In this document: positions 1 through 64,000 of the stretch, one piece after another | Layout: each line of letters opens with the position of its first letter | How positions within the stretch are numbered: the stretch's first letter is position 1 | DNA from: Eubacteriales bacterium | Lineage (GTDB): Bacteria > Bacillota > Clostridia > Lachnospirales > Lachnospiraceae | Assembly (NCBI GenBank): GCA_030536855.1 | Contig: JAUNPK010000005.1 | Coordinates: 32,111-96,110 of the forward strand | Direction of reading: 5' to 3' | DNA length: 64,000 nt | Position numbers and translations under genes: made by a program | Notes under the pieces: generated by a model | What the model was told of the DNA's origin: nothing | Seen by the model: the letters and a program-made list of their open reading frames with translations, nothing else | Database searches by the model: none

Positions 1-14
1 CGGTTACTCCATTA

Positions 15-42
15 TCAAAGCGCCTGCGGAATGGGGAATATC
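15..42 (+). repeat. Partial copy of the structured leader repeat
   Basis: The stretch GCCTGCGGAATGG at 22-34 is identical to the last part of the repeats at 15579-15684 and 34299-34404 and, as in those copies, sits directly before a start codon. Only the 3' end is recognisable; the rest is diverged or lies outside the window. Confidence 0.45.
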
Positions 43-1899
43 ATGAGAATAACATATTTGCATATTAAGAATTTTAAATCTATAAAAGATTTAGAAATCA
101 AGGACATTGAGGATGTTCTTATTCTTGTAGGAAGAAATAACGCAGGAAAAAGTATTGTTCTTGATGCCATAAGGGCTTTGTCCGGTGATTATGAAATATC
201 ATCTATGGATTTTAATGATTGTGAAAGAAACATAAGTATATCCGTTAAACTGGATATTGATGAAAAGGATTTAAGGCAGTTTTGCGAGAAGGGACTTGTG
301 AGTTCATTCAAGCATTTTAATCTTTGGCTTAAGGACTTTGAGAGTAAACTTCCTTCCTATGCAGAGGGAACATTACAGTTTGAGTATGTATATAGCAGAG
401 ACGGAAAAGAAAAGTATAGAGACGGATATAAGAAGAATAATATTTACATAAAGTCAGTAATGCCAAGGATATATTATGTGGATCACTTAAGAAGGGGCTC
501 ATCAATTCAGGATGACCTTATTATGCTGCAAGGAGGCTCCGATTATAGTGACCTTAAGGAAAATGTGTGTATGTTTGATAAGCACAGAGTTTGTAACCAG
601 TGCTTTAACTGCATCGGTATGATTAATAAAAAAAGACCGGAACAGCTATCCTTGCTGGAGACGGCAAGATTGATGCAGTTTAAGCTTTTTAATATCAACC
701 TTGCCAATTTCGAGGAAAAGCTTAATGAAAATTTTGCCCATAACGGAGGTAACGGAGAAAAGATACATTATAAGATAACCTTTGATGCGGATAAGCTTAT
801 GCATATTGACACAGTGGTTAAATATTCCTCAAGAAATGTTGAAGGAGAGCTGGAGAGTCTTTCGGATGGTCTTAACAGTATATATACACTTTCCCTCCTT
901 GAAACCTATGCAGAGTATGGAAGCCAGGTTCCCTATATTATATTGGTGGAGGACCCGGAAATATTTCTCCATCCCCGTCTGCAGAAGGTTGCCAGCGAAA
1001 TTCTTTACAAACTGTCAAGAAAGAATCAGGTAATATTCTCCACTCATGCCCCTCAGATGCTTTTTAATTTTACCACTAAGCAGATTAAGCAGGTTGTGGT
1101 GGATAAGGATAACAACACTGTGATAAATCCTGAGACAGATATAGATGATATTCTGGATGATTTAGGATATGCAGCCAATGACCTTATGAACGTGAGTTTT
1201 GTGTTTATAGTTGAAGGAAAGCAGGATAGAAGCAGGCTGCCTCTGCTTTTGGAAAAATATTATTCCGAGATATATGATGACAAGGGAAATTTAAAAAGAA
1301 TCGCCATAATTGCCACCAACAGTTGTACCAACATAAAAACTTACGCCAATTTGAAATATATTAATACTTTGTATTTAAAGGATCAATTTCTTATGATAAG
1401 GGACGGAGACGGAAAGGACGCTGAAAAATTAAAGGCGCAGCTGACAAATTACTACAAGGAGCGCTCTAAACAGGATTATGGTAATCTGCCAAGGGTTACA
1501 GACAGAAATGTATTAATATTGAAATATTATTCTTTTGAAAATTATTTTCTTGACCCAAAGGTAATGACAGAAATCGGAGTGGTGAAAAGTGAAGATGAAT
1601 TTTACAATATCCTGTATGATAAGTATAATGAGTATCTGTACCGACTCACCAGTACCAGAAAAATGCTTGAAAAATTAAATATATCTATAAATTCTAAGGA
1701 AGATATCATAAATAATATGGAGAATTTCAGAATCTATGTGAGAGGACATAATTTATATGATATATTTTACGGAAGATATAAAGGGGAGAAAGAAAATGAG
1801 GTGTTAAGGGCATATATCAACGCAGCACCTAAAGAGAATTTTAAGGATATATTTATGGCAATAGATAAATTTGTGTTTTTTAATAACAGAAAGAATTAG
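43..1899 (+). CDS. OLD-like ATPase with C-terminal TOPRIM domain
   Basis: This 618-residue protein looks like an overcoming-lysogenization-defect (OLD) type ATPase-nuclease. The N-terminal ABC-type ATPase has a Walker A GRNNAGKS at residues 30-37, a Walker B-like stretch ending LVEDPEIFLHP near 301-311 and an H-loop STHAP near 333-337. The C-terminal part has TOPRIM signatures: a Glu in IVEGKQD (residue 391) and DGDGKD at 454-459, then a YYSFENYFLDP stretch. A four-cysteine cluster (C176, C184, C187, C190) between the ATPase halves could bind metal. ATG at 43 is chosen over ATG at 31 because GGGG lies about seven bases before it. Function (DNA repair or phage defence) is inferred; I do not know the substrate. 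The leader resembles the repeated leader at 15579 and 34299. Confidence 0.75.
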   Translation: MRITYLHIKNFKSIKDLEIKDIEDVLILVGRNNAGKSIVLDAIRALSGDYEISSMDFNDCERNISISVKLDIDEKDLRQFCEKGLVSSFKHFNLWLKDFESKLPSYAEGTLQFEYVYSRDGKEKYRDGYKKNNIYIKSVMPRIYYVDHLRRGSSIQDDLIMLQGGSDYSDLKENVCMFDKHRVCNQCFNCIGMINKKRPEQLSLLETARLMQFKLFNINLANFEEKLNENFAHNGGNGEKIHYKITFDADKLMHIDTVVKYSSRNVEGELESLSDGLNSIYTLSLLETYAEYGSQVPYIILVEDPEIFLHPRLQKVASEILYKLSRKNQVIFSTHAPQMLFNFTTKQIKQVVVDKDNNTVINPETDIDDILDDLGYAANDLMNVSFVFIVEGKQDRSRLPLLLEKYYSEIYDDKGNLKRIAIIATNSCTNIKTYANLKYINTLYLKDQFLMIRDGDGKDAEKLKAQLTNYYKERSKQDYGNLPRVTDRNVLILKYYSFENYFLDPKVMTEIGVVKSEDEFYNILYDKYNEYLYRLTSTRKMLEKLNISINSKEDIINNMENFRIYVRGHNLYDIFYGRYKGEKENEVLRAYINAAPKENFKDIFMAIDKFVFFNNRKN

Positions 1900-2094
1900 A
1901 AAATACGATATATGAAAAGAGGAAATACGGGAGTTGTTTTGTGTTAAATCTTAAGGTTCATCTGACGATAAAGTAAAAAGAATTGTGATTTTTGGAATAT
2001 TTCTGAGGTTACGGATATATACTTAATTTATGCACGATTAAGGCATTTTTACATTATTACGTTATGATGAAAATGTAAAGAATGGAGAATATAT

Positions 2095-3162
2095 ATGGCA
2101 AAATCAAATAATAAAAAAATGAGATTAAAGCCCCTACCTGTTGCTATAATGGTAATTCTTGCTGTGGTTATTATAGTTGCTTTCATAGTAGCAGAAATAC
2201 ATAATTCACAAAAAGAGGAGGATTCAAAAAAAGCAAATGTCAGCCTCAGTGAAAAGGAACTTGTGGCAAAGGGAGAAGTTAATGTTAATATTCAGAATGA
2301 TGCAGTAAAGACGGAAGTGGAAATATTATTTGAGGACAGCGCAGTTCCTGTTGGAACTTCATTTAAGATTATGGCTATAGTCACTCCTTCGGATACAGAT
2401 AAAGCCATTGTGTGGACAAGCAGTAATTCGGATATTGTTGAGGTAAGCAGTGATGGAGTAATAAATGTTAAAGGCATTGGAACTGCAGCAATCACAGCTA
2501 CAGTGGGAGATGTGGCAGACGCAATTGCTATAGAGGGAATCGCTTCCGTCACATCAGGCTCCGGTAATGGCTATTCCGTATACACGGGTTCATCAGTAAA
2601 TTCTGCAGGAAACACTGCATCAGGAATCTCATCCTCAGGAGAAAGCGGAGACAGTTACAACGGCAGCACTTCCGGAAATCAGTCTTCAGGGAATACAGGC
2701 AGCAGTGGTGCAGATTCCGCTTCCGGTGGAGGAACAGGTAGCAGTGGTGCGGATTCTACTTCCGGTGGAGGAACAGGCAACAGTGGTGCAGGCTCATCCT
2801 CAGGAGGCAACTCTTCAGATACATCCAAGGGACTTACAAGTTCAGAGATATCAGGGGTATTGACAGAACAGGGATTTACGCCAAATGTTTCCAATGTGTA
2901 TGTTTATAACGATAACGGAACATATTGCGGAGAGATAGTAATCCAACCAAATGTCACTATTATTTATATAAAGCAGAGAAGTTCAGGGTTTGATTCAAAG
3001 ATACAAAGTGTTCTTAAGGAACTTCTTCCCACAGAATATAACCAGGTATGGAATAATTACCTGTCAGCTACAACAGATAGGACATTTACCGTGGAGAACA
3101 GAAAGGTAAGACTTGTTACTGCAGGAAAGGGCGGACATTCTCAAATTGTCATATACAATTAA
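2095..3162 (+). CDS. Membrane-anchored surface protein with bacterial Ig-like (BIG2) domain
   Basis: A 355-residue exported protein. Residues 14-35 form one N-terminal membrane anchor. Residues about 70-145 read as a BIG2-type immunoglobulin-like domain (motifs such as WTSSNSDIVEVSSDGVI and KGIGTAAITA). A Ser/Gly linker at about 150-245 contains three near-identical repeats of GNSGADSASGG type. The last 110 residues (from SSEISGVL) form a folded alpha/beta domain that I do not recognise. The ATG at 2095 follows GGAG with normal spacing. It probably stands on the cell surface; ligand unknown. About 195 bases upstream are noncoding. Confidence 0.65.
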   Translation: MAKSNNKKMRLKPLPVAIMVILAVVIIVAFIVAEIHNSQKEEDSKKANVSLSEKELVAKGEVNVNIQNDAVKTEVEILFEDSAVPVGTSFKIMAIVTPSDTDKAIVWTSSNSDIVEVSSDGVINVKGIGTAAITATVGDVADAIAIEGIASVTSGSGNGYSVYTGSSVNSAGNTASGISSSGESGDSYNGSTSGNQSSGNTGSSGADSASGGGTGSSGADSTSGGGTGNSGAGSSSGGNSSDTSKGLTSSEISGVLTEQGFTPNVSNVYVYNDNGTYCGEIVIQPNVTIIYIKQRSSGFDSKIQSVLKELLPTEYNQVWNNYLSATTDRTFTVENRKVRLVTAGKGGHSQIVIYN

Positions 3163-3254
3163 TGAAAAATGTGTTATATTTAATTAAATATGTCGTATTG
3201 TTGCAGTGTTCTGTATCAATATGAAATCATTTGAAGATAACGAGGTGAAATTAA

Positions 3255-3653
3255 TTGCTTAATGAAAATAAGGTCAAAATGATGACAAAAATGGCCATAT
3301 ATGAAAAAAATGAAGGAAAGAGAATGATAAGAACAGCCAAATATTTTAAAGGCGATTTTATAGCATTTGGTGTTCTTAAAACTCTTATAGCAACTACATT
3401 TGCGTTCTTTATTGTTGTGGTTATGTATGCATTATGTAATGCAGAGGGACTGGTTCAGGATATTAATTCAATGGATTATGTGGCACTGGGGCGTAAGGTT
3501 GCGTTATATTATGTACTTATGGTTGCAGTATTTGCAGTGATATCCGGATTTGTTTACAATTTCCAATATGAGAAATCCCGTAAAGGGTTGAAGAGGTATT
3601 TCTCAAGACTCAATAAGCTCGAGAGATTTTATAACGGACAGAAAAAGAATTAA
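3255..3653 (+). CDS. Small membrane protein of unknown function
   Basis: 132 residues with two predicted membrane helices (about 40-62 and 83-105), a basic N-terminus and a basic C-terminal tail that are probably cytoplasmic. The start codon is TTG: GAGGTG at 3242-3247 lies seven bases before it, and no ATG has as good a site. It ends 17 bases before the next membrane protein, so the two are probably co-transcribed. I recognise no family. Confidence 0.6.
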   Translation: MLNENKVKMMTKMAIYEKNEGKRMIRTAKYFKGDFIAFGVLKTLIATTFAFFIVVVMYALCNAEGLVQDINSMDYVALGRKVALYYVLMVAVFAVISGFVYNFQYEKSRKGLKRYFSRLNKLERFYNGQKKN

Positions 3654-3670
3654 TTCATTTGGAGGATATG

Positions 3671-4690
3671 ATGGCATTTTTATTAGAATTAAAAGAAAAA
3701 ATTAGAAAAGTATATAATAAGTACGATACATATATTGTACCGGCAATGAAATTTATCATAGCCTTCGTTTCATTTATGATGATAAATGGAAGTATTGGTT
3801 ATATGGCAAAGCTCAAGAATCCATTAATTGCATTGTTACTTTCAGTATTATGCGCATTTTTACCTAACGGAGCTACCATTGTTTTCCTTTCATTGTTTAT
3901 GTTGGTACATCTTTACAAGATTTCAGCAGAATTTGCACTTATTGCAGCGTGTGTAGTATTGCTTATGTATTTGCTTTATTTCAGATTCACACCTAAGTCA
4001 AGCTATCTGTTGATTATTACTGTAATGGCATGCTGGCTTAAGATACCATATGTTCTTCCTGTAGCAGTGGGACTTTGCTCATCAGCTCTTGCTGCAATTC
4101 CGGTTGGATTTGGCGTTATAATATACTATATAATTAAGACAGCAAGCGCTTATGAAACAGCTATCGCCAATCAGTCTCTTACAGAGAGTATGCAGCAGGT
4201 ATCATATCTGGTAGGAAGCCTTATTAAGGATAAACAGATGATAGTAGTTATGGTTGCTCTTGTGGTAACTGTTGTGGCGGTATACTGCATTAGAAGATTA
4301 AAAGTAGATTATTCATGGACTTATGCAATTATTGCAGGAAGTTTGCTTGAATTTCTTATACTTATAATTGGAAACGTGGCATTTAAGGCAAAACTCAATA
4401 TTGTACTTGTGATTATAGGAGTACTTCTTGGTGGAATTGTTGGTTATGTATGTAACATATTATTCTTTGCAGTAGATTTCAAAAGAACAGAGTATGTTCA
4501 GTATGAAGATGATGAATATTATTACTATGTTAAGGCAGTTCCTAAGATTAACGTTACAGGTGAGGATGTAAGAGTTAAGCAGATTAACGCCAGAAAGACA
4601 AGAAAGACATCAGATATTGACGAGGTAAGAAGAACCAGAGCTTCGGCACCTCAGGATGATGACGATGATATGATTTTCTATGACAGATAA
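3671..4690 (+). CDS. Polytopic membrane protein of unknown function
   Basis: 339 residues, with around eight to nine hydrophobic segments over residues 20-270 and a hydrophilic C-terminal tail. The tail carries a Tyr/Asp/Glu-rich patch (DDEYYYY), then many basic residues and a final DDDDD run. ATG at 3671 is five bases after GGAGG (3661-3665); the ATG at 3668 is too close. It forms a short operon with the small membrane protein upstream and lies just before cdaA. The family is unknown to me. The acidic and basic tail suggests a cytoplasmic interaction surface, which is inference. Confidence 0.65.
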   Translation: MAFLLELKEKIRKVYNKYDTYIVPAMKFIIAFVSFMMINGSIGYMAKLKNPLIALLLSVLCAFLPNGATIVFLSLFMLVHLYKISAEFALIAACVVLLMYLLYFRFTPKSSYLLIITVMACWLKIPYVLPVAVGLCSSALAAIPVGFGVIIYYIIKTASAYETAIANQSLTESMQQVSYLVGSLIKDKQMIVVMVALVVTVVAVYCIRRLKVDYSWTYAIIAGSLLEFLILIIGNVAFKAKLNIVLVIIGVLLGGIVGYVCNILFFAVDFKRTEYVQYEDDEYYYYVKAVPKINVTGEDVRVKQINARKTRKTSDIDEVRRTRASAPQDDDDDMIFYDR

Positions 4691-4783
4691 TTTAAGTTTA
4701 AGTCAGCTTATTGTATAAATGTAGCTGGCTTAAATATTATATAAACATTTTAAGGGATTAATTAGGGTAAAAGAGGTGAGCAG

Positions 4784-5659
4784 GTGAATACAACAGTACA
4801 GAACTTTTTTTCAAAACTGTATATTCCAAATATATCATGGACTGATATTATTGAAATTATAATTATTGCTGTTGTCCTCTATAACGTACTTTTGTGGATT
4901 AAGAATAATAAGGCATGGGCAATATTAAAAGGTATCATTGTTATTATACTTTTTGCCCTTGTAGCATATGTGCTTAATCTTAAAACCATACTGTGGATTG
5001 CAGGTAAGACTATCAGCGTAGGTATTATTGCTCTCGTAATTATATTCCAGCCGGAACTCAGACGTGCATTGGAACAGTTAGGAAGAAAGAAATTTAATAT
5101 TGGTATCCTTACATTGATAGATCCAAGAGATAGGGATAAGGAAGAACGCTTTAGTGTAAAGACCGCAGATGAAATAGTTGATGCCTGCTTTGCAATGGGT
5201 GCAGTGAAAACAGGTGCTCTTATTGTTATTGAACAGGATATGCTTCTGGATGATTATGAGAAGACCGGAATTGCTGTAGATGCTATTGTCACAAGTCAAT
5301 TGCTTATTAATATTTTTGAGCATAATACACCTCTTCATGATGGTGCTGTGATTATAAGGGGTAACAGGGTAGTGGCAGCCACCTGTTATCTTCCTCTTAC
5401 GGATAATGTCAACTTAAGCAAAGCTTTAGGAACAAGACACAGAGCCGGAGTTGGTATCAGTGAAATGACAGACAGTATGACAATTATTGTATCTGAGGAA
5501 ACGGGAAAAGTATCAGTTGCAGTAGGTGGAGAACTGATACATGATATTGATGCGGATTCATTAAAGAATAAACTTGAATATATCAGAAAGAAAACAATTG
5601 ATGTTAAGTCATTCAAGATATGGAGAGGCAGGTTGAAACATGAAAGAAAAGATATTTAA
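4784..5659 (+). CDS. cdaA: Diadenylate cyclase CdaA
   Basis: CdaA makes cyclic di-AMP from two ATP at the membrane. The 291-residue protein has three N-terminal helices (about 21-38, 47-66, 73-89) and then a DisA_N domain with the DGA motif at 186-188 and RHR at 218-220 that bind ATP. Start is GTG at 4784, five bases after GAGGTG. Its 3' end overlaps the start of the YbbR gene by 20 bases, the usual cdaA-cdaR coupling. In many Firmicutes glmM follows; here an HPr and a phosphohexomutase follow instead. Confidence 0.95.
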   Translation: MNTTVQNFFSKLYIPNISWTDIIEIIIIAVVLYNVLLWIKNNKAWAILKGIIVIILFALVAYVLNLKTILWIAGKTISVGIIALVIIFQPELRRALEQLGRKKFNIGILTLIDPRDRDKEERFSVKTADEIVDACFAMGAVKTGALIVIEQDMLLDDYEKTGIAVDAIVTSQLLINIFEHNTPLHDGAVIIRGNRVVAATCYLPLTDNVNLSKALGTRHRAGVGISEMTDSMTIIVSEETGKVSVAVGGELIHDIDADSLKNKLEYIRKKTIDVKSFKIWRGRLKHERKDI

Positions 5660-6938
5660 AAATTTCGGCCTGAAGATAGCTTCTGCAGCATTTGCAGTAA
5701 TCTTGTGGACGATAATTGTTAATATTTATGATCCAAATACCACATATACTTTCAGCAATATTACTGTGCAGCTTATTAATACAGAAAGTTTGACGGACAA
5801 GAACTATACTTATGAAGTTGCAGAGGGGGAAAAGATTTCTGTAACTGTCAGCGGACCTAAGAGTATTGTTACAGATCTAAAGACTAGCGATATTGTGGCA
5901 GTGGCAGATTTAAGTAAGGTTACAGCATTTGCCGATTATGTGGATATTCAGGTTCACGTTGAGAGAGACGGCCAGATACTAAGTAATGTTGATGCAACTC
6001 CAAGAACATCAGCGCTTAAACTAAATATCGAGAACAGGGATACAAAAACATTTGGTATAGACGTTAATACAATTGGAAATACAGCTTCCGGGTACGCAGT
6101 AACCGGAACTAATTCGTCTCCAACTTATATAAAGGTTACGGGACCAACTTCCGTTCTTGGAAATGTGGCCTATGTTAAGGCTGAGGTAGATGTCAGCGGG
6201 GCAAGAGAAAATGTTGTCACTCAGGCTGAACTTAAATTATACGATTCCGATAACAACGAGATAAATGATGATTCATTGGGAATGACATCATACACCGCAG
6301 ATGTAACAGTATTTGTAGGCAGAACAAAAACAGTTACCATATCCGTAGAGCCAAGCGGAAGTGTTGCTGATGGATATGTACTTGACAAAATGGAATTAAG
6401 CCAGACTTCTGCCATAATTACAGGTTCTGAGGATACTCTTAATAAAATTAATAATATTGTTATTCAGGGAAGCACTGTTAATGTAGCCGGACTCACATCA
6501 GACAGGACTTATTATGTGAATCTAAGCAATTATGTTCCGGAAGAAATCAGAATACTTTCGGATAAACAAATTAATGTTGTTGCAAAGGTTAATGCAAGCT
6601 CGGGGAAAAACATAAAAATTAATACTTCATCTGTTCAGATTTCAGATATTCCAAGCGGATATACAGCTTCGGTTATATCTAAAGATATAAATGTTTCGTT
6701 GGTAGGTTCGGAAAATTCATTGAAAAATATCAGTGCCGGTGACATAAAGATGACGGTGAAACTTACCGGGCTTACAGAGGGAACGAAGACTGTGAATATT
6801 GAATTTACAGTACCTGATAATTGCAAAGTTACGGGTACTTACACCGCAGATGTGGTAATTGTAAAGAACATAGGGGGTACAGCATCTACGGAAACAACAG
6901 AGACTACAAAGGAGCAGGAAACAACAAAGGCTAATTAG
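5640..6938 (+). CDS. cdaR: YbbR-domain protein, CdaA regulator (CdaR)
   Basis: 432 residues: one N-terminal membrane helix (about 9-27) and then several extracellular YbbR repeats. These are beta-rich units with recurring VSGP, VTGP and GSE-type turns at about 75, 165, 260 and 350. It ends in a Thr/Glu-rich tail. The family binds CdaA and adjusts c-di-AMP synthesis. The ATG lies inside the end of cdaA, so translation is probably coupled. An HPr gene follows after 14 bases. Confidence 0.9.
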   Translation: MKEKIFKNFGLKIASAAFAVILWTIIVNIYDPNTTYTFSNITVQLINTESLTDKNYTYEVAEGEKISVTVSGPKSIVTDLKTSDIVAVADLSKVTAFADYVDIQVHVERDGQILSNVDATPRTSALKLNIENRDTKTFGIDVNTIGNTASGYAVTGTNSSPTYIKVTGPTSVLGNVAYVKAEVDVSGARENVVTQAELKLYDSDNNEINDDSLGMTSYTADVTVFVGRTKTVTISVEPSGSVADGYVLDKMELSQTSAIITGSEDTLNKINNIVIQGSTVNVAGLTSDRTYYVNLSNYVPEEIRILSDKQINVVAKVNASSGKNIKINTSSVQISDIPSGYTASVISKDINVSLVGSENSLKNISAGDIKMTVKLTGLTEGTKTVNIEFTVPDNCKVTGTYTADVVIVKNIGGTASTETTETTKEQETTKAN

Positions 6939-6952
6939 AAACGGAGATTATT

Positions 6953-7219
6953 ATGGTTAGTGAAAATATATTAATAAGCAGTCAACTTGGAATACATTTA
7001 AGACCTGCCGGAGCAATGAGCGATGCCGCAATAAAGTACAATTCTCATATTACATTTGAATATGGAGATGGAAAGACGGCTAATGCAAAAAGTGTTATTT
7101 CTATTCTGGCATCAGGGGTTAAATGTGGAGAAGAAATAAAACTGATAGCTGATGGGGAGGATGAGCAGGAGGCTCTTAAAGCGGTTTCTGAATCTTTCAG
7201 ACAGGCATTAGAGGATTGA
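6953..7219 (+). CDS. HPr-family phosphocarrier
   Basis: 88 residues with the HPr active site: His15 in LGIHLRPAG and a regulatory-type Ser47 in NAKSVISIL. His15 argues for a true phosphocarrier of the PEP:sugar phosphotransferase system and against Crh, which carries Gln there. It follows the YbbR gene by 14 bases with GGAG upstream, so it is in the c-di-AMP operon. It could be the main HPr or a second copy; the window does not say. Confidence 0.85.
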   Translation: MVSENILISSQLGIHLRPAGAMSDAAIKYNSHITFEYGDGKTANAKSVISILASGVKCGEEIKLIADGEDEQEALKAVSESFRQALED

Positions 7220-7309
7220 TTTAAGACATTGTATGTTCTATAATCAATATAGAGTAGTTAGTGAACATGCATATGCATGGATAATTTAAATAAGAAAGAG
7301 GTAAATAGT

Positions 7310-9037
7310 ATGGGTTATATGGAAACTTATAAGTCATGGTGCGACAATGAGTATTTTGATGAGGCAACAAGAGCTGAACTTAAGTCTATCGAAGGTGACG
7401 AGAAAGAAATAGAGGATAGATTTTACAGAGATCTTGAATTTGGAACCGGTGGTTTAAGAGGTGTTATTGGTAACGGTACCAACAGAATGAACATTTATAC
7501 AGTAAGAAAGGCTACACAGGGACTTGCCAACTTTATTATTAAGGAAGGGGCAGCAGATAGAGGTGTTGCTATTGCTTACGATTCAAGAAGAATGTCACCG
7601 GAATTTGCAGACGAGGCTGCGCTTTGTCTTAATGCAAATGGAATCAAAGCTTTTATATTCCCTTCATTAAGACCTACACCGGAGTTGTCTTTCGCACTTA
7701 GAGAATTACATTGTATAGCAGGTATTGTTGTAACAGCAAGTCACAATCCACCTGAATACAATGGTTACAAGGTATATTGGGAAGATGGTGCACAGATTAC
7801 AGCACCTAAGGATTCTCAGATAATATCTGAAGTTAAGGCTGTTATAGATTACAATACAGTTAAGACAATGGATAAGAATGAGGCTCTGGCATGTGGATTA
7901 TATAATGTCATCGGATATGAGATGGATGATAATTATATGAAAGCAATGGCTAAGATGTGCATTAACAGAGATGTTATCAAGCAGGTTGCAGATGATATCA
8001 AGATTGTATATACACCATTTAATGGTACAGGTAATATACCGGTAAGAAGAGTGTTAAAGGAATTAGGATTTAAACATGTATATGTGGTTCCTGAACAGGA
8101 AAAACCGGATCCAAACTTTACAACACTTGATTATCCAAACCCTGAGGATCCTAAAGCATTTACATATGCCCTTAAGTTAGCAAAAGAGGTGGACGCTGAC
8201 ATAGTTCTTGCAACAGATCCGGACGCTGACAGACTTGGTATATATGCTAAAGATACAAAGTCAGGAGAGTATAAGTCATTTACAGGTAATATGTCTGCTA
8301 TGGTTATTGCAGAATATCTTCTTTCACAACGTAAAGAAAAAGGCCTTCTTCATGACAACGGTGCGTTGGTTACAACGATAGTATCTACAAATATGGCTAA
8401 GGCTGTTGCTGATGATTACAATTTAAAGTTTATAGAAGTTCTTACAGGATTTAAGTTCATTGGAGAACAGATTAAGTTATTTGAACAGAATAATACATAT
8501 GAGTATGAATTTGGTTTTGAGGAAAGCTATGGATGTCTCGTTGGTACTCATGCAAGAGACAAGGACGCTCCTGTAGCAGTTATGGCTCTTTGTGAGGCTG
8601 CTGCATATTATAAATCAAAGGGAATTACACTTTGGGATCAGATGATTAACATTTTTGAAAAGTACGGCTACTATAAAGAAGGTCAGGTTGCAATTACAAT
8701 GAAGGGTGCTGAAGGTGCCGGAAAGATTGCAAAGATGATGGATGATTTAAGAGCTAATACTCCTGCTAATTTTGGAGACTGGAAGGTACTTGAGGCAAGA
8801 GATTACAAGAAGGATGAGTGTGTTGATATGGTAACAGGTGAAAAGAGAAGCACAGGCCTTCCTTCATCTAACGTACTTTACTATGCTCTTTCAGATGATG
8901 CATGGTGCTGTGCAAGACCTTCAGGTACAGAGCCTAAGATTAAGTTCTATATGGGCGTTAAAGGTACAAGCCTTGAAGATGCAGAAGCAAAGGAAGAGGC
9001 ACTTAAGAAAGCTGTTATGGATATTGTTGGAGAATAA
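7310..9037 (+). CDS. Phosphoglucomutase / phosphomannomutase
   Basis: 575-residue alpha-D-phosphohexomutase that interconverts hexose 1- and 6-phosphates. The phosphoserine loop TASHNPPEYNG has its Ser at residue 144. The metal loop is DPDADR at 303-308, the sugar loop reads GFEESYG and the C-terminal phosphate loop is RPSGTEPKIKFY. Length and loops match PgcA-type enzymes rather than the shorter GlmM. ATG at 7310 is eight bases after GAGG; the upstream ATG at 7277 lacks a site. It closes the cdaA cluster and is followed by a terminator at 9078. Confidence 0.9.
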   Translation: MGYMETYKSWCDNEYFDEATRAELKSIEGDEKEIEDRFYRDLEFGTGGLRGVIGNGTNRMNIYTVRKATQGLANFIIKEGAADRGVAIAYDSRRMSPEFADEAALCLNANGIKAFIFPSLRPTPELSFALRELHCIAGIVVTASHNPPEYNGYKVYWEDGAQITAPKDSQIISEVKAVIDYNTVKTMDKNEALACGLYNVIGYEMDDNYMKAMAKMCINRDVIKQVADDIKIVYTPFNGTGNIPVRRVLKELGFKHVYVVPEQEKPDPNFTTLDYPNPEDPKAFTYALKLAKEVDADIVLATDPDADRLGIYAKDTKSGEYKSFTGNMSAMVIAEYLLSQRKEKGLLHDNGALVTTIVSTNMAKAVADDYNLKFIEVLTGFKFIGEQIKLFEQNNTYEYEFGFEESYGCLVGTHARDKDAPVAVMALCEAAAYYKSKGITLWDQMINIFEKYGYYKEGQVAITMKGAEGAGKIAKMMDDLRANTPANFGDWKVLEARDYKKDECVDMVTGEKRSTGLPSSNVLYYALSDDAWCCARPSGTEPKIKFYMGVKGTSLEDAEAKEEALKKAVMDIVGE

Positions 9038-9077
9038 AACAATAACTTCAAAGTTTCTTAACAAGTAAAACACAATA

Positions 9078-9134
9078 TGAACACATTTCGTTATTATACT
9101 GACAAATGTCAGAAACGGAATGTGTTCATTTTTT
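9078..9134 (+). terminator. Rho-independent terminator after the phosphohexomutase
   Basis: TGAACACATTTCGTT pairs with AACGGAATGTGTTCA (14 of 15 positions), followed by six T. Confidence 0.85.
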
Positions 9135-9186
9135 GCAAAAGAGATATACATTCCGTAGATTATAGGATGAAGAAGGAGTGTTAATT

Positions 9187-10584
9187 ATGAATGACGAAAA
9201 CAAGTCTGAATTTGAATATAATTCACCATTAGGAAGTAATTCAAATTATAATAACAATATACAGTCAGATGAAAGTACTTCAGAAAATACAACTTACAGG
9301 TATGCAGGGGACCCATATCAGGGAACGCCTTTTAAGTCTAAAAAATCAAAAGAAAAGAAAAAGCCAGGCATATTTAAGAAAGCTATCTGCATAGCAGGTG
9401 CAGCTATACTGTTTGGAACTCTTGCAGGTTCTACAATGGTGGGAGTAACTTATCTTGGAAACAAATATGTCAATAAGACGGAAAAACAGGAAACATATGA
9501 CATATCTACTGTTGCAGGTAATATTGAAACTATCTCAAATGAAATGATAAATGCTACAGGGGATACTGATCTTACAGCGTATTCCGCAATGAATGTTCAG
9601 ACAGTTGCAAAGGCATCACTTCCGGCTATGGTTGAACTTAACGGAACAACAACAGTTACCGGCGCACCTTCATATTATTACGGAAGAATTCAGTCATATG
9701 AGGCCTCAACAAGCGGAACCGGCATTATTGTTGGTAAGAGCGACACAGAATTATTAATAGTTACTAATGCACATGTAATTGAGGAAGTGTCGAATCTTAA
9801 ATGTGTGTTTGTAGATGGTTCCAGCGTAGATGCAACAGTAAAAGGATCAAAGTCAGATCAGGATATTGCTGTAGTTGCGGTAACATTGTCCAATATATCT
9901 TCAGATACACTTAGCAAGATAGCAATAGCGGAACTTGCAGATTCAGATAATATTGCAGTTGGACAGCAGGTTGTAGCTATAGGTAATGCCTTGGGCGAAG
10001 GACAGTCAGTAACTACAGGCATTGTTAGTGCCTTAAACAGATCTATAACAGTAAATAATGTAACATTTAACGGCCTTATAATGACAGATGCGGCTATTAA
10101 TTCAGGTAACAGCGGTGGCGCATTGCTTGATGCCTCAGGTAAGGTTATAGCAATTAATTTTGCAAAGACATCTGAGGATGGGGTAGAAGGTATGGCTTAT
10201 TCTATTCCGGTATCTAACGTTAAAGATATTATTAATTCTTTAATGAGTAAGCAGACAAGAACAAAGGTAAACGCTGATGAAGCATCATACCTTGGTATTG
10301 CAGGCATGGACATTACAAGTGCATATACCAGCACATACGGATATCCTCAGGGAATAATGATTCGTACTGTTCAGAGTGGTTCTGCTGCAGATAATGCGGG
10401 GCTTGTGCCATACGATATAATAGTGGGATTTGATGATCAGACTGTCTTGACAATGTCTTCTCTTACTTCCCTCTTGCAATATTATGCCGCAGGTGAGACA
10501 ATTACCATAGACTACTACCATCTTGAAGGTAGTGAGTATATACTGAAGAGCGCGCAGGTCACTCTTGGAAAGAAGGCCTCATAA
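9187..10584 (+). CDS. HtrA/DegP-family membrane serine protease with PDZ domain
   Basis: 465 residues. A basic cytoplasmic segment rich in Asn and Lys precedes one membrane helix (about 65-90). A trypsin-like domain follows with the catalytic triad His196 (TNAHVIEE), Asp226 (SDQDIAVV) and Ser309 (NSGNSGGALL). A single PDZ domain occupies about 370-460. It degrades or refolds damaged exported proteins at the outer face of the membrane. ATG at 9187 follows AGGAG (9174-9178). clpX starts 19 bases after its stop, so the two quality-control genes may share a transcript. Confidence 0.92.
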   Translation: MNDENKSEFEYNSPLGSNSNYNNNIQSDESTSENTTYRYAGDPYQGTPFKSKKSKEKKKPGIFKKAICIAGAAILFGTLAGSTMVGVTYLGNKYVNKTEKQETYDISTVAGNIETISNEMINATGDTDLTAYSAMNVQTVAKASLPAMVELNGTTTVTGAPSYYYGRIQSYEASTSGTGIIVGKSDTELLIVTNAHVIEEVSNLKCVFVDGSSVDATVKGSKSDQDIAVVAVTLSNISSDTLSKIAIAELADSDNIAVGQQVVAIGNALGEGQSVTTGIVSALNRSITVNNVTFNGLIMTDAAINSGNSGGALLDASGKVIAINFAKTSEDGVEGMAYSIPVSNVKDIINSLMSKQTRTKVNADEASYLGIAGMDITSAYTSTYGYPQGIMIRTVQSGSAADNAGLVPYDIIVGFDDQTVLTMSSLTSLLQYYAAGETITIDYYHLEGSEYILKSAQVTLGKKAS

Positions 10585-10602
10585 CGCAGAAATGGGGTAG
10601 AA

Positions 10603-12066
10603 ATGAGTAATAAAGATAATACAGACATTACAGATACAAATAATATGGATAATTTTGAAGATACCAAAACCTCAGCATCACAGAATAATAAGACAGATGA
10701 GTACGAGAAGGTGTGCTATATCTGCAGAAGATCAGAATCTAAAGCGGGTAAGATGATTGGTATGCCGGGAAATATATATGTGTGTCCGGATTGTATGCAG
10801 AAAACCTTTGATTCCATAAATAATTCCAATATAGACTATGATGATCTTATGAATAATATGTCTAATATGGGCGGAATGTTTAACGGATTTAATATGATGG
10901 GTGCAAACATACCTAACAAGCAGAAAGTTAAGAAGAAGAAAACGGAAGAAGAAAAGATAAAAGACCGTATTGATCTTAGAAATATTCCGGCACCTCATGA
11001 GATTAAGCATATGCTGGATGAATATGTAATCGGTCAGGATTATGCTAAAAAGATAATGTCTGTTGCCGTGTATAACCATTATAAACGTGTTGCAACAAAC
11101 ACTATGGACGAAATTGAGATAGAAAAGTCTAATATGTTGATGATAGGTCCAACAGGAAGCGGAAAGACATATCTTGTTAAGACTCTTGCAAAATTGCTTC
11201 AGGTACCGTTGGCGATAACTGATGCAACTTCTCTTACGGAGGCAGGATATATTGGTGATGATATTGAAAGCGTAGTTTCCAAGTTATTGCAGGCAGCAGA
11301 TAATGATGTTGAAAAAGCAGAAAAGGGAATCATATTTATAGATGAGATAGATAAGATTGCTAAAAAGAAAGAAACTCGAAGCAGAGATGTAAGCGGAGAA
11401 TCTGTACAGCAGGGTATGTTAAAACTTCTTGAAGGAAGTGATGTAGAGGTTCCTGTAGGAGCTACAAGCAAAAACGCCATGGTTCCACAGGTTACGGTGA
11501 ACACAAGAAACATACTTTTTATTTGTGGTGGAGCTTTTCCGGATCTTGAAGATATAATTAAATCCAGACTTAATAAGCAATCTTCTATAGGCTTCAATGC
11601 AGATCTTAAAGATAAATACGATAATGACAAGGATATATTATCCAAAGTGGAAGTAGAGGACCTAAGAGAGTTTGGTATGATTCCGGAATTTCTGGGAAGA
11701 CTCCCGATTATATTTACTCTTTCAGGACTTGATAAGAATATGCTTGTTAAGATTATGAAAGAGCCAAAGAATGCAATTCTTAAGCAGTATCAGAAGCTTC
11801 TTGAATTAGATGAGGTTAAGCTGGAATTTGATGATGAAGCTCTTGAAGCGATTGCAGAGAAAGCTATAAAGAAGGATACGGGAGCAAGAGCACTCCGTTC
11901 TATAATTGAAGAATTTATGATGGATATCATGTTTGAAATTCCAAAGGACAGCAATATCGGAAAGGTAGTTATAACAGGAGATTACATCAATAAAAAGGGT
12001 GGACCGTTAATTTCCATGCGTGGTCAGGAACTGCTTCCTATGCAAAGAGAAGCACAGTGTAATTAA
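10603..12066 (+). CDS. clpX: ClpX-type AAA+ unfoldase (divergent)
   Basis: 487 residues. An N-terminal zinc finger has C38-x2-C41 and C61-x2-C64. A roughly 60-residue Asn/Met/Gly-rich linker follows, then the AAA+ core. It carries Walker A GPTGSGKT (182-189), Walker B IIFIDEID (243-250), a pore loop GYIG (215-218, where most ClpX have GYVG), an RDVSGESVQQGMLKLLEG stretch and an IGF loop (329-331) for ClpP docking. So ClpP partnership is likely. No clpP or tig is adjacent, and the long linker makes it look like a second ClpX paralogue; that is inference. Confidence 0.88.
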   Translation: MSNKDNTDITDTNNMDNFEDTKTSASQNNKTDEYEKVCYICRRSESKAGKMIGMPGNIYVCPDCMQKTFDSINNSNIDYDDLMNNMSNMGGMFNGFNMMGANIPNKQKVKKKKTEEEKIKDRIDLRNIPAPHEIKHMLDEYVIGQDYAKKIMSVAVYNHYKRVATNTMDEIEIEKSNMLMIGPTGSGKTYLVKTLAKLLQVPLAITDATSLTEAGYIGDDIESVVSKLLQAADNDVEKAEKGIIFIDEIDKIAKKKETRSRDVSGESVQQGMLKLLEGSDVEVPVGATSKNAMVPQVTVNTRNILFICGGAFPDLEDIIKSRLNKQSSIGFNADLKDKYDNDKDILSKVEVEDLREFGMIPEFLGRLPIIFTLSGLDKNMLVKIMKEPKNAILKQYQKLLELDEVKLEFDDEALEAIAEKAIKKDTGARALRSIIEEFMMDIMFEIPKDSNIGKVVITGDYINKKGGPLISMRGQELLPMQREAQCN

Positions 12067-12102
12067 TATTATACGTACATAACAGATAACAATTATACAT
12101 AT

Positions 12103-12137
12103 AATGTCCTTAAATGTAATGTTTAAGGACATTTTTT
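12103..12137 (+). terminator. Hairpin that ends clpX and buries the next ribosome binding site
   Basis: AATGTCCTTAAA pairs perfectly with TTTAAGGACATT and is followed by T residues. The 3' arm contains AAGGA (12125-12129), which lies eight bases before the ATG at 12138. The same hairpin may therefore stop clpX transcription and mask the start site of the peptidase gene. Confidence 0.75.
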
Positions 12138-13838
12138 ATGCCATCATGTACGGAAAATATAACCCGTGAAGGAAGATATGATTACATAATAGAGAACAGA
12201 CCTGAGTATTATGAAAGTATTAATATGAATCCCAATTTATGCGTACAAATGGCTGATAACCGTTGGCTTATAGTTCACAGTGTTCTTCCATATTCTGATC
12301 TAAATTTAAGTGCGCTGGGATATTCTACGATTCCTAAGTTGTATGAGGTTATGGATACGTCCAGCATCGAAGCTACCAAGGCAACAGCTGTTACAGACAT
12401 GCCGTATCTTAACGCCAGAGGACAAGAGGTCCTTATAGGAATTATTGATACAGGTATTGATTATCTTAAAGAAAATTTTATGGATAGTGGCGGAAACACA
12501 AGGATTGAGGCTATATGGGATCAGTCAGCAGATTATTATGATAGTGAACAGCCTGTACTTTATGGAAGAGTATATAACAGAGAAATTATAAATGAGGCAA
12601 TCCGAGCGAAGAGAAATGGAGGGAATCCCTACGATATAGTTTCTTCCAGGGATGAATCGGGACATGGTACGTTTCTTGCAGGTGTAGCAGCATCTTCTAA
12701 ATTGAAAGATTATACAGGTGTAGCTCCTGAATCAGATTTAGTTATAGTAAAGTTGAAAGGGGCAAAACAATATCTTAAGGATTATTATCTTGTGAAGGAT
12801 GATGCCATGGTTTTTCAGGAAAATGACATCATGATGGGAGTGAGATTTATATCGGATTACGCTGACAGCCATAACAAGCCTCTTGTACTATTGTTGGGGT
12901 TGGGAACATGGCTGGGTTCAAGAACGGGAAACAGTCCTTTAGCAGATATGCTGGAAACTCTCACCAAAAAGAAAAACACAGCAGTGGTAGTGCCGGTTGG
13001 AAATGCTGCCGTTGATAAGACACATTTTAGCGGATATGCAGGAGCAGAAGATGAATATAAAGAGATAGAGGTTAATGTGACACAGAGAGGAAAAGGGTTT
13101 ACCATGGAAGTATGGGCAAGAAGCCTTGATGTGTTGTCCGTATCCATAATATCACCCACAGGTGAAGAAATACCTCGTGTTCCTGCAAGATTGGGAGTCA
13201 GTAATGAATTCTATTTTTTGCTGGAGGATACCACTGTTACGGTTGATTACCAGGTCACAGAAGCTGTATCCGGTTTGGAAGTTGTTTTCATAAGATTTAT
13301 AAGTCCTGCTGAGGGGATATGGCGGGTAAGATTATACAGCCTTACCAATCTTCCCGGATTTTTTAACAGTTATCTAACATCCAGAAACGTATGTGATACA
13401 GAGATTTATTTTCTTAATTCAGACCCTGATACCACACTTACAGAGCCTTCCTGTGCCACAAGAGTGATAAGTATAGGAGCCTATAATCATTTGACAGGAG
13501 GGAGTGATGTTAACAGCAGCAGGGGATATACGGCGGATGACAAAATTAAACCTGAAATGGTGGCTCCGGGAGTGAATGTATATGGTGTGGGTGGAGTTGC
13601 CGGATATACCAGAATGTCAGGCACAAGTGTTGCGGCAGCCCATGTTGCAGGAGCCTGTGCTTTATTTTTAAGCTGGGGTGTAACTAATAACAGACAGTCC
13701 CTAATTGGGAACAGTGAAATAAAAGCTTATCTCATAAGAGGAGCTGACAGAAGACCTAATATGGAGTATCCCAATAGAATTTACGGATACGGAACTCTTA
13801 ATATTGCCAACGCATTTGACCAGATGAGAATAAGTTGA
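12138..13838 (+). CDS. S8 (subtilisin) family peptidase
   Basis: 566 residues with a complete triad: Asp104 (GIIDTGID), His176 (ESGHGTF) and Ser497 (MSGTSVAAAH). There is no signal peptide. A roughly 200-residue insert between His and Ser, and the overall size, resemble the Csp-type and related cytoplasmic or spore subtilases of clostridia. A germination role is possible but not shown. The start ATG directly follows the clpX terminator hairpin and its only ribosome site lies in that hairpin. In-frame stop codons just upstream exclude an earlier start. Confidence 0.85.
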   Translation: MPSCTENITREGRYDYIIENRPEYYESINMNPNLCVQMADNRWLIVHSVLPYSDLNLSALGYSTIPKLYEVMDTSSIEATKATAVTDMPYLNARGQEVLIGIIDTGIDYLKENFMDSGGNTRIEAIWDQSADYYDSEQPVLYGRVYNREIINEAIRAKRNGGNPYDIVSSRDESGHGTFLAGVAASSKLKDYTGVAPESDLVIVKLKGAKQYLKDYYLVKDDAMVFQENDIMMGVRFISDYADSHNKPLVLLLGLGTWLGSRTGNSPLADMLETLTKKKNTAVVVPVGNAAVDKTHFSGYAGAEDEYKEIEVNVTQRGKGFTMEVWARSLDVLSVSIISPTGEEIPRVPARLGVSNEFYFLLEDTTVTVDYQVTEAVSGLEVVFIRFISPAEGIWRVRLYSLTNLPGFFNSYLTSRNVCDTEIYFLNSDPDTTLTEPSCATRVISIGAYNHLTGGSDVNSSRGYTADDKIKPEMVAPGVNVYGVGGVAGYTRMSGTSVAAAHVAGACALFLSWGVTNNRQSLIGNSEIKAYLIRGADRRPNMEYPNRIYGYGTLNIANAFDQMRIS

Positions 13839-13897
13839 AAACTCCCTTATAATATGCTAAATTGTTAATAATTGATTAATAATCTGAGGTATGATAA

Positions 13898-14704
13898 ATG
13901 AAGTATAAAGCACTTGCATTAGATTTGGATGGAACACTCACGGATCATAATAAAAACCTTCCGGAAAAGAATAAAGAAGCAATATGGAAGGCTATTGATA
14001 AAGGAGTGAGTATAATTCTTGCATCCGGACGTCCTCTGTTTGGTGTTACACCTATAGCAGATATGCTGAAATTGAAGGAAAAAGGAGGCTATATTCTGGC
14101 TTATAATGGTGGGAACATTGTGGATTGTTCTAATGGAGAACTTCTGGTAAGCTTCTGGCTTCCATCTTTGTGTATAAAGGATATATGTTCATTGGCAAAG
14201 GAAAACGGAGTCCATGCAGTGACATATGCAGATACACAGATTGTTGCGGAAAGTGATGATGATGAATATGTGCTTAAAGAGGCAAAATGCAATAACACCA
14301 CAGTTATGAAAGTAGAAGATTTATTTTCTTTCGTGGATTATCCCGTGGCGAAGTTTCTTGTTGTGGGAGAGCATGAGAAGCTCCTACCTGTAAGAAAGGC
14401 CCTGCTTGAAAAATACAGTGGGGTAATAGATGCATTTTTTTCAGAAGACTACTTCCTTGAGATTGTACCTGCAGGGGTTGCAAAGGATGAGGCTCTGAAA
14501 GTGCTTCTTGAAAGAATTGGATATACTACAGATGAACTTATAGCCTGCGGTGATGGTATGAATGATATACCTATGCTTAAGATTTCAGGACTTTCTTGTG
14601 TTATGCAGAACGCATATCCTGAAGTTAAGAAGTATGCTGATTACATAGCACCATCCAATGATGAAGCAGGGGTGGCTCATGTAATAGAAAAATTTATTAT
14701 ATAA
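13898..14704 (+). CDS. Cof-type HAD-superfamily phosphatase
   Basis: 268 residues. Motif I is DLDGTLTDHN at about 8-17, motif II is LASGRP, and motif IV is CGDGMNDIPML near 225. A C2B-type cap lies between. The family hydrolyses sugar phosphates, flavin or pyridoxal phosphates; the substrate cannot be read from the sequence. It is a single gene, 59 bases after the S8 peptidase and 63 bases before the chain-length regulator. Confidence 0.88.
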   Translation: MKYKALALDLDGTLTDHNKNLPEKNKEAIWKAIDKGVSIILASGRPLFGVTPIADMLKLKEKGGYILAYNGGNIVDCSNGELLVSFWLPSLCIKDICSLAKENGVHAVTYADTQIVAESDDDEYVLKEAKCNNTTVMKVEDLFSFVDYPVAKFLVVGEHEKLLPVRKALLEKYSGVIDAFFSEDYFLEIVPAGVAKDEALKVLLERIGYTTDELIACGDGMNDIPMLKISGLSCVMQNAYPEVKKYADYIAPSNDEAGVAHVIEKFII

Positions 14705-14767
14705 CGGAAAGTTCTCAATAATAGACACTTATGGCGAGTGTAGGGAATGTAAGAGAATGGAGACGAA

Positions 14768-15541
14768 ATGGAAAACAATAATTCACAAAATGATGATTTG
14801 GAAATAGATTTAGGTAAGATATTTTCATTATTATGGGATAGGATTCTTATAATAATAGTAACAGGAGTGTTGTTTGCAGCAGCGGCTTTCCTGGGGTCAA
14901 AATTTTTTATAACACCTCAATATCAATCCCAGACTAAACTGTACGTGTTAAACAGAGCTAATGACGGAACTACAACCTTAACGGACATTCAGATATCTAC
15001 ACAGCTTACTAAAGATTATCAGATTCTGGTAACAAGTACCCCGGTAATGCAGCAGGTAATTAAAAATCTTAAGCTGGATATGACTCCATCTGATTTGGCA
15101 TCTACAATAAGTGTGAGTACACCATCTGATACAAGAGTGCTACAGATTTCGGTAACCAACCCAGACCCTTACAGGGCAAAGGAAATCGTTGATGAACTTG
15201 CAAAGGTTTCAGGGGAAAGAATCTGCAGTATTATGAAAATTGAACAGGTAAATGTTATTGAGGAAGGATCTGTTGCAATTTCTCCTATATCATCAAAGAC
15301 GAAAAAGAATACTGTCATGGGAGGCGTTGCTGGAATAATTCTTGCTTGCGTGGTTGTAATAATAAAATCGTTACTTGATGATACACTTAAAACCACGGAA
15401 GATGTTGAAAAGTATCTTGAGCTGAGTACTCTGTCGGTTATTCCGCTATGTGATGAGATGGATGATGGAAGAGGAAAGAACAGAAAGAAATCAGGTTCTA
15501 AGAAAAAGAGCAAAGAATCATCAAAGAAACATGGAGCATAG
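14768..15541 (+). CDS. Polysaccharide chain-length regulator (Wzz/CpsC/YveK family)
   Basis: 257 residues with two membrane helices (about 23-43 and 177-197) flanking an extracellular Wzz domain, and a basic cytoplasmic tail of Lys/Ser. This is the membrane activator of the BY-kinase encoded next, as in CpsC-CpsD and YveK-YveL pairs controlling capsule or exopolysaccharide length. ATG at 14768 follows GGAG. The gene is separated from its kinase partner by an unusually structured 143-base spacer. Confidence 0.88.
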   Translation: MENNNSQNDDLEIDLGKIFSLLWDRILIIIVTGVLFAAAAFLGSKFFITPQYQSQTKLYVLNRANDGTTTLTDIQISTQLTKDYQILVTSTPVMQQVIKNLKLDMTPSDLASTISVSTPSDTRVLQISVTNPDPYRAKEIVDELAKVSGERICSIMKIEQVNVIEEGSVAISPISSKTKKNTVMGGVAGIILACVVVIIKSLLDDTLKTTEDVEKYLELSTLSVIPLCDEMDDGRGKNRKKSGSKKKSKESSKKHGA

Positions 15542-15577
15542 TATGAAAAATCACGCTGATGCGCTGATTTTTCATAC
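15541..15577 (+). other. Perfect hairpin at the end of the chain-length regulator gene
   Basis: GTATGAAAAATCA and its exact complement TGATTTTTCATAC enclose an 11-base loop. It starts at the last base of the stop codon. There is no terminal T-run beyond the stem, so it may be an mRNA-stabilising or weak terminating structure between cpsC and cpsD. Confidence 0.6.
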
Positions 15578-15578
15578 G

Positions 15579-15684
15579 GCTATTTGTGCCGCAGGCACCA
15601 CAAATAGCATTTATCGCAGAGTCAAATCTGATATTTGACTCGCGATTCCTTTGGCACTAAAGTGCCTGCGGAATGGAGATTAGT
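15579..15684 (+). repeat. Structured leader repeat, copy 1 (before the BY-kinase)
   Basis: This 106-base element is 94% identical (6 differences) to 34299-34404. It contains hairpin A (GCTATTTGTG / CACAAATAGC), hairpin B (GAGTCAAAT / ATTTGACTC, extended by ATCGC / GCGAT) and hairpin C (GGCACT / AGTGCC). The loop of A (CCGCAGGCAC, 15589-15598) is exactly complementary to GTGCCTGCGG at 15662-15671, next to the ribosome site. The element ends at the start codon and supplies GGAG. Confidence 0.8.
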
Positions 15685-16380
15685 ATGCAGACGATTAATA
15701 TAGAGAGATTACGAAAGCTTGATTACAGAGCTAATGAAGCTTATAAGAATTTAAGAACAAATATACAGTTGTGTGGCTCTGATGTTAAAGTTATTATGCT
15801 CACAAGCACAACACCCGGCGAGGGAAAGTCCAGCGTATCATTTAATCTGGCAGTTTCTTTGGCAGAAGCGGGGAAAAAGGTTATATTTATAGATGCTGAT
15901 TTAAGAAAGTCGGTGCTTATAGGACGTTACAAGATTAATAAGTCTGTAAAAGGGTTAACACATTTTCTGTCGGGAATTAACAAATTTGAAGAAGTAATGT
16001 ATGCAACGAATGTTGAAAACCTCAACGTGGTATTTTCAGGACCGGTTCCTCCTAATCCTACGGAGCTTCTGGGCAATAAGGTATTCAAAACATTGATTAA
16101 AGTGTTACGGGATTTATATGATTATATTATTATAGATACGCCGCCTATCGGAAGTGTAATAGACAGTGCAATAGTGGCTCAGGAATGTGACGGTGTAGCT
16201 TATGTGGTTGCTTCTAATTCTGTAAGCTACAAATATGCGCGTAAGGGATTGGAACAGTTGAAAAAAACCGGGTGCAAATTGCTGGGGGTTGTTCTTAACA
16301 AAGTAGATATGAATGACAATAAATATTACGGAAAGTATTATGGAAAATATTACGGCAAATATGGAGACAATGTAGATTAA
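15685..16380 (+). CDS. Bacterial tyrosine kinase (CpsD/CapB family)
   Basis: 231 residues. The P-loop TTPGEGKSS at 42-50 and Walker A' IFIDADLR at 67-74 are those of BY-kinases, with a DTPP motif further on. The C-terminal 20 residues hold seven tyrosines in YYGK repeats, the autophosphorylation cluster that tunes capsule or exopolysaccharide assembly. It works with the membrane activator encoded upstream. ATG at 15685 is six bases after GGAG; the ATG at 15673 lies in that site. It ends just before a long palindromic terminator. Confidence 0.9.
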   Translation: MQTINIERLRKLDYRANEAYKNLRTNIQLCGSDVKVIMLTSTTPGEGKSSVSFNLAVSLAEAGKKVIFIDADLRKSVLIGRYKINKSVKGLTHFLSGINKFEEVMYATNVENLNVVFSGPVPPNPTELLGNKVFKTLIKVLRDLYDYIIIDTPPIGSVIDSAIVAQECDGVAYVVASNSVSYKYARKGLEQLKKTGCKLLGVVLNKVDMNDNKYYGKYYGKYYGKYGDNVD

Positions 16381-16384
16381 TGAA

Positions 16385-16461
16385 AGGGGTCAGACCCCAT
16401 AAAATTTTTATAAACTATTTGGAGAAAAGTTTATAAAAATTTTATGGGGTCTGACCCCCCT
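16385..16461. terminator. Long palindrome (GGGGTCAGACCCC family), copy 1, bidirectional terminator
   Basis: Two 31-base arms (16385-16415 and 16429-16459 plus extra C) are perfect complements around a 13-base loop, beginning AGGGGTCAGACCCC and then an A/T block. It lies between two convergent genes and has T-runs in both directions. The same sequence recurs at 50650 and, in part, at 44185. Confidence 0.8.
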
Positions 16462-16470
16462 TTATTTGTA

Positions 16471-18294
16471 TCAGTTATTCTTTTTGGTAGCTGTAGTAGC
16501 TGAGGATGTAGCAGCTGTAGTGGCCGGCTGTGTTTGAGCCTGAGTCGGTGCTTGAGTCGGTGCCTGAGTCGGTGTTGTTGAATTCGAGTTCGTAGTTCCT
16601 GAACTTGAATTTGTGGAACCTGAACCTGTTGAGCCTGAGGAATTGGTTGGGTCAGTTGTTGTTGGTTTTGCTGAACTTTCCGGTACTGAAATCAATTGGT
16701 AAGGGTTTGCACAATTATTAGTCTTTTCCTCAACAAATTCATCTACATCAAAGATTTCTCCTGCTTCAATTTTATTAATCATTTCTTTTGCAGTATCTAT
16801 AGATAATTTATACGGAACGACTACCGATGCATATCCGGCGTCAGTAATCTGGCAATATCTGTATGGGCCACCAGTCTGGCTATCACATGTATAAGTATGA
16901 ATGTTCCATGCCCTGCTATTGGAAAGCTGTCCTTTAACAAGAGATGTAATAGAAGCTGTCGGCATATTAGTTAACATCATATTTCCAACAGAATCAAGCA
17001 GTGAACTGTATCTTGTGAGTATTGCAGGTGATGTAATTTTATCTATAACTCCTGAAAGAGCAGCCATCTGGTTCTCGCCTCGCTGCAGGTCTCCTCTGGC
17101 AGAAAAAGCTTTTCTTTCACGGCAGAAGGCAAGTGCCTTTTCACCGTTACATTCATTAGGTCCTACTACAAAATGGTATGTGGTATCCATAGCCTCCCAG
17201 CCGTTTTCAAAATCAACAGAAGAGTAAATGGTAATACCTCCAAGGGCATCAATAATGTCAACACATCCGGAGAAGTTAATCTTGACATAATAGTCAATTT
17301 TAACATCGTACAGACTTTCCAAAGTACTTATAGACGCTTCTATACCATAATTTCCTGCATGGGTTAATTTGTCATAACCTGTTTTTCCATTAATATTCAT
17401 AGGAACATAAGAATCTCTAGGCGTTGAAACCATAAGAATTTGTCTTGTGACAGGATTAATGATACAGAGAATATTAACATCACTATGACCATTTGACTTG
17501 ATAGTTCCCTCTTCATCGTTTCCGGAAATATATATTACAAATGGTTCTTTATTTACTTGTTTGTCGGACTCTGATAACTCAATGGTACGGGTTAACTCTA
17601 CGGTTCCGACAATTTTGGTTTTTTCTTCCAGATCTTCGTGCTGTTCTTTTAATGTATCATACATTGAATCATTGATAATCATTACTTTGATTTCAGTATT
17701 ATCATAAAGAGCACTGATTAAGGATTCCCAATCCTGATATTCTTTGGATTTAATATTAACGCTATAGTCAAAATTGATTTTGTGAATGGCTTCAACACAT
17801 TCATTACCTCCATTGACAGTGTTGTATCCATATACATAATTGTAGGTATCACTTAATTTGGAAGCTTTATCTGATTCTAAAACAATTATATCGATTATAT
17901 CGGTCTTGGTGGTTGAGTTGGTCACCTTATCCAATGTAGAGCCGACTTTTGCTGTGAATAAAAATGTGTAAAGCAAAATAAACGATAAGAATAAAGATAT
18001 TATCTTTCCTAAAATGTTGGTTTTTGCAAATTGGGTTGTAAAGCAAAAAAGTGCGGCTAAAACCAAAACAATATCAAGTGCTATTGCATATTTGAGCGGT
18101 AATATATCAAGTTTGTATAATTTTAAGAGAGCCATAACGGTGAGTATAATCTGTGCAATTACCAGAATAATACCAATTACGGCTGACCATGCTCTGAATT
18201 TTTTCTTTTTCTCCTTCTTTGAAAGAGTTTTAGATGATGCAAAAAGATACTGCATATCATCAAGAGTGTCTTTAAAGAAGTTTTTGACCTTCAT
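16471..18294 (-). CDS. LytR-CpsA-Psr (LCP) family ligase
   Basis: 607 residues. Three membrane helices at about 33-56, 64-84 and 92-115 are followed by an accessory domain. The LCP domain lies at about 250-430, with STPRDSYV, YDKLTHAGNYG, CRERKAFSARGDLQRGENQ and other family motifs whose Arg and Asp bind the polyprenyl pyrophosphate. Such enzymes attach capsule or wall polymers to peptidoglycan. A Ser/Thr/Gln-rich tail with TQAP repeats ends the protein. AAGGAG precedes the ATG. It is convergent with the CpsD-type kinase, consistent with one envelope polysaccharide pathway. Confidence 0.92.
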   Translation of the reverse strand: MKVKNFFKDTLDDMQYLFASSKTLSKKEKKKKFRAWSAVIGIILVIAQIILTVMALLKLYKLDILPLKYAIALDIVLVLAALFCFTTQFAKTNILGKIISLFLSFILLYTFLFTAKVGSTLDKVTNSTTKTDIIDIIVLESDKASKLSDTYNYVYGYNTVNGGNECVEAIHKINFDYSVNIKSKEYQDWESLISALYDNTEIKVMIINDSMYDTLKEQHEDLEEKTKIVGTVELTRTIELSESDKQVNKEPFVIYISGNDEEGTIKSNGHSDVNILCIINPVTRQILMVSTPRDSYVPMNINGKTGYDKLTHAGNYGIEASISTLESLYDVKIDYYVKINFSGCVDIIDALGGITIYSSVDFENGWEAMDTTYHFVVGPNECNGEKALAFCRERKAFSARGDLQRGENQMAALSGVIDKITSPAILTRYSSLLDSVGNMMLTNMPTASITSLVKGQLSNSRAWNIHTYTCDSQTGGPYRYCQITDAGYASVVVPYKLSIDTAKEMINKIEAGEIFDVDEFVEEKTNNCANPYQLISVPESSAKPTTTDPTNSSGSTGSGSTNSSSGTTNSNSTTPTQAPTQAPTQAQTQPATTAATSSATTATKKNN

Positions 18295-20051
<1,757 letters not shown>

Positions 20052-20117
20052 AAGACATGCGAATTGTCAGAATCTTCATAAATAGAAGATAATTTACGTT
20101 ATTTTGAGACCGTTATA

Positions 20118-20489
20118 TTGTTAGGCAAAAAAGGTATTCTGGTTGCGATGGTTGCCATTAGTATTCTCATTTTACCATTTATGTACATATTAAGTATTTT
20201 GATAAAAGTCAATGAAGTATTCAACATTGGTGCGATTATGTCAATTTATACACTGGTTTTTCTGTGGATAATTTATATTCTGTATTATCGACTCAAGGAA
20301 CGAAAACTGTTGGCAACAGGAATCACATTTTTATTTGCAATTCCGTTCACACTTTTGATAAATATTACATTATCAAAATTAATTGAAGAACCTGTGATTG
20401 ATGTTTGGGATATATTATCTGTATTTATCCTGTTGATAGTGTCAGTTGCTTTTATAATTGGAGATTATGCACGAAAAAAGGTTTTGTAA
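20118..20489 (+). CDS. Four-helix membrane protein, possibly truncated
   Basis: 123 residues with four predicted helices (about 8-28, 38-58, 67-88, 97-117). I recognise no family. The TTG at 20118 has no clear ribosome site, and an ATG at 20148 has only a distant AAGG, so the N-terminus may be missing. It is followed by a decayed DNA-binding regulator. A membrane protein plus wHTH regulator at the edge of an inserted segment looks like the remains of a small regulated unit. Confidence 0.45.
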   Translation: MLGKKGILVAMVAISILILPFMYILSILIKVNEVFNIGAIMSIYTLVFLWIIYILYYRLKERKLLATGITFLFAIPFTLLINITLSKLIEEPVIDVWDILSVFILLIVSVAFIIGDYARKKVL

Positions 20490-20580
20490 GATAAGCCATT
20501 TTCTGAGTCACTTGAAAATTCAAGATTCAGAAGATAAACGTTATTTGAAAAATGTTAGCGTGAGGTACATATATGGGAAA

Positions 20581-20993
20581 ATGTTAATACTGACATTTGA
20601 AGACAGCGAGGAAGATATACTAAACCACATAGTTTCTTATGTCAGTGCAGGAGCGAAGGTATTTCAGGTGGTAGAAAATGCAAGAACAGGATTAAGATTT
20701 GATGGATTGGAAATAGATGTTGCAAATCGTTTGGTAAGAAAGCAGAAACAGGAAATAGATTTGACCTTTACCGAGTTTGAAATTTTGCATTTATTAGCAA
20801 GAAATCCGGGCAGAGTGTTTAGCAAAGAGCAGATATATAATAGTGTTTGGAAAGAACCATATTTCGGTGATTACAACATTGTTATGAGTCATATCCGCAA
20901 CATACGGGAAAAGATAAAGGTAACCCTAGCAAGCCAATTTACATTCAGACAGTATGGGGAGTCGGCTATAAATTTAATAACAAACTAAAATGA
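20581..20993 (+). pseudogene. OmpR-type winged-helix regulator, frameshifted near its end
   Basis: From ATG 20581 the protein has a short N-terminal domain (MLILTFEDSEED..., no phosphorylated receiver) and an OmpR/PhoB wHTH (LTFTEFEILHLLARNPGRVFSKEQIY, VMSHIRNIREKI). In that frame the end is nonsense (stop at 20988). The next frame from about 20925 restores the family ending NPSKPIYIQTVWGVGYKF and stops at 20993. A one-base change near 20918-20925 therefore removed the wing. The open frame can also be extended upstream to a TTG at 20458, without support. Confidence 0.7.
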
Positions 20994-21124
20994 GCAGGTA
21001 TTGCAGAGTGTTTGTAATATCTGCTTTTTATATGGCTGATAATAATGGTTTACAGGTTTTATTCCGTTATAGTAGTAAAATCAATATAAAATACATTGAA
21101 ATGAGAAAAATACGAATATATATG

Positions 21125-21152
21125 TTGATTTTATGCAAAAACTGTATATACT
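21125..21152 (+). promoter_or_regulatory. Candidate promoter of the AAA-RloB-MBL operon
   Basis: TTGATT (21125-21130), 16 bases, TATACT (21147-21152), 31 bases before the ATG at 21184. Confidence 0.5.
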
Positions 21153-21183
21153 AGAAAGTAGAAAAGAAGGTGAGGTAGCAATC

Positions 21184-22446
21184 ATGTTAATTCAATTTAA
21201 TTTTAAAAATTTCAAATCATTTAGAGATGAGGCTAGTTTGGACTTGTCCGCAGCGAAGATGACAGAGTTCTCGGATAGAGTAGTGACTGTTGGTAGTGAG
21301 AAGATTCTGCCGGTTGCTGCCATTTATGGAGCAAACGCAAGCGGGAAGTCTAATATATATAATGCTTTTGAATATATGTCTGATTATGTTGTTGATTCTT
21401 TTAAGTATGGCGATGAAGAGGAAAAGTTTGAGGAATACAGACCTACTCCGTTCTTATTCGACTCCACATCTGCCAGTGCAGAATCCAGCTTTGAAGTTTA
21501 TTTCACCTTGCCAAGCGACAAGGCAGAGAGAACATATAATTATGGTTTCTGCATTAACAAAGAAGGTGTAACGGAGGAATGGCTCAACTCTAAGGCAAAG
21601 ACTGCCAGAAAGTACAGTACCGTATTTTACCGTGGGACTTCCGATGACGAGTTGGATTTATCCGGATTCCCGAAGAGCAGTAGGGATAATATCCAGGTTG
21701 CTCTTGAAAAGCAGGTGCTCATTATATCTTTGGGAGCGAAGTTGAAAGTCGGTAAGTGTAAGGCAATCAGAGATTGGTTCCTGGCAAATGAATTTGCTGA
21801 TTTTGGCGATCCTTTCACAAACTTCTTCATGTCCCGCAGATTGCCAAAGGGATTTGTAGAAAACAAGGATGTTCAGCAGAAGGTGGTAGAATATTTTGCA
21901 TCTTTTGACGAGCATATCAAGGACTTTAGGATTGAAAAGGTTCCTCACGATGGAGAAACAAAAGAGGATACCTATAAAATTAATGCTCTTCATAAAATGA
22001 TTGATTCGGATGGTATGGCAGAAATCCCTTTAGGAATGGAGTCTGCCGGAACATTGAAAATGTTTGCATTATATCCGGAATTACAAGAAGTATTGGAAAA
22101 GGGAAGCGTATTCTTTATTGATGAATTAAATGCCCGTCTTCATCCGTTGCTTGTAAGAAACTTTTTGCTTACATTCTTAAATCCGGAAATCAATGTAGGT
22201 CATGCACAGCTTGTATTTACAACTCATGACACATGGCAGTTGTCTAATCAGCTGTTACGTCGTGATGAAATATGGTTTGTGGAAAAGGATGATAGAGGCG
22301 TTTCTACACTGTATTCATTGGCTGATTTTGTGGATGAGGATGGTTCCCGTATCCGTAAGGACGAAAGCTATGAGAAGAATTATTTGATAGGAAAGTATGG
22401 TGCAATCCCTACCTTAAAGAGTATTGATATATTTAAGGAGGATTGA
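21184..22446 (+). CDS. AAA-family (ABC-type) ATPase, AbiLi/RloA-like
   Basis: 420 residues. The Walker A is GANASGKS at 49-56, the Walker B ends FFIDELN with D313-E314, and the H-loop is TTHDT with His348. This is the AAA_15/AAA_21 ATPase type found in many abortive-infection and anti-phage operons. ATG at 21184 follows GAAGGTGAGG; the earlier in-frame ATG at 21133 lies in the promoter. The RloB gene starts two bases after its stop. ATPase plus RloB is the composition known for AbiL. I infer that the ATPase senses or restrains the RloB effector. Confidence 0.85.
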   Translation: MLIQFNFKNFKSFRDEASLDLSAAKMTEFSDRVVTVGSEKILPVAAIYGANASGKSNIYNAFEYMSDYVVDSFKYGDEEEKFEEYRPTPFLFDSTSASAESSFEVYFTLPSDKAERTYNYGFCINKEGVTEEWLNSKAKTARKYSTVFYRGTSDDELDLSGFPKSSRDNIQVALEKQVLIISLGAKLKVGKCKAIRDWFLANEFADFGDPFTNFFMSRRLPKGFVENKDVQQKVVEYFASFDEHIKDFRIEKVPHDGETKEDTYKINALHKMIDSDGMAEIPLGMESAGTLKMFALYPELQEVLEKGSVFFIDELNARLHPLLVRNFLLTFLNPEINVGHAQLVFTTHDTWQLSNQLLRRDEIWFVEKDDRGVSTLYSLADFVDEDGSRIRKDESYEKNYLIGKYGAIPTLKSIDIFKED

Positions 22447-22448
22447 GT

Positions 22449-23090
22449 ATGGCGAAAAAGGATAGAACAGGTAACCGAAAATCGCGAGAGCAGAGAAAAC
22501 AATTCAAAGTGCCGGAATTAGGTTACTATCTGATTGTTACCGATACAGAAGCTACAGAGCGTTGTTACTTTACAGGACTCCATCAGGCTTTGCCGGAGGA
22601 TGTTAGAAATAAGCTGGTTATTAAGGTTGTGGAGACAAAGACACGTACCATGATTGATAAATGTCTGGAACTCACAGCTTATGATGCACAGTATCGTATC
22701 CCGTGGATTGTATTTGACAGAGATCAGGTGCTTGGGTTTGACGAGATTATTGCAGAAGCAGTGAGTAAAGGAATACAGGTGGGCTGGTCCAATCCATGCT
22801 TTGAAATATGGATGTATGCCTACTTCGGTGCCATGCCGGCAATCCAAGATTCTTGGACTTGCTGCTCGGATTTTGGACGAGTATTTGAAACCAAAATTGG
22901 GCAGAAGTATTCCAAAGCTGATGAGCAGATGTACGGAAAACTCTGTAAATCCGGTGATGAAGAAAAGGCAATTCAGCTTGCACAACAGAAGCTGGAACAG
23001 TGTATTAGAGAAGGTAAAACAAAACCATCAGAGATGTGTCCGTGTACGACGGTGCATGAGCTGGTGGGTGAGATTAAAAGAAAAATATAG
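22449..23090 (+). CDS. RloB-family protein (AbiLii-like)
   Basis: 213 residues. The family's N-terminal strand and turn, usually CEGxxTE, read TDTEATE here (31-37), with Asp for the first Glu. DRD at 90-92 and the conserved SNPCFEIW at 114-121 are present. The layout resembles a TOPRIM-like nuclease fold; I infer nuclease or RNase activity. AAGGAGGA (22435-22442) is six bases before the ATG. It overlaps neither neighbour but is tightly packed, and the MBL gene starts 11 bases after its stop. Confidence 0.82.
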   Translation: MAKKDRTGNRKSREQRKQFKVPELGYYLIVTDTEATERCYFTGLHQALPEDVRNKLVIKVVETKTRTMIDKCLELTAYDAQYRIPWIVFDRDQVLGFDEIIAEAVSKGIQVGWSNPCFEIWMYAYFGAMPAIQDSWTCCSDFGRVFETKIGQKYSKADEQMYGKLCKSGDEEKAIQLAQQKLEQCIREGKTKPSEMCPCTTVHELVGEIKRKI

Positions 23091-23101
23091 GGGGAATGGT
23101 T

Positions 23102-24223
23102 ATGATGATTAGAAGTTTTTTACCTGTTGGGCAGGGAGCATTTTATTGTGAGCAATTTGGGGGATTTGCTGAAACAGAACGGGTAAATATTATTTATGAC
23201 TGTGGGTCTTCAACAAATGTAAAATTGGTCGAGGAACAAATAAAAAATAATTTTGAAAAAAATGAGATTATTCATGCAGTATTTATTTCACATTTAGATA
23301 ATGATCATATTAATGGAATCCCTTTTTTGTTAAAGTATTGTAAGGTTAAAAAAATATTTTTCCCGTTATTAACAGAGTCAAATGCAAAGTATATAAAATT
23401 ATATAATTTAATCAAAAATAATGAAAAAGAATCATTTGCGTCTTCTTTTGTGGACAATCCCTATGAAGCATTCAATCAATTAAACATAGAATATAGTCCA
23501 AGATTATATCAAATCAGTGAAAATGAGCAAGGAGATAATAGAATTGATGCAATAACAATCTCCTCGGGAGAGAATGTTGCCGATATTATTTTTGAAAATA
23601 CTATTAGCAATTACGACATATACAGGAAATGGGTATATATTCCTCACAATTTTAGGCAAACAGATAGGATTAAGCAGCTGCAAGATGAATTATATAAGTT
23701 GTTTGGGAAGAATATGAACAACGAGGATATACAGGTGATTTGGGAAAATGGAACAGAGATAGTACGTGAAAATATAAAAAATTCCTATAAAGCAGTAAAG
23801 GGATCTTTTAACACAAATTCAATGATCTTATATTCTGGTATGAAGGAACGATGCTATGGGCAAAGTGTAGTTAAATCTATTTGTTATAGGTGTTGCTGTA
23901 ATTGTAATCCAAAAAATGTCGGATGCCTGTATATGGGGGATTATGATGCTTCTGGAAAATACAAGTGGAAGGAATTGATTAATGCATATGCTACATATTG
24001 GAATAATATAGGCTGTGTCCAAATTCCTCATCACGGTTCAAAACATAACTATAATAAAGAACTAGCAAAGTTAGATGCTTATTATATTATATCAGCGGGA
24101 ATGAATAATAGCTATCAGCATCCACATAGTTTGGTAATCAAAGACTTGTTATTTAATGGGAATTTTCCATACATTATAACGGAAAATAAGTCCAGTGAAC
24201 TTCATTTGGTAATAGACATATAG
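23102..24223 (+). CDS. ComEC/Rec2-type metallo-beta-lactamase-fold hydrolase
   Basis: 373 residues. The metal motif SHLDNDH gives HxDxDH at 64-69. Further ligands are in MGDYD near 282-286, PHHGSKHN at 309-316 and HPHS near 340-343; this is the set of ComEC-like soluble MBL proteins. No membrane segment. A GGGGG ribosome site (23090-23094) abuts the RloB stop, so the three genes are one operon. A Cys cluster (CYRCCCNCNP near 265-274) is unusual. It is probably a nuclease or phosphodiesterase acting as a third component. It is more AT-rich than its two partners. Confidence 0.8.
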   Translation: MMIRSFLPVGQGAFYCEQFGGFAETERVNIIYDCGSSTNVKLVEEQIKNNFEKNEIIHAVFISHLDNDHINGIPFLLKYCKVKKIFFPLLTESNAKYIKLYNLIKNNEKESFASSFVDNPYEAFNQLNIEYSPRLYQISENEQGDNRIDAITISSGENVADIIFENTISNYDIYRKWVYIPHNFRQTDRIKQLQDELYKLFGKNMNNEDIQVIWENGTEIVRENIKNSYKAVKGSFNTNSMILYSGMKERCYGQSVVKSICYRCCCNCNPKNVGCLYMGDYDASGKYKWKELINAYATYWNNIGCVQIPHHGSKHNYNKELAKLDAYYIISAGMNNSYQHPHSLVIKDLLFNGNFPYIITENKSSELHLVIDI

Positions 24224-24372
24224 CGAGTTTTATATAGTGAGTTGTTCAAAATATTCATTAATCGAATTTATCCGACAATTACTCTATACACGTGATATAC
24301 AACTGACCTCAAAACCCCGGTAAATCTGCGGATACCTCAGAAGCTGCCATGTTAGCTCAGGGTGTATGCTAA

Positions 24373-24510
24373 CTTATAGCGAGGAAGTAAACCAAGCACG
24401 AACGAAGTGAGTATTTGGTTTTAACCGAGCGTATATCGCCAAAAACATAAAGCACGAAGTGCGATGGTCGCGTAGCGAACAGTTTTGGGCGATTCGTTTA
24501 CTATAATAAA
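24373..24510. repeat. Palindrome-rich repeat block inside the right border
   Basis: This 138-base block is absent from the left copy. It contains AAACCAA / TTGGTTT, CACGAACGAAGTG-like and GCACGAAGTGC palindromes, and outer GTAAAC / GTTTAC arms. It looks like a dispersed REP or MITE-type unit that landed between the gdhA stop and its terminator. Confidence 0.5.
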
Positions 24511-24520
24511 TGATATGGAG

Positions 24521-24557
24521 AAGTCCTGGAAATGATGAATTCCCGGGGCTTTTCTTT
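24521..24557 (+). terminator. Second copy of the gdhA terminator
   Basis: Same stem as at 20006-20042, with one change in the loop. Confidence 0.7.
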
Positions 24558-24789
24558 ATGTGTTGATGAAGGATATTGAGTTTATACTCTTTGTGGAAAT
24601 ATTGTAATTTTGCAGCTAATTATTGCGGTATTACGAAAATGATGTTACAATACTTCACGTCACAAAATAGGAGATTGCAAAACGCATTTCTAACGTGGGT
24701 ACAAAGTTGTACATACCACGCAATCACATATATGGTACTAATCAGTTTCGTAATTTCCCATATGTTATAAAACAAAAAGGAGAACACTA

Positions 24790-25416
24790 ATGAAAAAATT
24801 TTTAGCAATTACATTAACTGTCCTCACATTTGCAGCATTTGCAGGATGTGGAAAAAATGATGATGTTGCAGTTTCAGGAGATTCAGTGACATTGCCTTCA
24901 ACAGTGGCAAGCACAACAAAGGAAGCAGCAACTCAGGCAACAAAGGCAAGCAGTTCGGCACCAACGATTTCTGCACCATTATCATCATCAGAGGGAACAG
25001 TTGTATCCGGTATTTACTGTTCATTAACAATCCCTTCTACATGGGATAAGGGTACATCTTCATATTCACAGGTTGATATTATTATTGCAGAAAAACAGGT
25101 CAGCAACGGATTTAACACCAATATCAACGTTGTTGTTGAGTCAACATCATTAGGAGCTGATGCATATCTTGCTGCGGCAAAAAATAGCCTTTCCAATGCA
25201 GGATATACTGTGGGAGCTACAGGCTCATGTACAATAAACAATACATACTGCACAACATTAGAATATACTGCATCAGCAAATGGAATTTTGATAAATGGAA
25301 CACAGTATTACTACGCAACAGGTAGCAAGGTATATGTTATTACTTATAGTGGAACGACTCCTGTTTCTCAAAATGCAGTAGCAAAATCTATTATTGCAAG
25401 CTTTAAGCCACTGTAA
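24790..25416 (+). CDS. Lipoprotein, PsbP/DcrB-like fold possible
   Basis: 208 residues with a lipoprotein signal peptide whose lipobox ends at Cys20 (FAGC). A Ser/Thr/Ala linker spans about 28-72, and a compact beta-rich domain of about 135 residues starts at VSGIYCSLTIPSTW. The domain layout recalls the small DcrB/PsbP-like lipoproteins of clostridia; function unknown. AAAAGGAG precedes the ATG. It probably lay directly downstream of gdhA before the island was inserted. Confidence 0.7.
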   Translation: MKKFLAITLTVLTFAAFAGCGKNDDVAVSGDSVTLPSTVASTTKEAATQATKASSSAPTISAPLSSSEGTVVSGIYCSLTIPSTWDKGTSSYSQVDIIIAEKQVSNGFNTNINVVVESTSLGADAYLAAAKNSLSNAGYTVGATGSCTINNTYCTTLEYTASANGILINGTQYYYATGSKVYVITYSGTTPVSQNAVAKSIIASFKPL

Positions 25417-25707
25417 TTATCCGGGACTTATGGGTGGGGCTGCCACACTAAGAAGTATTATGCTTGTAAATATCCATATAATCTGTACAAGAAGGTATAA
25501 AGTTATTTATAATATCTCTTGCGGAGACTTTGAGGATATTCAAGCAAATAATCTTAGGGTGACAGCTCTTTTTTCTTATTAACTGTTGATATTAACGGTT
25601 GATATGTAATTGCAAGAGATTAATAATATATCTTACAAAGGGCATGGAATGTAACTGTAATCCTGTCGGATTAAGAAGATGACAGTTGGCATATGGAGGA
25701 TTAATAC

Positions 25708-27237
25708 ATGGCAAATCTGTTTGATGGTATAAAATTAATGTCGGATGATGAAATAAGAATTCAGATATCTTATTTTGAGACGGTAAATATTACCAATGCA
25801 GCGAAAGAAACAGGATATCGTGTTATTTCAGAACTTGCAGATATAGCTAATTCACTTGCAGAAGTATTCAGTGCAAAGGCACCTTTTGAATATCAGGTTA
25901 AAAAGGTGTCGGACATGCTTTCCGATAATATAATTAAGTTAAAGACCATATCCAGGGATGAACTGGATATAATGCTTAAAAACAAAATAAATGAAGTTAT
26001 CAGGTCTGTAACAGGAGAAATTATCACAGAGGAGGACAGCTTTGAAAAGACAGCCTATGCCATGGTAAATGTAGCAGCATCAGGGTATGGAATTAATAAA
26101 TATATGACAACATCTCATAAAATTGAAGAAATACGCATACATTATAACAATGCATTTATAAAGAATCTCCAGAGCAATATTCAGAAAATGACGGAGGAGG
26201 ATTTAAAAAAAGATGCTCTTATAATGGATAAAAATCTTGGGATGGCAGGAATTGACACAAAGAGGATGGTTCAGAAAAGTCTGATGCCTGTTACCTTCAA
26301 CGGTATGGGGGTGCTTAAGCTGCTTAAAAAACAGAAGAATACAGCAAAACTGGAGATGGCAATTCATCTGCTTGGAATAGACGCTTTTAATTACCAGAAT
26401 GCGGAAATAAAAACCATGTATCAGGTGTTAAAAAATCTTGGTAGCATCAGAAGTCTTGTATTGTCCAGATTAATATGGTTTGCAGCCAATAAGTACGGAA
26501 AAAAGTTCTATGTTGATACTAAACTTTTGCCATCATATATTCCTGAAGAATTAAAGGAAGAAGAGGAAGCACAGGAAAAGGTGTACCGCTCCTTGCTGGA
26601 ACAGATGGATGATGTAGAGAAAGTTGTATTAAAATGCCAGAAGGAAATAGAATTAAAAAAGAATGCATTGGAAGAGGTAAGGGTAAAATTTGAGAATGAG
26701 TCGGAAAAATTTGACGAAGTTTCAAAAAGATTTTCAGATTTAGAGGAGAAAAAGGACGATTATATAAATAACCGTCGTTCTGAGAATGAGACAAAAAGTT
26801 ACTATAATCAGGTTAATACCGTTAAAGCGGAGCTTGACAGAGTTACTGAAAGCTACAAAAGGCGTAAGGACAAGCTGTATGAACTGGCTGGAGATCTTGC
26901 TAATCTTAATTCCAAGTTGGAAATTGAAAAAAACAGACAAACAGCTGTTGAGTCCAATGGAATCTTACAAATAGAAGAACGCTCATCTGCCCTAAAGAAA
27001 AAATGGATGCCTTATTATTATAAATTCAAATTTGATGAGGATATATTTACTAAGGCTGTTAAAATATTTACCCTTAATGAATTGATGTATATAGAAGAAA
27101 AACTTAAGGAACTACATGAGAGTACAGACATGGGTATTTATCTGAAGGATAACCGGTACATATATGCTTATATTGGGGGCAGAAGGCCTGCTGTCATAAC
27201 ATACGTGGATGGGATTTTTACGGATATATCGAAATAG
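25708..27237 (+). CDS. Coiled-coil protein of unknown function
   Basis: 509 residues, soluble, no signal peptide. The N-terminal half (1-280) is helical and contains LGMAGIDTKRMVQKSLMPVTFNGMGVLKLL. A strong coiled coil rich in Glu and Lys spans about 280-415. A C-terminal domain of about 90 residues holds KKKWMPYYYKFKFDEDIF and a final beta segment. GGAGG lies before the ATG. A nested hairpin (25651-25690; AATCC / GGATT inside AACTGT / ACAGTT) lies just upstream. The family is unknown to me. folC follows after 18 bases, so they are likely co-expressed. Confidence 0.65.
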   Translation: MANLFDGIKLMSDDEIRIQISYFETVNITNAAKETGYRVISELADIANSLAEVFSAKAPFEYQVKKVSDMLSDNIIKLKTISRDELDIMLKNKINEVIRSVTGEIITEEDSFEKTAYAMVNVAASGYGINKYMTTSHKIEEIRIHYNNAFIKNLQSNIQKMTEEDLKKDALIMDKNLGMAGIDTKRMVQKSLMPVTFNGMGVLKLLKKQKNTAKLEMAIHLLGIDAFNYQNAEIKTMYQVLKNLGSIRSLVLSRLIWFAANKYGKKFYVDTKLLPSYIPEELKEEEEAQEKVYRSLLEQMDDVEKVVLKCQKEIELKKNALEEVRVKFENESEKFDEVSKRFSDLEEKKDDYINNRRSENETKSYYNQVNTVKAELDRVTESYKRRKDKLYELAGDLANLNSKLEIEKNRQTAVESNGILQIEERSSALKKKWMPYYYKFKFDEDIFTKAVKIFTLNELMYIEEKLKELHESTDMGIYLKDNRYIYAYIGGRRPAVITYVDGIFTDISK

Positions 27238-27255
27238 GAAGTGATGGAGTGTGGA

Positions 27256-28545
27256 ATGAGATACGAAGAAATTGAAGAATACATGGAATCATTGAGCCAG
27301 TATTCAAAAGGGACAGGCGTTGAGAGGGGAGAAAAACTGCTTTCGCTGCTTGGTAATCCGGAGGAAAATTATAAGGTGATTCATGTTGCCGGGACTAATG
27401 GTAAGGGCTCTGTGTGTTCATATATTAGTTCTATAATTGAAAAAAACGGACATAGCGTTGGACTTTTCACATCACCACATCTTATTGATATCAGAGAAAG
27501 AATACAAATTAACAGATGTATGATATCAAAACAGGATTTTGAAGAATGCTTTAATGAAGTGTTATCTGCTGTCAAAGAAGACGGCAACATTGAACCTGCT
27601 TATTTCGATTATTTTTTTGCAGTTGCACTTGTTTATTTTGCGAAGAAGAAAGTGGAGTATGTGGTATTGGAAACAGGTCTGGGAGGGAAATATGATGCCA
27701 CCAATTCGGTGAGAAGACCTGTCTGTACGGTAATAACCACCATAGGTCTTGAACATACTGCCATTCTGGGAGAAAGCGTGGAGGAGGTAGCGTCTCAGAA
27801 AGCGGGGATAATTAAGGAACATATTCCTGTTGTATATAGCGGCATGAATCCATTGGCAGCCAATGTGATAGAACATACTGCGAAAGACAAGGATTCTCCG
27901 GCTGTTTCTGTATCCCGGGACGACTATGAAATAACCAAAAATTCACAGGGCTGTATTGATTTTTTGGTACATAATGATTATTATATTAATGATTGTTTCA
28001 GGATAGAGACAGAGGGGCTTTATCAGGCAGAAAATGCGGCTATAGCACTTACCGCATGCAAAGTCATGGAATCTGAGGGAATAATAGAATTGAATCCTGT
28101 TCTTACCCGAAAGGGACTCATTGAAAACAGATGGGCAGGTCGTATGGAGAAGATAACCCATAATATTTACGTTGACGGAGCACATAATCCTCAGGGGATT
28201 GAGTTATTTGTGGAGTCTGTCAGAAGTATATGCCGTAACAAAAGTAAAAAAGCGACACTTTTATTCTCGGTGGTGAGTGATAAGAATTTTGAAGATATGA
28301 TAAGGTGTTTATGCGGTTGCGAATGTTTTTATAAATTTGCAGTAACCGTCACCGGAGGAGCAAGAAAGCTGAGCGGTGATTGTATAAGAGAGACTTTTTT
28401 AAGGTATACGGACAAGCCTGTATTGATATACCATGAGGTTGGGAAAGCTATGGAGGATCTTGATGACGAGGAACTTCTTATGTGTGCCGGTTCCCTTTAT
28501 CTTGTTGCGGATATCAAAAGGGCAGTGATGAAAAATGGAGGATAA
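27256..28545 (+). CDS. folC: Folylpolyglutamate / dihydrofolate synthase
   Basis: 429 residues. The ATP loop VAGTNGKGSVCSYI lies near 42-55, TSPHLIDIRERI follows it, and ETGLGGKYDATN and DGAHNPQGIE mark the Mur-ligase-like core and C-terminal domain. It adds glutamate to folates. ATG at 27256 is six bases after GGAG (27246-27249); GTG 27241 and ATG 27244 lack sites. It sits between the coiled-coil gene and a tiny acidic ORF. Confidence 0.92.
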   Translation: MRYEEIEEYMESLSQYSKGTGVERGEKLLSLLGNPEENYKVIHVAGTNGKGSVCSYISSIIEKNGHSVGLFTSPHLIDIRERIQINRCMISKQDFEECFNEVLSAVKEDGNIEPAYFDYFFAVALVYFAKKKVEYVVLETGLGGKYDATNSVRRPVCTVITTIGLEHTAILGESVEEVASQKAGIIKEHIPVVYSGMNPLAANVIEHTAKDKDSPAVSVSRDDYEITKNSQGCIDFLVHNDYYINDCFRIETEGLYQAENAAIALTACKVMESEGIIELNPVLTRKGLIENRWAGRMEKITHNIYVDGAHNPQGIELFVESVRSICRNKSKKATLLFSVVSDKNFEDMIRCLCGCECFYKFAVTVTGGARKLSGDCIRETFLRYTDKPVLIYHEVGKAMEDLDDEELLMCAGSLYLVADIKRAVMKNGG

Positions 28546-28546
28546 T

Positions 28547-28693
28547 ATGATAGATTTTGATGAAGAGATACAAAAATTTCAGCCTAGCCTTGAGGTTGAG
28601 GATGCAGAGGATGCAATTTATAACAATGATGTACCTGATATAACAGATTTAATTAATAAGATTATTGATGGGGGAAATGGTACAGAAAAGTAG
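28547..28693 (+). CDS. Small acidic protein, 48 residues
   Basis: The product begins MIDFDEEIQKFQPSLEVEDA and ends INKIIDGGNGTEK. It is very acidic, soluble and has no membrane segment. Translation is well supported: GGAGG (28537-28541) is five bases before the ATG, one base after the folC stop. The next gene has its own site 46 bases later. It may be a small regulator or adaptor for its neighbours; I recognise no family. Confidence 0.7.
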   Translation: MIDFDEEIQKFQPSLEVEDAEDAIYNNDVPDITDLINKIIDGGNGTEK

Positions 28694-28738
28694 TTGTGAA
28701 GTAGAATTGTTTCTTTGCTCACAATATGGAGGATAGCT

Positions 28739-30133
28739 ATGAAATGTTTTAAATGTGGCAGTATGCTGTCAGAAAACAATATATGCGCTAAATGCGGCAC
28801 GGATGTTTCTATATACAAAAAAACAGCAAAGGCATCGGATGCCTATTATAACAGGGGGCTGGAAAAGGCAAGAGTAAGGGATCTCTCCGGTGCTGCTGAC
28901 AGTTTAAAAATCAGCCTTATGATTAATAAATATAATATCAATGCAAGAAATCTTCTTGGCCTTATATACTGTGAGATGGGGGACGTGGTTGAAGCTCTGA
29001 GCCAATGGGTGATGAGCAAGAATCTTGCGCCGGATGATAACGTGGCAGGTTCCTATATTAAGAAGATACAGTCTAACCAGACTAAGTTTGAGGCGGTTAC
29101 AGGTGCTATTAAGAAGTACAATATTTCTCTTAAATATGCAAAAGAGGGCAACATTGACATGGCTGTTATTCAGCTTAAGAAAATTGTTGCATCCAATCCG
29201 CACCTTGTTAAAGCTCATTTGCTTCTTGCGCTTTTGTATATCAGGAATAAGGAATATAACCGTGCCAGAAAGCTTCTCAACGCAGTCCTAAGGATTGACA
29301 GAAACAACACTGTTGCCCAGAAGTACATGGCAGAGATTAATGACAGTCTTTCTATTAGTGATAAGGATGTTTCGGGTTCATTTCTTCCTAAAAGAAAAAT
29401 AAAAGAAGTTGAGAAAAAGCCTCTTAGCGGAAATGATGTAATACTTCCAAGATCCTCATATAAAGAACCGGACAATGGTGTTATTACAATTGTAAATGTT
29501 CTTGTGGGTGTTGTTATTGGAGCAGCTCTGATATGGTTCCTTATTACCCCTTCCAGATATAAAGGTCTTACAGAGGATTACAACAGAACTATTGCAGAGT
29601 ATAGCGAGCAGCTTTCATCCGGAAATGTGGAACTTAATTCATTAAGCAATGAGTTAAATGAGGTAAAAGCTGCAAAAGAATCTCTTGAGACCCAGCTGAA
29701 GCAGGTTAACGGAACTGAGGGAAGTAATAAATATCTCATAAGTGTTATTGAAGCTGCTAACAATTATATTGCAGCTAAGCCTGTGGAGGCAGCACAAAGT
29801 CTTCTTGATGTAGATGTCAGTGCGTTGCCTTCAGACGGTGCCAAGGCACTTTATAATACAATTGCAACAGCTACAATGACTACGGCAGCTGCAGATTTTT
29901 ACAACAAGGGTTATACGGAATATCAGCGTTTAAGTTATGATACTGCGGCGGATTATTTCGTTAAGTCCTTTAAGTGCGACAGCACCAATGTTAATGCAGC
30001 ATATTATGCCGCTAAGTGCTATGTTGCTCTTGCGCAGACTGAAAATGCAAAAAAATACTATAATTACATCGTGACAGACTTTAAGACAAGCGGTTATTAC
30101 AGAGAAGCTAATGAGTATGTGAGTTCACATTAA
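28739..30133 (+). CDS. Zinc-ribbon TPR membrane protein
   Basis: 464 residues. An N-terminal zinc ribbon (CFKCG at 3-7, CAKCG about 12 residues on) leads into TPR helices over about 30-210. One membrane helix (about 247-270) is followed by a coiled coil and a second TPR-like helical region to the end. It probably scaffolds a complex on both sides of the membrane. ATG at 28739 follows GGAGG. Function not known. A terminator at 30150 ends the unit. Confidence 0.75.
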   Translation: MKCFKCGSMLSENNICAKCGTDVSIYKKTAKASDAYYNRGLEKARVRDLSGAADSLKISLMINKYNINARNLLGLIYCEMGDVVEALSQWVMSKNLAPDDNVAGSYIKKIQSNQTKFEAVTGAIKKYNISLKYAKEGNIDMAVIQLKKIVASNPHLVKAHLLLALLYIRNKEYNRARKLLNAVLRIDRNNTVAQKYMAEINDSLSISDKDVSGSFLPKRKIKEVEKKPLSGNDVILPRSSYKEPDNGVITIVNVLVGVVIGAALIWFLITPSRYKGLTEDYNRTIAEYSEQLSSGNVELNSLSNELNEVKAAKESLETQLKQVNGTEGSNKYLISVIEAANNYIAAKPVEAAQSLLDVDVSALPSDGAKALYNTIATATMTTAAADFYNKGYTEYQRLSYDTAADYFVKSFKCDSTNVNAAYYAAKCYVALAQTENAKKYYNYIVTDFKTSGYYREANEYVSSH

Positions 30134-30149
30134 TTGATGTACTTTAGAT

Positions 30150-30184
30150 GAGCCTGGTGGAGAATATCCACCGGGCTCTTTTTG
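30150..30184 (+). terminator. Terminator between the TPR gene and spoIIAA
   Basis: GAGCCTGGTGGA pairs with TCCACCGGGCTC around a five-base loop (one mismatch), followed by six T. Confidence 0.85.
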
Positions 30185-30264
30185 TTGGGGCAAGGCCCCG
30201 TTTGCAGATGAATAATATAATTAAGCCCGTAACATTTGAGGGAATTGAGAAAATGGAGGTTAAT

Positions 30265-30663
30265 ATGGATAGTGCTGTGATTATGTCAGATACAGACAAA
30301 GAAGAGAAAATTCATACTGATTACATATATATGGTGAGTAACAACGTGTTGGTTATCAGCATGAATGCAGAGCTTGATCATCACCTTGCTGATGAAATGA
30401 GAGATGTTATTGATGAGATTATAAATAAAAGAGGAGTTACAAGAATAGTTATTGATTTTTCAAAAGTAGATTTTATGGACAGTGCAGGAATTGGTCTTAT
30501 TATGGGCAGATATAAGAAAATAAGGGATATAGGAGATATTTCCGTTGTAGGGGTAAATGAAAGCATAAAAAGAATTCTCCTGATATCGGGGCTACATAAG
30601 ATTGTGGCTATGTATGATAATGTTATGGATGCATTAAAATATTGCAATAGGAGGGAGATATAA
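30265..30663 (+). CDS. spoIIAA: Anti-sigma-F factor antagonist SpoIIAA
   Basis: 132-residue STAS-domain protein with the phosphorylated Ser at residue 73 (DFMDSAGIG). Unphosphorylated, it releases sigma-F from SpoIIAB in the forespore. ATG at 30265 is five bases after GGAGG; the frame continues upstream to the terminator but without a site. An extra N-terminal 18 residues precede the STAS fold compared with the usual start. spoIIAB starts two bases after the stop. Confidence 0.9.
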   Translation: MDSAVIMSDTDKEEKIHTDYIYMVSNNVLVISMNAELDHHLADEMRDVIDEIINKRGVTRIVIDFSKVDFMDSAGIGLIMGRYKKIRDIGDISVVGVNESIKRILLISGLHKIVAMYDNVMDALKYCNRREI

Positions 30664-30664
30664 G

Positions 30665-31096
30665 ATGCCGGAGAATAATGTTGAATTGATATTTGATGCT
30701 ATATCAGAGAATGAAAGTTTTGCCAGAATGGCAGCATCAGCATTTATAACCAGACTGGACCCAACTCTGGAGGAAATGTCAGATGTTAAGACAGCGGTGT
30801 CAGAAGCGGTTACAAACTGTATTGTTCATGGATATGAGGGGAAAGAGGGAAAGATTAACATGAAGCTGTCCCTGAAAGATAATGAAGTTACAATTGTTAT
30901 ACACGATGACGGAGTTGGAATAGAAAATATAAGAAAAGCAATGGAACCTTTATACACAACAAAACCTGAAATGGAGAGGTCCGGAATGGGATTTTCTTTT
31001 ATGGAGGCTTTTATGGATGACCTTTTGGTCAAATCAGACAGAAATAAAGGTACTACCGTAATAATGAAAAAAGTGATAGGAGCGGAAAATATATAA
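30665..31096 (+). CDS. spoIIAB: Anti-sigma-F factor / kinase SpoIIAB
   Basis: 143 residues, GHKL-type ATPase: N-box with Glu47 and Asn51 (EAVTNCIVHGY), DDGVGI, and a G-box near GMGFSFM. It binds sigma-F and phosphorylates SpoIIAA on serine. GGAGG in the end of spoIIAA serves it. sigF starts one base after its stop. Confidence 0.93.
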   Translation: MPENNVELIFDAISENESFARMAASAFITRLDPTLEEMSDVKTAVSEAVTNCIVHGYEGKEGKINMKLSLKDNEVTIVIHDDGVGIENIRKAMEPLYTTKPEMERSGMGFSFMEAFMDDLLVKSDRNKGTTVIMKKVIGAENI

Positions 31097-31097
31097 A

Positions 31098-31832
31098 ATG
31101 AGTGATGTTTCTTTCGATACTACGAAAGAATTAATCATCAGAGCACATGAAGGAGATAAGCAGTCAAAGGAAAAACTGGTATTAGACAACAGTGGACTTG
31201 TCTGGAGTATTGCTAATAGATTTTTGGGAAGAGGAGCGGAACAGGAAGATTTATTTCAGATAGGCTGTATAGGATTGATTAAAGCTATCGATAATTTTGA
31301 CTTGGAATATGATGTAAAATTTTCAACTTATGCGGTTCCAATGATAACAGGGGAAATAAAAAGATTTCTCAGAGACGACGGAATAATCAAGGTGAGTCGT
31401 ACTATTAAAGAAAATGCCTATAAATGTGTGAAAGCACAGGAGAGTCTCAAGTTAAAACTTAACAGAGAGCCTACCATTGAAGAAATTTCCGAAGAAACAG
31501 GATTGGATGTATGTGACATTGCCATGACCATAGGGGCAAGTGAACATGTTGAATCAATATATAAAACCGTATATGTAAATGATGAAAGTGAGGTCTGCCT
31601 CATAGACCGGATTGAGGATAAAGTGGATCATCACGAAAAAGCGGTTGATAATATGGTAGTTAACGAATTAATGGAGGAGTTAACAGACAGAGAAAAGAAA
31701 CTAATAAAAATGAGATATTTTGATGAATGTACCCAATCCCAGGTAGCTGAGATTTTAGGTATTTCTCAGGTTCAGGTATCAAGACTTGAAAAGAAAATTT
31801 TAAAAAATATGAGAGAACATCTTGCGGAATAA
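31098..31832 (+). CDS. sigF: RNA polymerase sigma-F factor
   Basis: 244 residues with regions 2, 3 and 4: FLGRGAEQEDLFQIGCIGLIKAIDNFD for region 2, KVSRTIKENAY for region 3, and SQVAEILGISQVQVSRLEKKIL for region 4. Third gene of the spoIIA operon; it directs early forespore transcription. A spoVA operon follows after 84 bases, an arrangement also seen in other clostridia. Confidence 0.93.
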   Translation: MSDVSFDTTKELIIRAHEGDKQSKEKLVLDNSGLVWSIANRFLGRGAEQEDLFQIGCIGLIKAIDNFDLEYDVKFSTYAVPMITGEIKRFLRDDGIIKVSRTIKENAYKCVKAQESLKLKLNREPTIEEISEETGLDVCDIAMTIGASEHVESIYKTVYVNDESEVCLIDRIEDKVDHHEKAVDNMVVNELMEELTDREKKLIKMRYFDECTQSQVAEILGISQVQVSRLEKKILKNMREHLAE

Positions 31833-31916
31833 TTAAACTGAATAATTAATCTGCTATAGGAAATACTTAGAATGTAAGGAGTGTTCCTGAACAGAGTTTA
31901 GTATGGGAGAAAAACT

Positions 31917-32528
31917 ATGGCAGAGATAATATATCTAAAAATGGATAAACTGGTAAGAACAAGTAAGAAAGATGTGTACCTAAAGGATATCTCACAGATA
32001 GCCTGCAACAAAGACTTTATAGGTAAGATACGTGCCATAAAGGTAGCATCATTTAATAATGACGAAAAGAGAGGACGTCTGGTATTTGACATTATGGATG
32101 CATATAATTCCATTAATGAAATTGTTCCAAATGCACAGATAGAAAGTATAGGGGAGAGTGACTGCGTTATAGAGTACAAAAAAGAGGGCAGACCTCATCC
32201 GGTGCTTAATGTAATACTCATTGCAGTTGTGTGTATAATAACATTTCTTGGAAGCGCCTATGGAATAATGGCTTATAACAATGACGTGGGAACACCGGAG
32301 ATATTCAGTCAGGCATATCAGTTATTTGGAGAAGATAATATGGAAAAATATAAGGTGTTGGAAATATCCTACAGCATTGGTCTGTTGGCAGGTATTGTAG
32401 TGTTCTATGATCATTTTATGGGAAAGAGAATAACAAAGGCGCCTACTCCTCTTGAGGTGGCAATGAATCTCTACGAAAATGATGAGTGTGATGCTCTTAT
32501 AGATTCGTCGGGGTGTGAGAAAAAATGA
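31917..32528 (+). CDS. spoVAA: Stage V sporulation protein AA
   Basis: 203 residues. A cytoplasmic N-terminal domain of about 95 residues (MAEIIYLKMDKLV..., VYLKDISQI) is followed by two membrane helices (about 103-120 and 150-168). It belongs to the SpoVA set that moves Ca-dipicolinate through the inner spore membrane. Its end overlaps spoVAB by four bases. It starts the operon; I could not define a forespore promoter with confidence. Confidence 0.85.
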   Translation: MAEIIYLKMDKLVRTSKKDVYLKDISQIACNKDFIGKIRAIKVASFNNDEKRGRLVFDIMDAYNSINEIVPNAQIESIGESDCVIEYKKEGRPHPVLNVILIAVVCIITFLGSAYGIMAYNNDVGTPEIFSQAYQLFGEDNMEKYKVLEISYSIGLLAGIVVFYDHFMGKRITKAPTPLEVAMNLYENDECDALIDSSGCEKK

Positions 32529-32938
32529 TAATGATATTATTTATTCTTGCAGGCTTAAGCGCCGGAGCAATAACTTCTACCGGACTTTTTGCACTTATAT
32601 CGTCAATTAAACTAATAAACAGATATGCTGATGTTACAGGAACCAATAATTATGTGTTTCTTTATGAAGAAATGATAATAGCAGGTGCAACCATAGGAAA
32701 TATTGTATCGATATTTCAACTTCCTGTACACGGAGGGTTGCCTTTGATAATAATTTTTGGGCTTGTTTCAGGAATATTTATAGGTACATTTTTTGTATGC
32801 CTTGCTGAGATGGTTAAGGCATTGCCGGTATTTATGCATCGGACGGGTATCAAGAACTGTATCGGATTTATAGTGCTGTCTATAGCTCTTGGAAAATGTA
32901 TTGGACAGTTATTTTATTATCTGAAGCTTTATGCATAA
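32525..32938 (+). CDS. spoVAB: Stage V sporulation protein AB
   Basis: 137 residues, four membrane helices, with GLSAGAITSTGLFALI at the start and the family's glycine-rich helices. Overlaps the end of spoVAA (ATGA junction). Confidence 0.85.
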   Translation: MIMILFILAGLSAGAITSTGLFALISSIKLINRYADVTGTNNYVFLYEEMIIAGATIGNIVSIFQLPVHGGLPLIIIFGLVSGIFIGTFFVCLAEMVKALPVFMHRTGIKNCIGFIVLSIALGKCIGQLFYYLKLYA

Positions 32939-32961
32939 AATTTAAGGAATGGAGGGCATAT

Positions 32962-33420
32962 ATGGTTAATGATGTAGAAAAGAGAAATGACAGTTACAAC
33001 AGGTATGTTAAACAGGTAACTCCCAAGGCGAGCTGTGTGTATAATTGTTTTAAGGCATTTATTGTAGGAGGAGCAATATGTGTATTGGGACAGATTATAA
33101 CCAATGTATTGAAAGCTAATGGGCTGGGAACAGAAGAGGCAGGGAATTATACAACTATAATTTTGGTATTTCTGTCAGCCTTATTAACAGGTCTTAATAT
33201 ATATCAGCGGATTACAGCCTGGGGAGGAGCAGGGGGACTTGTTCCTATAACAGGCTTTGCCAACAGTGTTGCTGCACCTGCGATCGAATTTGAAAAGGAA
33301 GGAAAAGTATTTGGAGTAGGATGTCGGATTTTTTCAATTGCGGGACCGGTTATTCTCTATGGAATATTTTTCAGTTTTATTGCAGGATTTCTGTATTGGT
33401 TTACTTCCGTTGCCTGGTAA
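32962..33420 (+). CDS. spoVAC: Stage V sporulation protein AC
   Basis: 152 residues with four helices. The family's NRYVKQVTPK start and GAGGLVPITGFANSV loop are clear. It is a mechanosensitive-type channel component for dipicolinate release. ATG at 32962 follows GGAGGG. The next gene is not spoVAD but a methyltransferase. Confidence 0.93.
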   Translation: MVNDVEKRNDSYNRYVKQVTPKASCVYNCFKAFIVGGAICVLGQIITNVLKANGLGTEEAGNYTTIILVFLSALLTGLNIYQRITAWGGAGGLVPITGFANSVAAPAIEFEKEGKVFGVGCRIFSIAGPVILYGIFFSFIAGFLYWFTSVAW

Positions 33421-33475
33421 TGGAATTTATGCTAGAATTTCAACATATTTTGTAAGATTATGAGGTGTGTTGGCT

Positions 33476-34291
33476 ATGGCAATGACAGAGTTGGAACAGC
33501 ATTATAATAAGTTTAATGAAGAAAAAAGACTGGATTCAAGACATGGAAGGGTGGAATATATCACTTCCATGCACTACATACACAATTGTATTGATGAATT
33601 GCTTGAAAGAGGGATGGATAAGAATGATATAAGCATTATAGATATAGGGGCAGGAACAGGAAAGTACAGCGTTGCTTTGGCAAATGAGGGCTTTGATGTT
33701 ACTGCGGTTGAATTGGTGAAACATAATCTGGGGCTTTTGAAAGCTAAGAATTCTACAGTGAAAGCGTATCAGGGAAATGCTCTTAAATTGAAAAGATTTC
33801 AGGATAATTACTTTGATATTGCATTGCTGTTCGGGCCTATGTATCATCTTTTTTGTTTTGAAGATAAGGTAAAGGCTTTGAATGAAGCTAAAAGGATAGT
33901 AAAACCGGGAGGAAAAATACTGGTTGCATATCTTATGAATGAGTACAGTGTTATCACCTATGGGTTTAAGGAAAAACATATTGAGGAATGTCTGCGGGAT
34001 GGAAGATTAACCGGGGATTTTCATACGGTTTCTTCAGAGAAAGATCTTTATGATTATATGAGAATTGAGGATATTGACAGAGTTAATGAGGCAGCAGGAC
34101 TTAAGAGAATCAAGATTATTTCTCCCGACGGACCGTCAAATTATATGAGACCTTACTTAAATCAGTTAAGTGAGGAAGAATTCGGACATTTTATTGATTT
34201 TCATTTATCTACATGTGAACGTCAGGATTTAATAGGAGCAGGAGCACATACTTTGGATATTTTGGAAAAATGTGAACATACTAATTTCTAG
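33476..34291 (+). CDS. SAM-dependent methyltransferase inside the spoVA operon
   Basis: 271 residues, class I Rossmann methyltransferase: motif I IDIGAGTGK at 55-63, acidic Glu79 at the end of strand 2, then FGPMYHLF at 119-126 and KPGGKILVAYL. Substrate unknown; small-molecule targets are common for this subfamily. ATG at 33476 is eight bases after GAGGTG. It splits spoVAC from spoVAD and is followed by the structured repeat, so the unit may have been inserted. Confidence 0.85.
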   Translation: MAMTELEQHYNKFNEEKRLDSRHGRVEYITSMHYIHNCIDELLERGMDKNDISIIDIGAGTGKYSVALANEGFDVTAVELVKHNLGLLKAKNSTVKAYQGNALKLKRFQDNYFDIALLFGPMYHLFCFEDKVKALNEAKRIVKPGGKILVAYLMNEYSVITYGFKEKHIEECLRDGRLTGDFHTVSSEKDLYDYMRIEDIDRVNEAAGLKRIKIISPDGPSNYMRPYLNQLSEEEFGHFIDFHLSTCERQDLIGAGAHTLDILEKCEHTNF

Positions 34292-34298
34292 AAGTACA

Positions 34299-34404
34299 GC
34301 TATTTGTGCCGCAGGCACCACAAATAGCTTTTACCGCAGAGCCAAATCTGACATTTGGCTCGCGATTCCTTCGGCACTAAAGTGCCTGCGGAATGGAGAT
34401 TAGT
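34299..34404 (+). repeat. Structured leader repeat, copy 2 (before spoVAD)
   Basis: 94% identical to 15579-15684. Hairpin B is GAGCCAAAT / ATTTGGCTC here: the C34342-G34358 pair replaces T-A of copy 1, a compensatory double change. Loop 34309-34318 is again complementary to 34382-34391, next to the GGAG of spoVAD. Confidence 0.8.
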
Positions 34405-35457
34405 ATGATTGCCGGAAAACAAAGCATACGATTCGATAAAAAGGTATATATATCCTGCGGTGCCACAGTGGTTGGAAACAAGGAATATGCGGGACCTCTG
34501 GGCGGTGAATTCGACATTGTGGTTGAAGACGAAATGTTTGGCAAGAATTCATGGGAAGAAGCTGAGAGCAGGATGCAACATATGGCAGTGGACAAGCTGT
34601 TTATTAAATCCGGACTGAAAAAAAGTGATGTAAGATACGTTTTTGCCGGAGATTTGCTGGGACAGCTTATTGCCACAACATTTGGTTTAAAAGGTATTGA
34701 TATTCCTGTTCTTGGAGTATATGGTGCCTGTTCTACAATGGGAGAAACCATAGCCTTGTCATCAATTATGGTAGATGGAGGCTATGCGGATAACGTTATA
34801 GCGTTGGCGTCAAGCCATTTTGCCAGTGCAGAAAAGCAGTTCAGATTTCCTCTGGCCTATGGAAATCAGAGACCTGAAAGTGCCACATGGACGGTCACCG
34901 GAGCAGGGGCATATATGATAAGCGGACAATGCAATAATACCGGGGATGTGTCTGGAAATAATTTTATGAATGAAACCGTGGGAAAAGCTGTAGTAACAGG
35001 TGTAACTGTGGGAAAAATTGTGGACTATGGAGTGAAAGATTCCATGAATATGGGAGCTTGCATGGCGCCGGCAGCAGCTTCGCTTATAGAGGCTAATTTT
35101 AATGATTTTGGAATTGATGAAAATTATTACGATTTGATAATTACGGGAGACCTTGGATATACGGGTAGAATAATTCTCCTTGATTTGCTTAAAGAGAAAG
35201 GGATAAACATAGAGTCAAGATATAATGACTGTGGACTGCTTATATATGATTCGGAAGCTCAGAATACCCAATCCGGTGGTAGCGGATGCGGATGTAGTGG
35301 GGTGGTTTTGAATGCATATATACTCAACAGAATTAGAAGTAAGACATTAAGCAGAGTATTATTTGTCCCTACGGGAGCAATGCTCTCACCGGTAAGCTTT
35401 AACGAAGGACACAGTGTTCCTTCAGTTGCACATGGAATTATGATTGAAAGCGAATAG
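34405..35457 (+). CDS. spoVAD: Stage V sporulation protein AD
   Basis: 350 residues with a thiolase-like fold (GVYGACSTMGETIALSS; SGGSGCGCSGVVLNAYIL). SpoVAD binds dipicolinic acid during its uptake into the forespore. ATG at 34405 is six bases after the GGAG supplied by the leader repeat. spoVAE begins 11 bases after its stop. Confidence 0.93.
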   Translation: MIAGKQSIRFDKKVYISCGATVVGNKEYAGPLGGEFDIVVEDEMFGKNSWEEAESRMQHMAVDKLFIKSGLKKSDVRYVFAGDLLGQLIATTFGLKGIDIPVLGVYGACSTMGETIALSSIMVDGGYADNVIALASSHFASAEKQFRFPLAYGNQRPESATWTVTGAGAYMISGQCNNTGDVSGNNFMNETVGKAVVTGVTVGKIVDYGVKDSMNMGACMAPAAASLIEANFNDFGIDENYYDLIITGDLGYTGRIILLDLLKEKGINIESRYNDCGLLIYDSEAQNTQSGGSGCGCSGVVLNAYILNRIRSKTLSRVLFVPTGAMLSPVSFNEGHSVPSVAHGIMIESE

Positions 35458-35468
35458 AGGTGACAAAT

Positions 35469-35825
35469 ATGGATTATGTTAGGGCATTTATTGTAGGCGG
35501 AATAATATGTATTATCGTTCAGATATTGATGGAGAAGACAAAGCTTATGCCGGGAAGAATTATGGTAATTCTTGTTACAACAGGAATTATATTGGGAGCC
35601 TTTGGCATATATGAGCCCCTTGTGAAGTTTGCGGGAGCAGGTGCTACAGTTCCTCTTACAGGATTTGGGAATGTGCTGTGGAAAGGAATGAAAACAGCCA
35701 TAGATAATGAAGGCTTCATGGGATTGTTCAAAGGAGGATTTACTTCCTGCGCAGTAGGGGTATCCTCCGCGTTGGTATTCGGGTATATTGCATCTTTAGT
35801 ATTCCAGCCTAAAATGAAAGGATAA
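35469..35825 (+). CDS. spoVAE: Stage V sporulation protein AE
   Basis: 118 residues with four helices and the GAGATVPLTGFGN loop similar to that of SpoVAC. ATG at 35469 follows GAGGTG, which overlaps the spoVAD stop. It is the last gene of the operon; no spoVAF or ger genes follow. Confidence 0.92.
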   Translation: MDYVRAFIVGGIICIIVQILMEKTKLMPGRIMVILVTTGIILGAFGIYEPLVKFAGAGATVPLTGFGNVLWKGMKTAIDNEGFMGLFKGGFTSCAVGVSSALVFGYIASLVFQPKMKG

Positions 35826-35859
35826 TTGATTTCCTGGTCAAAAATGAAATAATAATGTG

Positions 35860-36065
35860 TAGGCGTTTGCGAAACTCTTTTTTGTTATTGAACAGTTGTG
35901 CATTTATACTATATTACCGCTAGGCACGCTCTCGCTGCTTGCTGCTCACAGCGGTGCATAAACGGCTAAAATACAGCCGCTAAGCACCGGTGGCAGCAAA
36001 GCACCTGGCTTGTAATATAGTATAAATGCATAACTGCTAAGTGAAAAAAGAGTTTCGCAAATGCT
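35860..36065. mobile_element. MITE-like inverted-repeat element with flanking direct repeats
   Basis: Terminal arms AG..TTTGCGAAACTCTTTTTT (35861-35883) and its complement (36044-36065) match at 19 of 22. Inner arms GCATTTATACTATATTA (35900-35916) and 36013-36029 match perfectly, and the centre is an imperfect GC-richer palindrome. AAATAATAATGTG occurs directly on both sides (35847-35859, 36066-36078), as expected for a target duplication. No coding capacity. Confidence 0.7.
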
Positions 36066-36080
36066 AAATAATAATGTGAA

Positions 36081-36111
36081 GAAGGAGGGAATCAAATCCC
36101 TCCTTCTTTGT
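36081..36111 (+). terminator. Terminator of the spoVA operon
   Basis: GAAGGAGGGA pairs perfectly with TCCCTCCTTC around six bases, followed by TTTGTT. Confidence 0.8.
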
Positions 36112-36173
36112 TGAGCTTGCACGCTATAAGGATGCAAACGTTTATCTTATATGGTTTTTGATTTGCAACAATC

Positions 36174-38918
36174 TTACCAGCTGTTAGTTGAACTGCTTGA
36201 TGAAGAAGTTGTAGCAGTAGTATTGCTGTTAGAAGTATCATCATCTGATGAAGAAGTTTCTGACGTAGTTGATTGTGTAGTTCCGTTTGAACTTGAGCCT
36301 GAGCTTGATGATGAAGAACTACTGCTTCCTGAGCCGGTTGTCGAGGAAGTTTTATTAGTATGCAAAGAGCAAAGCTTTGTCAACTGGTCTGCTGTAATAG
36401 AAAATTCAGCATCCGCGGTTGTGTATTGCGGATCATCCGGGTTTCCTAATACCTGTGCAGCAGCATCTTTCTTAACCATAATCTTGGTTGTTATATTGGT
36501 ACATCCAACATTAGCAATGCTTCCGGACACATTACATATTTTAACTTTAACGTGTACATCGCAGGTTTCTGTAGGTTTGTTATCCTCTGAGAAATATTCT
36601 GTAGTTATACAGCTTCCTCTTGGGTCGCTATCACATAATCCTGCAACAGGAAGTTTTCCGGATTGAGAACAAACTTGAACTTCTACTATGTCGCTAGGTT
36701 TTTCAAAGGATCCTTCAGGTAAATCACCACTATGAATCTTGTTCATAATATCACCCCACATGGCAGTGTGGTTAATTATATCACTTACTCTTCTTGAATT
36801 ATCATCATATCCTACCCAGATTGAAGCGGCGTAGTAAGGAGTAAAACCGCAAAACCAGATATCTGAATCAAACTGAGTAGTACCGGTTTTGCCTGCTGTA
36901 GGCTGATTTGCAACCTTTGCACGTCTTCCGGTGCCGTTGTTAACAACTGATTCCATTGCACTTGTTAAAAGCCATGCACTGGATTCTTTTAAAACCTTGT
37001 GAGTTTCTTTGACATTATTATCAAGTATAACATTGCCATCACGGTCAAGAACCTGAGTGTAATAAATAGGCTTGGTATACGTTCCTTTATTGGCAATTGC
37101 AGCATAAGCGGCGGTCATGTCAATATTACATACACCTCTTGTCATACCTCCAAGGGCAAGGGACTGAACCACATCATGGCTTCCGTTAATGGCGTTCTTA
37201 GATGAAACAAGGGTTGTGAGTCCGAATTTTTCAAGATAACTAAAACCAACCTGAGGTGTTATTTTTGTAAGAATTTTAACAGCGGGTACATTTTGGGAAC
37301 GTCTCAAGGCTTCACGAACACTCATATAGCCCAAGTATTCACCTTCATTATAGTTCTTAATCAGCTTGGATTCGGTTCCGGAATAATAATACGGTGCATC
37401 ATCAAATGTAGATGCAAGAGTGATGGAACCTGTATCCAATCCCGGACCATAAACTGCTAAAGGTTTAATTGAAGAACCAGGCTGTCTTGTAACATCGTTG
37501 GTTGCTCTGTTGAGACCACGGTCTGTTTCTTTATTTCCCCGTCCGCCTACCATTACCTTTACGTAACCTGTGGATACTTCCATTACAGTAAATGAAATCT
37601 GAGGCTGTATTACAAAATAAGATTTCTCATAGGTAACCGTGCCTCCATTGGAAGTCATTGCTTCACGGAAGGTATCAATATATTCACGGGCTTTATCCTC
37701 ATCTTTCAGTGTTAAACTAAATGAGGTGTTACCCTGTTCGTTGAACCATTTCTCCATAGACTTCTGAGTATAGTATGAGAACTTTCCGTCAGTCTCTTTT
37801 ACCGTGAGGTCGTAGTTTATGGTGAAATCAACATTTCTCCAATAATAATCCGGATCATTGATAATTGTATCAGCAGCTTCCTGCATAGCCAAATCCTGTG
37901 TGGAATAAACCTGAAGACCTCCGGAATAAATCATATTTGTGGCCTGCAGTTTGGAATAACCTTTCTGCTCCATAAGATCGTTGATAAGCTGCTCAATAAG
38001 TTCATCAACAAAGTAGGAATAATTGGAAGAACTTGATCCGTCAGCAACTTCCAGTCCCTGAAGATTGGAATATACGTCTTCGGCTACTGCCTGAGTATAT
38101 TCTTCTTTAGTGATGTACTGCTGTTCCAACATATTGGAAAGAACAACAAGTTGTCTGTCTCTGTTGTCTTCAGGATTCCTTAAAGGATTAAGTCTTGTAG
38201 GGTTCTTGGTGATTGATGCAAGTACTGCACATTCGCTTATTGTTAATTCGGATACGTCTTTGCCAAAGTATCCGTTAGCGGCAGCCTGTACACCGTAGTA
38301 ACCGTTACCTAAGTTGATTGTATTCAGGTAATTTTCAAGAATCATCTCTTTTGACATAACAGTTTCAAGCTTTATGGCCAAATACTGTTCCTGAACCTTA
38401 CGTTTAATCTTCTCAATATTAGATTCGTTATAGGCATTGAATACATTGTTCTTTAGAAGCTGCTGGGTTATGGTACTGGCACCCTGTGACATCTCGCCAT
38501 CGGAGAGGGTAATCATGGCTGCTCTCATGATACCTTTCATATCAATACCATTGTGCTCATAGAAACGTTCGTCTTCGATAGCTACAAATGCATGTTGTAA
38601 TTCTTTAGGAATCTGATCAATTGTAACATAAATACGGTTGGTTCCTGTTGTTGCAAGAGTCTGTATTTCGTTTCCGTTGTTATCATATATCTTAGTGGCA
38701 AATCCTTCCGGAGATACATTAATTGAAGATATATCCGGAGCACTTTCGATTATTCCCTGAAAAGCGCCAAATACCAGACATGAACCGCTGATAACAACAC
38801 CTATCGCTACAACCAGCAGAAGTTTTATTACAAATATACCAAACTTGGTTCCAAGCTTGGTGGTTGCTGAGTTGAGAATTTTTTTCTTTTGCTTTATGCC
38901 GTTTCCACCATAATTCAT
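36174..38918 (-). CDS. Class A penicillin-binding protein (PBP1A type)
   Basis: 914 residues. Membrane helix at about 26-52. The glycosyltransferase domain has catalytic Glu115 (AIEDERFYEH), GASTITQQLLKN at 147-158 and LENYLN. The transpeptidase has S482xxK485 (GSSIK), S541xN543 (SQN) and KTG at 677-679. A roughly 100-residue region near 340-450 sits before the active Ser. The last 60 residues are almost only Ser, Thr and Gly. It polymerises and cross-links peptidoglycan. AAGGAGG precedes the ATG. Confidence 0.95.
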   Translation of the reverse strand: MNYGGNGIKQKKKILNSATTKLGTKFGIFVIKLLLVVAIGVVISGSCLVFGAFQGIIESAPDISSINVSPEGFATKIYDNNGNEIQTLATTGTNRIYVTIDQIPKELQHAFVAIEDERFYEHNGIDMKGIMRAAMITLSDGEMSQGASTITQQLLKNNVFNAYNESNIEKIKRKVQEQYLAIKLETVMSKEMILENYLNTINLGNGYYGVQAAANGYFGKDVSELTISECAVLASITKNPTRLNPLRNPEDNRDRQLVVLSNMLEQQYITKEEYTQAVAEDVYSNLQGLEVADGSSSSNYSYFVDELIEQLINDLMEQKGYSKLQATNMIYSGGLQVYSTQDLAMQEAADTIINDPDYYWRNVDFTINYDLTVKETDGKFSYYTQKSMEKWFNEQGNTSFSLTLKDEDKAREYIDTFREAMTSNGGTVTYEKSYFVIQPQISFTVMEVSTGYVKVMVGGRGNKETDRGLNRATNDVTRQPGSSIKPLAVYGPGLDTGSITLASTFDDAPYYYSGTESKLIKNYNEGEYLGYMSVREALRRSQNVPAVKILTKITPQVGFSYLEKFGLTTLVSSKNAINGSHDVVQSLALGGMTRGVCNIDMTAAYAAIANKGTYTKPIYYTQVLDRDGNVILDNNVKETHKVLKESSAWLLTSAMESVVNNGTGRRAKVANQPTAGKTGTTQFDSDIWFCGFTPYYAASIWVGYDDNSRRVSDIINHTAMWGDIMNKIHSGDLPEGSFEKPSDIVEVQVCSQSGKLPVAGLCDSDPRGSCITTEYFSEDNKPTETCDVHVKVKICNVSGSIANVGCTNITTKIMVKKDAAAQVLGNPDDPQYTTADAEFSITADQLTKLCSLHTNKTSSTTGSGSSSSSSSSSGSSSNGTTQSTTSETSSSDDDTSNSNTTATTSSSSSSTNSW

Positions 38919-38991
38919 TATGTTGTCCTCCTTGCTAAAGTCATGATATTATAACATAAAAAATATCTATGGGCAAATAGAGGTGAATTAC

Positions 38992-39636
38992 ATGAAGATA
39001 GTTTTGGAAAATGGTGTTGGAGAAATTGAGGAAAAGAAATCCAGATTCATTGCACATGTGTTTAAAGTGAACAGCGAGGAAGAAGCTATTGACTATATAA
39101 ATAAGGTAAAAAAGACGTATTGGGATGCCAGGCATAATTGTTATGCTTATGTGTGTGGGGACAATAATGATATTCAGAGATTTTCTGATGACGGAGAACC
39201 ACAGGGAACTGCAGGAAAACCTATTTTAGAAATATTGCTGAACTCTGATGTGAGAAATTGCCTTATTATAGTAACAAGATATTTCGGAGGGGTTCTCTTA
39301 GGTACCGGGGGACTTATAAGGGCATATCAGATGGCATCCAAGGAGGGACTTAACAACAGTGATGTTGTACAGATGCAGGATGGTATAAGCTGCGATATTA
39401 AAGTCGATTATAATGCGTACGGAAAGCTTCAATACATTTGTGGGGAACTGGGAATAGAAATGATGAATACAGACTTTGGTGAAAATGTTGAGTTAAATAT
39501 AATAATTCCTGAAGAAAATTATGAAACTTTTATAAGGAAAATATCAGATGCATTTGCCGGAAAAGTTGTGGTTGAAAATGAATGTGGACAAAAATTCTGT
39601 AAAAAGTCCAACGGAGGAATTTTTTTGGTAAATTAA
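38992..39636 (+). CDS. YigZ / IMPACT-family protein
   Basis: 214 residues. The IMPACT domain has KSRFIAHVF, the FSDDGEPQGTAGKPIL signature and RYFGGVLLGTGGLIRAY. A C-terminal ferredoxin-like DUF1949-type domain follows. The family binds ribosomes or regulates translation stress in some organisms; the bacterial role is not settled. ATG at 38992 follows AGAGGTGA. Stands alone, divergent from the PBP gene. Confidence 0.9.
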   Translation: MKIVLENGVGEIEEKKSRFIAHVFKVNSEEEAIDYINKVKKTYWDARHNCYAYVCGDNNDIQRFSDDGEPQGTAGKPILEILLNSDVRNCLIIVTRYFGGVLLGTGGLIRAYQMASKEGLNNSDVVQMQDGISCDIKVDYNAYGKLQYICGELGIEMMNTDFGENVELNIIIPEENYETFIRKISDAFAGKVVVENECGQKFCKKSNGGIFLVN

Positions 39637-40033
39637 ATGTGAATAAAAAGTTAACACTAGTAAATAAGCACAATATAATGTCATTTTTTAAATAAAAATC
39701 ATTTAAAATTGTAAAAGTGGTGTAAAAAATATGCTAATTCGCAAAAAAAATAGTGCATATTTTACATATAAATATAATTATAAAAAAATTATAAAGTCCA
39801 AAGAATTTTTTAAAATAATAAAGATATGACTAAAATATGACTAAATTATGAACAAAACAAATGCTGGAAAGTGGCTTATTTACTGGATTTCACAAAAAAG
39901 ACAAAAAAAATACAAGATTTGTTAAAAATAGTCTTGTTAAAATAGTACAAAAATGATACTATATGAGTGTCAAAAAAATATGACGTAGGGGGTTGTTCCC
40001 CCAATAACCAAATAAGGAGGGTTTACAAGGTTT
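39637..40033 (+). promoter_or_regulatory. AT-rich upstream region of the sugar importer operon
   Basis: 397 bases. The promoter is TTGTTA (39934-39939), 17 bases, TACTAT (39957-39962). Direct repeats ATATGACTAAA near 39828-39850 could be an operator. Just before the ribosome site, GGGGG-ttgtt-CCCCC (39988-40002) and GGTTGTT-ccccc-AATAACC (39991-40009) are two hairpins that cannot form together. The ribosome site AAGGAGGG (40014-40021) lies 12 bases from the ATG, longer than usual. No gene. Confidence 0.55.
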
Positions 40034-41620
40034 ATGAAAAAAACAATTAAGAAGATTACTGCTGTAGGCTTAACACTTACTTCAGTAATGGGCCTCGTAG
40101 CTTGTGGTAACACAAAGACAGAGGAGCAGAAGGAAACTGTTGATTGGGCTAGCGTAGAAAAGCCTGAAAAGTTCACTATTATGGTTGATAACACTGTTAT
40201 GACAGCAGAAGAGTACGGTGCTGAGTTCGATGCAGAACTTAAGAACCTTACAGGTCTTGATTTCGAAATTACTCGTCCTGACCATTCTTCATACTATGAT
40301 GCAGTTGCTAACTCAATGTTAGACAAGAACTCAATGCCTGACGTAGTTCTTTTATCATCAGACTACTTAGCATTATATTCTAGCCAGGGTCTTCTTTGGG
40401 ATATGACTGATGCTTGGGAAGCTTCAGCAACAAAGAATTCTGGAAGACTTATTGCAGATGCTGAGAAGATTATGAGCGCTAACTACTGTAGAGGTGTTGA
40501 TGGTGAGAAGGCACTTTATGGATTCACACCAGCTCGTGGTAACGGATGCTGTACATACATTAAGAAGGCTTGGTTAGATGCAGCTGGAATCGCTGTTTCA
40601 GAAGTTGAGAAAAAGACTCTTACATTCTCACAGTACTATGATATCTTAAAGAAGATGAAGGCTGCAAAGGGTGTTGATTATGTTATTTCTGCACCTGGTT
40701 TCTATTCAAAGGAAGCACCTTATACAAACTACCTTCCTGAGTTCTATCAGGATGCTGAGTGGACATTCTACTATGACAGCGCTAAGGGTGAATTCGTAGA
40801 CGGATTCTCTCAGAAGGCAATGAAGGATGCTCTTGGAAGAATCCAGACAGCTGTTGCTGATGGTATAATCAATAAGGAGTCTAACACAAAGACAACTTCT
40901 ACAGCACGTAACGATTTCTATTCAACAGATCCTAAGACAGAGTCTGGTGTATTTACATACTGGGCTGGACAGTGGGCTGAGACATTAAGAACAAACCTTG
41001 TTTCTAAGGGTCTTGATGACAAGCTCATCCCTATCTACCCAATCAAGGAATTAGGTAGCTACGCAGAGAGACTTGCACCATCATGGTGTATCACATCTCA
41101 TGCTTCAGAGACAGGTAAGGCTGAAGGAATCTTCAAGTATTTCATCGATACAATGCTTGATGGTGGCGATATTCAGACAGCTTGGGAATATGGTGCTAAG
41201 GGATATCACTATGATGTAGTTGATGGAAAGTTCACATTCCTTCCTAAGAAGTCTGACGCTAAGTCTAAGTACACAAAGAACCACATCGATCCAATGCTTG
41301 TTCTTGCTAACTACAAGTCAGATTACAGCAAGAATGGAACAGAAACTGGTGCGGATCCTGGTAAGAAATCACTTGCTGAGACAATTACAAGTTGTTCAGA
41401 GATGTTCTTCACTCATTCTAAGCTTTGCGAACCAGCTGAAATGACAGAAGAAGTTGGTAAGTTAATCGGTGATATCAATACACAGAGAAGAATTGTAGTT
41501 GATAAGGTTGCTAAGGGTGAATTAACAGTAGATAAGGCTTATGAAGAGTACAACAGCGTTGTTGGTTCTAAGGTTGAGGCAGCTCTTAAGTCTCTTAACG
41601 AGCAGTACGCTTCTAAGTAA
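40034..41620 (+). CDS. Sugar ABC transporter binding lipoprotein (LplA type)
   Basis: 528-residue solute-binding lipoprotein with lipobox Cys24 (LVAC). Size and layout match the large LplA/YtcQ binding proteins that serve LplB/LplC permeases. It uses codons with strong bias, as expected for a highly expressed gene. Ligand is probably a pectin-derived oligosaccharide, inferred from the GH28 and GH43 enzymes downstream. A strong stem-loop follows the gene and separates it from the permeases. Confidence 0.9.
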   Translation: MKKTIKKITAVGLTLTSVMGLVACGNTKTEEQKETVDWASVEKPEKFTIMVDNTVMTAEEYGAEFDAELKNLTGLDFEITRPDHSSYYDAVANSMLDKNSMPDVVLLSSDYLALYSSQGLLWDMTDAWEASATKNSGRLIADAEKIMSANYCRGVDGEKALYGFTPARGNGCCTYIKKAWLDAAGIAVSEVEKKTLTFSQYYDILKKMKAAKGVDYVISAPGFYSKEAPYTNYLPEFYQDAEWTFYYDSAKGEFVDGFSQKAMKDALGRIQTAVADGIINKESNTKTTSTARNDFYSTDPKTESGVFTYWAGQWAETLRTNLVSKGLDDKLIPIYPIKELGSYAERLAPSWCITSHASETGKAEGIFKYFIDTMLDGGDIQTAWEYGAKGYHYDVVDGKFTFLPKKSDAKSKYTKNHIDPMLVLANYKSDYSKNGTETGADPGKKSLAETITSCSEMFFTHSKLCEPAEMTEEVGKLIGDINTQRRIVVDKVAKGELTVDKAYEEYNSVVGSKVEAALKSLNEQYASK

Positions 41621-41656
41621 TTAAAGTTTTTAGCGGGTATTTATGTACCACGTTAT

Positions 41657-41701
41657 AGAATTCATACCGGAGAATAATCTCCGGTGTGAATTCTAATTTT
41701 T
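41657..41701 (+). terminator. Stem-loop after the binding-protein gene
   Basis: A 17-bp perfect stem (AGAATTCATACCGGAGA and complement) with a four-base loop and a T-rich tail. It probably gives partial termination and stabilises the binding-protein mRNA. Confidence 0.85.
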
Positions 41702-41756
41702 GCTTAAATAGATATAAGCATATTGTTACTATAATATTAGGAAAGAAGGTAAAAAG

Positions 41757-43253
41757 ATGCAGTGTAAGTCTTGTCAAACAGAGCTTCCTAAGAAAGCAAA
41801 GATTTGTCCAAAGTGCGGTGCACAGGTTGGAAAACCTGCCGGTAATACTAAAATACTTGCTATTATTGGTATGGTTATAATGTTAATTGGCGGACTCCTT
41901 CCATTTGTTCAGTCAAATGAAAAGCTTGTAGATGGAGTTACACCAAAGGCGTATGCTTTCGGATTTATGAATATCAGTATGCCGGTAATGTGGTATTTAT
42001 TTATCGCTTTATTAGTTGTTGGTATTTTATTAGTTGTTGCTAAGAAAGAGAAGTTTTCAATTATTGCTTCAGCTCTTTCAATGGTAGTACTTGTCGTTTC
42101 AATGTTTGTATTCCAGTTTACAAGTGTAAACGGAAAGACAAAGACAGGTGCTTTAAAGTATGAGTATCATAACCTTTCAGATTTATTATCTAATGGTTAT
42201 AAGGGAAATAGTTATTCAATCGGTTGCGGACTCATTGTTACAGCTATTGGTTTAATAGTTGCAATTGTTGGTGTATTCTGGGATGTTGTTGCATTATTCA
42301 AGAAGGACCTGGGAGTTGACGCAAAGTATTTATCAAACACATTAAATGCGAATATGTGGCATCAGATGTTCTATTTCAGAGGTTTCTACCTCATGTTTTT
42401 ACCAGTATTTGTAATGGTATTATTATTCTTCTACTGGCCAATGTTAGGATGTCGTTATGCCTTTACTTCATACGTTTTGGCAAACCCTTATTATATGGGT
42501 CTGTTCCATTTCGAAACAATGTTCAGATTTGATACATTCTTCTGGCAGGCATTTAGAAATACATTAATCTTATCTATTACAAAGTTGATTCTTAACACAG
42601 GCGCTGCTGTTATTATATCATTACTCCTTAATGAAATTTCTAATATGCTCTTTAAGAAGACTGTACAGACAATTATCTACTTACCTCACTTCATGTCATG
42701 GGTAGTAGTTGCAGCTGTATTTAAGATGTTAATGTCAGTTAACAGTTCAGGTGTTATTAATGGTATATTAATGAATATAAATCTTATTTCTGAACCAATT
42801 GATTTCTTTGGTAGCTCAAAATATTGGACAGGTACATTCTTTATTATGAATATCTGGAAAGATACAGGATGGGGAACAATCCTTTTCCTTGCTACATTAT
42901 CAGGTATTAGTCCTGACCTTTATGAAGCAGCTCAGATTGATGGTGCTAACAGATTTAAGAGATTGATTTACATCACTCTTCCTGCTCTTGCTAACACTAT
43001 CATTACAGTATTCATTCTTAACCTTGCTAAGGTTATGAACCTTTTTGAATCAGTTTTCGTTACACAGAGTGCAGGTACTTATGATGTATCACAGGTATTG
43101 CAGACATACGTATATAACAAGACCTTCAACGCTAGTTTCTCTGATTATGGTTATACCACAGCGGTTGGTTTGTTTAAGTCATTTGTAGGTATGATTCTCG
43201 TACTTGGATGTAACTGGATGAGTAAGAAAGTCCGCGGTCGTGGAATTGTATAG
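41757..43253 (+). CDS. Sugar ABC permease (LplB type) fused to a zinc ribbon and extra membrane domain
   Basis: 498 residues. C3-x2-C6 and C17-x2-C20 form a zinc ribbon. Residues 30-190 hold about four extra helices of a domain common in small zinc-ribbon membrane proteins. The permease proper starts near 210 and has the EAA loop (YEAAQIDGANRFKRLIYITLP-like) near 385. Normal LplB proteins have about 300 residues, so the first 200 are an addition. ATG follows AAAGAAGG. Partner of the next permease. The frame is continuous, so the fusion is in one chain. Confidence 0.9.
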   Translation: MQCKSCQTELPKKAKICPKCGAQVGKPAGNTKILAIIGMVIMLIGGLLPFVQSNEKLVDGVTPKAYAFGFMNISMPVMWYLFIALLVVGILLVVAKKEKFSIIASALSMVVLVVSMFVFQFTSVNGKTKTGALKYEYHNLSDLLSNGYKGNSYSIGCGLIVTAIGLIVAIVGVFWDVVALFKKDLGVDAKYLSNTLNANMWHQMFYFRGFYLMFLPVFVMVLLFFYWPMLGCRYAFTSYVLANPYYMGLFHFETMFRFDTFFWQAFRNTLILSITKLILNTGAAVIISLLLNEISNMLFKKTVQTIIYLPHFMSWVVVAAVFKMLMSVNSSGVINGILMNINLISEPIDFFGSSKYWTGTFFIMNIWKDTGWGTILFLATLSGISPDLYEAAQIDGANRFKRLIYITLPALANTIITVFILNLAKVMNLFESVFVTQSAGTYDVSQVLQTYVYNKTFNASFSDYGYTTAVGLFKSFVGMILVLGCNWMSKKVRGRGIV

Positions 43254-43265
43254 GAGGGATAGATA

Positions 43266-44129
43266 ATGAGTGAAGAGCAGTTAGTTTACAAAAAGAAAAA
43301 GAAAAAATTCAAAATCTTCCCTATAGTTAACGCAATTATCTTTATTATAATATCATTGCTTATCTTGTTCCCAATGTGGAAGGTTATTGTCGATTCTTTC
43401 GACGCACGTTCAGCTACAAGCTTTAGATGGTGGCCTAAGATGTTCTCTCTTGGTGGATATAATGCTATTCTTACAAGATCATCATTATATTGGCCATTCG
43501 TTATTTCAGTAATTACAACAATAGCTGGTACATTCTTCGGATTATTACTTGCTACTCTTGGTGGTTATGTTTTAATTCAGTGGAAGATGCCAGGAAGAAA
43601 TTTCTTCGCATATATGTTGTTGTTCACAATGATTTTCGATGGTGGTATGATTCCTAAGTACTTAGTTATGCAGGATCTCCACTTGTTAGATACTCTGTGG
43701 GCGGTTATTCTTCCAATGAGTATTAATGTATATAATCTGGTATTGATGAGAAACTTCTTTGAAGGTATTCCTGAATCACTTTTTGAAGCAGCAGAAATTG
43801 ATGGATGTTCACCAATGGGTATATTCTTTAGAATCGTGTTACCACTTTCTAAGGCAGCCCTTGCTTCTATTGGTTTGATGTTCGCCGTTACATTCTGGAA
43901 TGATTATACAAACTTCAAGATTTATATTCGTAAGAATAATCTTTACAACTTCCAGATTAAGTTGCGTAACATGGTAATGGATAGTAATATTCCTACTGAT
44001 GATACAGTAGATCCTAATACTATCGCTAACGCAGCTACTATTGTTGCGGTACTTCCTTTCATGATTATCTACCCATTCTGTCAGCAATACTTTGTACAGG
44101 GTGTTAACGTAGGTGCCGTTAAGGAGTAA
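43266..44129 (+). CDS. Sugar ABC permease (LplC type)
   Basis: 287 residues with six helices and the EAA loop (EAAEIDGCSPMGIFFRIVLP, near 176-195). Forms the channel with the fused LplB. No ATPase gene is nearby; a shared MsmX-type ATPase elsewhere is the usual solution for this family. A terminator follows at 44151. Confidence 0.92.
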   Translation: MSEEQLVYKKKKKKFKIFPIVNAIIFIIISLLILFPMWKVIVDSFDARSATSFRWWPKMFSLGGYNAILTRSSLYWPFVISVITTIAGTFFGLLLATLGGYVLIQWKMPGRNFFAYMLLFTMIFDGGMIPKYLVMQDLHLLDTLWAVILPMSINVYNLVLMRNFFEGIPESLFEAAEIDGCSPMGIFFRIVLPLSKAALASIGLMFAVTFWNDYTNFKIYIRKNNLYNFQIKLRNMVMDSNIPTDDTVDPNTIANAATIVAVLPFMIIYPFCQQYFVQGVNVGAVKE

Positions 44130-44150
44130 TCTAATACTTATAATGATTTT

Positions 44151-44183
44151 AAGCGGAAATGGGTAATCATTTCCGCTTTTTTC
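44151..44183 (+). terminator. Terminator of the importer operon
   Basis: AAGCGGAAAT pairs perfectly with ATTTCCGCTT, then TTTTCTTT. Confidence 0.85.
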
Positions 44184-44184
44184 T

Positions 44185-44250
44185 TTATAAAAATTTTATA
44201 GGAACTTTATGGTAATTTTATGGGGTCTGACCCCATAAAATTTTTATTAA
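44185..44250. repeat. GGGGTCAGACCCC-family palindrome, partial copy
   Basis: A perfect 27-base palindrome with one central base (44215-44241; TTTTATGGGGTC and complement), preceded by a decayed TTATAAAAATTTTAT arm at 44185. Same sequence as the palindromes at 16385 and 50650, but the long outer stem is broken. Confidence 0.7.
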
Positions 44251-44366
44251 AAAACTTTAAGGATAACAATATCAGTATTATGTCTGTTTTATTATAATGA
44301 TTATGTAGAAATAGCGCCTGTTCTATGATAGAATTGTATTATTATAAGGTGTAGACGGAGGTAGAT

Positions 44367-46325
44367 GTGGGAACAATAGAAGACGCAATTTATCTTGAAA
44401 ATATATATGAAGTAAAGATGCTACTGGAGAAAGAACCTGATCTTATTAACAAAAAAGATGAGCGGGGAGTACTTATGTCACTTCTTGCGGCAAAGACAGG
44501 TAATATTGAATTGGTGAAGTATATTGTAGAGTATTCAAGGGCTAACATGAATATTCACGACGATAACAATAAAAATATGCTTCACTACGCATCTATGTCA
44601 GGTAATGTTGCAACATGCAGATATCTTGTTGAGAGAGTAGGTCTATCGCCATTAGATGGTGATAATAATTTACAGACTCCTTTTGAAATAGCTCACGAGA
44701 ACAGATTTCTCGAACTTGAGGAATACTATGAGGGCGTTGTGGGATGCAAATTGAAAGATATGTATCATAATCCTATAAGAACAGGTATGTATCCGGATCC
44801 GTCAATAGTAAGAGTTGGAGAAGATTACTATATGGTTAATTCGTCCTTTATATATTATCCATGTATTCCTGTTTCTCACTCCAAAGATCTTATAAACTGG
44901 AGGATTATAGGATATGCAATAACAGAACCGGATTGGGCAGGACTTGAGAATCTTGAAGGAGGAAGAGGATACTGGGCACCTGATATATCATATTATGAAG
45001 GTAGATTCTATATAACCGCAACCTACAGACTTAATGATACAGGGACAGTATATAGGAAACAGATAATTGTAAGTTCTGATCATCCCGAGGGACCTTACAG
45101 TAAACCATCAATAATAGATGAAGATGGTATTGACCCATCAATATTTAATGATGATGATGGAAAGAGATATATGCTTCTTAACAGAGGGGCAAGAATATTT
45201 GAACTGAACAAAGAAGCAACTAAGCAGATATCAAAAGCAACAATGCTTTATTATGGAGATTTTAAGAGAGCGCCGGAAGGTCCACATTTGTTAAAGAAGG
45301 ATGGTTATTACTATCTTTTTGAAGCGGAGGGTGGAACAGGAGAAGGACATAGAGTTACAGTTTCAAGAAGTAAGGAACTTTTTGGAATATATGAACCATG
45401 CCCGTATAATCCCATAATGAGACAGAACAATCCTGATGCTATTATACAAAGGTGCGGACATGGAAAGCCTGTACAGACTCAGAACGGGGACTGGTATATG
45501 GTGTACCTGTGTGGCAGGAAGATAGGAGACGGTTATAGTATACTGGGCAGGGAAACTGCATTAGATCCTATAACCTGGACGGCTGACGGATGGCCCATAG
45601 TCAACAATCTTGACGGACCAAGCACTTTGCAGAAGAAACCGAATCTTCCGTGGACTGAATGGGAAGAAGAGTATGAAGATGACTTTAAAAATTCTTATCT
45701 AAGTAATTCATGGTGGTTCCCAAGAGTACCTGATATGGATGGAATAATACTTTCTGGTTCCTATGCTAAGGTTAAAAGCAGTAGATTTGATCTGGACAGT
45801 ATGTATGCAAAAAATATTCTGTTGAGGAGACAACAGCATTTTCGATTTAATATTGAATCAAAGATGAAGATGCCGGAATTGTATCCTGGACAGAATTGTG
45901 GTGTTACCTGCTATTATGATGAAAATACATTTTTAAAATTCGGAGTATTTGCTACCCAAGAAGAACAACCACGGATTGTAATTAAAGTGGTGGAAAAAAT
46001 CGGAGAAGAGATAATAGAGCACCCTGAACATGATGTTGATTTCAAACAAAGACATATATTTTTAAAGGTAGAAACTGCATATTTAAGAAGAACATTTTCT
46101 TACAGTTATGATGGTGCTAATTACATAAAACTAATTTCATTAGATAATGTATATTATCTGTGTGATGAAGGCTTAAATAAAGGAAAACGTTTTACCGGTG
46201 CAATGATAGGTATGTACGCGTATTCAGGAGATTTTGGAAGTAATTATGTGGATACTTATGGTAGAAACGGTGCGGAGCATTATTATGCAGAGTTTGATTA
46301 CTTTAATTATTATCCCATTAAGTAA
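44367..46325 (+). CDS. Ankyrin-repeat / GH43 glycoside hydrolase fusion
   Basis: 652 residues, no signal peptide, so cytoplasmic. Residues 1-125 are ankyrin repeats (LLAAKTGNIELVKYIV, MLHYASMSGNVATCRYLV). Residues 135-440 are a GH43 five-bladed propeller with Asp144 (YPDPS), Asp256 (GIDPS) and Glu304 (APEGPH) as the three acids. The rest is a beta-sandwich. GH43 enzymes remove arabinose, xylose or galactose; here probably pectin side chains brought in by the importer. GTG start is five bases after GGAGG. Ankyrin repeats on such an enzyme are unexpected. Confidence 0.88.
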   Translation: MGTIEDAIYLENIYEVKMLLEKEPDLINKKDERGVLMSLLAAKTGNIELVKYIVEYSRANMNIHDDNNKNMLHYASMSGNVATCRYLVERVGLSPLDGDNNLQTPFEIAHENRFLELEEYYEGVVGCKLKDMYHNPIRTGMYPDPSIVRVGEDYYMVNSSFIYYPCIPVSHSKDLINWRIIGYAITEPDWAGLENLEGGRGYWAPDISYYEGRFYITATYRLNDTGTVYRKQIIVSSDHPEGPYSKPSIIDEDGIDPSIFNDDDGKRYMLLNRGARIFELNKEATKQISKATMLYYGDFKRAPEGPHLLKKDGYYYLFEAEGGTGEGHRVTVSRSKELFGIYEPCPYNPIMRQNNPDAIIQRCGHGKPVQTQNGDWYMVYLCGRKIGDGYSILGRETALDPITWTADGWPIVNNLDGPSTLQKKPNLPWTEWEEEYEDDFKNSYLSNSWWFPRVPDMDGIILSGSYAKVKSSRFDLDSMYAKNILLRRQQHFRFNIESKMKMPELYPGQNCGVTCYYDENTFLKFGVFATQEEQPRIVIKVVEKIGEEIIEHPEHDVDFKQRHIFLKVETAYLRRTFSYSYDGANYIKLISLDNVYYLCDEGLNKGKRFTGAMIGMYAYSGDFGSNYVDTYGRNGAEHYYAEFDYFNYYPIK

Positions 46326-46364
46326 TAATATTGCATACAAATATAAAAAAACAAGGAGGCAGTT

Positions 46365-47291
46365 ATGGTAATAAGTAGAGATGCTTTATATGAGAGTAAA
46401 CTGTTTAAAAAGCTGCAGGTCAGCAAAGAGGAATTAAATAGCAGCAATATTAATATCATCGGAGCTAAGATTAATGGTTTGGCAGCTATGGTTAAAGCTT
46501 TAAGAGAGGAAACAGCAGTTGCAGAACTTAAAAAGTCAGTGGATGAGGTAATTGAATCAGGATTGTTGAATAATCTTCCACAAGAAGAATTGAGCAACTT
46601 TAAAATTGGTGATGGATTATATACATTGGCAACATTTACAGGAGATGAAAAATATAAAGACGAAGCAGTTAAACTTGCAGCACAGTTCAATACCCAGAAA
46701 AGAGCTGATAAAGGATATTTTGTTGATAAAGATGGAGCAATCTGCCTTTGCAAAACATATTTGTATCAGAGCTTTTTTATGAATTATGAGACAAAGAATG
46801 GTGGAAAGGAAAGATATAACGATATAATTGCCCAGTATAACTGCCTGTATAAAGATAAATTTGAAGATACAGTTAAGACTTTAACACAGGACAGCACATC
46901 ATTTTTTGCAGTAGCTTCTTTTGCAGCAGCACTTGTGGATACCATGGAAGTAATGGATCAGATGTTGTATGAGATATACAGAAAAATGCAGGATTATTAC
47001 AAGGATGCTGTGAAAGCAGTACTTAGTTCGGATATTAATCCCATTGATTCGGAAAATGCAGCCTGCCTTTTGTTTGATTATGCTGTACTTAAAGGATGCA
47101 GAATGAAAGCATTGCAGACGGAAAAATATGAAAATAAGGTAATGGGTGTTAAGGATGCAATATTAACATCTGATTTGGAGAAGGATTCGGATGAAATTGC
47201 CGGCCTTAAAGCTATGGTATACAGCGAGTTAATCAGAAACAGAGAATATCAGGATTATGGACGAGGCAAAGGAGGGGCATTATGGAGTTAG
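46365..47291 (+). CDS. Degenerate GH105/GH88-like protein
   Basis: 308 residues, soluble, helical. The middle (GYFVDKDGAICLCKTYLYQSF, then YNDIIAQYN) follows the pattern of unsaturated rhamnogalacturonyl hydrolases, in which this region carries the catalytic Asp and the DD-Q motif. Here the expected acidic residue is not present, so it is probably inactive or changed in function. It overlaps the GH28 gene by ten bases, which ties it to pectin breakdown. The family link is weak and needs a profile search. Confidence 0.5.
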   Translation: MVISRDALYESKLFKKLQVSKEELNSSNINIIGAKINGLAAMVKALREETAVAELKKSVDEVIESGLLNNLPQEELSNFKIGDGLYTLATFTGDEKYKDEAVKLAAQFNTQKRADKGYFVDKDGAICLCKTYLYQSFFMNYETKNGGKERYNDIIAQYNCLYKDKFEDTVKTLTQDSTSFFAVASFAAALVDTMEVMDQMLYEIYRKMQDYYKDAVKAVLSSDINPIDSENAACLLFDYAVLKGCRMKALQTEKYENKVMGVKDAILTSDLEKDSDEIAGLKAMVYSELIRNREYQDYGRGKGGALWS

Positions 47292-48838
47292 TATTAGTCA
47301 CTAATACAAGCAGAAGTGCTGTAGTTGAATTAACAGAGTCAGGTAAATATTATTCAGAAAAGAAATATACAATTAAAGTAAATGGAAAAGAATATCAGGA
47401 ATCGGACAAGCAGGTGACATCTGTTTATGGATTGACACCGGACACGGATTATGAAATTTCAGCTATATATGATGGTAAGGAATACGGACCTGTTAAATTC
47501 CATACTGGCTATGAATTTGTTACACTTAATGTTCGTGAGTTTGGAGCTTACGGAGATGGTGAGCATGATGATACCAATGCAATTCAGTGTGCGATTATGG
47601 CTTGTCCAAAGGATTCCAGAGTTTTGGTGCCTGAGGGAACATACAGAATATCGAGTATATTCTTAAAAGACGATTTAATATTGGAGCTTGCAAAAGGAGC
47701 TACTCTTTTAGCATTTACAGATAGGGAAAAGTTCCCTATTTTACCTGGAATAATCGAATCTTATGATGAGACAAAGGAATATAATCTTGGCTCATGGGAA
47801 GGAAATCCTGTTGACTCATTCTCTGCCATAATATGCGGTATTAATGTAAAGAATATCGTGATAACAGGTGAGGGAACAATTGATGGCGGTACAACTCACG
47901 ATAATTGGTGGAAAAACTGTAAGATTAGAAATATAGCCTGGAGACCTAATCTGTTCTTCATCAATCACTGTGAAAATGTTATTATGCAGGGAATAACCGT
48001 TCAGAATTCACCTTGCTGGACAATTCATCCTTATTTTAGCAACCATCTTAAATTCATAGATGTGAAGATTAATGCCCCTGCAGATTCTCATAATACAGAC
48101 GGATTAGACCCTGAGAGCTGCGATGATGTGCTGGTTCTTGGTACGCTTATTTCAGTAGGAGATGATTGCATTGCTGTAAAATCAGGTAAAATTTATATGG
48201 CAGAGAAATACAATGTGCCTACAACCAACATGACAGTGAGACAGTGCTGCATGAGAGACGGACATGGTGCTGTGACAGTAGGAAGCGAGATTGCGGCAGG
48301 AGTTATGAATGTACATATAAAGGATTGTCTGTTCCTTAATACTGACAGAGGACTTAGGGTGAAGACAAGACGAGGCCGTGGTAAATTATCAGTCCTTGAT
48401 GATATTTCTTTTGAAAATATAGATATGGATAATGTAATGACACCATTTGTTGTTAACAGCTTCTATTTCTGTGATCCTGACGGAAAGACAGAGTATGTAA
48501 GTTCAAAGAAGCCTTTGCCGGTGGATGACAGAACACCTTCCATTAAAAGACTTACATTTAAGAATATTAAAGCCCAGAATTGTCATGTGGCAGGAACCTA
48601 TATCTGTGGTCTTCCTGAGAGCAAGATTGAAAAACTTACATTTGAAAATATAGATTTTACTTATGCTGAAAATGCTAAGTCGGGAGTTGCTGCCATGATG
48701 ATTGGATGCGATGAAGGATGTAAGCAGGGAATGGTTGTAAGCAATGTAAGAGATCTTATTCTTAAAAATGTAAACATTGTGGGATGTGAAGGAGAAGCAA
48801 TCGTTGCCGACAATGTAGATAATATTATTAAAGAATAG
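47282..48838 (+). CDS. GH28 polygalacturonase
   Basis: 518 residues, no signal peptide. A fibronectin-like domain (1-80) precedes a right-handed beta-helix. Catalytic motifs are NTDG (271-274, Asp273), GDD (293-295) and HG (328-329); these define GH28. A cytoplasmic position suggests an exo-acting enzyme that trims imported oligogalacturonides. ATG overlaps the end of the previous gene. An exporter-type ABC gene follows after 14 bases. Confidence 0.92.
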   Translation: MELVLVTNTSRSAVVELTESGKYYSEKKYTIKVNGKEYQESDKQVTSVYGLTPDTDYEISAIYDGKEYGPVKFHTGYEFVTLNVREFGAYGDGEHDDTNAIQCAIMACPKDSRVLVPEGTYRISSIFLKDDLILELAKGATLLAFTDREKFPILPGIIESYDETKEYNLGSWEGNPVDSFSAIICGINVKNIVITGEGTIDGGTTHDNWWKNCKIRNIAWRPNLFFINHCENVIMQGITVQNSPCWTIHPYFSNHLKFIDVKINAPADSHNTDGLDPESCDDVLVLGTLISVGDDCIAVKSGKIYMAEKYNVPTTNMTVRQCCMRDGHGAVTVGSEIAAGVMNVHIKDCLFLNTDRGLRVKTRRGRGKLSVLDDISFENIDMDNVMTPFVVNSFYFCDPDGKTEYVSSKKPLPVDDRTPSIKRLTFKNIKAQNCHVAGTYICGLPESKIEKLTFENIDFTYAENAKSGVAAMMIGCDEGCKQGMVVSNVRDLILKNVNIVGCEGEAIVADNVDNIIKE

Positions 48839-48852
48839 AAGAGGCAAAAATA

Positions 48853-50643
48853 TTGAATTTAAAAGCACCAAAAGGTATAGATGTTGAGAACTGGTTTATA
48901 GAGTGCTACAGAAAATACAAGGGACACCCTTTGAAAATTCTTATAGGATTGTACAAGGGGAACTATAATAAATTTGTACTGGCAGTTATATTTTTCTTTA
49001 TCAAGCATGCGCCTGTATGGGTCCTTCCAATTGTAACAGCTAATATAATTAATGATATAACTGCGAGCTCTCCTGATACATACAGAAATATAATGATACA
49101 GGCGACCATTATGGTTTTTCTTGTTTTATTAAATATACCAATGAATTATATGTACACAAGATATAAATCCTTGGCAACCAGATATGCGGAAACAGGTTTA
49201 AGAAAGGCACTGGTCAGGAAGCTTCAACAGTTATCAATATCCTACCATAAAGAGACTCAGTCGGGCAGACTTCAATCCAAGATAATGCGAGATGTGGAGG
49301 CAGTGGAGACACTGTCTACACAGATGTTTTTAAGTATACTTAATATAGCGCTGAATATAGGTATAGCGCTGGCAGTTACAATAAAAAAGAGTATGGTTGT
49401 ATTTATATTCTTTCTGTTAACTGCACCTATAGCTGCAGTTACAATGGTCTTCTTCAGAAATGTTATGCGAAAGAGAAATACAGAGTTTCGTAAGGAAATG
49501 GAGGAGACTTCTGCCAGAGTCATGGAGATGGTAGAACTTATTCCTGTAACAAGGGCACATGCTCTTGAGGAGGAAGAGGTTTCCAAAATGAGCGGGCAGT
49601 TATTCGCTGTTGCAGAAAAGGGATATAGATTGGATATAATACAGTCCTTATTTGGTTCTGTAGGATGGGCAATATTTCAGGTGTTTCAGGTGGTATGCCT
49701 TGCATTTACAGGGTATCTGGCCTTAAGGGGCAACGTAAAACCGGGAGACATTACTTTGTATCAGAGTTATTTTGCGTCAATAGTAAGTCAGGTTTCTTCT
49801 TTAATGTCGCTTATACCAACAATAGCCAAGGGTATAGAGTCGGTGAATTCTATAGGAGAGGTGCTGTTAGAGGAAGACGTTGAGCACAATGATGGAAAGA
49901 GAACATTGGAAAAAGTCCATGGAGAATTTGTTTTTTCAAATGTTAATTTTAGATATAATAATATAGATAAGGACGTGCTCCATAATCTGAACCTTCATGT
50001 GAAGCAGGGTGAAACCATTGCCCTTGTAGGTGAGTCGGGAGCAGGAAAATCAACCATTCTTAATCTTGTCATCGGTTTTAATTTCGCTACAGGAGGAAGC
50101 GTTACAGTAGACGGTAATGACCTTAGGGAAATTGATTTGAGAAGTTATAGAAAATATCTTGCTGTTGTACCCCAGACATCAATATTATTCTCGGGAACAA
50201 TCAGAGATAATATAACATACGGTGTAGATAATGTGGATGATGAAACTCTCCACCGGGTAATAAAGGCGTCAAATCTTACTGATCTCATTGAATCTCTGCC
50301 AAATGGAATTGATACTATGGTGGGAGAACATGGCGGTAAGTTATCGGGAGGCCAGAGACAAAGAATATCTATCGCAAGAGCTTTGATAAGGAATCCTAAG
50401 ATAATTGTACTTGATGAGGCTACATCTGCATTGGACAGCATTTCTGAAAAGTTGATTCAGGAAGCACTTAATAACCTTACCAGAGACAGGACAACATTCA
50501 TCGTTGCCCATAGATTGTCTACTATCAGAGATGCAGATAAGATTGCGGTAATAGCCGACGGACATTGTGTGGAATACGGAACATATGAGGAACTCATGGA
50601 AATGAAGGGTGAGTTCTATCAGATGAAAGTTATACAATCTTAA
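48853..50643 (+). CDS. ABC exporter, fused permease and ATPase
   Basis: 596 residues: six-helix membrane domain (about 45-320) and NBD with Walker A GESGAGKST, signature LSGGQRQRIS and Walker B IIVLDEATSALD. Half-transporter of the MsbA/LmrA type. Start is TTG at 48853, eight bases after GAGG. It closes the pectin locus; whether it exports a product, a toxic by-product or is unrelated cannot be read from the sequence. Confidence 0.88.
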   Translation: MNLKAPKGIDVENWFIECYRKYKGHPLKILIGLYKGNYNKFVLAVIFFFIKHAPVWVLPIVTANIINDITASSPDTYRNIMIQATIMVFLVLLNIPMNYMYTRYKSLATRYAETGLRKALVRKLQQLSISYHKETQSGRLQSKIMRDVEAVETLSTQMFLSILNIALNIGIALAVTIKKSMVVFIFFLLTAPIAAVTMVFFRNVMRKRNTEFRKEMEETSARVMEMVELIPVTRAHALEEEEVSKMSGQLFAVAEKGYRLDIIQSLFGSVGWAIFQVFQVVCLAFTGYLALRGNVKPGDITLYQSYFASIVSQVSSLMSLIPTIAKGIESVNSIGEVLLEEDVEHNDGKRTLEKVHGEFVFSNVNFRYNNIDKDVLHNLNLHVKQGETIALVGESGAGKSTILNLVIGFNFATGGSVTVDGNDLREIDLRSYRKYLAVVPQTSILFSGTIRDNITYGVDNVDDETLHRVIKASNLTDLIESLPNGIDTMVGEHGGKLSGGQRQRISIARALIRNPKIIVLDEATSALDSISEKLIQEALNNLTRDRTTFIVAHRLSTIRDADKIAVIADGHCVEYGTYEELMEMKGEFYQMKVIQS

Positions 50644-50649
50644 TAAAAA

Positions 50650-50720
50650 GGGTCAGACCCCATAAAATTTTTATAAATTTTTTGACAAAAAGTTTATAAA
50701 AATTTTATGGGGTCTGACCC
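50650..50720. terminator. Long palindrome (GGGGTCAGACCCC family), copy 2, bidirectional terminator
   Basis: 28-base arms (50650-50677 and 50693-50720) are perfect complements with a 15-base loop; same arms as at 16385. Again placed between convergent genes. Confidence 0.8.
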
Positions 50721-50725
50721 CTCAA

Positions 50726-51040
50726 TTATTTTACCCAGATACGTAATGTAGAGATTAACTTTTCTTTATCAGCTACATCCATCTTAGATATAAGCTGCAT
50801 AATTTCATTGTCCAGGGCAGTGCTCTGATAATTCTTATCAACGCTGCCTGCAAGGTAATCGAGAGAAACACCTGTAAGTTCTGCGTAATAAGAAAGCATT
50901 CTTAATGTCATAAGGTTACGTCCGTTCTCAACGTTACTGATATAACCCGGTGTTACATCAAGTGCCTTGGCAACATCTTCCTGTGTAAGACCCTGTGATA
51001 TTCTTAATTTTTTAACTTTTGCGCCTAAATCGTTATCCAT
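50726..51040 (-). CDS. XRE-family DNA-binding regulator
   Basis: 104 residues: HTH_3 domain over about 8-62 (LRISQGLTQEDVAKALDVTPGYISNVENG) and a short helical C-terminus. Ribosome site GGAGG. It begins 24 bases after typA on the same strand, so it may be the second gene of that transcript. Targets unknown. Confidence 0.88.
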   Translation of the reverse strand: MDNDLGAKVKKLRISQGLTQEDVAKALDVTPGYISNVENGRNLMTLRMLSYYAELTGVSLDYLAGSVDKNYQSTALDNEIMQLISKMDVADKEKLISTLRIWVK

Positions 51041-51064
51041 ATTGTATACCTCCGTAAAATATTA

Positions 51065-52894
51065 TTATTTTTTATTAGCTCTATATCTTGCTGTTGAATC
51101 AAGAATTTTCTTTCTTATTCTTAAGTGCTCCGGTGTAACCTCAAGAAGTTCATCTGTATCGATATAATCAAGAGCCTGTTCAAGGCTTAGAATTTTAGGC
51201 GGAACAAGTCTTAAAGCTTCATCCGCACTTGATGAACGTGTGTTAGTAAGATGCTTTGTCTTACATACATTAACTTCAATGTCTTCTGTTCTTGGGTTTT
51301 CACCGATTATCATACCGGCATAAACCTTCTCACCGGGACTGATAAATAAAGTTCCTCTGTCCTGAGCGTTGAAAAGACCGTAAGTAACAGCTTCGCCGTC
51401 CTCATAAGCGATGAGTGAACCGGTCTTACGGTAAGAGATATCTCCCTTGTATTCCTCATAACCTTCAAAAGAAGTATTAATAATACCATTACCCTTCGTA
51501 TCTGTAAGGAACTCTCCTCTGTATCCTATTAAACCTCTTGATGGTATAGAGAACTGAAGTCTTGTATAACCACCGTTAATAGGTGTCATTCCAAGGAGCT
51601 CTCCCTTTCTCTGGCTTAACTTCTGAATAACCGAACCGGAAAATTCTTCCGGAACATCAATATATGCAAGTTCCATAGGTTCTAATTTCTTACCACGTTC
51701 ATCAGTATGATAGAGAACCTCAGCCTTGCTTACTGCGAATTCATAACCTTCACGACGCATATTTTCAATAAGAACTGAAAGATGTAATTCGCCACGGCCT
51801 GAAACCTTGAAGGAATTCTCCTGTCCCGGAGTTTCCTCAACTCGCAGACTTACGTCAGTATTAAGCTCTTTAAAAAGTCTGTCTCTTATGTGTCTTGAAG
51901 TTACGAATTTACCTTCTTTTCCTGCAAGAGGACTGTCATTTACCATAAAATCCATAGAAAGAGTTGGTTCTGAAATCTTCTGGAAAGGTATGGCAACAGG
52001 GTTTTCCACAGAACAAAGAGTGTCACCAATCTTAAGATCTGCAATACCTGATACAGCAACGATTTCACCGATTCCGGCTTCAGTGACTTCCACCTTATTA
52101 AGTCCGTTAAATGTATATAACTTAGTTACACGGACTCTCTTTCTTACGCTTGGGTCATGGTGGTTGACAATCATGACTTCCTGATTAACCTTGATAGAAC
52201 CGTTGTCAATCTTACCAACACCGATTCTTCCCACAAATTCATTGTAATCTATAGTTGAAATGAGCATCTGTGTATCAGCATCAGGATCTCCCTCAGGTGC
52301 AGGTATATTATCAACTATGCACTTGAATAATGGTTCCATATCTTTTCTTTCGTCATCCAAATCTGCAATAGCGTATCCGGACTTTGCTGAAGCAAAAATG
52401 AACGGACAATCAAGCTGTTCATCACTGGCCTCAAGATCTATGAATAATTCCAGAATCTCGTCAATAACCTCGTTAGGTCTTGCTTCCGGACGGTCGATTT
52501 TATTAATACATACAATAACAGATAAATTAAGGTCTAAAGCCTTCTGGAGAACGAACTTGGTCTGAGGCATAACACCTTCAAATGCGTCCACAACAAGAAC
52601 AACACCATTAACCATCTTAAGTACTCGTTCAACCTCACCACCGAAATCGGCATGGCCCGGAGTATCAATGATATTGATTTTTGTATCCTTGTAAGTAATA
52701 GCTGTATTCTTAGAAAGAATTGTGATACCTCTTTCACGTTCGATGTCGTTGGAATCCATTACACGTTCAGCTACTTCCTGATTTTCACGGAAAGTACCGC
52801 TCTGTTTAAGCAATTCGTCGACAAGAGTAGTCTTACCATGATCTACATGGGCAATGATAGCGATATTACGAATGTCTTCACGTTTTGTAATCAT
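51065..52894 (-). CDS. typA: Ribosome-associated GTPase TypA/BipA
   Basis: 609 residues. The G domain has [25 protein letters not shown] and [13 protein letters not shown]-like domains and the TypA C-terminal domain follow. It acts in ribosome assembly under stress or cold. ATG at 52894 follows AAAGGA; the frame extends 14 codons further without a site. Confidence 0.95.
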
Positions 52895-53212
52895 TGTAAT
52901 TGTCCTTTCGTTAATAAACTGATTGGGTAATTGCAAAACACAAGCTTGGATATCTTAGGATTTGCAACTTTTATATTCTATCACAAACATTTTAAAATAC
53001 AATAGGTGTAATAGTAAAAATATTGTATCAAAATAAGAACACAATTTGTAACTCTGTAAATTTATTTCTAAAGAAAAATTTCAGAATTTGAACACAATAA
53101 ATTCAAAAATTTTTTGTAATATTATTCAAAATCCAAACATATACATATTGAGAACAATAAATAAAGCACATGTCAGAATATATATCTGACAACAAGAAGG
53201 GAGAAATACGAT
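52895..53212. other. Divergent intergenic region, typA / SSB-like gene
   Basis: 318 very AT-rich bases. A hairpin TGTCAGA-atatata-TCTGACA (53171-53191) lies before the ribosome site AAGGGAG of the SSB-like gene. Two GAACACAAT repeats are present. No small gene found. Confidence 0.55.
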
Positions 53213-53857
53213 ATGCTTGATAAGGTAATTGAAAACAACAGGGTGTGTATCATCGGTGAAGTGGTATCAGAATTCACATTCAGCCATGAAGTGTTTGGAG
53301 AGGGATTCTACATTGCGTATGTCTCAGTGAACAGACTCAGCGATATGGTAGACATTATACCGCTAATGATAAGTGAAAGGCTTATTGATGTTACAAAAGA
53401 TTACAGAGGAATGAAGATTGAAGTTTCAGGTCAGTTCCGTTCATACAACAGACATGAAGGACTGAAAAATAAACTTGTTCTTTCAATATTTGTAAGGGAA
53501 CTCAACTTTATTAATGAGGAGGATATTCCGGAGGAACAGTCTAAGTCAAATCAGATTTTGCTGGATGGATATGTATGCAAACCTCCTATATATAGGAAGA
53601 CACCTCTTGGCAGAGAGATTGCAGATATTTTGGTAGCTGTTAACAGACCATATGGAAAGTCTGATTACATACCATGCATAGCCTGGGGAAGAAATGCAAG
53701 ATTTGCAGGAAACCTTCAGGTGGGTGCACATTTACAGATTTGCGGAAGAGTCCAGTCAAGAGAGTATACCAAGAAGGTTGATGAGGAAGAAGTTGAGAAG
53801 AGAGTAGCCTACGAAGTATCTGTAAGTAAAATTGATATTGTTGAAGATGAGGAATAG
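53213..53857 (+). CDS. SSB-like protein with two OB folds
   Basis: 214 residues. Two tandem OB-like domains: the first about 1-105 (NRVCIIGEVVSEFTFSHEV, YRGMKIEVSGQFRSYN), the second about 113-205 (NQILLDGYVCKPPIYRKTPLGREIADILVAVNR, IPCIAWGRNARFAGNLQVG, LQICGRVQSREY). The second domain has the clear SSB pattern; the usual acidic SSB tail is replaced by a short EDEE end. It may bind single-stranded DNA as a dimer of two-domain chains. Not the housekeeping SSB by length. Confidence 0.75.
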   Translation: MLDKVIENNRVCIIGEVVSEFTFSHEVFGEGFYIAYVSVNRLSDMVDIIPLMISERLIDVTKDYRGMKIEVSGQFRSYNRHEGLKNKLVLSIFVRELNFINEEDIPEEQSKSNQILLDGYVCKPPIYRKTPLGREIADILVAVNRPYGKSDYIPCIAWGRNARFAGNLQVGAHLQICGRVQSREYTKKVDEEEVEKRVAYEVSVSKIDIVEDEE

Positions 53858-53929
53858 GTTGACACATTTGCTGACAGGTGATATATTCAACTTGTTTAGA
53901 TATAACTAAACATAATTTTAATTCTATAT

Positions 53930-54092
53930 GGTAGAGGTTGCGCGATTCAAGAGTAATCATGAGGATGCTCCTAAAGCAGAAGATTCATGAAGAAAGGGGA
54001 AAGCGCCGAAGTTGCAGTTTAGGAAGCTGCTTCTGGGCGTAAGGTTAACAGCCTTGCGACTGTCATCAACACGATGGAGGGCTACTTAGAGA
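53930..54092 (+). ncRNA. Lysine riboswitch (L-box)
   Basis: The leader has conserved L-box parts in order: GTAGAGGTTGCG, AAGAGTA, AGGGGAAAGCGCCGAAG, GGGCGTAAGG, GACTGTCATC and GGAGGGCTAC closing P1 with the 5' GTAG. It senses lysine, the end product of the pathway that dapA and dapB start. When lysine is bound the downstream terminator is expected to form. Confidence 0.93.
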
Positions 54093-54111
54093 TTTATATA
54101 TTGAATTCTTT

Positions 54112-54143
54112 AAAAGCCGGACTATATTTATAGGTCGGCTTTT
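54112..54143 (+). terminator. Riboswitch-controlled terminator
   Basis: AAAAGCCG..CTATA pairs with TATAG..CGGCTTTT with a small internal loop; 3' T-run of four. Expression platform of the lysine riboswitch. Confidence 0.75.
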
Positions 54144-54226
54144 ACCTATGTCAGGTGTTGCAGTTTAAGATAGAATTGAAATGCATATTATATATTACAA
54201 CGGATAAACGTTGGGATGGAGGATTT

Positions 54227-55114
54227 ATGTCATTATTTACAGGTGCAGGTGTTGCTATAGTGACACCTATGAAAGCTAACGGAGACGTGAATTATGATAA
54301 GCTGGGAGAACTCCTGGATTATCAGATTAACAACTCAACAGATGCTATTGTTATCTGCGGAACAACCGGTGAGTCAGCTACCATGACGGAGGAAGAACAT
54401 GTTGAGGCAATAAGATTTACAGCCAATTATGTTAAGAAGAGAGTTCCTGTTATTGCAGGTACAGGTTCTAACTGTACAAAAACTGCCATAGAGCTTTCTA
54501 AGGCAGCTCAGGCAGCGGGAGTGGACGGATGTCTTGTTGTTACTCCTTATTATAATAAGGCTACACAAAAGGGACTTGTGGAACATTATACAGCAGTGGC
54601 AAAGTCTATAGACCTTCCTATTATTATGTATAATGTACCTAGCAGAACAGGCTGCAATATTCTTCCGGAGACAGCAGTTAAGCTTGCTAAAGAAGTAGAT
54701 AATATCGTAGCTATTAAGGCTGCAACAGGTAATCTTGCTCAGGAATCCAAGACAATGATGCTTGCAGAAGGATGCCTTGATATGTATTCAGGAGAAGATG
54801 GACTCATTGTTCCTCTTATGTCAATTGGTGCTAAGGGTGTTATTTCAGTTCTTTCAAATGTGGCTCCTAAGCAGACACATGATATCTGTGCTAAATTCTT
54901 AGAGGGAGATATTGAAGGCGCAAGAAAGGCACAGTTTGATGCATTAGAGCTTGTTGATGCCCTATTCTGCGAGGTTAATCCTATTCCTGTTAAGACAGCC
55001 CTTAATCTCATGGGAATGGAAGTTGGACCGCTTAGAATGCCTCTTTGTGAAATGGAACCAGCTAATCTTGAAAGATTAAAGACAGCTTTAAAGAACTATG
55101 GAATACTTAATTAG
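54227..55114 (+). CDS. dapA: 4-hydroxy-tetrahydrodipicolinate synthase
   Basis: 295 residues. GTTGES near 45-50, catalytic Tyr135 and Arg140 (MYNVPSRTG), and Schiff-base Lys164 (VAIKAATGN). First committed step of lysine, diaminopimelate and, in sporulating cells, dipicolinate synthesis. ATG at 54227 follows GGAGG; the longer frame would start inside the riboswitch leader. dapB follows after 16 bases. Confidence 0.96.
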   Translation: MSLFTGAGVAIVTPMKANGDVNYDKLGELLDYQINNSTDAIVICGTTGESATMTEEEHVEAIRFTANYVKKRVPVIAGTGSNCTKTAIELSKAAQAAGVDGCLVVTPYYNKATQKGLVEHYTAVAKSIDLPIIMYNVPSRTGCNILPETAVKLAKEVDNIVAIKAATGNLAQESKTMMLAEGCLDMYSGEDGLIVPLMSIGAKGVISVLSNVAPKQTHDICAKFLEGDIEGARKAQFDALELVDALFCEVNPIPVKTALNLMGMEVGPLRMPLCEMEPANLERLKTALKNYGILN

Positions 55115-55130
55115 AGATAGGAGATAGATA

Positions 55131-55892
55131 ATGACTAAGATAATAATGCATGGCTGTAATGGTCACATGGGTCGTGTTATTACAGGACTTGTGGAGAAGG
55201 ATACTGATTGTGAGATAGTTGCAGGGGTAGACCCATTTGACGATGGACATAACAGTTATCCGGTATTTTCATCAATTGAAAAATGTGATGTCCCTGCAGA
55301 TGTAATTATAGATTTTGCTTCTGCAAAGGCGGAGGATGCGCTTCTTGATTACTGTGTTGACAGGCAGATTCCTGTTGTCGTATGTACAACGGGTCTTACA
55401 CCGGAACAGATTGAACATGTGAGAAGCACAGCTTGCAAGGTTGCAGTATTAAAATCAGCTAATATGTCTCTGGGAATCAATACATTATTCAAGCTGTTAC
55501 AGGATGCGGCCAAGGTGCTGGCACCTGCGGGATTTGATATTGAGATAGTGGAGAAACATCACAATCAGAAGCTTGATGCACCAAGCGGTACAGCTCTTGC
55601 TCTTGCCGATTCCATGAAGGAAGTTCTAGGAGATGATTATTTCTATAAATATGACAGAAGTCAGGAAAAGGTTAAGAGAGATCCTAAGGAAATCGGAATC
55701 AGTGCTGTAAGAGGTGGCACAATCGTAGGCGTACACGACGTTATATTTGCAGGTGAAGATGAGGTTATCGAATTCACTCACACAGCATACTCTAAGTCAG
55801 TATTTGCTAAGGGTGCCATTGAGGCTGCTAAGTTCCTTGCCGGAAAGGAAGCAGGAATGTATGATATGGGAGATGTAATTTCTGCCAGATAA
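55131..55892 (+). CDS. dapB: 4-hydroxy-tetrahydrodipicolinate reductase
   Basis: 253 residues. GCNGHMG dinucleotide loop at 8-14, VEKHHNQKLDAPSGTA with the catalytic His pair and Lys. Second enzyme of the pathway, co-controlled by the lysine riboswitch. Confidence 0.95.
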   Translation: MTKIIMHGCNGHMGRVITGLVEKDTDCEIVAGVDPFDDGHNSYPVFSSIEKCDVPADVIIDFASAKAEDALLDYCVDRQIPVVVCTTGLTPEQIEHVRSTACKVAVLKSANMSLGINTLFKLLQDAAKVLAPAGFDIEIVEKHHNQKLDAPSGTALALADSMKEVLGDDYFYKYDRSQEKVKRDPKEIGISAVRGGTIVGVHDVIFAGEDEVIEFTHTAYSKSVFAKGAIEAAKFLAGKEAGMYDMGDVISAR

Positions 55893-55924
55893 GCAATTGG
55901 TACAGATAAATAATTAGTGGATAT

Positions 55925-56788
55925 TTAGTTGACATAATAAAAACTCACTGATTCCTGAACCGTGAATCCACATTTTTCATATACATGACAGGCAGGTAAG
56001 TTGGTACTTGATACTTGAAGAATGATGTTTTTATCGGAACCGTATGTATCAATGAGGTTGTTAAGGGCTAAGCATACAAGTTGTGTGCCTAGTCCTTTTT
56101 TTCGTTCTTCAGGTTCCACAAAAACCTGATGTATGCATATTGTGGAGTCAAAGGAAGAAAAATATAAGGAAGCCAAAGGTGAGTTTTTATCTTCATCAGC
56201 CTCGCTGTATCTGCCGATATTCCTATATAACTCATAAAAAGAAGCATCTTGGCAAGTATCCTGACAAGTATTTTGGTAAATGTCCTGGCAATTCTTGTCA
56301 TAATCATTCTGACAAATATTTGGGCATAAAATGTATGGAGAATTATCGTAGCATTTTGCCATACTCAAAACTTTTTCCGGATGAGTAAGAGACATAAGAT
56401 GTTCCTTATAAGAAAGCGTTATGTGGAGGCTGCTGTGGGAAAGCTTCTCATAAAGGTCATCCCTCATAGATGTTACATATTTTCCCTTAAAATCATAATC
56501 AATAGTTAAAATATCTTTCATCTTACTAAACAGCATTTTAAATATGCCACATCGTCTGTATTCAGGATGAACGACGCAATCAAAGTCCACGGATTCCGTA
56601 GTATCATCCAATGGTATATAACAGGAGATAAATCCCAGCATAAGCCCGGTGTCTGTGTAAGCTCCAAGCTGTATGAGATAATCCCCTTCATGGCAATCAT
56701 AGAGAATATCATATTCATCACATTTATTAATTAACGATTTAATATCTGATTCGGAAAAAGATTCTGTAATATTTACATTAAAATTCAT
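55925..56788 (-). CDS. Double GNAT acetyltransferase with a Cys-rich insert
   Basis: 287 residues. The N-terminal GNAT half has VDFDCVVHPEYRRCGIFKML (acetyl-CoA loop). The C-terminal half has HQVFVEPEERKKGLGTQLV and CHVYEKCGF. Between them, residues about 157-187 hold repeats of the type NxCQD (ICQNDYDKNCQDIYQNTCQD) with five Cys. Substrate unknown. Convergent with dapB; GGAGG precedes the ATG. Confidence 0.75.
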   Translation of the reverse strand: MNFNVNITESFSESDIKSLINKCDEYDILYDCHEGDYLIQLGAYTDTGLMLGFISCYIPLDDTTESVDFDCVVHPEYRRCGIFKMLFSKMKDILTIDYDFKGKYVTSMRDDLYEKLSHSSLHITLSYKEHLMSLTHPEKVLSMAKCYDNSPYILCPNICQNDYDKNCQDIYQNTCQDTCQDASFYELYRNIGRYSEADEDKNSPLASLYFSSFDSTICIHQVFVEPEERKKGLGTQLVCLALNNLIDTYGSDKNIILQVSSTNLPACHVYEKCGFTVQESVSFYYVN

Positions 56789-56944
56789 TTTATGGACACC
56801 TCCATACCATTGAAATCATAAAATTTTACAAAAAATATTGTAGCAAAATAAAAGATAAGGTACAATAGTACTTATCTGTGTAAAATTTGTTAGTAACACA
56901 GAACTCATAATGCGTTGGTAAAAAACGCGAGAATGGAGGTTATT

Positions 56945-57823
56945 GTGAGTAAAGTAGCTATATTAACAGACAGTAACAGCGGCATAACACAGGCACAATC
57001 AAAGGAGATAGGAGTAACGGTAATTCCTATGCCATTTTTTATTGATGGTGTTGAATATTTTGAAGATGTAACTCTTTCACAAGAGGAGTTTTATAAGAGA
57101 TTAGAGGAAGATGCTGATATTTCAACATCCCAGCCATCCATAGGAACCATGCAGGAGTATTTTGATAAGCTTTTAAAAGATCACGATGAAGTTGTATTTA
57201 TTCCAATGTCCAGCGGACTTAGCGGAACTTGTCAGACAGCAACAATGGTTGCAGCAGATTATGATGGAAAAGTGGAGGTTGTTAATAACCAGAGAATATC
57301 TGTTACCATGAGACAATCTGTGCTTGATGCTAAAGGACTTGCTGAAAAAGGAAAGACAGCCGCCCAGATTAAAGAAATACTTGAAAAGCACAAAATGGAT
57401 TCAAGCATTTATATAACTCTTGAGACACTTAAGTATTTAAAGAAGGGTGGAAGAATCACACCTGCAGCAGCAGCCATAGGAACAATGCTTAAGTTAAATC
57501 CTGTACTTCAGATTCAGGGTGAAAAGCTTGATGCATATGCCAAGGCAAGAGGTAAATCTTCTGCCAAGAAAATAATGATAAAGGCAATGAAGGATGATAT
57601 GGAAACGAGATTTGCCGAGTTTGCCAAAGAAGGAAAAATGCATATTGAAGCAGCTTATACAGGCAATAAAGAAGAGGCAGATGAGTGGGCAGAGATTATA
57701 AAGGAAGAATTCCCACAGTTTGATTTACATATGGATCCTCTTTCTCTTAGCGTATCATGTCATATAGGATATGGAGCACTGGCTATTGCTGCATCAGCAT
57801 ATCTTCCTGAGTTAGAGCAGTAA
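56945..57823 (+). CDS. DegV-family fatty-acid-binding protein
   Basis: 292 residues: AILTDSNSGI at the start, PMSSGLSGTCQTA and LKYLKKGGRI are family motifs. DegV proteins bind fatty acids, some as FakB for the fatty-acid kinase. GTG at 56945 is five bases after GGAGG; the ATG at 56915 has none. pepF follows after 26 bases. Confidence 0.9.
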   Translation: MSKVAILTDSNSGITQAQSKEIGVTVIPMPFFIDGVEYFEDVTLSQEEFYKRLEEDADISTSQPSIGTMQEYFDKLLKDHDEVVFIPMSSGLSGTCQTATMVAADYDGKVEVVNNQRISVTMRQSVLDAKGLAEKGKTAAQIKEILEKHKMDSSIYITLETLKYLKKGGRITPAAAAIGTMLKLNPVLQIQGEKLDAYAKARGKSSAKKIMIKAMKDDMETRFAEFAKEGKMHIEAAYTGNKEEADEWAEIIKEEFPQFDLHMDPLSLSVSCHIGYGALAIAASAYLPELEQ

Positions 57824-57849
57824 CAATATAAATAACAGGGAGGATTGAC

Positions 57850-59634
57850 ATGAAAAAGACACCAACTCGTGAAGATATATCAGAAAAGTATAAATGGGCA
57901 GTTAATGACATATATGCGACGGATGAGTTGTGGGAGAAAGATTACAATGAATTAATACAGGCTTCTGAGAAGGAGAGTGGGTATAAAGGAAAGTCTACCG
58001 AATCAAAAGAAAATCTGTATAACGCTATCAGGGAAAGTGAAGAAATAGACTTTATGGTTGAGAGAGTGTATGTGTACGCATTTATGCGATACTACGAAGA
58101 CACAACCAACGGGAAGTATCAGGAAATGTCAGGAAAAGCCCAGATGGCAGCCTCAAAACTTGCAGAAAAGTATGCCTTTCTTGAGCCTGAAATCCTTTCT
58201 ATGGAGGAAAATGTGCTCAGAGATTGGATTAAGGATGGAGAGCTTAAGTTATATGCCCGTATGATTGAAGATATGCTCGCCGAGAAAGAACACTCATTGT
58301 CTGAGAAGGAAGAAGCACTGCTTGCTAAGGCGAGTCAGGTAACGACTGTGCCAAATGAGGTGTTTTCAAAGTTTAACAATGCAGATGTAAAGTTTGGAAG
58401 CATTAAAGATGAAGACGGTAATGAGGCAGAACTTACCAATGGCAAGTATACTCTGTATATGGAGAGTCAGAACAGGCAGGTGCGTAAAGATGCATTTTAC
58501 GGATTATATAGCCAATATAAAGGACACATAAATACTCTGGCGGCTTGCTTCTATGGCAACGTGAAGCAGGCTATGTTTAATGCTCAGGCAAGAAAATACA
58601 ATTCTACTATGGAAATGTATCTGTCAGGTTCCTTTATACCAACGAAGGTATATACTAACCTTATTGAAACAGTGGATAAAAATCTTTCTTTAATGCACAG
58701 ATATGTGGCATTAAGAAAAAAGGAACTTAAAGTGGATGAACTGCATTTTTACGATGTGTATGCTCCAATGGTGGATAACTATAAATGGGAGATTTCCTAT
58801 AATGAAGCCAAGGAGATGATATTAAATGCTCTTAAACCTATGGGGGAGGAATATCTTTCAATTGTAAAGGAAGGACTGGAAAATGGATGGGTAGATGTTT
58901 ACGAGAACGTGGGCAAGCGAACCGGAGCGTTTTCATGGGGAGTATATGGAACCCATCCCTATCTGTTTCTTAATTACAGCAATACCCTTAATGATGTGTT
59001 TACGTTGATTCATGAAATGGGACATTCTATGCATACCTATTATTCTAACAAGACACAGCCATTTGCATATGCAGGGTATAAGATTTTTGTTGCGGAGGTT
59101 GCCTCTACCTGTAATGAGTCTCTGCTTATGAATTACCTTTTAGATAACTGTAAGGATAAGACGCAGAAAAAATATCTTCTAAATCATTATATGGAGCAGT
59201 TTAAGGGAACTCTTTTCAGACAAACAATGTTTGCTGAGTTTGAAATGCAGGTTCACAGAATGGCAGAGGAGGGAACTGTACTCAGCGCAGAGAATTTGTG
59301 CAGGGTGTACAAGGAGCTTAATAAAAAGTATTTTGGCGAGGAGATGGTGATAGATGATGAAATTGCCTGCGAATGGGCAAGAATACCACATTTTTACACA
59401 CCATTTTATGTATATCAGTATGCCACCGGCTATTCCGCAGCTATAGCAATTTCGTCCAGGATATTGGCAGGTGATAAGCAGGTAATTGAGGGCTATAAGA
59501 AGTTCCTTTCGGGAGGAAGCAGTATGCATCCTATTGAACTGCTTAAACTCTGTAATATAGATATGGAAAAACCGCAGGTTGTGGAGGATGCTCTTAAAGT
59601 ATTTGAAGGACTTCTGGATGAGTGGAATAATTAA
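57850..59634 (+). CDS. pepF: Oligoendopeptidase F (M3B)
   Basis: 594 residues. Zinc site HEMGH (His388, Glu389, His392) with the third ligand Glu in AEVAST. Cytoplasmic enzyme cleaving peptides of about 7-17 residues. GGAGG precedes the ATG. A long terminator follows at 59655. Confidence 0.95.
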   Translation: MKKTPTREDISEKYKWAVNDIYATDELWEKDYNELIQASEKESGYKGKSTESKENLYNAIRESEEIDFMVERVYVYAFMRYYEDTTNGKYQEMSGKAQMAASKLAEKYAFLEPEILSMEENVLRDWIKDGELKLYARMIEDMLAEKEHSLSEKEEALLAKASQVTTVPNEVFSKFNNADVKFGSIKDEDGNEAELTNGKYTLYMESQNRQVRKDAFYGLYSQYKGHINTLAACFYGNVKQAMFNAQARKYNSTMEMYLSGSFIPTKVYTNLIETVDKNLSLMHRYVALRKKELKVDELHFYDVYAPMVDNYKWEISYNEAKEMILNALKPMGEEYLSIVKEGLENGWVDVYENVGKRTGAFSWGVYGTHPYLFLNYSNTLNDVFTLIHEMGHSMHTYYSNKTQPFAYAGYKIFVAEVASTCNESLLMNYLLDNCKDKTQKKYLLNHYMEQFKGTLFRQTMFAEFEMQVHRMAEEGTVLSAENLCRVYKELNKKYFGEEMVIDDEIACEWARIPHFYTPFYVYQYATGYSAAIAISSRILAGDKQVIEGYKKFLSGGSSMHPIELLKLCNIDMEKPQVVEDALKVFEGLLDEWNN

Positions 59635-59981
59635 TTGAGATAAAGCTTGAGGAGAGCTGTCTTGCTAAGTATTGTAATTAACAATACTTGGTGAGGCAGT
59701 TTTTTTGTCATTTATTGCAGGATTTTGTCGTTTTTTGCAACTCATATTGTTTTTTAATATATGGAATGATATATAAAAATTATCAGATGTGCACAACTGA
59801 AATAAGAAATAACGGGGGTAAATGAAAGGGGGATATATATATAAGAATAAGTTATTTATGGAATCTCCTCAGACTAGACAAGGGCATAGGAGCTTTAAAT
59901 TTAAACAAGTATTATTTAGGAAAGGAAAGTAAATCCAGTCATCTTAAATGGATAATTGGATAAGAGTAGAAAGGAAATAAT
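59635..59981. other. Intergenic region after pepF, possible small ORF
   Basis: 347 bases. After the terminator (59655-59706) there is a frame from ATG 59822 to 59932 (36 codons, basic, starts MKGGYIYKNKLFME). An overlapping frame read from about 59842 (RISYLWNLLRLDKGIGALN) has no start codon that I can support. Either could be the remnant of a larger gene. Not annotated as a CDS. Confidence 0.4.
59655..59706 (+). terminator. pepF terminator
   Basis: A 21-bp stem (59655-59675 with 59681-59701, several G-T pairs), loop of five, then seven T. Confidence 0.85.
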
Positions 59982-61397
59982 ATGAGGAAAAAGTTTATTT
60001 GTATAGCCATGGTTATTGTATGTATTGCAAATACATTAATAGGGTGTGGGGCTGATTATTCAAGTGAGGAACTGGTAACTCAGGATGTGCAAAATAAATT
60101 TCCGGAGTTCTCATTCAATAGTGATGAACAACCATATTATCAAAAAGACAATCATATTATAGCTGTCGCAGAGAAAGGATATTATTTTGTACGTAATTTC
60201 CCTAGTGGGTATTTAGATAATTTCACAAATACCAAATATTTTAGGTTAGAAGAAGACAGAAACATACTTAGTGCTGATTCGAAATCATATGGAAAGATGA
60301 TATATTTTTATGACATAAATACAGACACTGTTACACCATTATGCAGTAAAGTGGATTGTAAACATAATACCACAAGTTGTCAGGCATATTTTGATACGGT
60401 GGAGGGTGATGAAGACGGAGGTGGTTTTGTATATTACAACCATCGATTGTATATGGTTTCTTATGATAACAAGGCGGGAATGAAATTGGTGTCATATGAT
60501 GAGCATGGATCTAATCAAAAAGATGAATGCGTGATAAATAGTAATCCGGAATATATACCATATTTTGGTGGAAATAATGATGTGTGTATTTTTAATGGTT
60601 ATGTATTTAGTTGTGGAAAGAGAAACAAGTCTTCTCGGGATCCAATAAATTCTGAAATTGTGTTATTTAGGACGAAAATGACAGATAAAACAACAGAAAT
60701 ATTATTGACATTAGAAGAAACGACAGAACAGTTTAAATATACAAAGAATTTTAACTGTGATATAGAAGTAGCAGATAATAAAATGTACATAAAAACATGT
60801 TCTTATAACGTAGAACAGGATATTTTTACATATGTATTATATGAGTCAGAAGGGGAAAATTTAAAAGAAATATTGCGTACAAATGCTCCTAGAGATTGTA
60901 ATAATAGAGCAGAGGGAGAAATTTACGCTAGTATAAAAGGTTTTGCAATTGATAATAATAGAAATCTTTATTATGTTGATGAAGTTGAAAGTCAAGGTCT
61001 CTTTTTAAAGGCAGAACTGTGGAAATACGACTTAGATACTAAGACTAAAAATAAGATTTATGACTTGACAAATACAATTGGATATAGCGTGATGTGCGAC
61101 GATAAATATATTTATTTAAATCAATATAAGGGAAATTCAGATATAAGCAGGCTTGTAATTATAGATAAGGATGGAAATGAAGTGTATGTGAAACAATATT
61201 CTGACAAATGTGATTTGGCAGGCGTTGATGATCGATATGTAATTATTAGAACAAGTTGTAAATCTAATTTTTCATTTAATGAGGAAACAAAATCTTCACC
61301 AACCGATACATACAAATATGCTGCGCTAAAAAAGACTTCTATTGGTACAGGAAATGAAGAATGGTTGCAGATTTACAACGGAATGTTTATTCAATAA
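59982..61397 (+). CDS. Lipoprotein, probable beta-propeller
   Basis: 471 residues with lipobox Cys22 (LIGCG). Repeated strands of YYxx, LYYVDE and YIYLN type over 100-440 fit a propeller. The segment TPLCSKVDCKHNTTSCQAYF, with four Cys/His, is a motif I associate with lipoproteins of this group in gut clostridia. GGAA before the ATG. It is followed by a large permease and an ATPase, so it is probably the exposed subunit of that ABC system. Confidence 0.65.
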   Translation: MRKKFICIAMVIVCIANTLIGCGADYSSEELVTQDVQNKFPEFSFNSDEQPYYQKDNHIIAVAEKGYYFVRNFPSGYLDNFTNTKYFRLEEDRNILSADSKSYGKMIYFYDINTDTVTPLCSKVDCKHNTTSCQAYFDTVEGDEDGGGFVYYNHRLYMVSYDNKAGMKLVSYDEHGSNQKDECVINSNPEYIPYFGGNNDVCIFNGYVFSCGKRNKSSRDPINSEIVLFRTKMTDKTTEILLTLEETTEQFKYTKNFNCDIEVADNKMYIKTCSYNVEQDIFTYVLYESEGENLKEILRTNAPRDCNNRAEGEIYASIKGFAIDNNRNLYYVDEVESQGLFLKAELWKYDLDTKTKNKIYDLTNTIGYSVMCDDKYIYLNQYKGNSDISRLVIIDKDGNEVYVKQYSDKCDLAGVDDRYVIIRTSCKSNFSFNEETKSSPTDTYKYAALKKTSIGTGNEEWLQIYNGMFIQ

Positions 61398-61414
61398 GAG
61401 ATAGGAGACATTCA

Positions 61415-63844
61415 GTGGGAGAATTTCGTAGAGTAGTTGATAAGTGGACGATTATATTAATTTTGTCAGTTTGCTGTTTTACGTCTGTTTTGTTTTATCA
61501 GTTGAATAGGAATATGGAATCTGAAGAACTAAGAGTTTCATCCCAGGATGTGTATTATTATTACAATCAGATGCTTACGGAATATTATGGTAATCTCATT
61601 ACAATGGATGATAAACAGGCAAAATTTCTGGCACGTGCAAAGATATACATGATACAAAACATGGAGCAGTGGAGCAGACTCAAGGAAGAAGATGAAGAAA
61701 AGTATTATGGGGGAAATTATGAAAAGAGAATTGAAAGTTATCGTGAGTCGGCCCCAGAAATATATGATTACTATCAAGAATTAAAGAGTCAGGATTCTGC
61801 GTTATTGAACCAGTATGTTGAAAAGTCGGATGCAATTGATATGGCTTTGAGCCTTTATGATAGTAGCGTTAGATATGTGGAAGGTTACACTGAAATGATA
61901 GACAGTTATATTGCACAAGGAGATTCTATGCTTATGACGGATATCTACTCTGCTCCTTCGACGTTTGCTCATACCAATATATTAAAATCAAAATATGATT
62001 TTAGAAAATTACGTAACATCAATGTAAAACCGGATAATAGTCAGGCCGTAGAGAAGGTGGCTTCAGCAAGTACTTATATAAATATTTTTATTTTGTTAAT
62101 TATTCTTGTATGTGTATTTCGTTTTTTTGATGATAGAAAAAATGGCTTGATATACATTGTATATTCATCAAAGAAAGGAAGAGGATTGCTTGCTGCGAAA
62201 AGAGTTGCAATTCTTGCTGTTGTAAGTATATTTAGCACAATCTTTATTTATATGTGTCAATTTATTATTGCGTTTCATATTTATGGAGGGTTGCAATTCA
62301 TGGGTAATTCCCTGCAAAGCTGCCAGAATTATGGAACTATATGTTTTACAAGTAATAAATGGATTTTTATTCTGATGTTGCTGGTCATATCTGCTTCTGC
62401 TGTGTTTATGACAGGATTAATTGTGTGGTTTTTACTTGCATTTTTTAACAATATCACCGCAGGAATGGGAATAGCGGTGATTATTCTCGGCATTTCTTAT
62501 GTATTGTATGTTTCCATTCCGGATAAAAGTATGTGGGCATTGTTTAAAACTATTAATATCTGGAATGCTATATTGCCGTACAATACGATTGGCAGTTACG
62601 GCAACGTAGGATTTGGAACATTTATTATGAATAAGATAAATACAATGTTGGTTGTATATGCTACCGGAATTACGGTGTTTTCAACAGGATGTGTATTGGA
62701 AGGTATATATATCAGAACCGTCCGTAAGATGAGCATTTTTGATAAAATTAATACTCGAGTTAAAGCTGCGTGTCAAAAAATTGTTTCAAGATGTTCACTA
62801 CTTGTTATGGAGTTATATAAAATTTTATGGGTTCGTAAGGGTATTGTTGTTATAGGAATTATATTTGTGATTGTATGCAATAGTGGCATTAAAAAGGGAT
62901 ATATATATGATGATGATATGTCTGTGGCAATAAAATATTACAAAGAAGCAGAAGGTATGTCTTTATCTGATGAGCTGACACAAATTGTACAAAAATATGA
63001 AAATGAAAAAGAATATTGGGATAACAGACTGAATGACATTAACATTTCAAATAAAAACAATCTGGGAGTTTATTCCAGAGATGATTATGTTGAGGCAAGT
63101 ATGCAGGCCTCGCTCTATAGAAATGGTGTTGATGAAATTCACAGAAATGTTGATAACCTAAAGAAGTTGAGAGACAGAGGAATAGAAGGCGTTGTTACTT
63201 CGCCGTTTGCAGTGGAAGAAATGTTTGGTGAGAAATTATATGATCATCATAAATTTTATGGCTTATTAAGTGTAATTGGATTGATTTTTTTATTGTTTGG
63301 TATTTTATCAGATGATAGAAGACAAAATATGAAAACATTGATACATACATCATCAAATGGACGTGGAAAGTGGTTTGCAGTAAAGGCTGAAGCTGTATTG
63401 ATTACAACTGTTGCTTTGTGGGCAACAATCTTTATTCCAAATCTGATTAATGTGACTCGGACTTATGGTGTCTGGGATAAGACAGTAATAATTCAAGATT
63501 ATCCATTACTTTCTCACATCCCAATTCAGATGTCATTAAAAGAATATCTTGTGTGTGTAATGTTGTGGAAATTGATAGTGCTTATATCCATTGCCGGAAT
63601 AATACTTTTGATTTCAAGTGTATTTGATTATTTAAGGTCTTTAATTATATCTGTGGCTCTAATTTTTACACATATTTTATGCTTGTTGGGGTTTGATAGG
63701 TTATATTATCTTTCAATTGTATCCCCTTTGTTAATTTCGGAGAATTGGAGCCGGGGCAGTGGTCAGATTAATGGAATTGTAATTTTGATTCTGGGAATTA
63801 TTTGTTGGTGTATTACGTTATACAGGGAAGGGTTTAGAAGGTAA
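61415..63844 (+). CDS. Large ABC-2-type permease
   Basis: 809 residues in two similar halves. Each half starts with a membrane helix, then a large extracellular helical domain (about 40-210 and 515-620), then a bundle of membrane helices (about 220-460 and 625-800). [19 protein letters not shown] and [19 protein letters not shown] are the matching junctions of the two halves, indicating an internal duplication. GTG at 61415 follows AGGAG (61403-61407). Works with the ATPase that starts 14 bases downstream. Confidence 0.75.
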
Positions 63845-63858
63845 AAGGAGCTAATATT

Positions 63859-64000
63859 ATGGAACTTGAAATTAGAGATTTAAAGAAGACATTTGGAACG
63901 GTTCGAGCGTTGAAAGGAATTAGCTATACATTTAAACCGGGAATATATGGAATTTTAGGTGCAAATGGAGCCGGAAAGAGCACTATGATTAATTTGATAA
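63859..64000 (+). CDS. ABC transporter ATPase, N-terminal part (cut by window end)
   Basis: First 47 codons only: [20 protein letters not shown], then Walker [16 protein letters not shown] precedes the ATG. Partner of the two-half permease upstream. Confidence 0.9.

Follow-up and report, generated by a model that had tools for sequence, protein, structure and literature searches.

The 64,000-nucleotide stretch of bacterial DNA analyzed in this study (the window) carries two copies of a 106-base sequence on its forward strand, at 15579-15684 and 34299-34404. Each copy is directly abutted by the ATG of the following gene (15685 and 34405, respectively) and contains a GGAG six bases upstream of that ATG (15675-15678 and 34395-34398). 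The protein encoded downstream of copy 1 matches AAA_31 and is a CpsD-like ATPase, whose gene we take to be cpsD, and the gene downstream of copy 2 encodes SpoVAD. The same-strand genes upstream of the two copies match Wzz and methyltransferase families. An initial annotation had described the copies as lying within operons, ending at start codons and supplying the ribosome sites of cpsD and spoVAD, all of which agrees with our analysis. It had also placed a partial copy before the gene at position 43; positions 1-42 (+) are indeed the 3' part of a degenerate third copy, which extends upstream of the window and is cut by its edge (32038-32150 in coordinates of our contig C4).

Direct comparison of the two 106-base copies gave exactly six differing positions (15609, 15614, 15622, 15632, 15638 and 15652), the number noted earlier. 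Positions 15622 and 15638 are T and A in copy 1, C and G in copy 2, and pair in the predicted fold, so that the double change keeps one stem pair, as had been claimed. Over 12 copies of the window's own genome, this pair is among the weaker ones (C-G in seven, U-A in one, U-G in one and broken in three).

When the copies of this genome were oriented and compared, full copies were found to start further 5' than position 15579, with an extra hairpin. The 106-base stretches are real, but the unit begins upstream of the boundary first drawn: hairpin 1 of copy 1 (15541-15577, arms GTATGAAAAATC ... GATTTTTCATAC) lies outside it, and copy 2 lacks this hairpin. The predicted fold of copy 1 continues with hairpin A (15579-15608), whose loop at 15589-15598 is CCGCAGGCAC, hairpin B (15615-15644), which has a bulged A and includes the T15622-A15638 pair, and hairpin C (15645-15674). 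A strand at the 3' end, GTGCCTGCGG (15662-15671), can pair with the hairpin A loop as an alternative to hairpin C. The left direct repeat, a candidate duplicated target (ATGGAGCATAGTATG at 15531-15545), shares bases with the stop codon of the wzz-like gene and was compared with ATGGAGATTAGTATG at the right end; the right direct repeat (15673-15687) comprises the Shine-Dalgarno GGAG and the ATG of the CpsD-like gene. Copy 2 consists of hairpins A, B and C and the 3' end, with its loop at 34309-34318 and the pairing partner at 34382-34391.

Copy 1 has a predicted folding energy of -40.7 kcal/mol (z -4.3), and none of 200 shuffled sequences folded as well. The opposite strand folds even better (z -5.4) and beats all 200 shuffles. 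Since both strands fold strongly, the fold alone shows neither an RNA role nor the strand. In an Rfam scan of the window, only a lysine riboswitch elsewhere (aptamer at 53924-54092, 99.6 bits) reached the gathering score, and scans of ten relative loci gave no match over the element up to an E value of 1.

The window also contains other repeats. A 57-base repeat (19995-20051 and 24510-24566, 96% identity) is terminator-like (CCTGGAAAT..ATTCCCGGGG..TTTT) and follows two similar gene ends, and three 39-base tandem repeats occupy 2695-2811 within the ORF at 2095-3162. Another dispersed palindrome, GGGGTCAGACCCC, whose arms are AT-rich, occurs at 16385-16458, 44194-44250 and 50640-50722, with one more beside a 5'-cut copy of the element (L019); we take it to resemble REP-type palindromes.

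Occurrence of the element in bacterial genomes

Searched with BLAST, the window's own genome (G000) gave 22 matches to the element. A covariance model (R1) was built from 12 of its copies and run on 22 genomes of the genus, as the initial annotation had suggested for the wider family, and it gave matches in 11 of them, the own genome included. Many similar copies occur within single genomes: at least 32 matches each in G014 and G021, 18 in G000, 14 in G019, eight each in G018 and G020, six in G015, five in G012, four in G010 and one each in G008 and, weakly, G007. The R1 search was without a match in G001-G006, G009, G011, G013, G016 and G017.

A pattern scan of the genome_contigs data gave at least 118 stretches, at least one of which (L204) resembles a chance match. 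Among the matches listed (80 titles), the genera were Lachnospira, Eisenbergiella, Acetatifactor, Fimimorpha, Eubacterium and Clostridium sp., and other titles read Lachnospiraceae, Eubacteriaceae, Eubacteriales, Clostridia or just bacterium. A second model (R2), run with strict filters on 236 genomes of the class, recovered the own genome only (0/228 outside the family and 0/7 others inside), although genome_contigs shows the element in other genera. A pattern search of viral contigs was without a match.

Not all copies are complete. In ten copies or fragments (L010, L013, L014, L015, L017-L021 and L032), the 5' part is missing and the 3' end is retained; by eye, L018 carries similar 11-nt repeats at its two ends, and L014 and L021 have weaker ones. 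Three minimal copies (L205, L332 and L340) consist of hairpin A and the tail, without hairpin B. Five full copies (L094, L126, L202, L208 and L215) immediately follow the apparent 3' end of a further copy, a placement that may mean that Shine-Dalgarno sequences of older copies get re-targeted. In a further case, copies of different subfamilies (L107 in G021 and L129 in G019) precede the same orthologous gene, with downstream flanks that are 79% identical; either independent insertion or long retention would account for them.

Covariation within the fold

The copies share a conserved fold, composed of hairpin 1 and hairpin A with its loop paired to the 3' end, together with hairpin B in most of the copies read. 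The loop had initially been said to pair with the ten bases just before the ribosome site; CCGCAGGCAC can pair with 15662-15671, but this partner ends three bases before GGAG and is not directly adjacent to it. Across copies, the loop and the last 8-10 bases of the element co-vary, as in CCGCAGGCAC/GTGCCTGCGG, CCGCAGACGC/GCGTCTGCGG, CCTCAGACGC/GCGTCTGAGG and CCGGAGCGT/ACGCTCCGG, with further sets such as CCGAAGCGT/ACGCTTCGG, TCTGAGCGA/TCGCTCAGA, CTAAAGCGT/ACGCTTTAG and more.

For 71 distinct loop:3'-end combinations, taken from genus copies and from 80 of the 118 genome_contigs loci, the latter with tails preselected by expected 3' ends (28 copies were unparsed and seven loci of already represented genomes omitted), 91.5% of the eight pairs were standard, versus 73.7% (sd 1.7) with shuffled tails, none of 2000 shuffles reaching the observed value, and 38-42% when the strands were slid. 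The genus copies alone, with tails taken without preselection (90 of 103 copies parsed), gave 54 combinations with 89.8% paired, versus 70.2% shuffled (0/2000). The RNAalifold consensus of 31 diverse copies contains the loop:3'-end helix and not the stem of hairpin A.

Hairpin 1 is also maintained family-wide: over all 169 copies, own arms scored 10.2 in pairing versus 7.0 for shuffled arms (0/3000). A strong hairpin 1 stem is found in 117 of the 169 copies, with 81 distinct arms, in a subset chosen for a good stem. Accessibility of the Shine-Dalgarno sequence, computed by nested folding, was uninformative because the values vary with the flanking coding sequence.

Probable insertion at gene starts

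The copies do not lie at random positions or orientations. Among the 103 of 129 R1 matches that were examined in detail, an ATG lies 5-8 nt past the terminal GGAG in 92, and 91 lead into an open frame that spans 60 codons or more or runs to the end of the stretch. In the genome_contigs set (118 loci, some belonging to the genomes G014, G021 and G012), there were 120 distinct matches; a contig end truncated 8 of them, and 7 lacked a paired tail. Of the other 105, 98 had, within 45 nt, a start codon that opens an ORF of at least 50 codons, in 89 cases at an offset of 12-14. Random positions in the same DNA gave a start and ORF within 45 nt in 33% of cases, so only the exact offset, found at 3.9% of random positions, is informative. 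The initial description of a structured leader before unrelated genes holds, with real covariation, uniform sense orientation and placement at start codons.

The 3' flank of the element has a counterpart in host sequences. The motif GGAATGGAG followed by ATG occurs at 78 sites in G014, 62 in G021 and 58 in G000, versus 0 in G004 and 1 in G002 (0-3 for a reversed-pattern control); it also occurs at 47 sites in G005, a genome without a model match. A copy or fragment of the element is recognizable at about 20 of the 58 sites in the window's genome, and in G007 the motif precedes a cpsD-like gene that has no element. Within the window, GGAATGGAG is present at 32946 (C4:65056) before a start codon, without an element upstream. 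The occurrence of the motif before many genes that have no element indicates that a host motif recurs as the 3' flank of the element, be it a target, a scar or both; part of this flank may therefore be the host motif itself.

Presence and absence of the element at orthologous sites was analyzed in two close genome pairs, G014/G021 and G015/G018, by comparing twenty downstream pieces. The 20 alignments with partner stretches comprised four shared copies (L047, L104, L118 and L103), two copies partly deleted in the partner (L110 and L055), four distant partners that were not clean, and ten filled/empty pairs. The net insert in these ten pairs was 132-145 bp (by script, with mismatches allowed and the duplicated target included). 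Eight pairs had a direct repeat, of 5, 11, 20, 28, 14, 15, 7 and 9 bp with mismatches allowed; the longest values extend by similarity into hairpin 1, and by eye the clean repeats are about 10-12 bp in L101 and about 15 bp in L117. GGAG lies within the repeat in six of the eight pairs and is absent from L100, which has just a 5-bp repeat without the Shine-Dalgarno sequence, and from L120. The remaining two pairs, L111 and L087, had no overlap; L111 carries GGAAATGGGGAATA at both ends, and its partner site is rearranged.

In L123 and L117, the target deviates from the element consensus, and both ends of the copy carry the target's version. Over 102 copies, similarity between a copy's own left and own right flanks had a mean of 8.70, versus 7.32 (sd 0.15) for flanks shuffled within genomes (z 9.0, 0/5000). 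Part of the repeat length may reflect chance similarity of host gene starts to the 5' end of the element. The two window sites are likewise polymorphic: in the 220-250 bases upstream of nine cpsD-like relatives (proteins 65-97% identical) and eleven spoVAD relatives, read by eye, the element was found in 0/9 and 0/11, respectively.

Nature of the element and comparison with known systems

The comparison of sites points to a mobile element as the most likely identity of this sequence, and we regard it as very probable that it is a non-coding structured element that inserts, in sense orientation, at the Shine-Dalgarno sequence of genes, usually duplicating that site. After insertion, the gene would keep a Shine-Dalgarno sequence and start codon directly 3' of the element, and effects on its expression would be secondary. 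The fold would be preserved because a putative trans-acting enzyme recognizes the element as RNA or single-stranded DNA, and the target would be chosen by its Shine-Dalgarno sequence (AATGGAG-like), which the 3' flank of the element resembles. That the two arms of hairpin 1 change together is a point against this account, which offers no reason for it.

The nearest alternative, a possible one that we nevertheless judge unlikely, is that the element is DNA mobilized in trans by a conventional transposase, in the manner of a MITE or an IS200/IS605 derivative, with a preference for Shine-Dalgarno targets. The element is indeed short, hairpin-rich, dispersed and patchy, with direct repeats in most pairs, and Y1_Tnp genes were found in several genomes that bear it (G000, G014, G019, G021, G008 and G007), with two in the window's own genome. 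However, Y1_Tnp was not found in G018 (99% complete), nor in the less complete G015, G020, G010 and G012, and TnpB was not found in G000, G014, G018 and G021. Terminal inverted repeats, as expected of a MITE or other derivative of a DDE transposon, were not found in any of the seven copies whose ends had been mapped: the termini were identical at 0-4 of 10 positions, and inverted matches were no better than shuffles except for a weak internal match in L096 (15/300 shuffles).

RVT_1 reverse transcriptases were not found in the element-rich genomes G000, G014 and G018 (99-100% complete), which would be compatible with a very divergent reverse transcriptase or a lost source. Of the three families searched, neither Y1_Tnp, RVT_1 nor TnpB has a presence that tracks the element in the genus, and these were rejected as mobilizers. 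No recurrent partner gene was evident beside the copies among 1151 ORFs of 118 loci; seven ORF clusters present in at least four loci look, by eye and from their first residues, like housekeeping families.

The initial annotation had raised a possible translation switch. Read in this way, the element would be a cis-regulatory RNA whose hairpin A loop pairs beside the Shine-Dalgarno sequence, in competition with hairpin C, and thereby controls the translation of a regulon dispersed over the genome. Strong structural covariation, start-codon placement and sense orientation are what such a leader would show. Yet the genes downstream of the window copies are unrelated, the relatives read lack the element, insertions differ even among close relatives and mostly lie in duplicated targets, and half of the genus genomes were without a match. 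The two pairings are mutually exclusive, as proposed, but the predicted competition is lineage-specific. Copies of the window's lineage have a strong hairpin C (about -13 kcal/mol), compared with -7 and -5 for two sequences of other subfamilies, and in most of the other genomes it is weak: the 3' strand had a mean local pairing of 0.42-0.55 in G000, G008 and G015 and of 0.05-0.29 in the remaining seven genomes folded. A regulatory leader is thus improbable as the main explanation; regulation, for instance through a translation switch, may be a side effect.

About equally improbable is a process with no dedicated enzyme, in which template switching during replication between Shine-Dalgarno-like repeats copies the element among gene starts. 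AATGGAG/GTATG-like microhomology is common to element ends and targets, and the five copies that immediately follow the apparent 3' end of a further copy fit such a process, but these microhomologies are short and would be expected between any gene starts, yet across genera it is this particular fold that is conserved. It is highly improbable that the element encodes a leader peptide whose translation is coupled to the downstream gene, since the frame that runs from a left ATG or GTG towards the downstream start in several full copies has an in-frame stop in L001 and L002, is out of frame or interrupted in L004, L005 and L009, and in some copies begins GTG TAA.

If the element is a mobile structured element that targets Shine-Dalgarno sites, its mode of insertion would be a neat solution for dense bacterial genomes, in which an element must avoid breaking genes: sense insertion would be combined with duplication of the ribosome-binding site. 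The 5' leaders of many genes of gut bacteria would have been rewritten, differently in each species, which could alter expression across operons, and the intramolecular pairing of loop and end offers a clear starting point in the search for the mobilizing enzyme. No description of such an element came up among the open-licence papers searched, and the supplementary tables of a structured-RNA survey (PMC8040213) could list the motif without a function.

Like the cis-regulatory RNAs and riboswitches of Rfam, the element is a folded 5' leader whose covarying pairs lie close to the Shine-Dalgarno sequence, but in the window and ten relative loci it has no match to a curated covariance model, and no shared downstream function was seen. 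Eukaryotic SINEs and target-primed retroelements have no inverted repeats, variable direct repeats, 5'-truncated copies with an intact 3' end, a structured RNA and supposed trans-acting machinery. The element shares the first two of these features, and a structured RNA and trans-acting machinery are likewise supposed for it; its 5'-truncated copies that keep the 3' end may correspond to the third, end repeats having been seen by eye in L018 and, weaker, in L014 and L021. By contrast, it is bacterial, about 135 bp long, and without an identified promoter or reverse transcriptase, RVT_1 being absent from three element-rich genomes. Because variable direct repeats, 5' truncation and an intact 3' end form the target-primed pattern, a SINE-like mode is our boldest reading: a bacterial retroelement with a small structured RNA and a putative trans-acting reverse transcriptase or polymerase, which targets and rebuilds the Shine-Dalgarno sequence and spreads through operons with host translation intact. 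We regard this reading as speculative and rather doubtful. Copying via RNA primed at the target, a step that we propose with low confidence, is suggested by the lack of terminal inverted repeats, the variable direct repeats and the 5'-truncated copies that keep the 3' end; the truncations could reflect decay instead.

IS200/IS605 derivatives and REP elements, which can be grouped as near systems, have hairpin ends. As described in PMC4227781, IS200/IS605 derivatives and IStrons resemble the element in lacking terminal inverted repeats and in inserting in a fixed orientation beside a short target motif; IS200/IS605-type elements, by the same account, make no target duplication, whereas the element has direct repeats in 8/10 pairs, and the distribution of Y1_Tnp and TnpB also speaks against such a derivative. 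The BOX, RUP and SPRITE repeats of Streptococcus pneumoniae, as described in PMC3049150, are likewise short, structured and dispersed. BOX is modular, regarded as parasitic and co-transcribed with neighboring operons, and its mobilization is tied to terminal inverted repeats (PMC3049150). Set against that description of BOX, the element lacks terminal inverted repeats, inserts in one orientation at Shine-Dalgarno sequences, and has as its conserved core a helix between a loop and its own 3' end.
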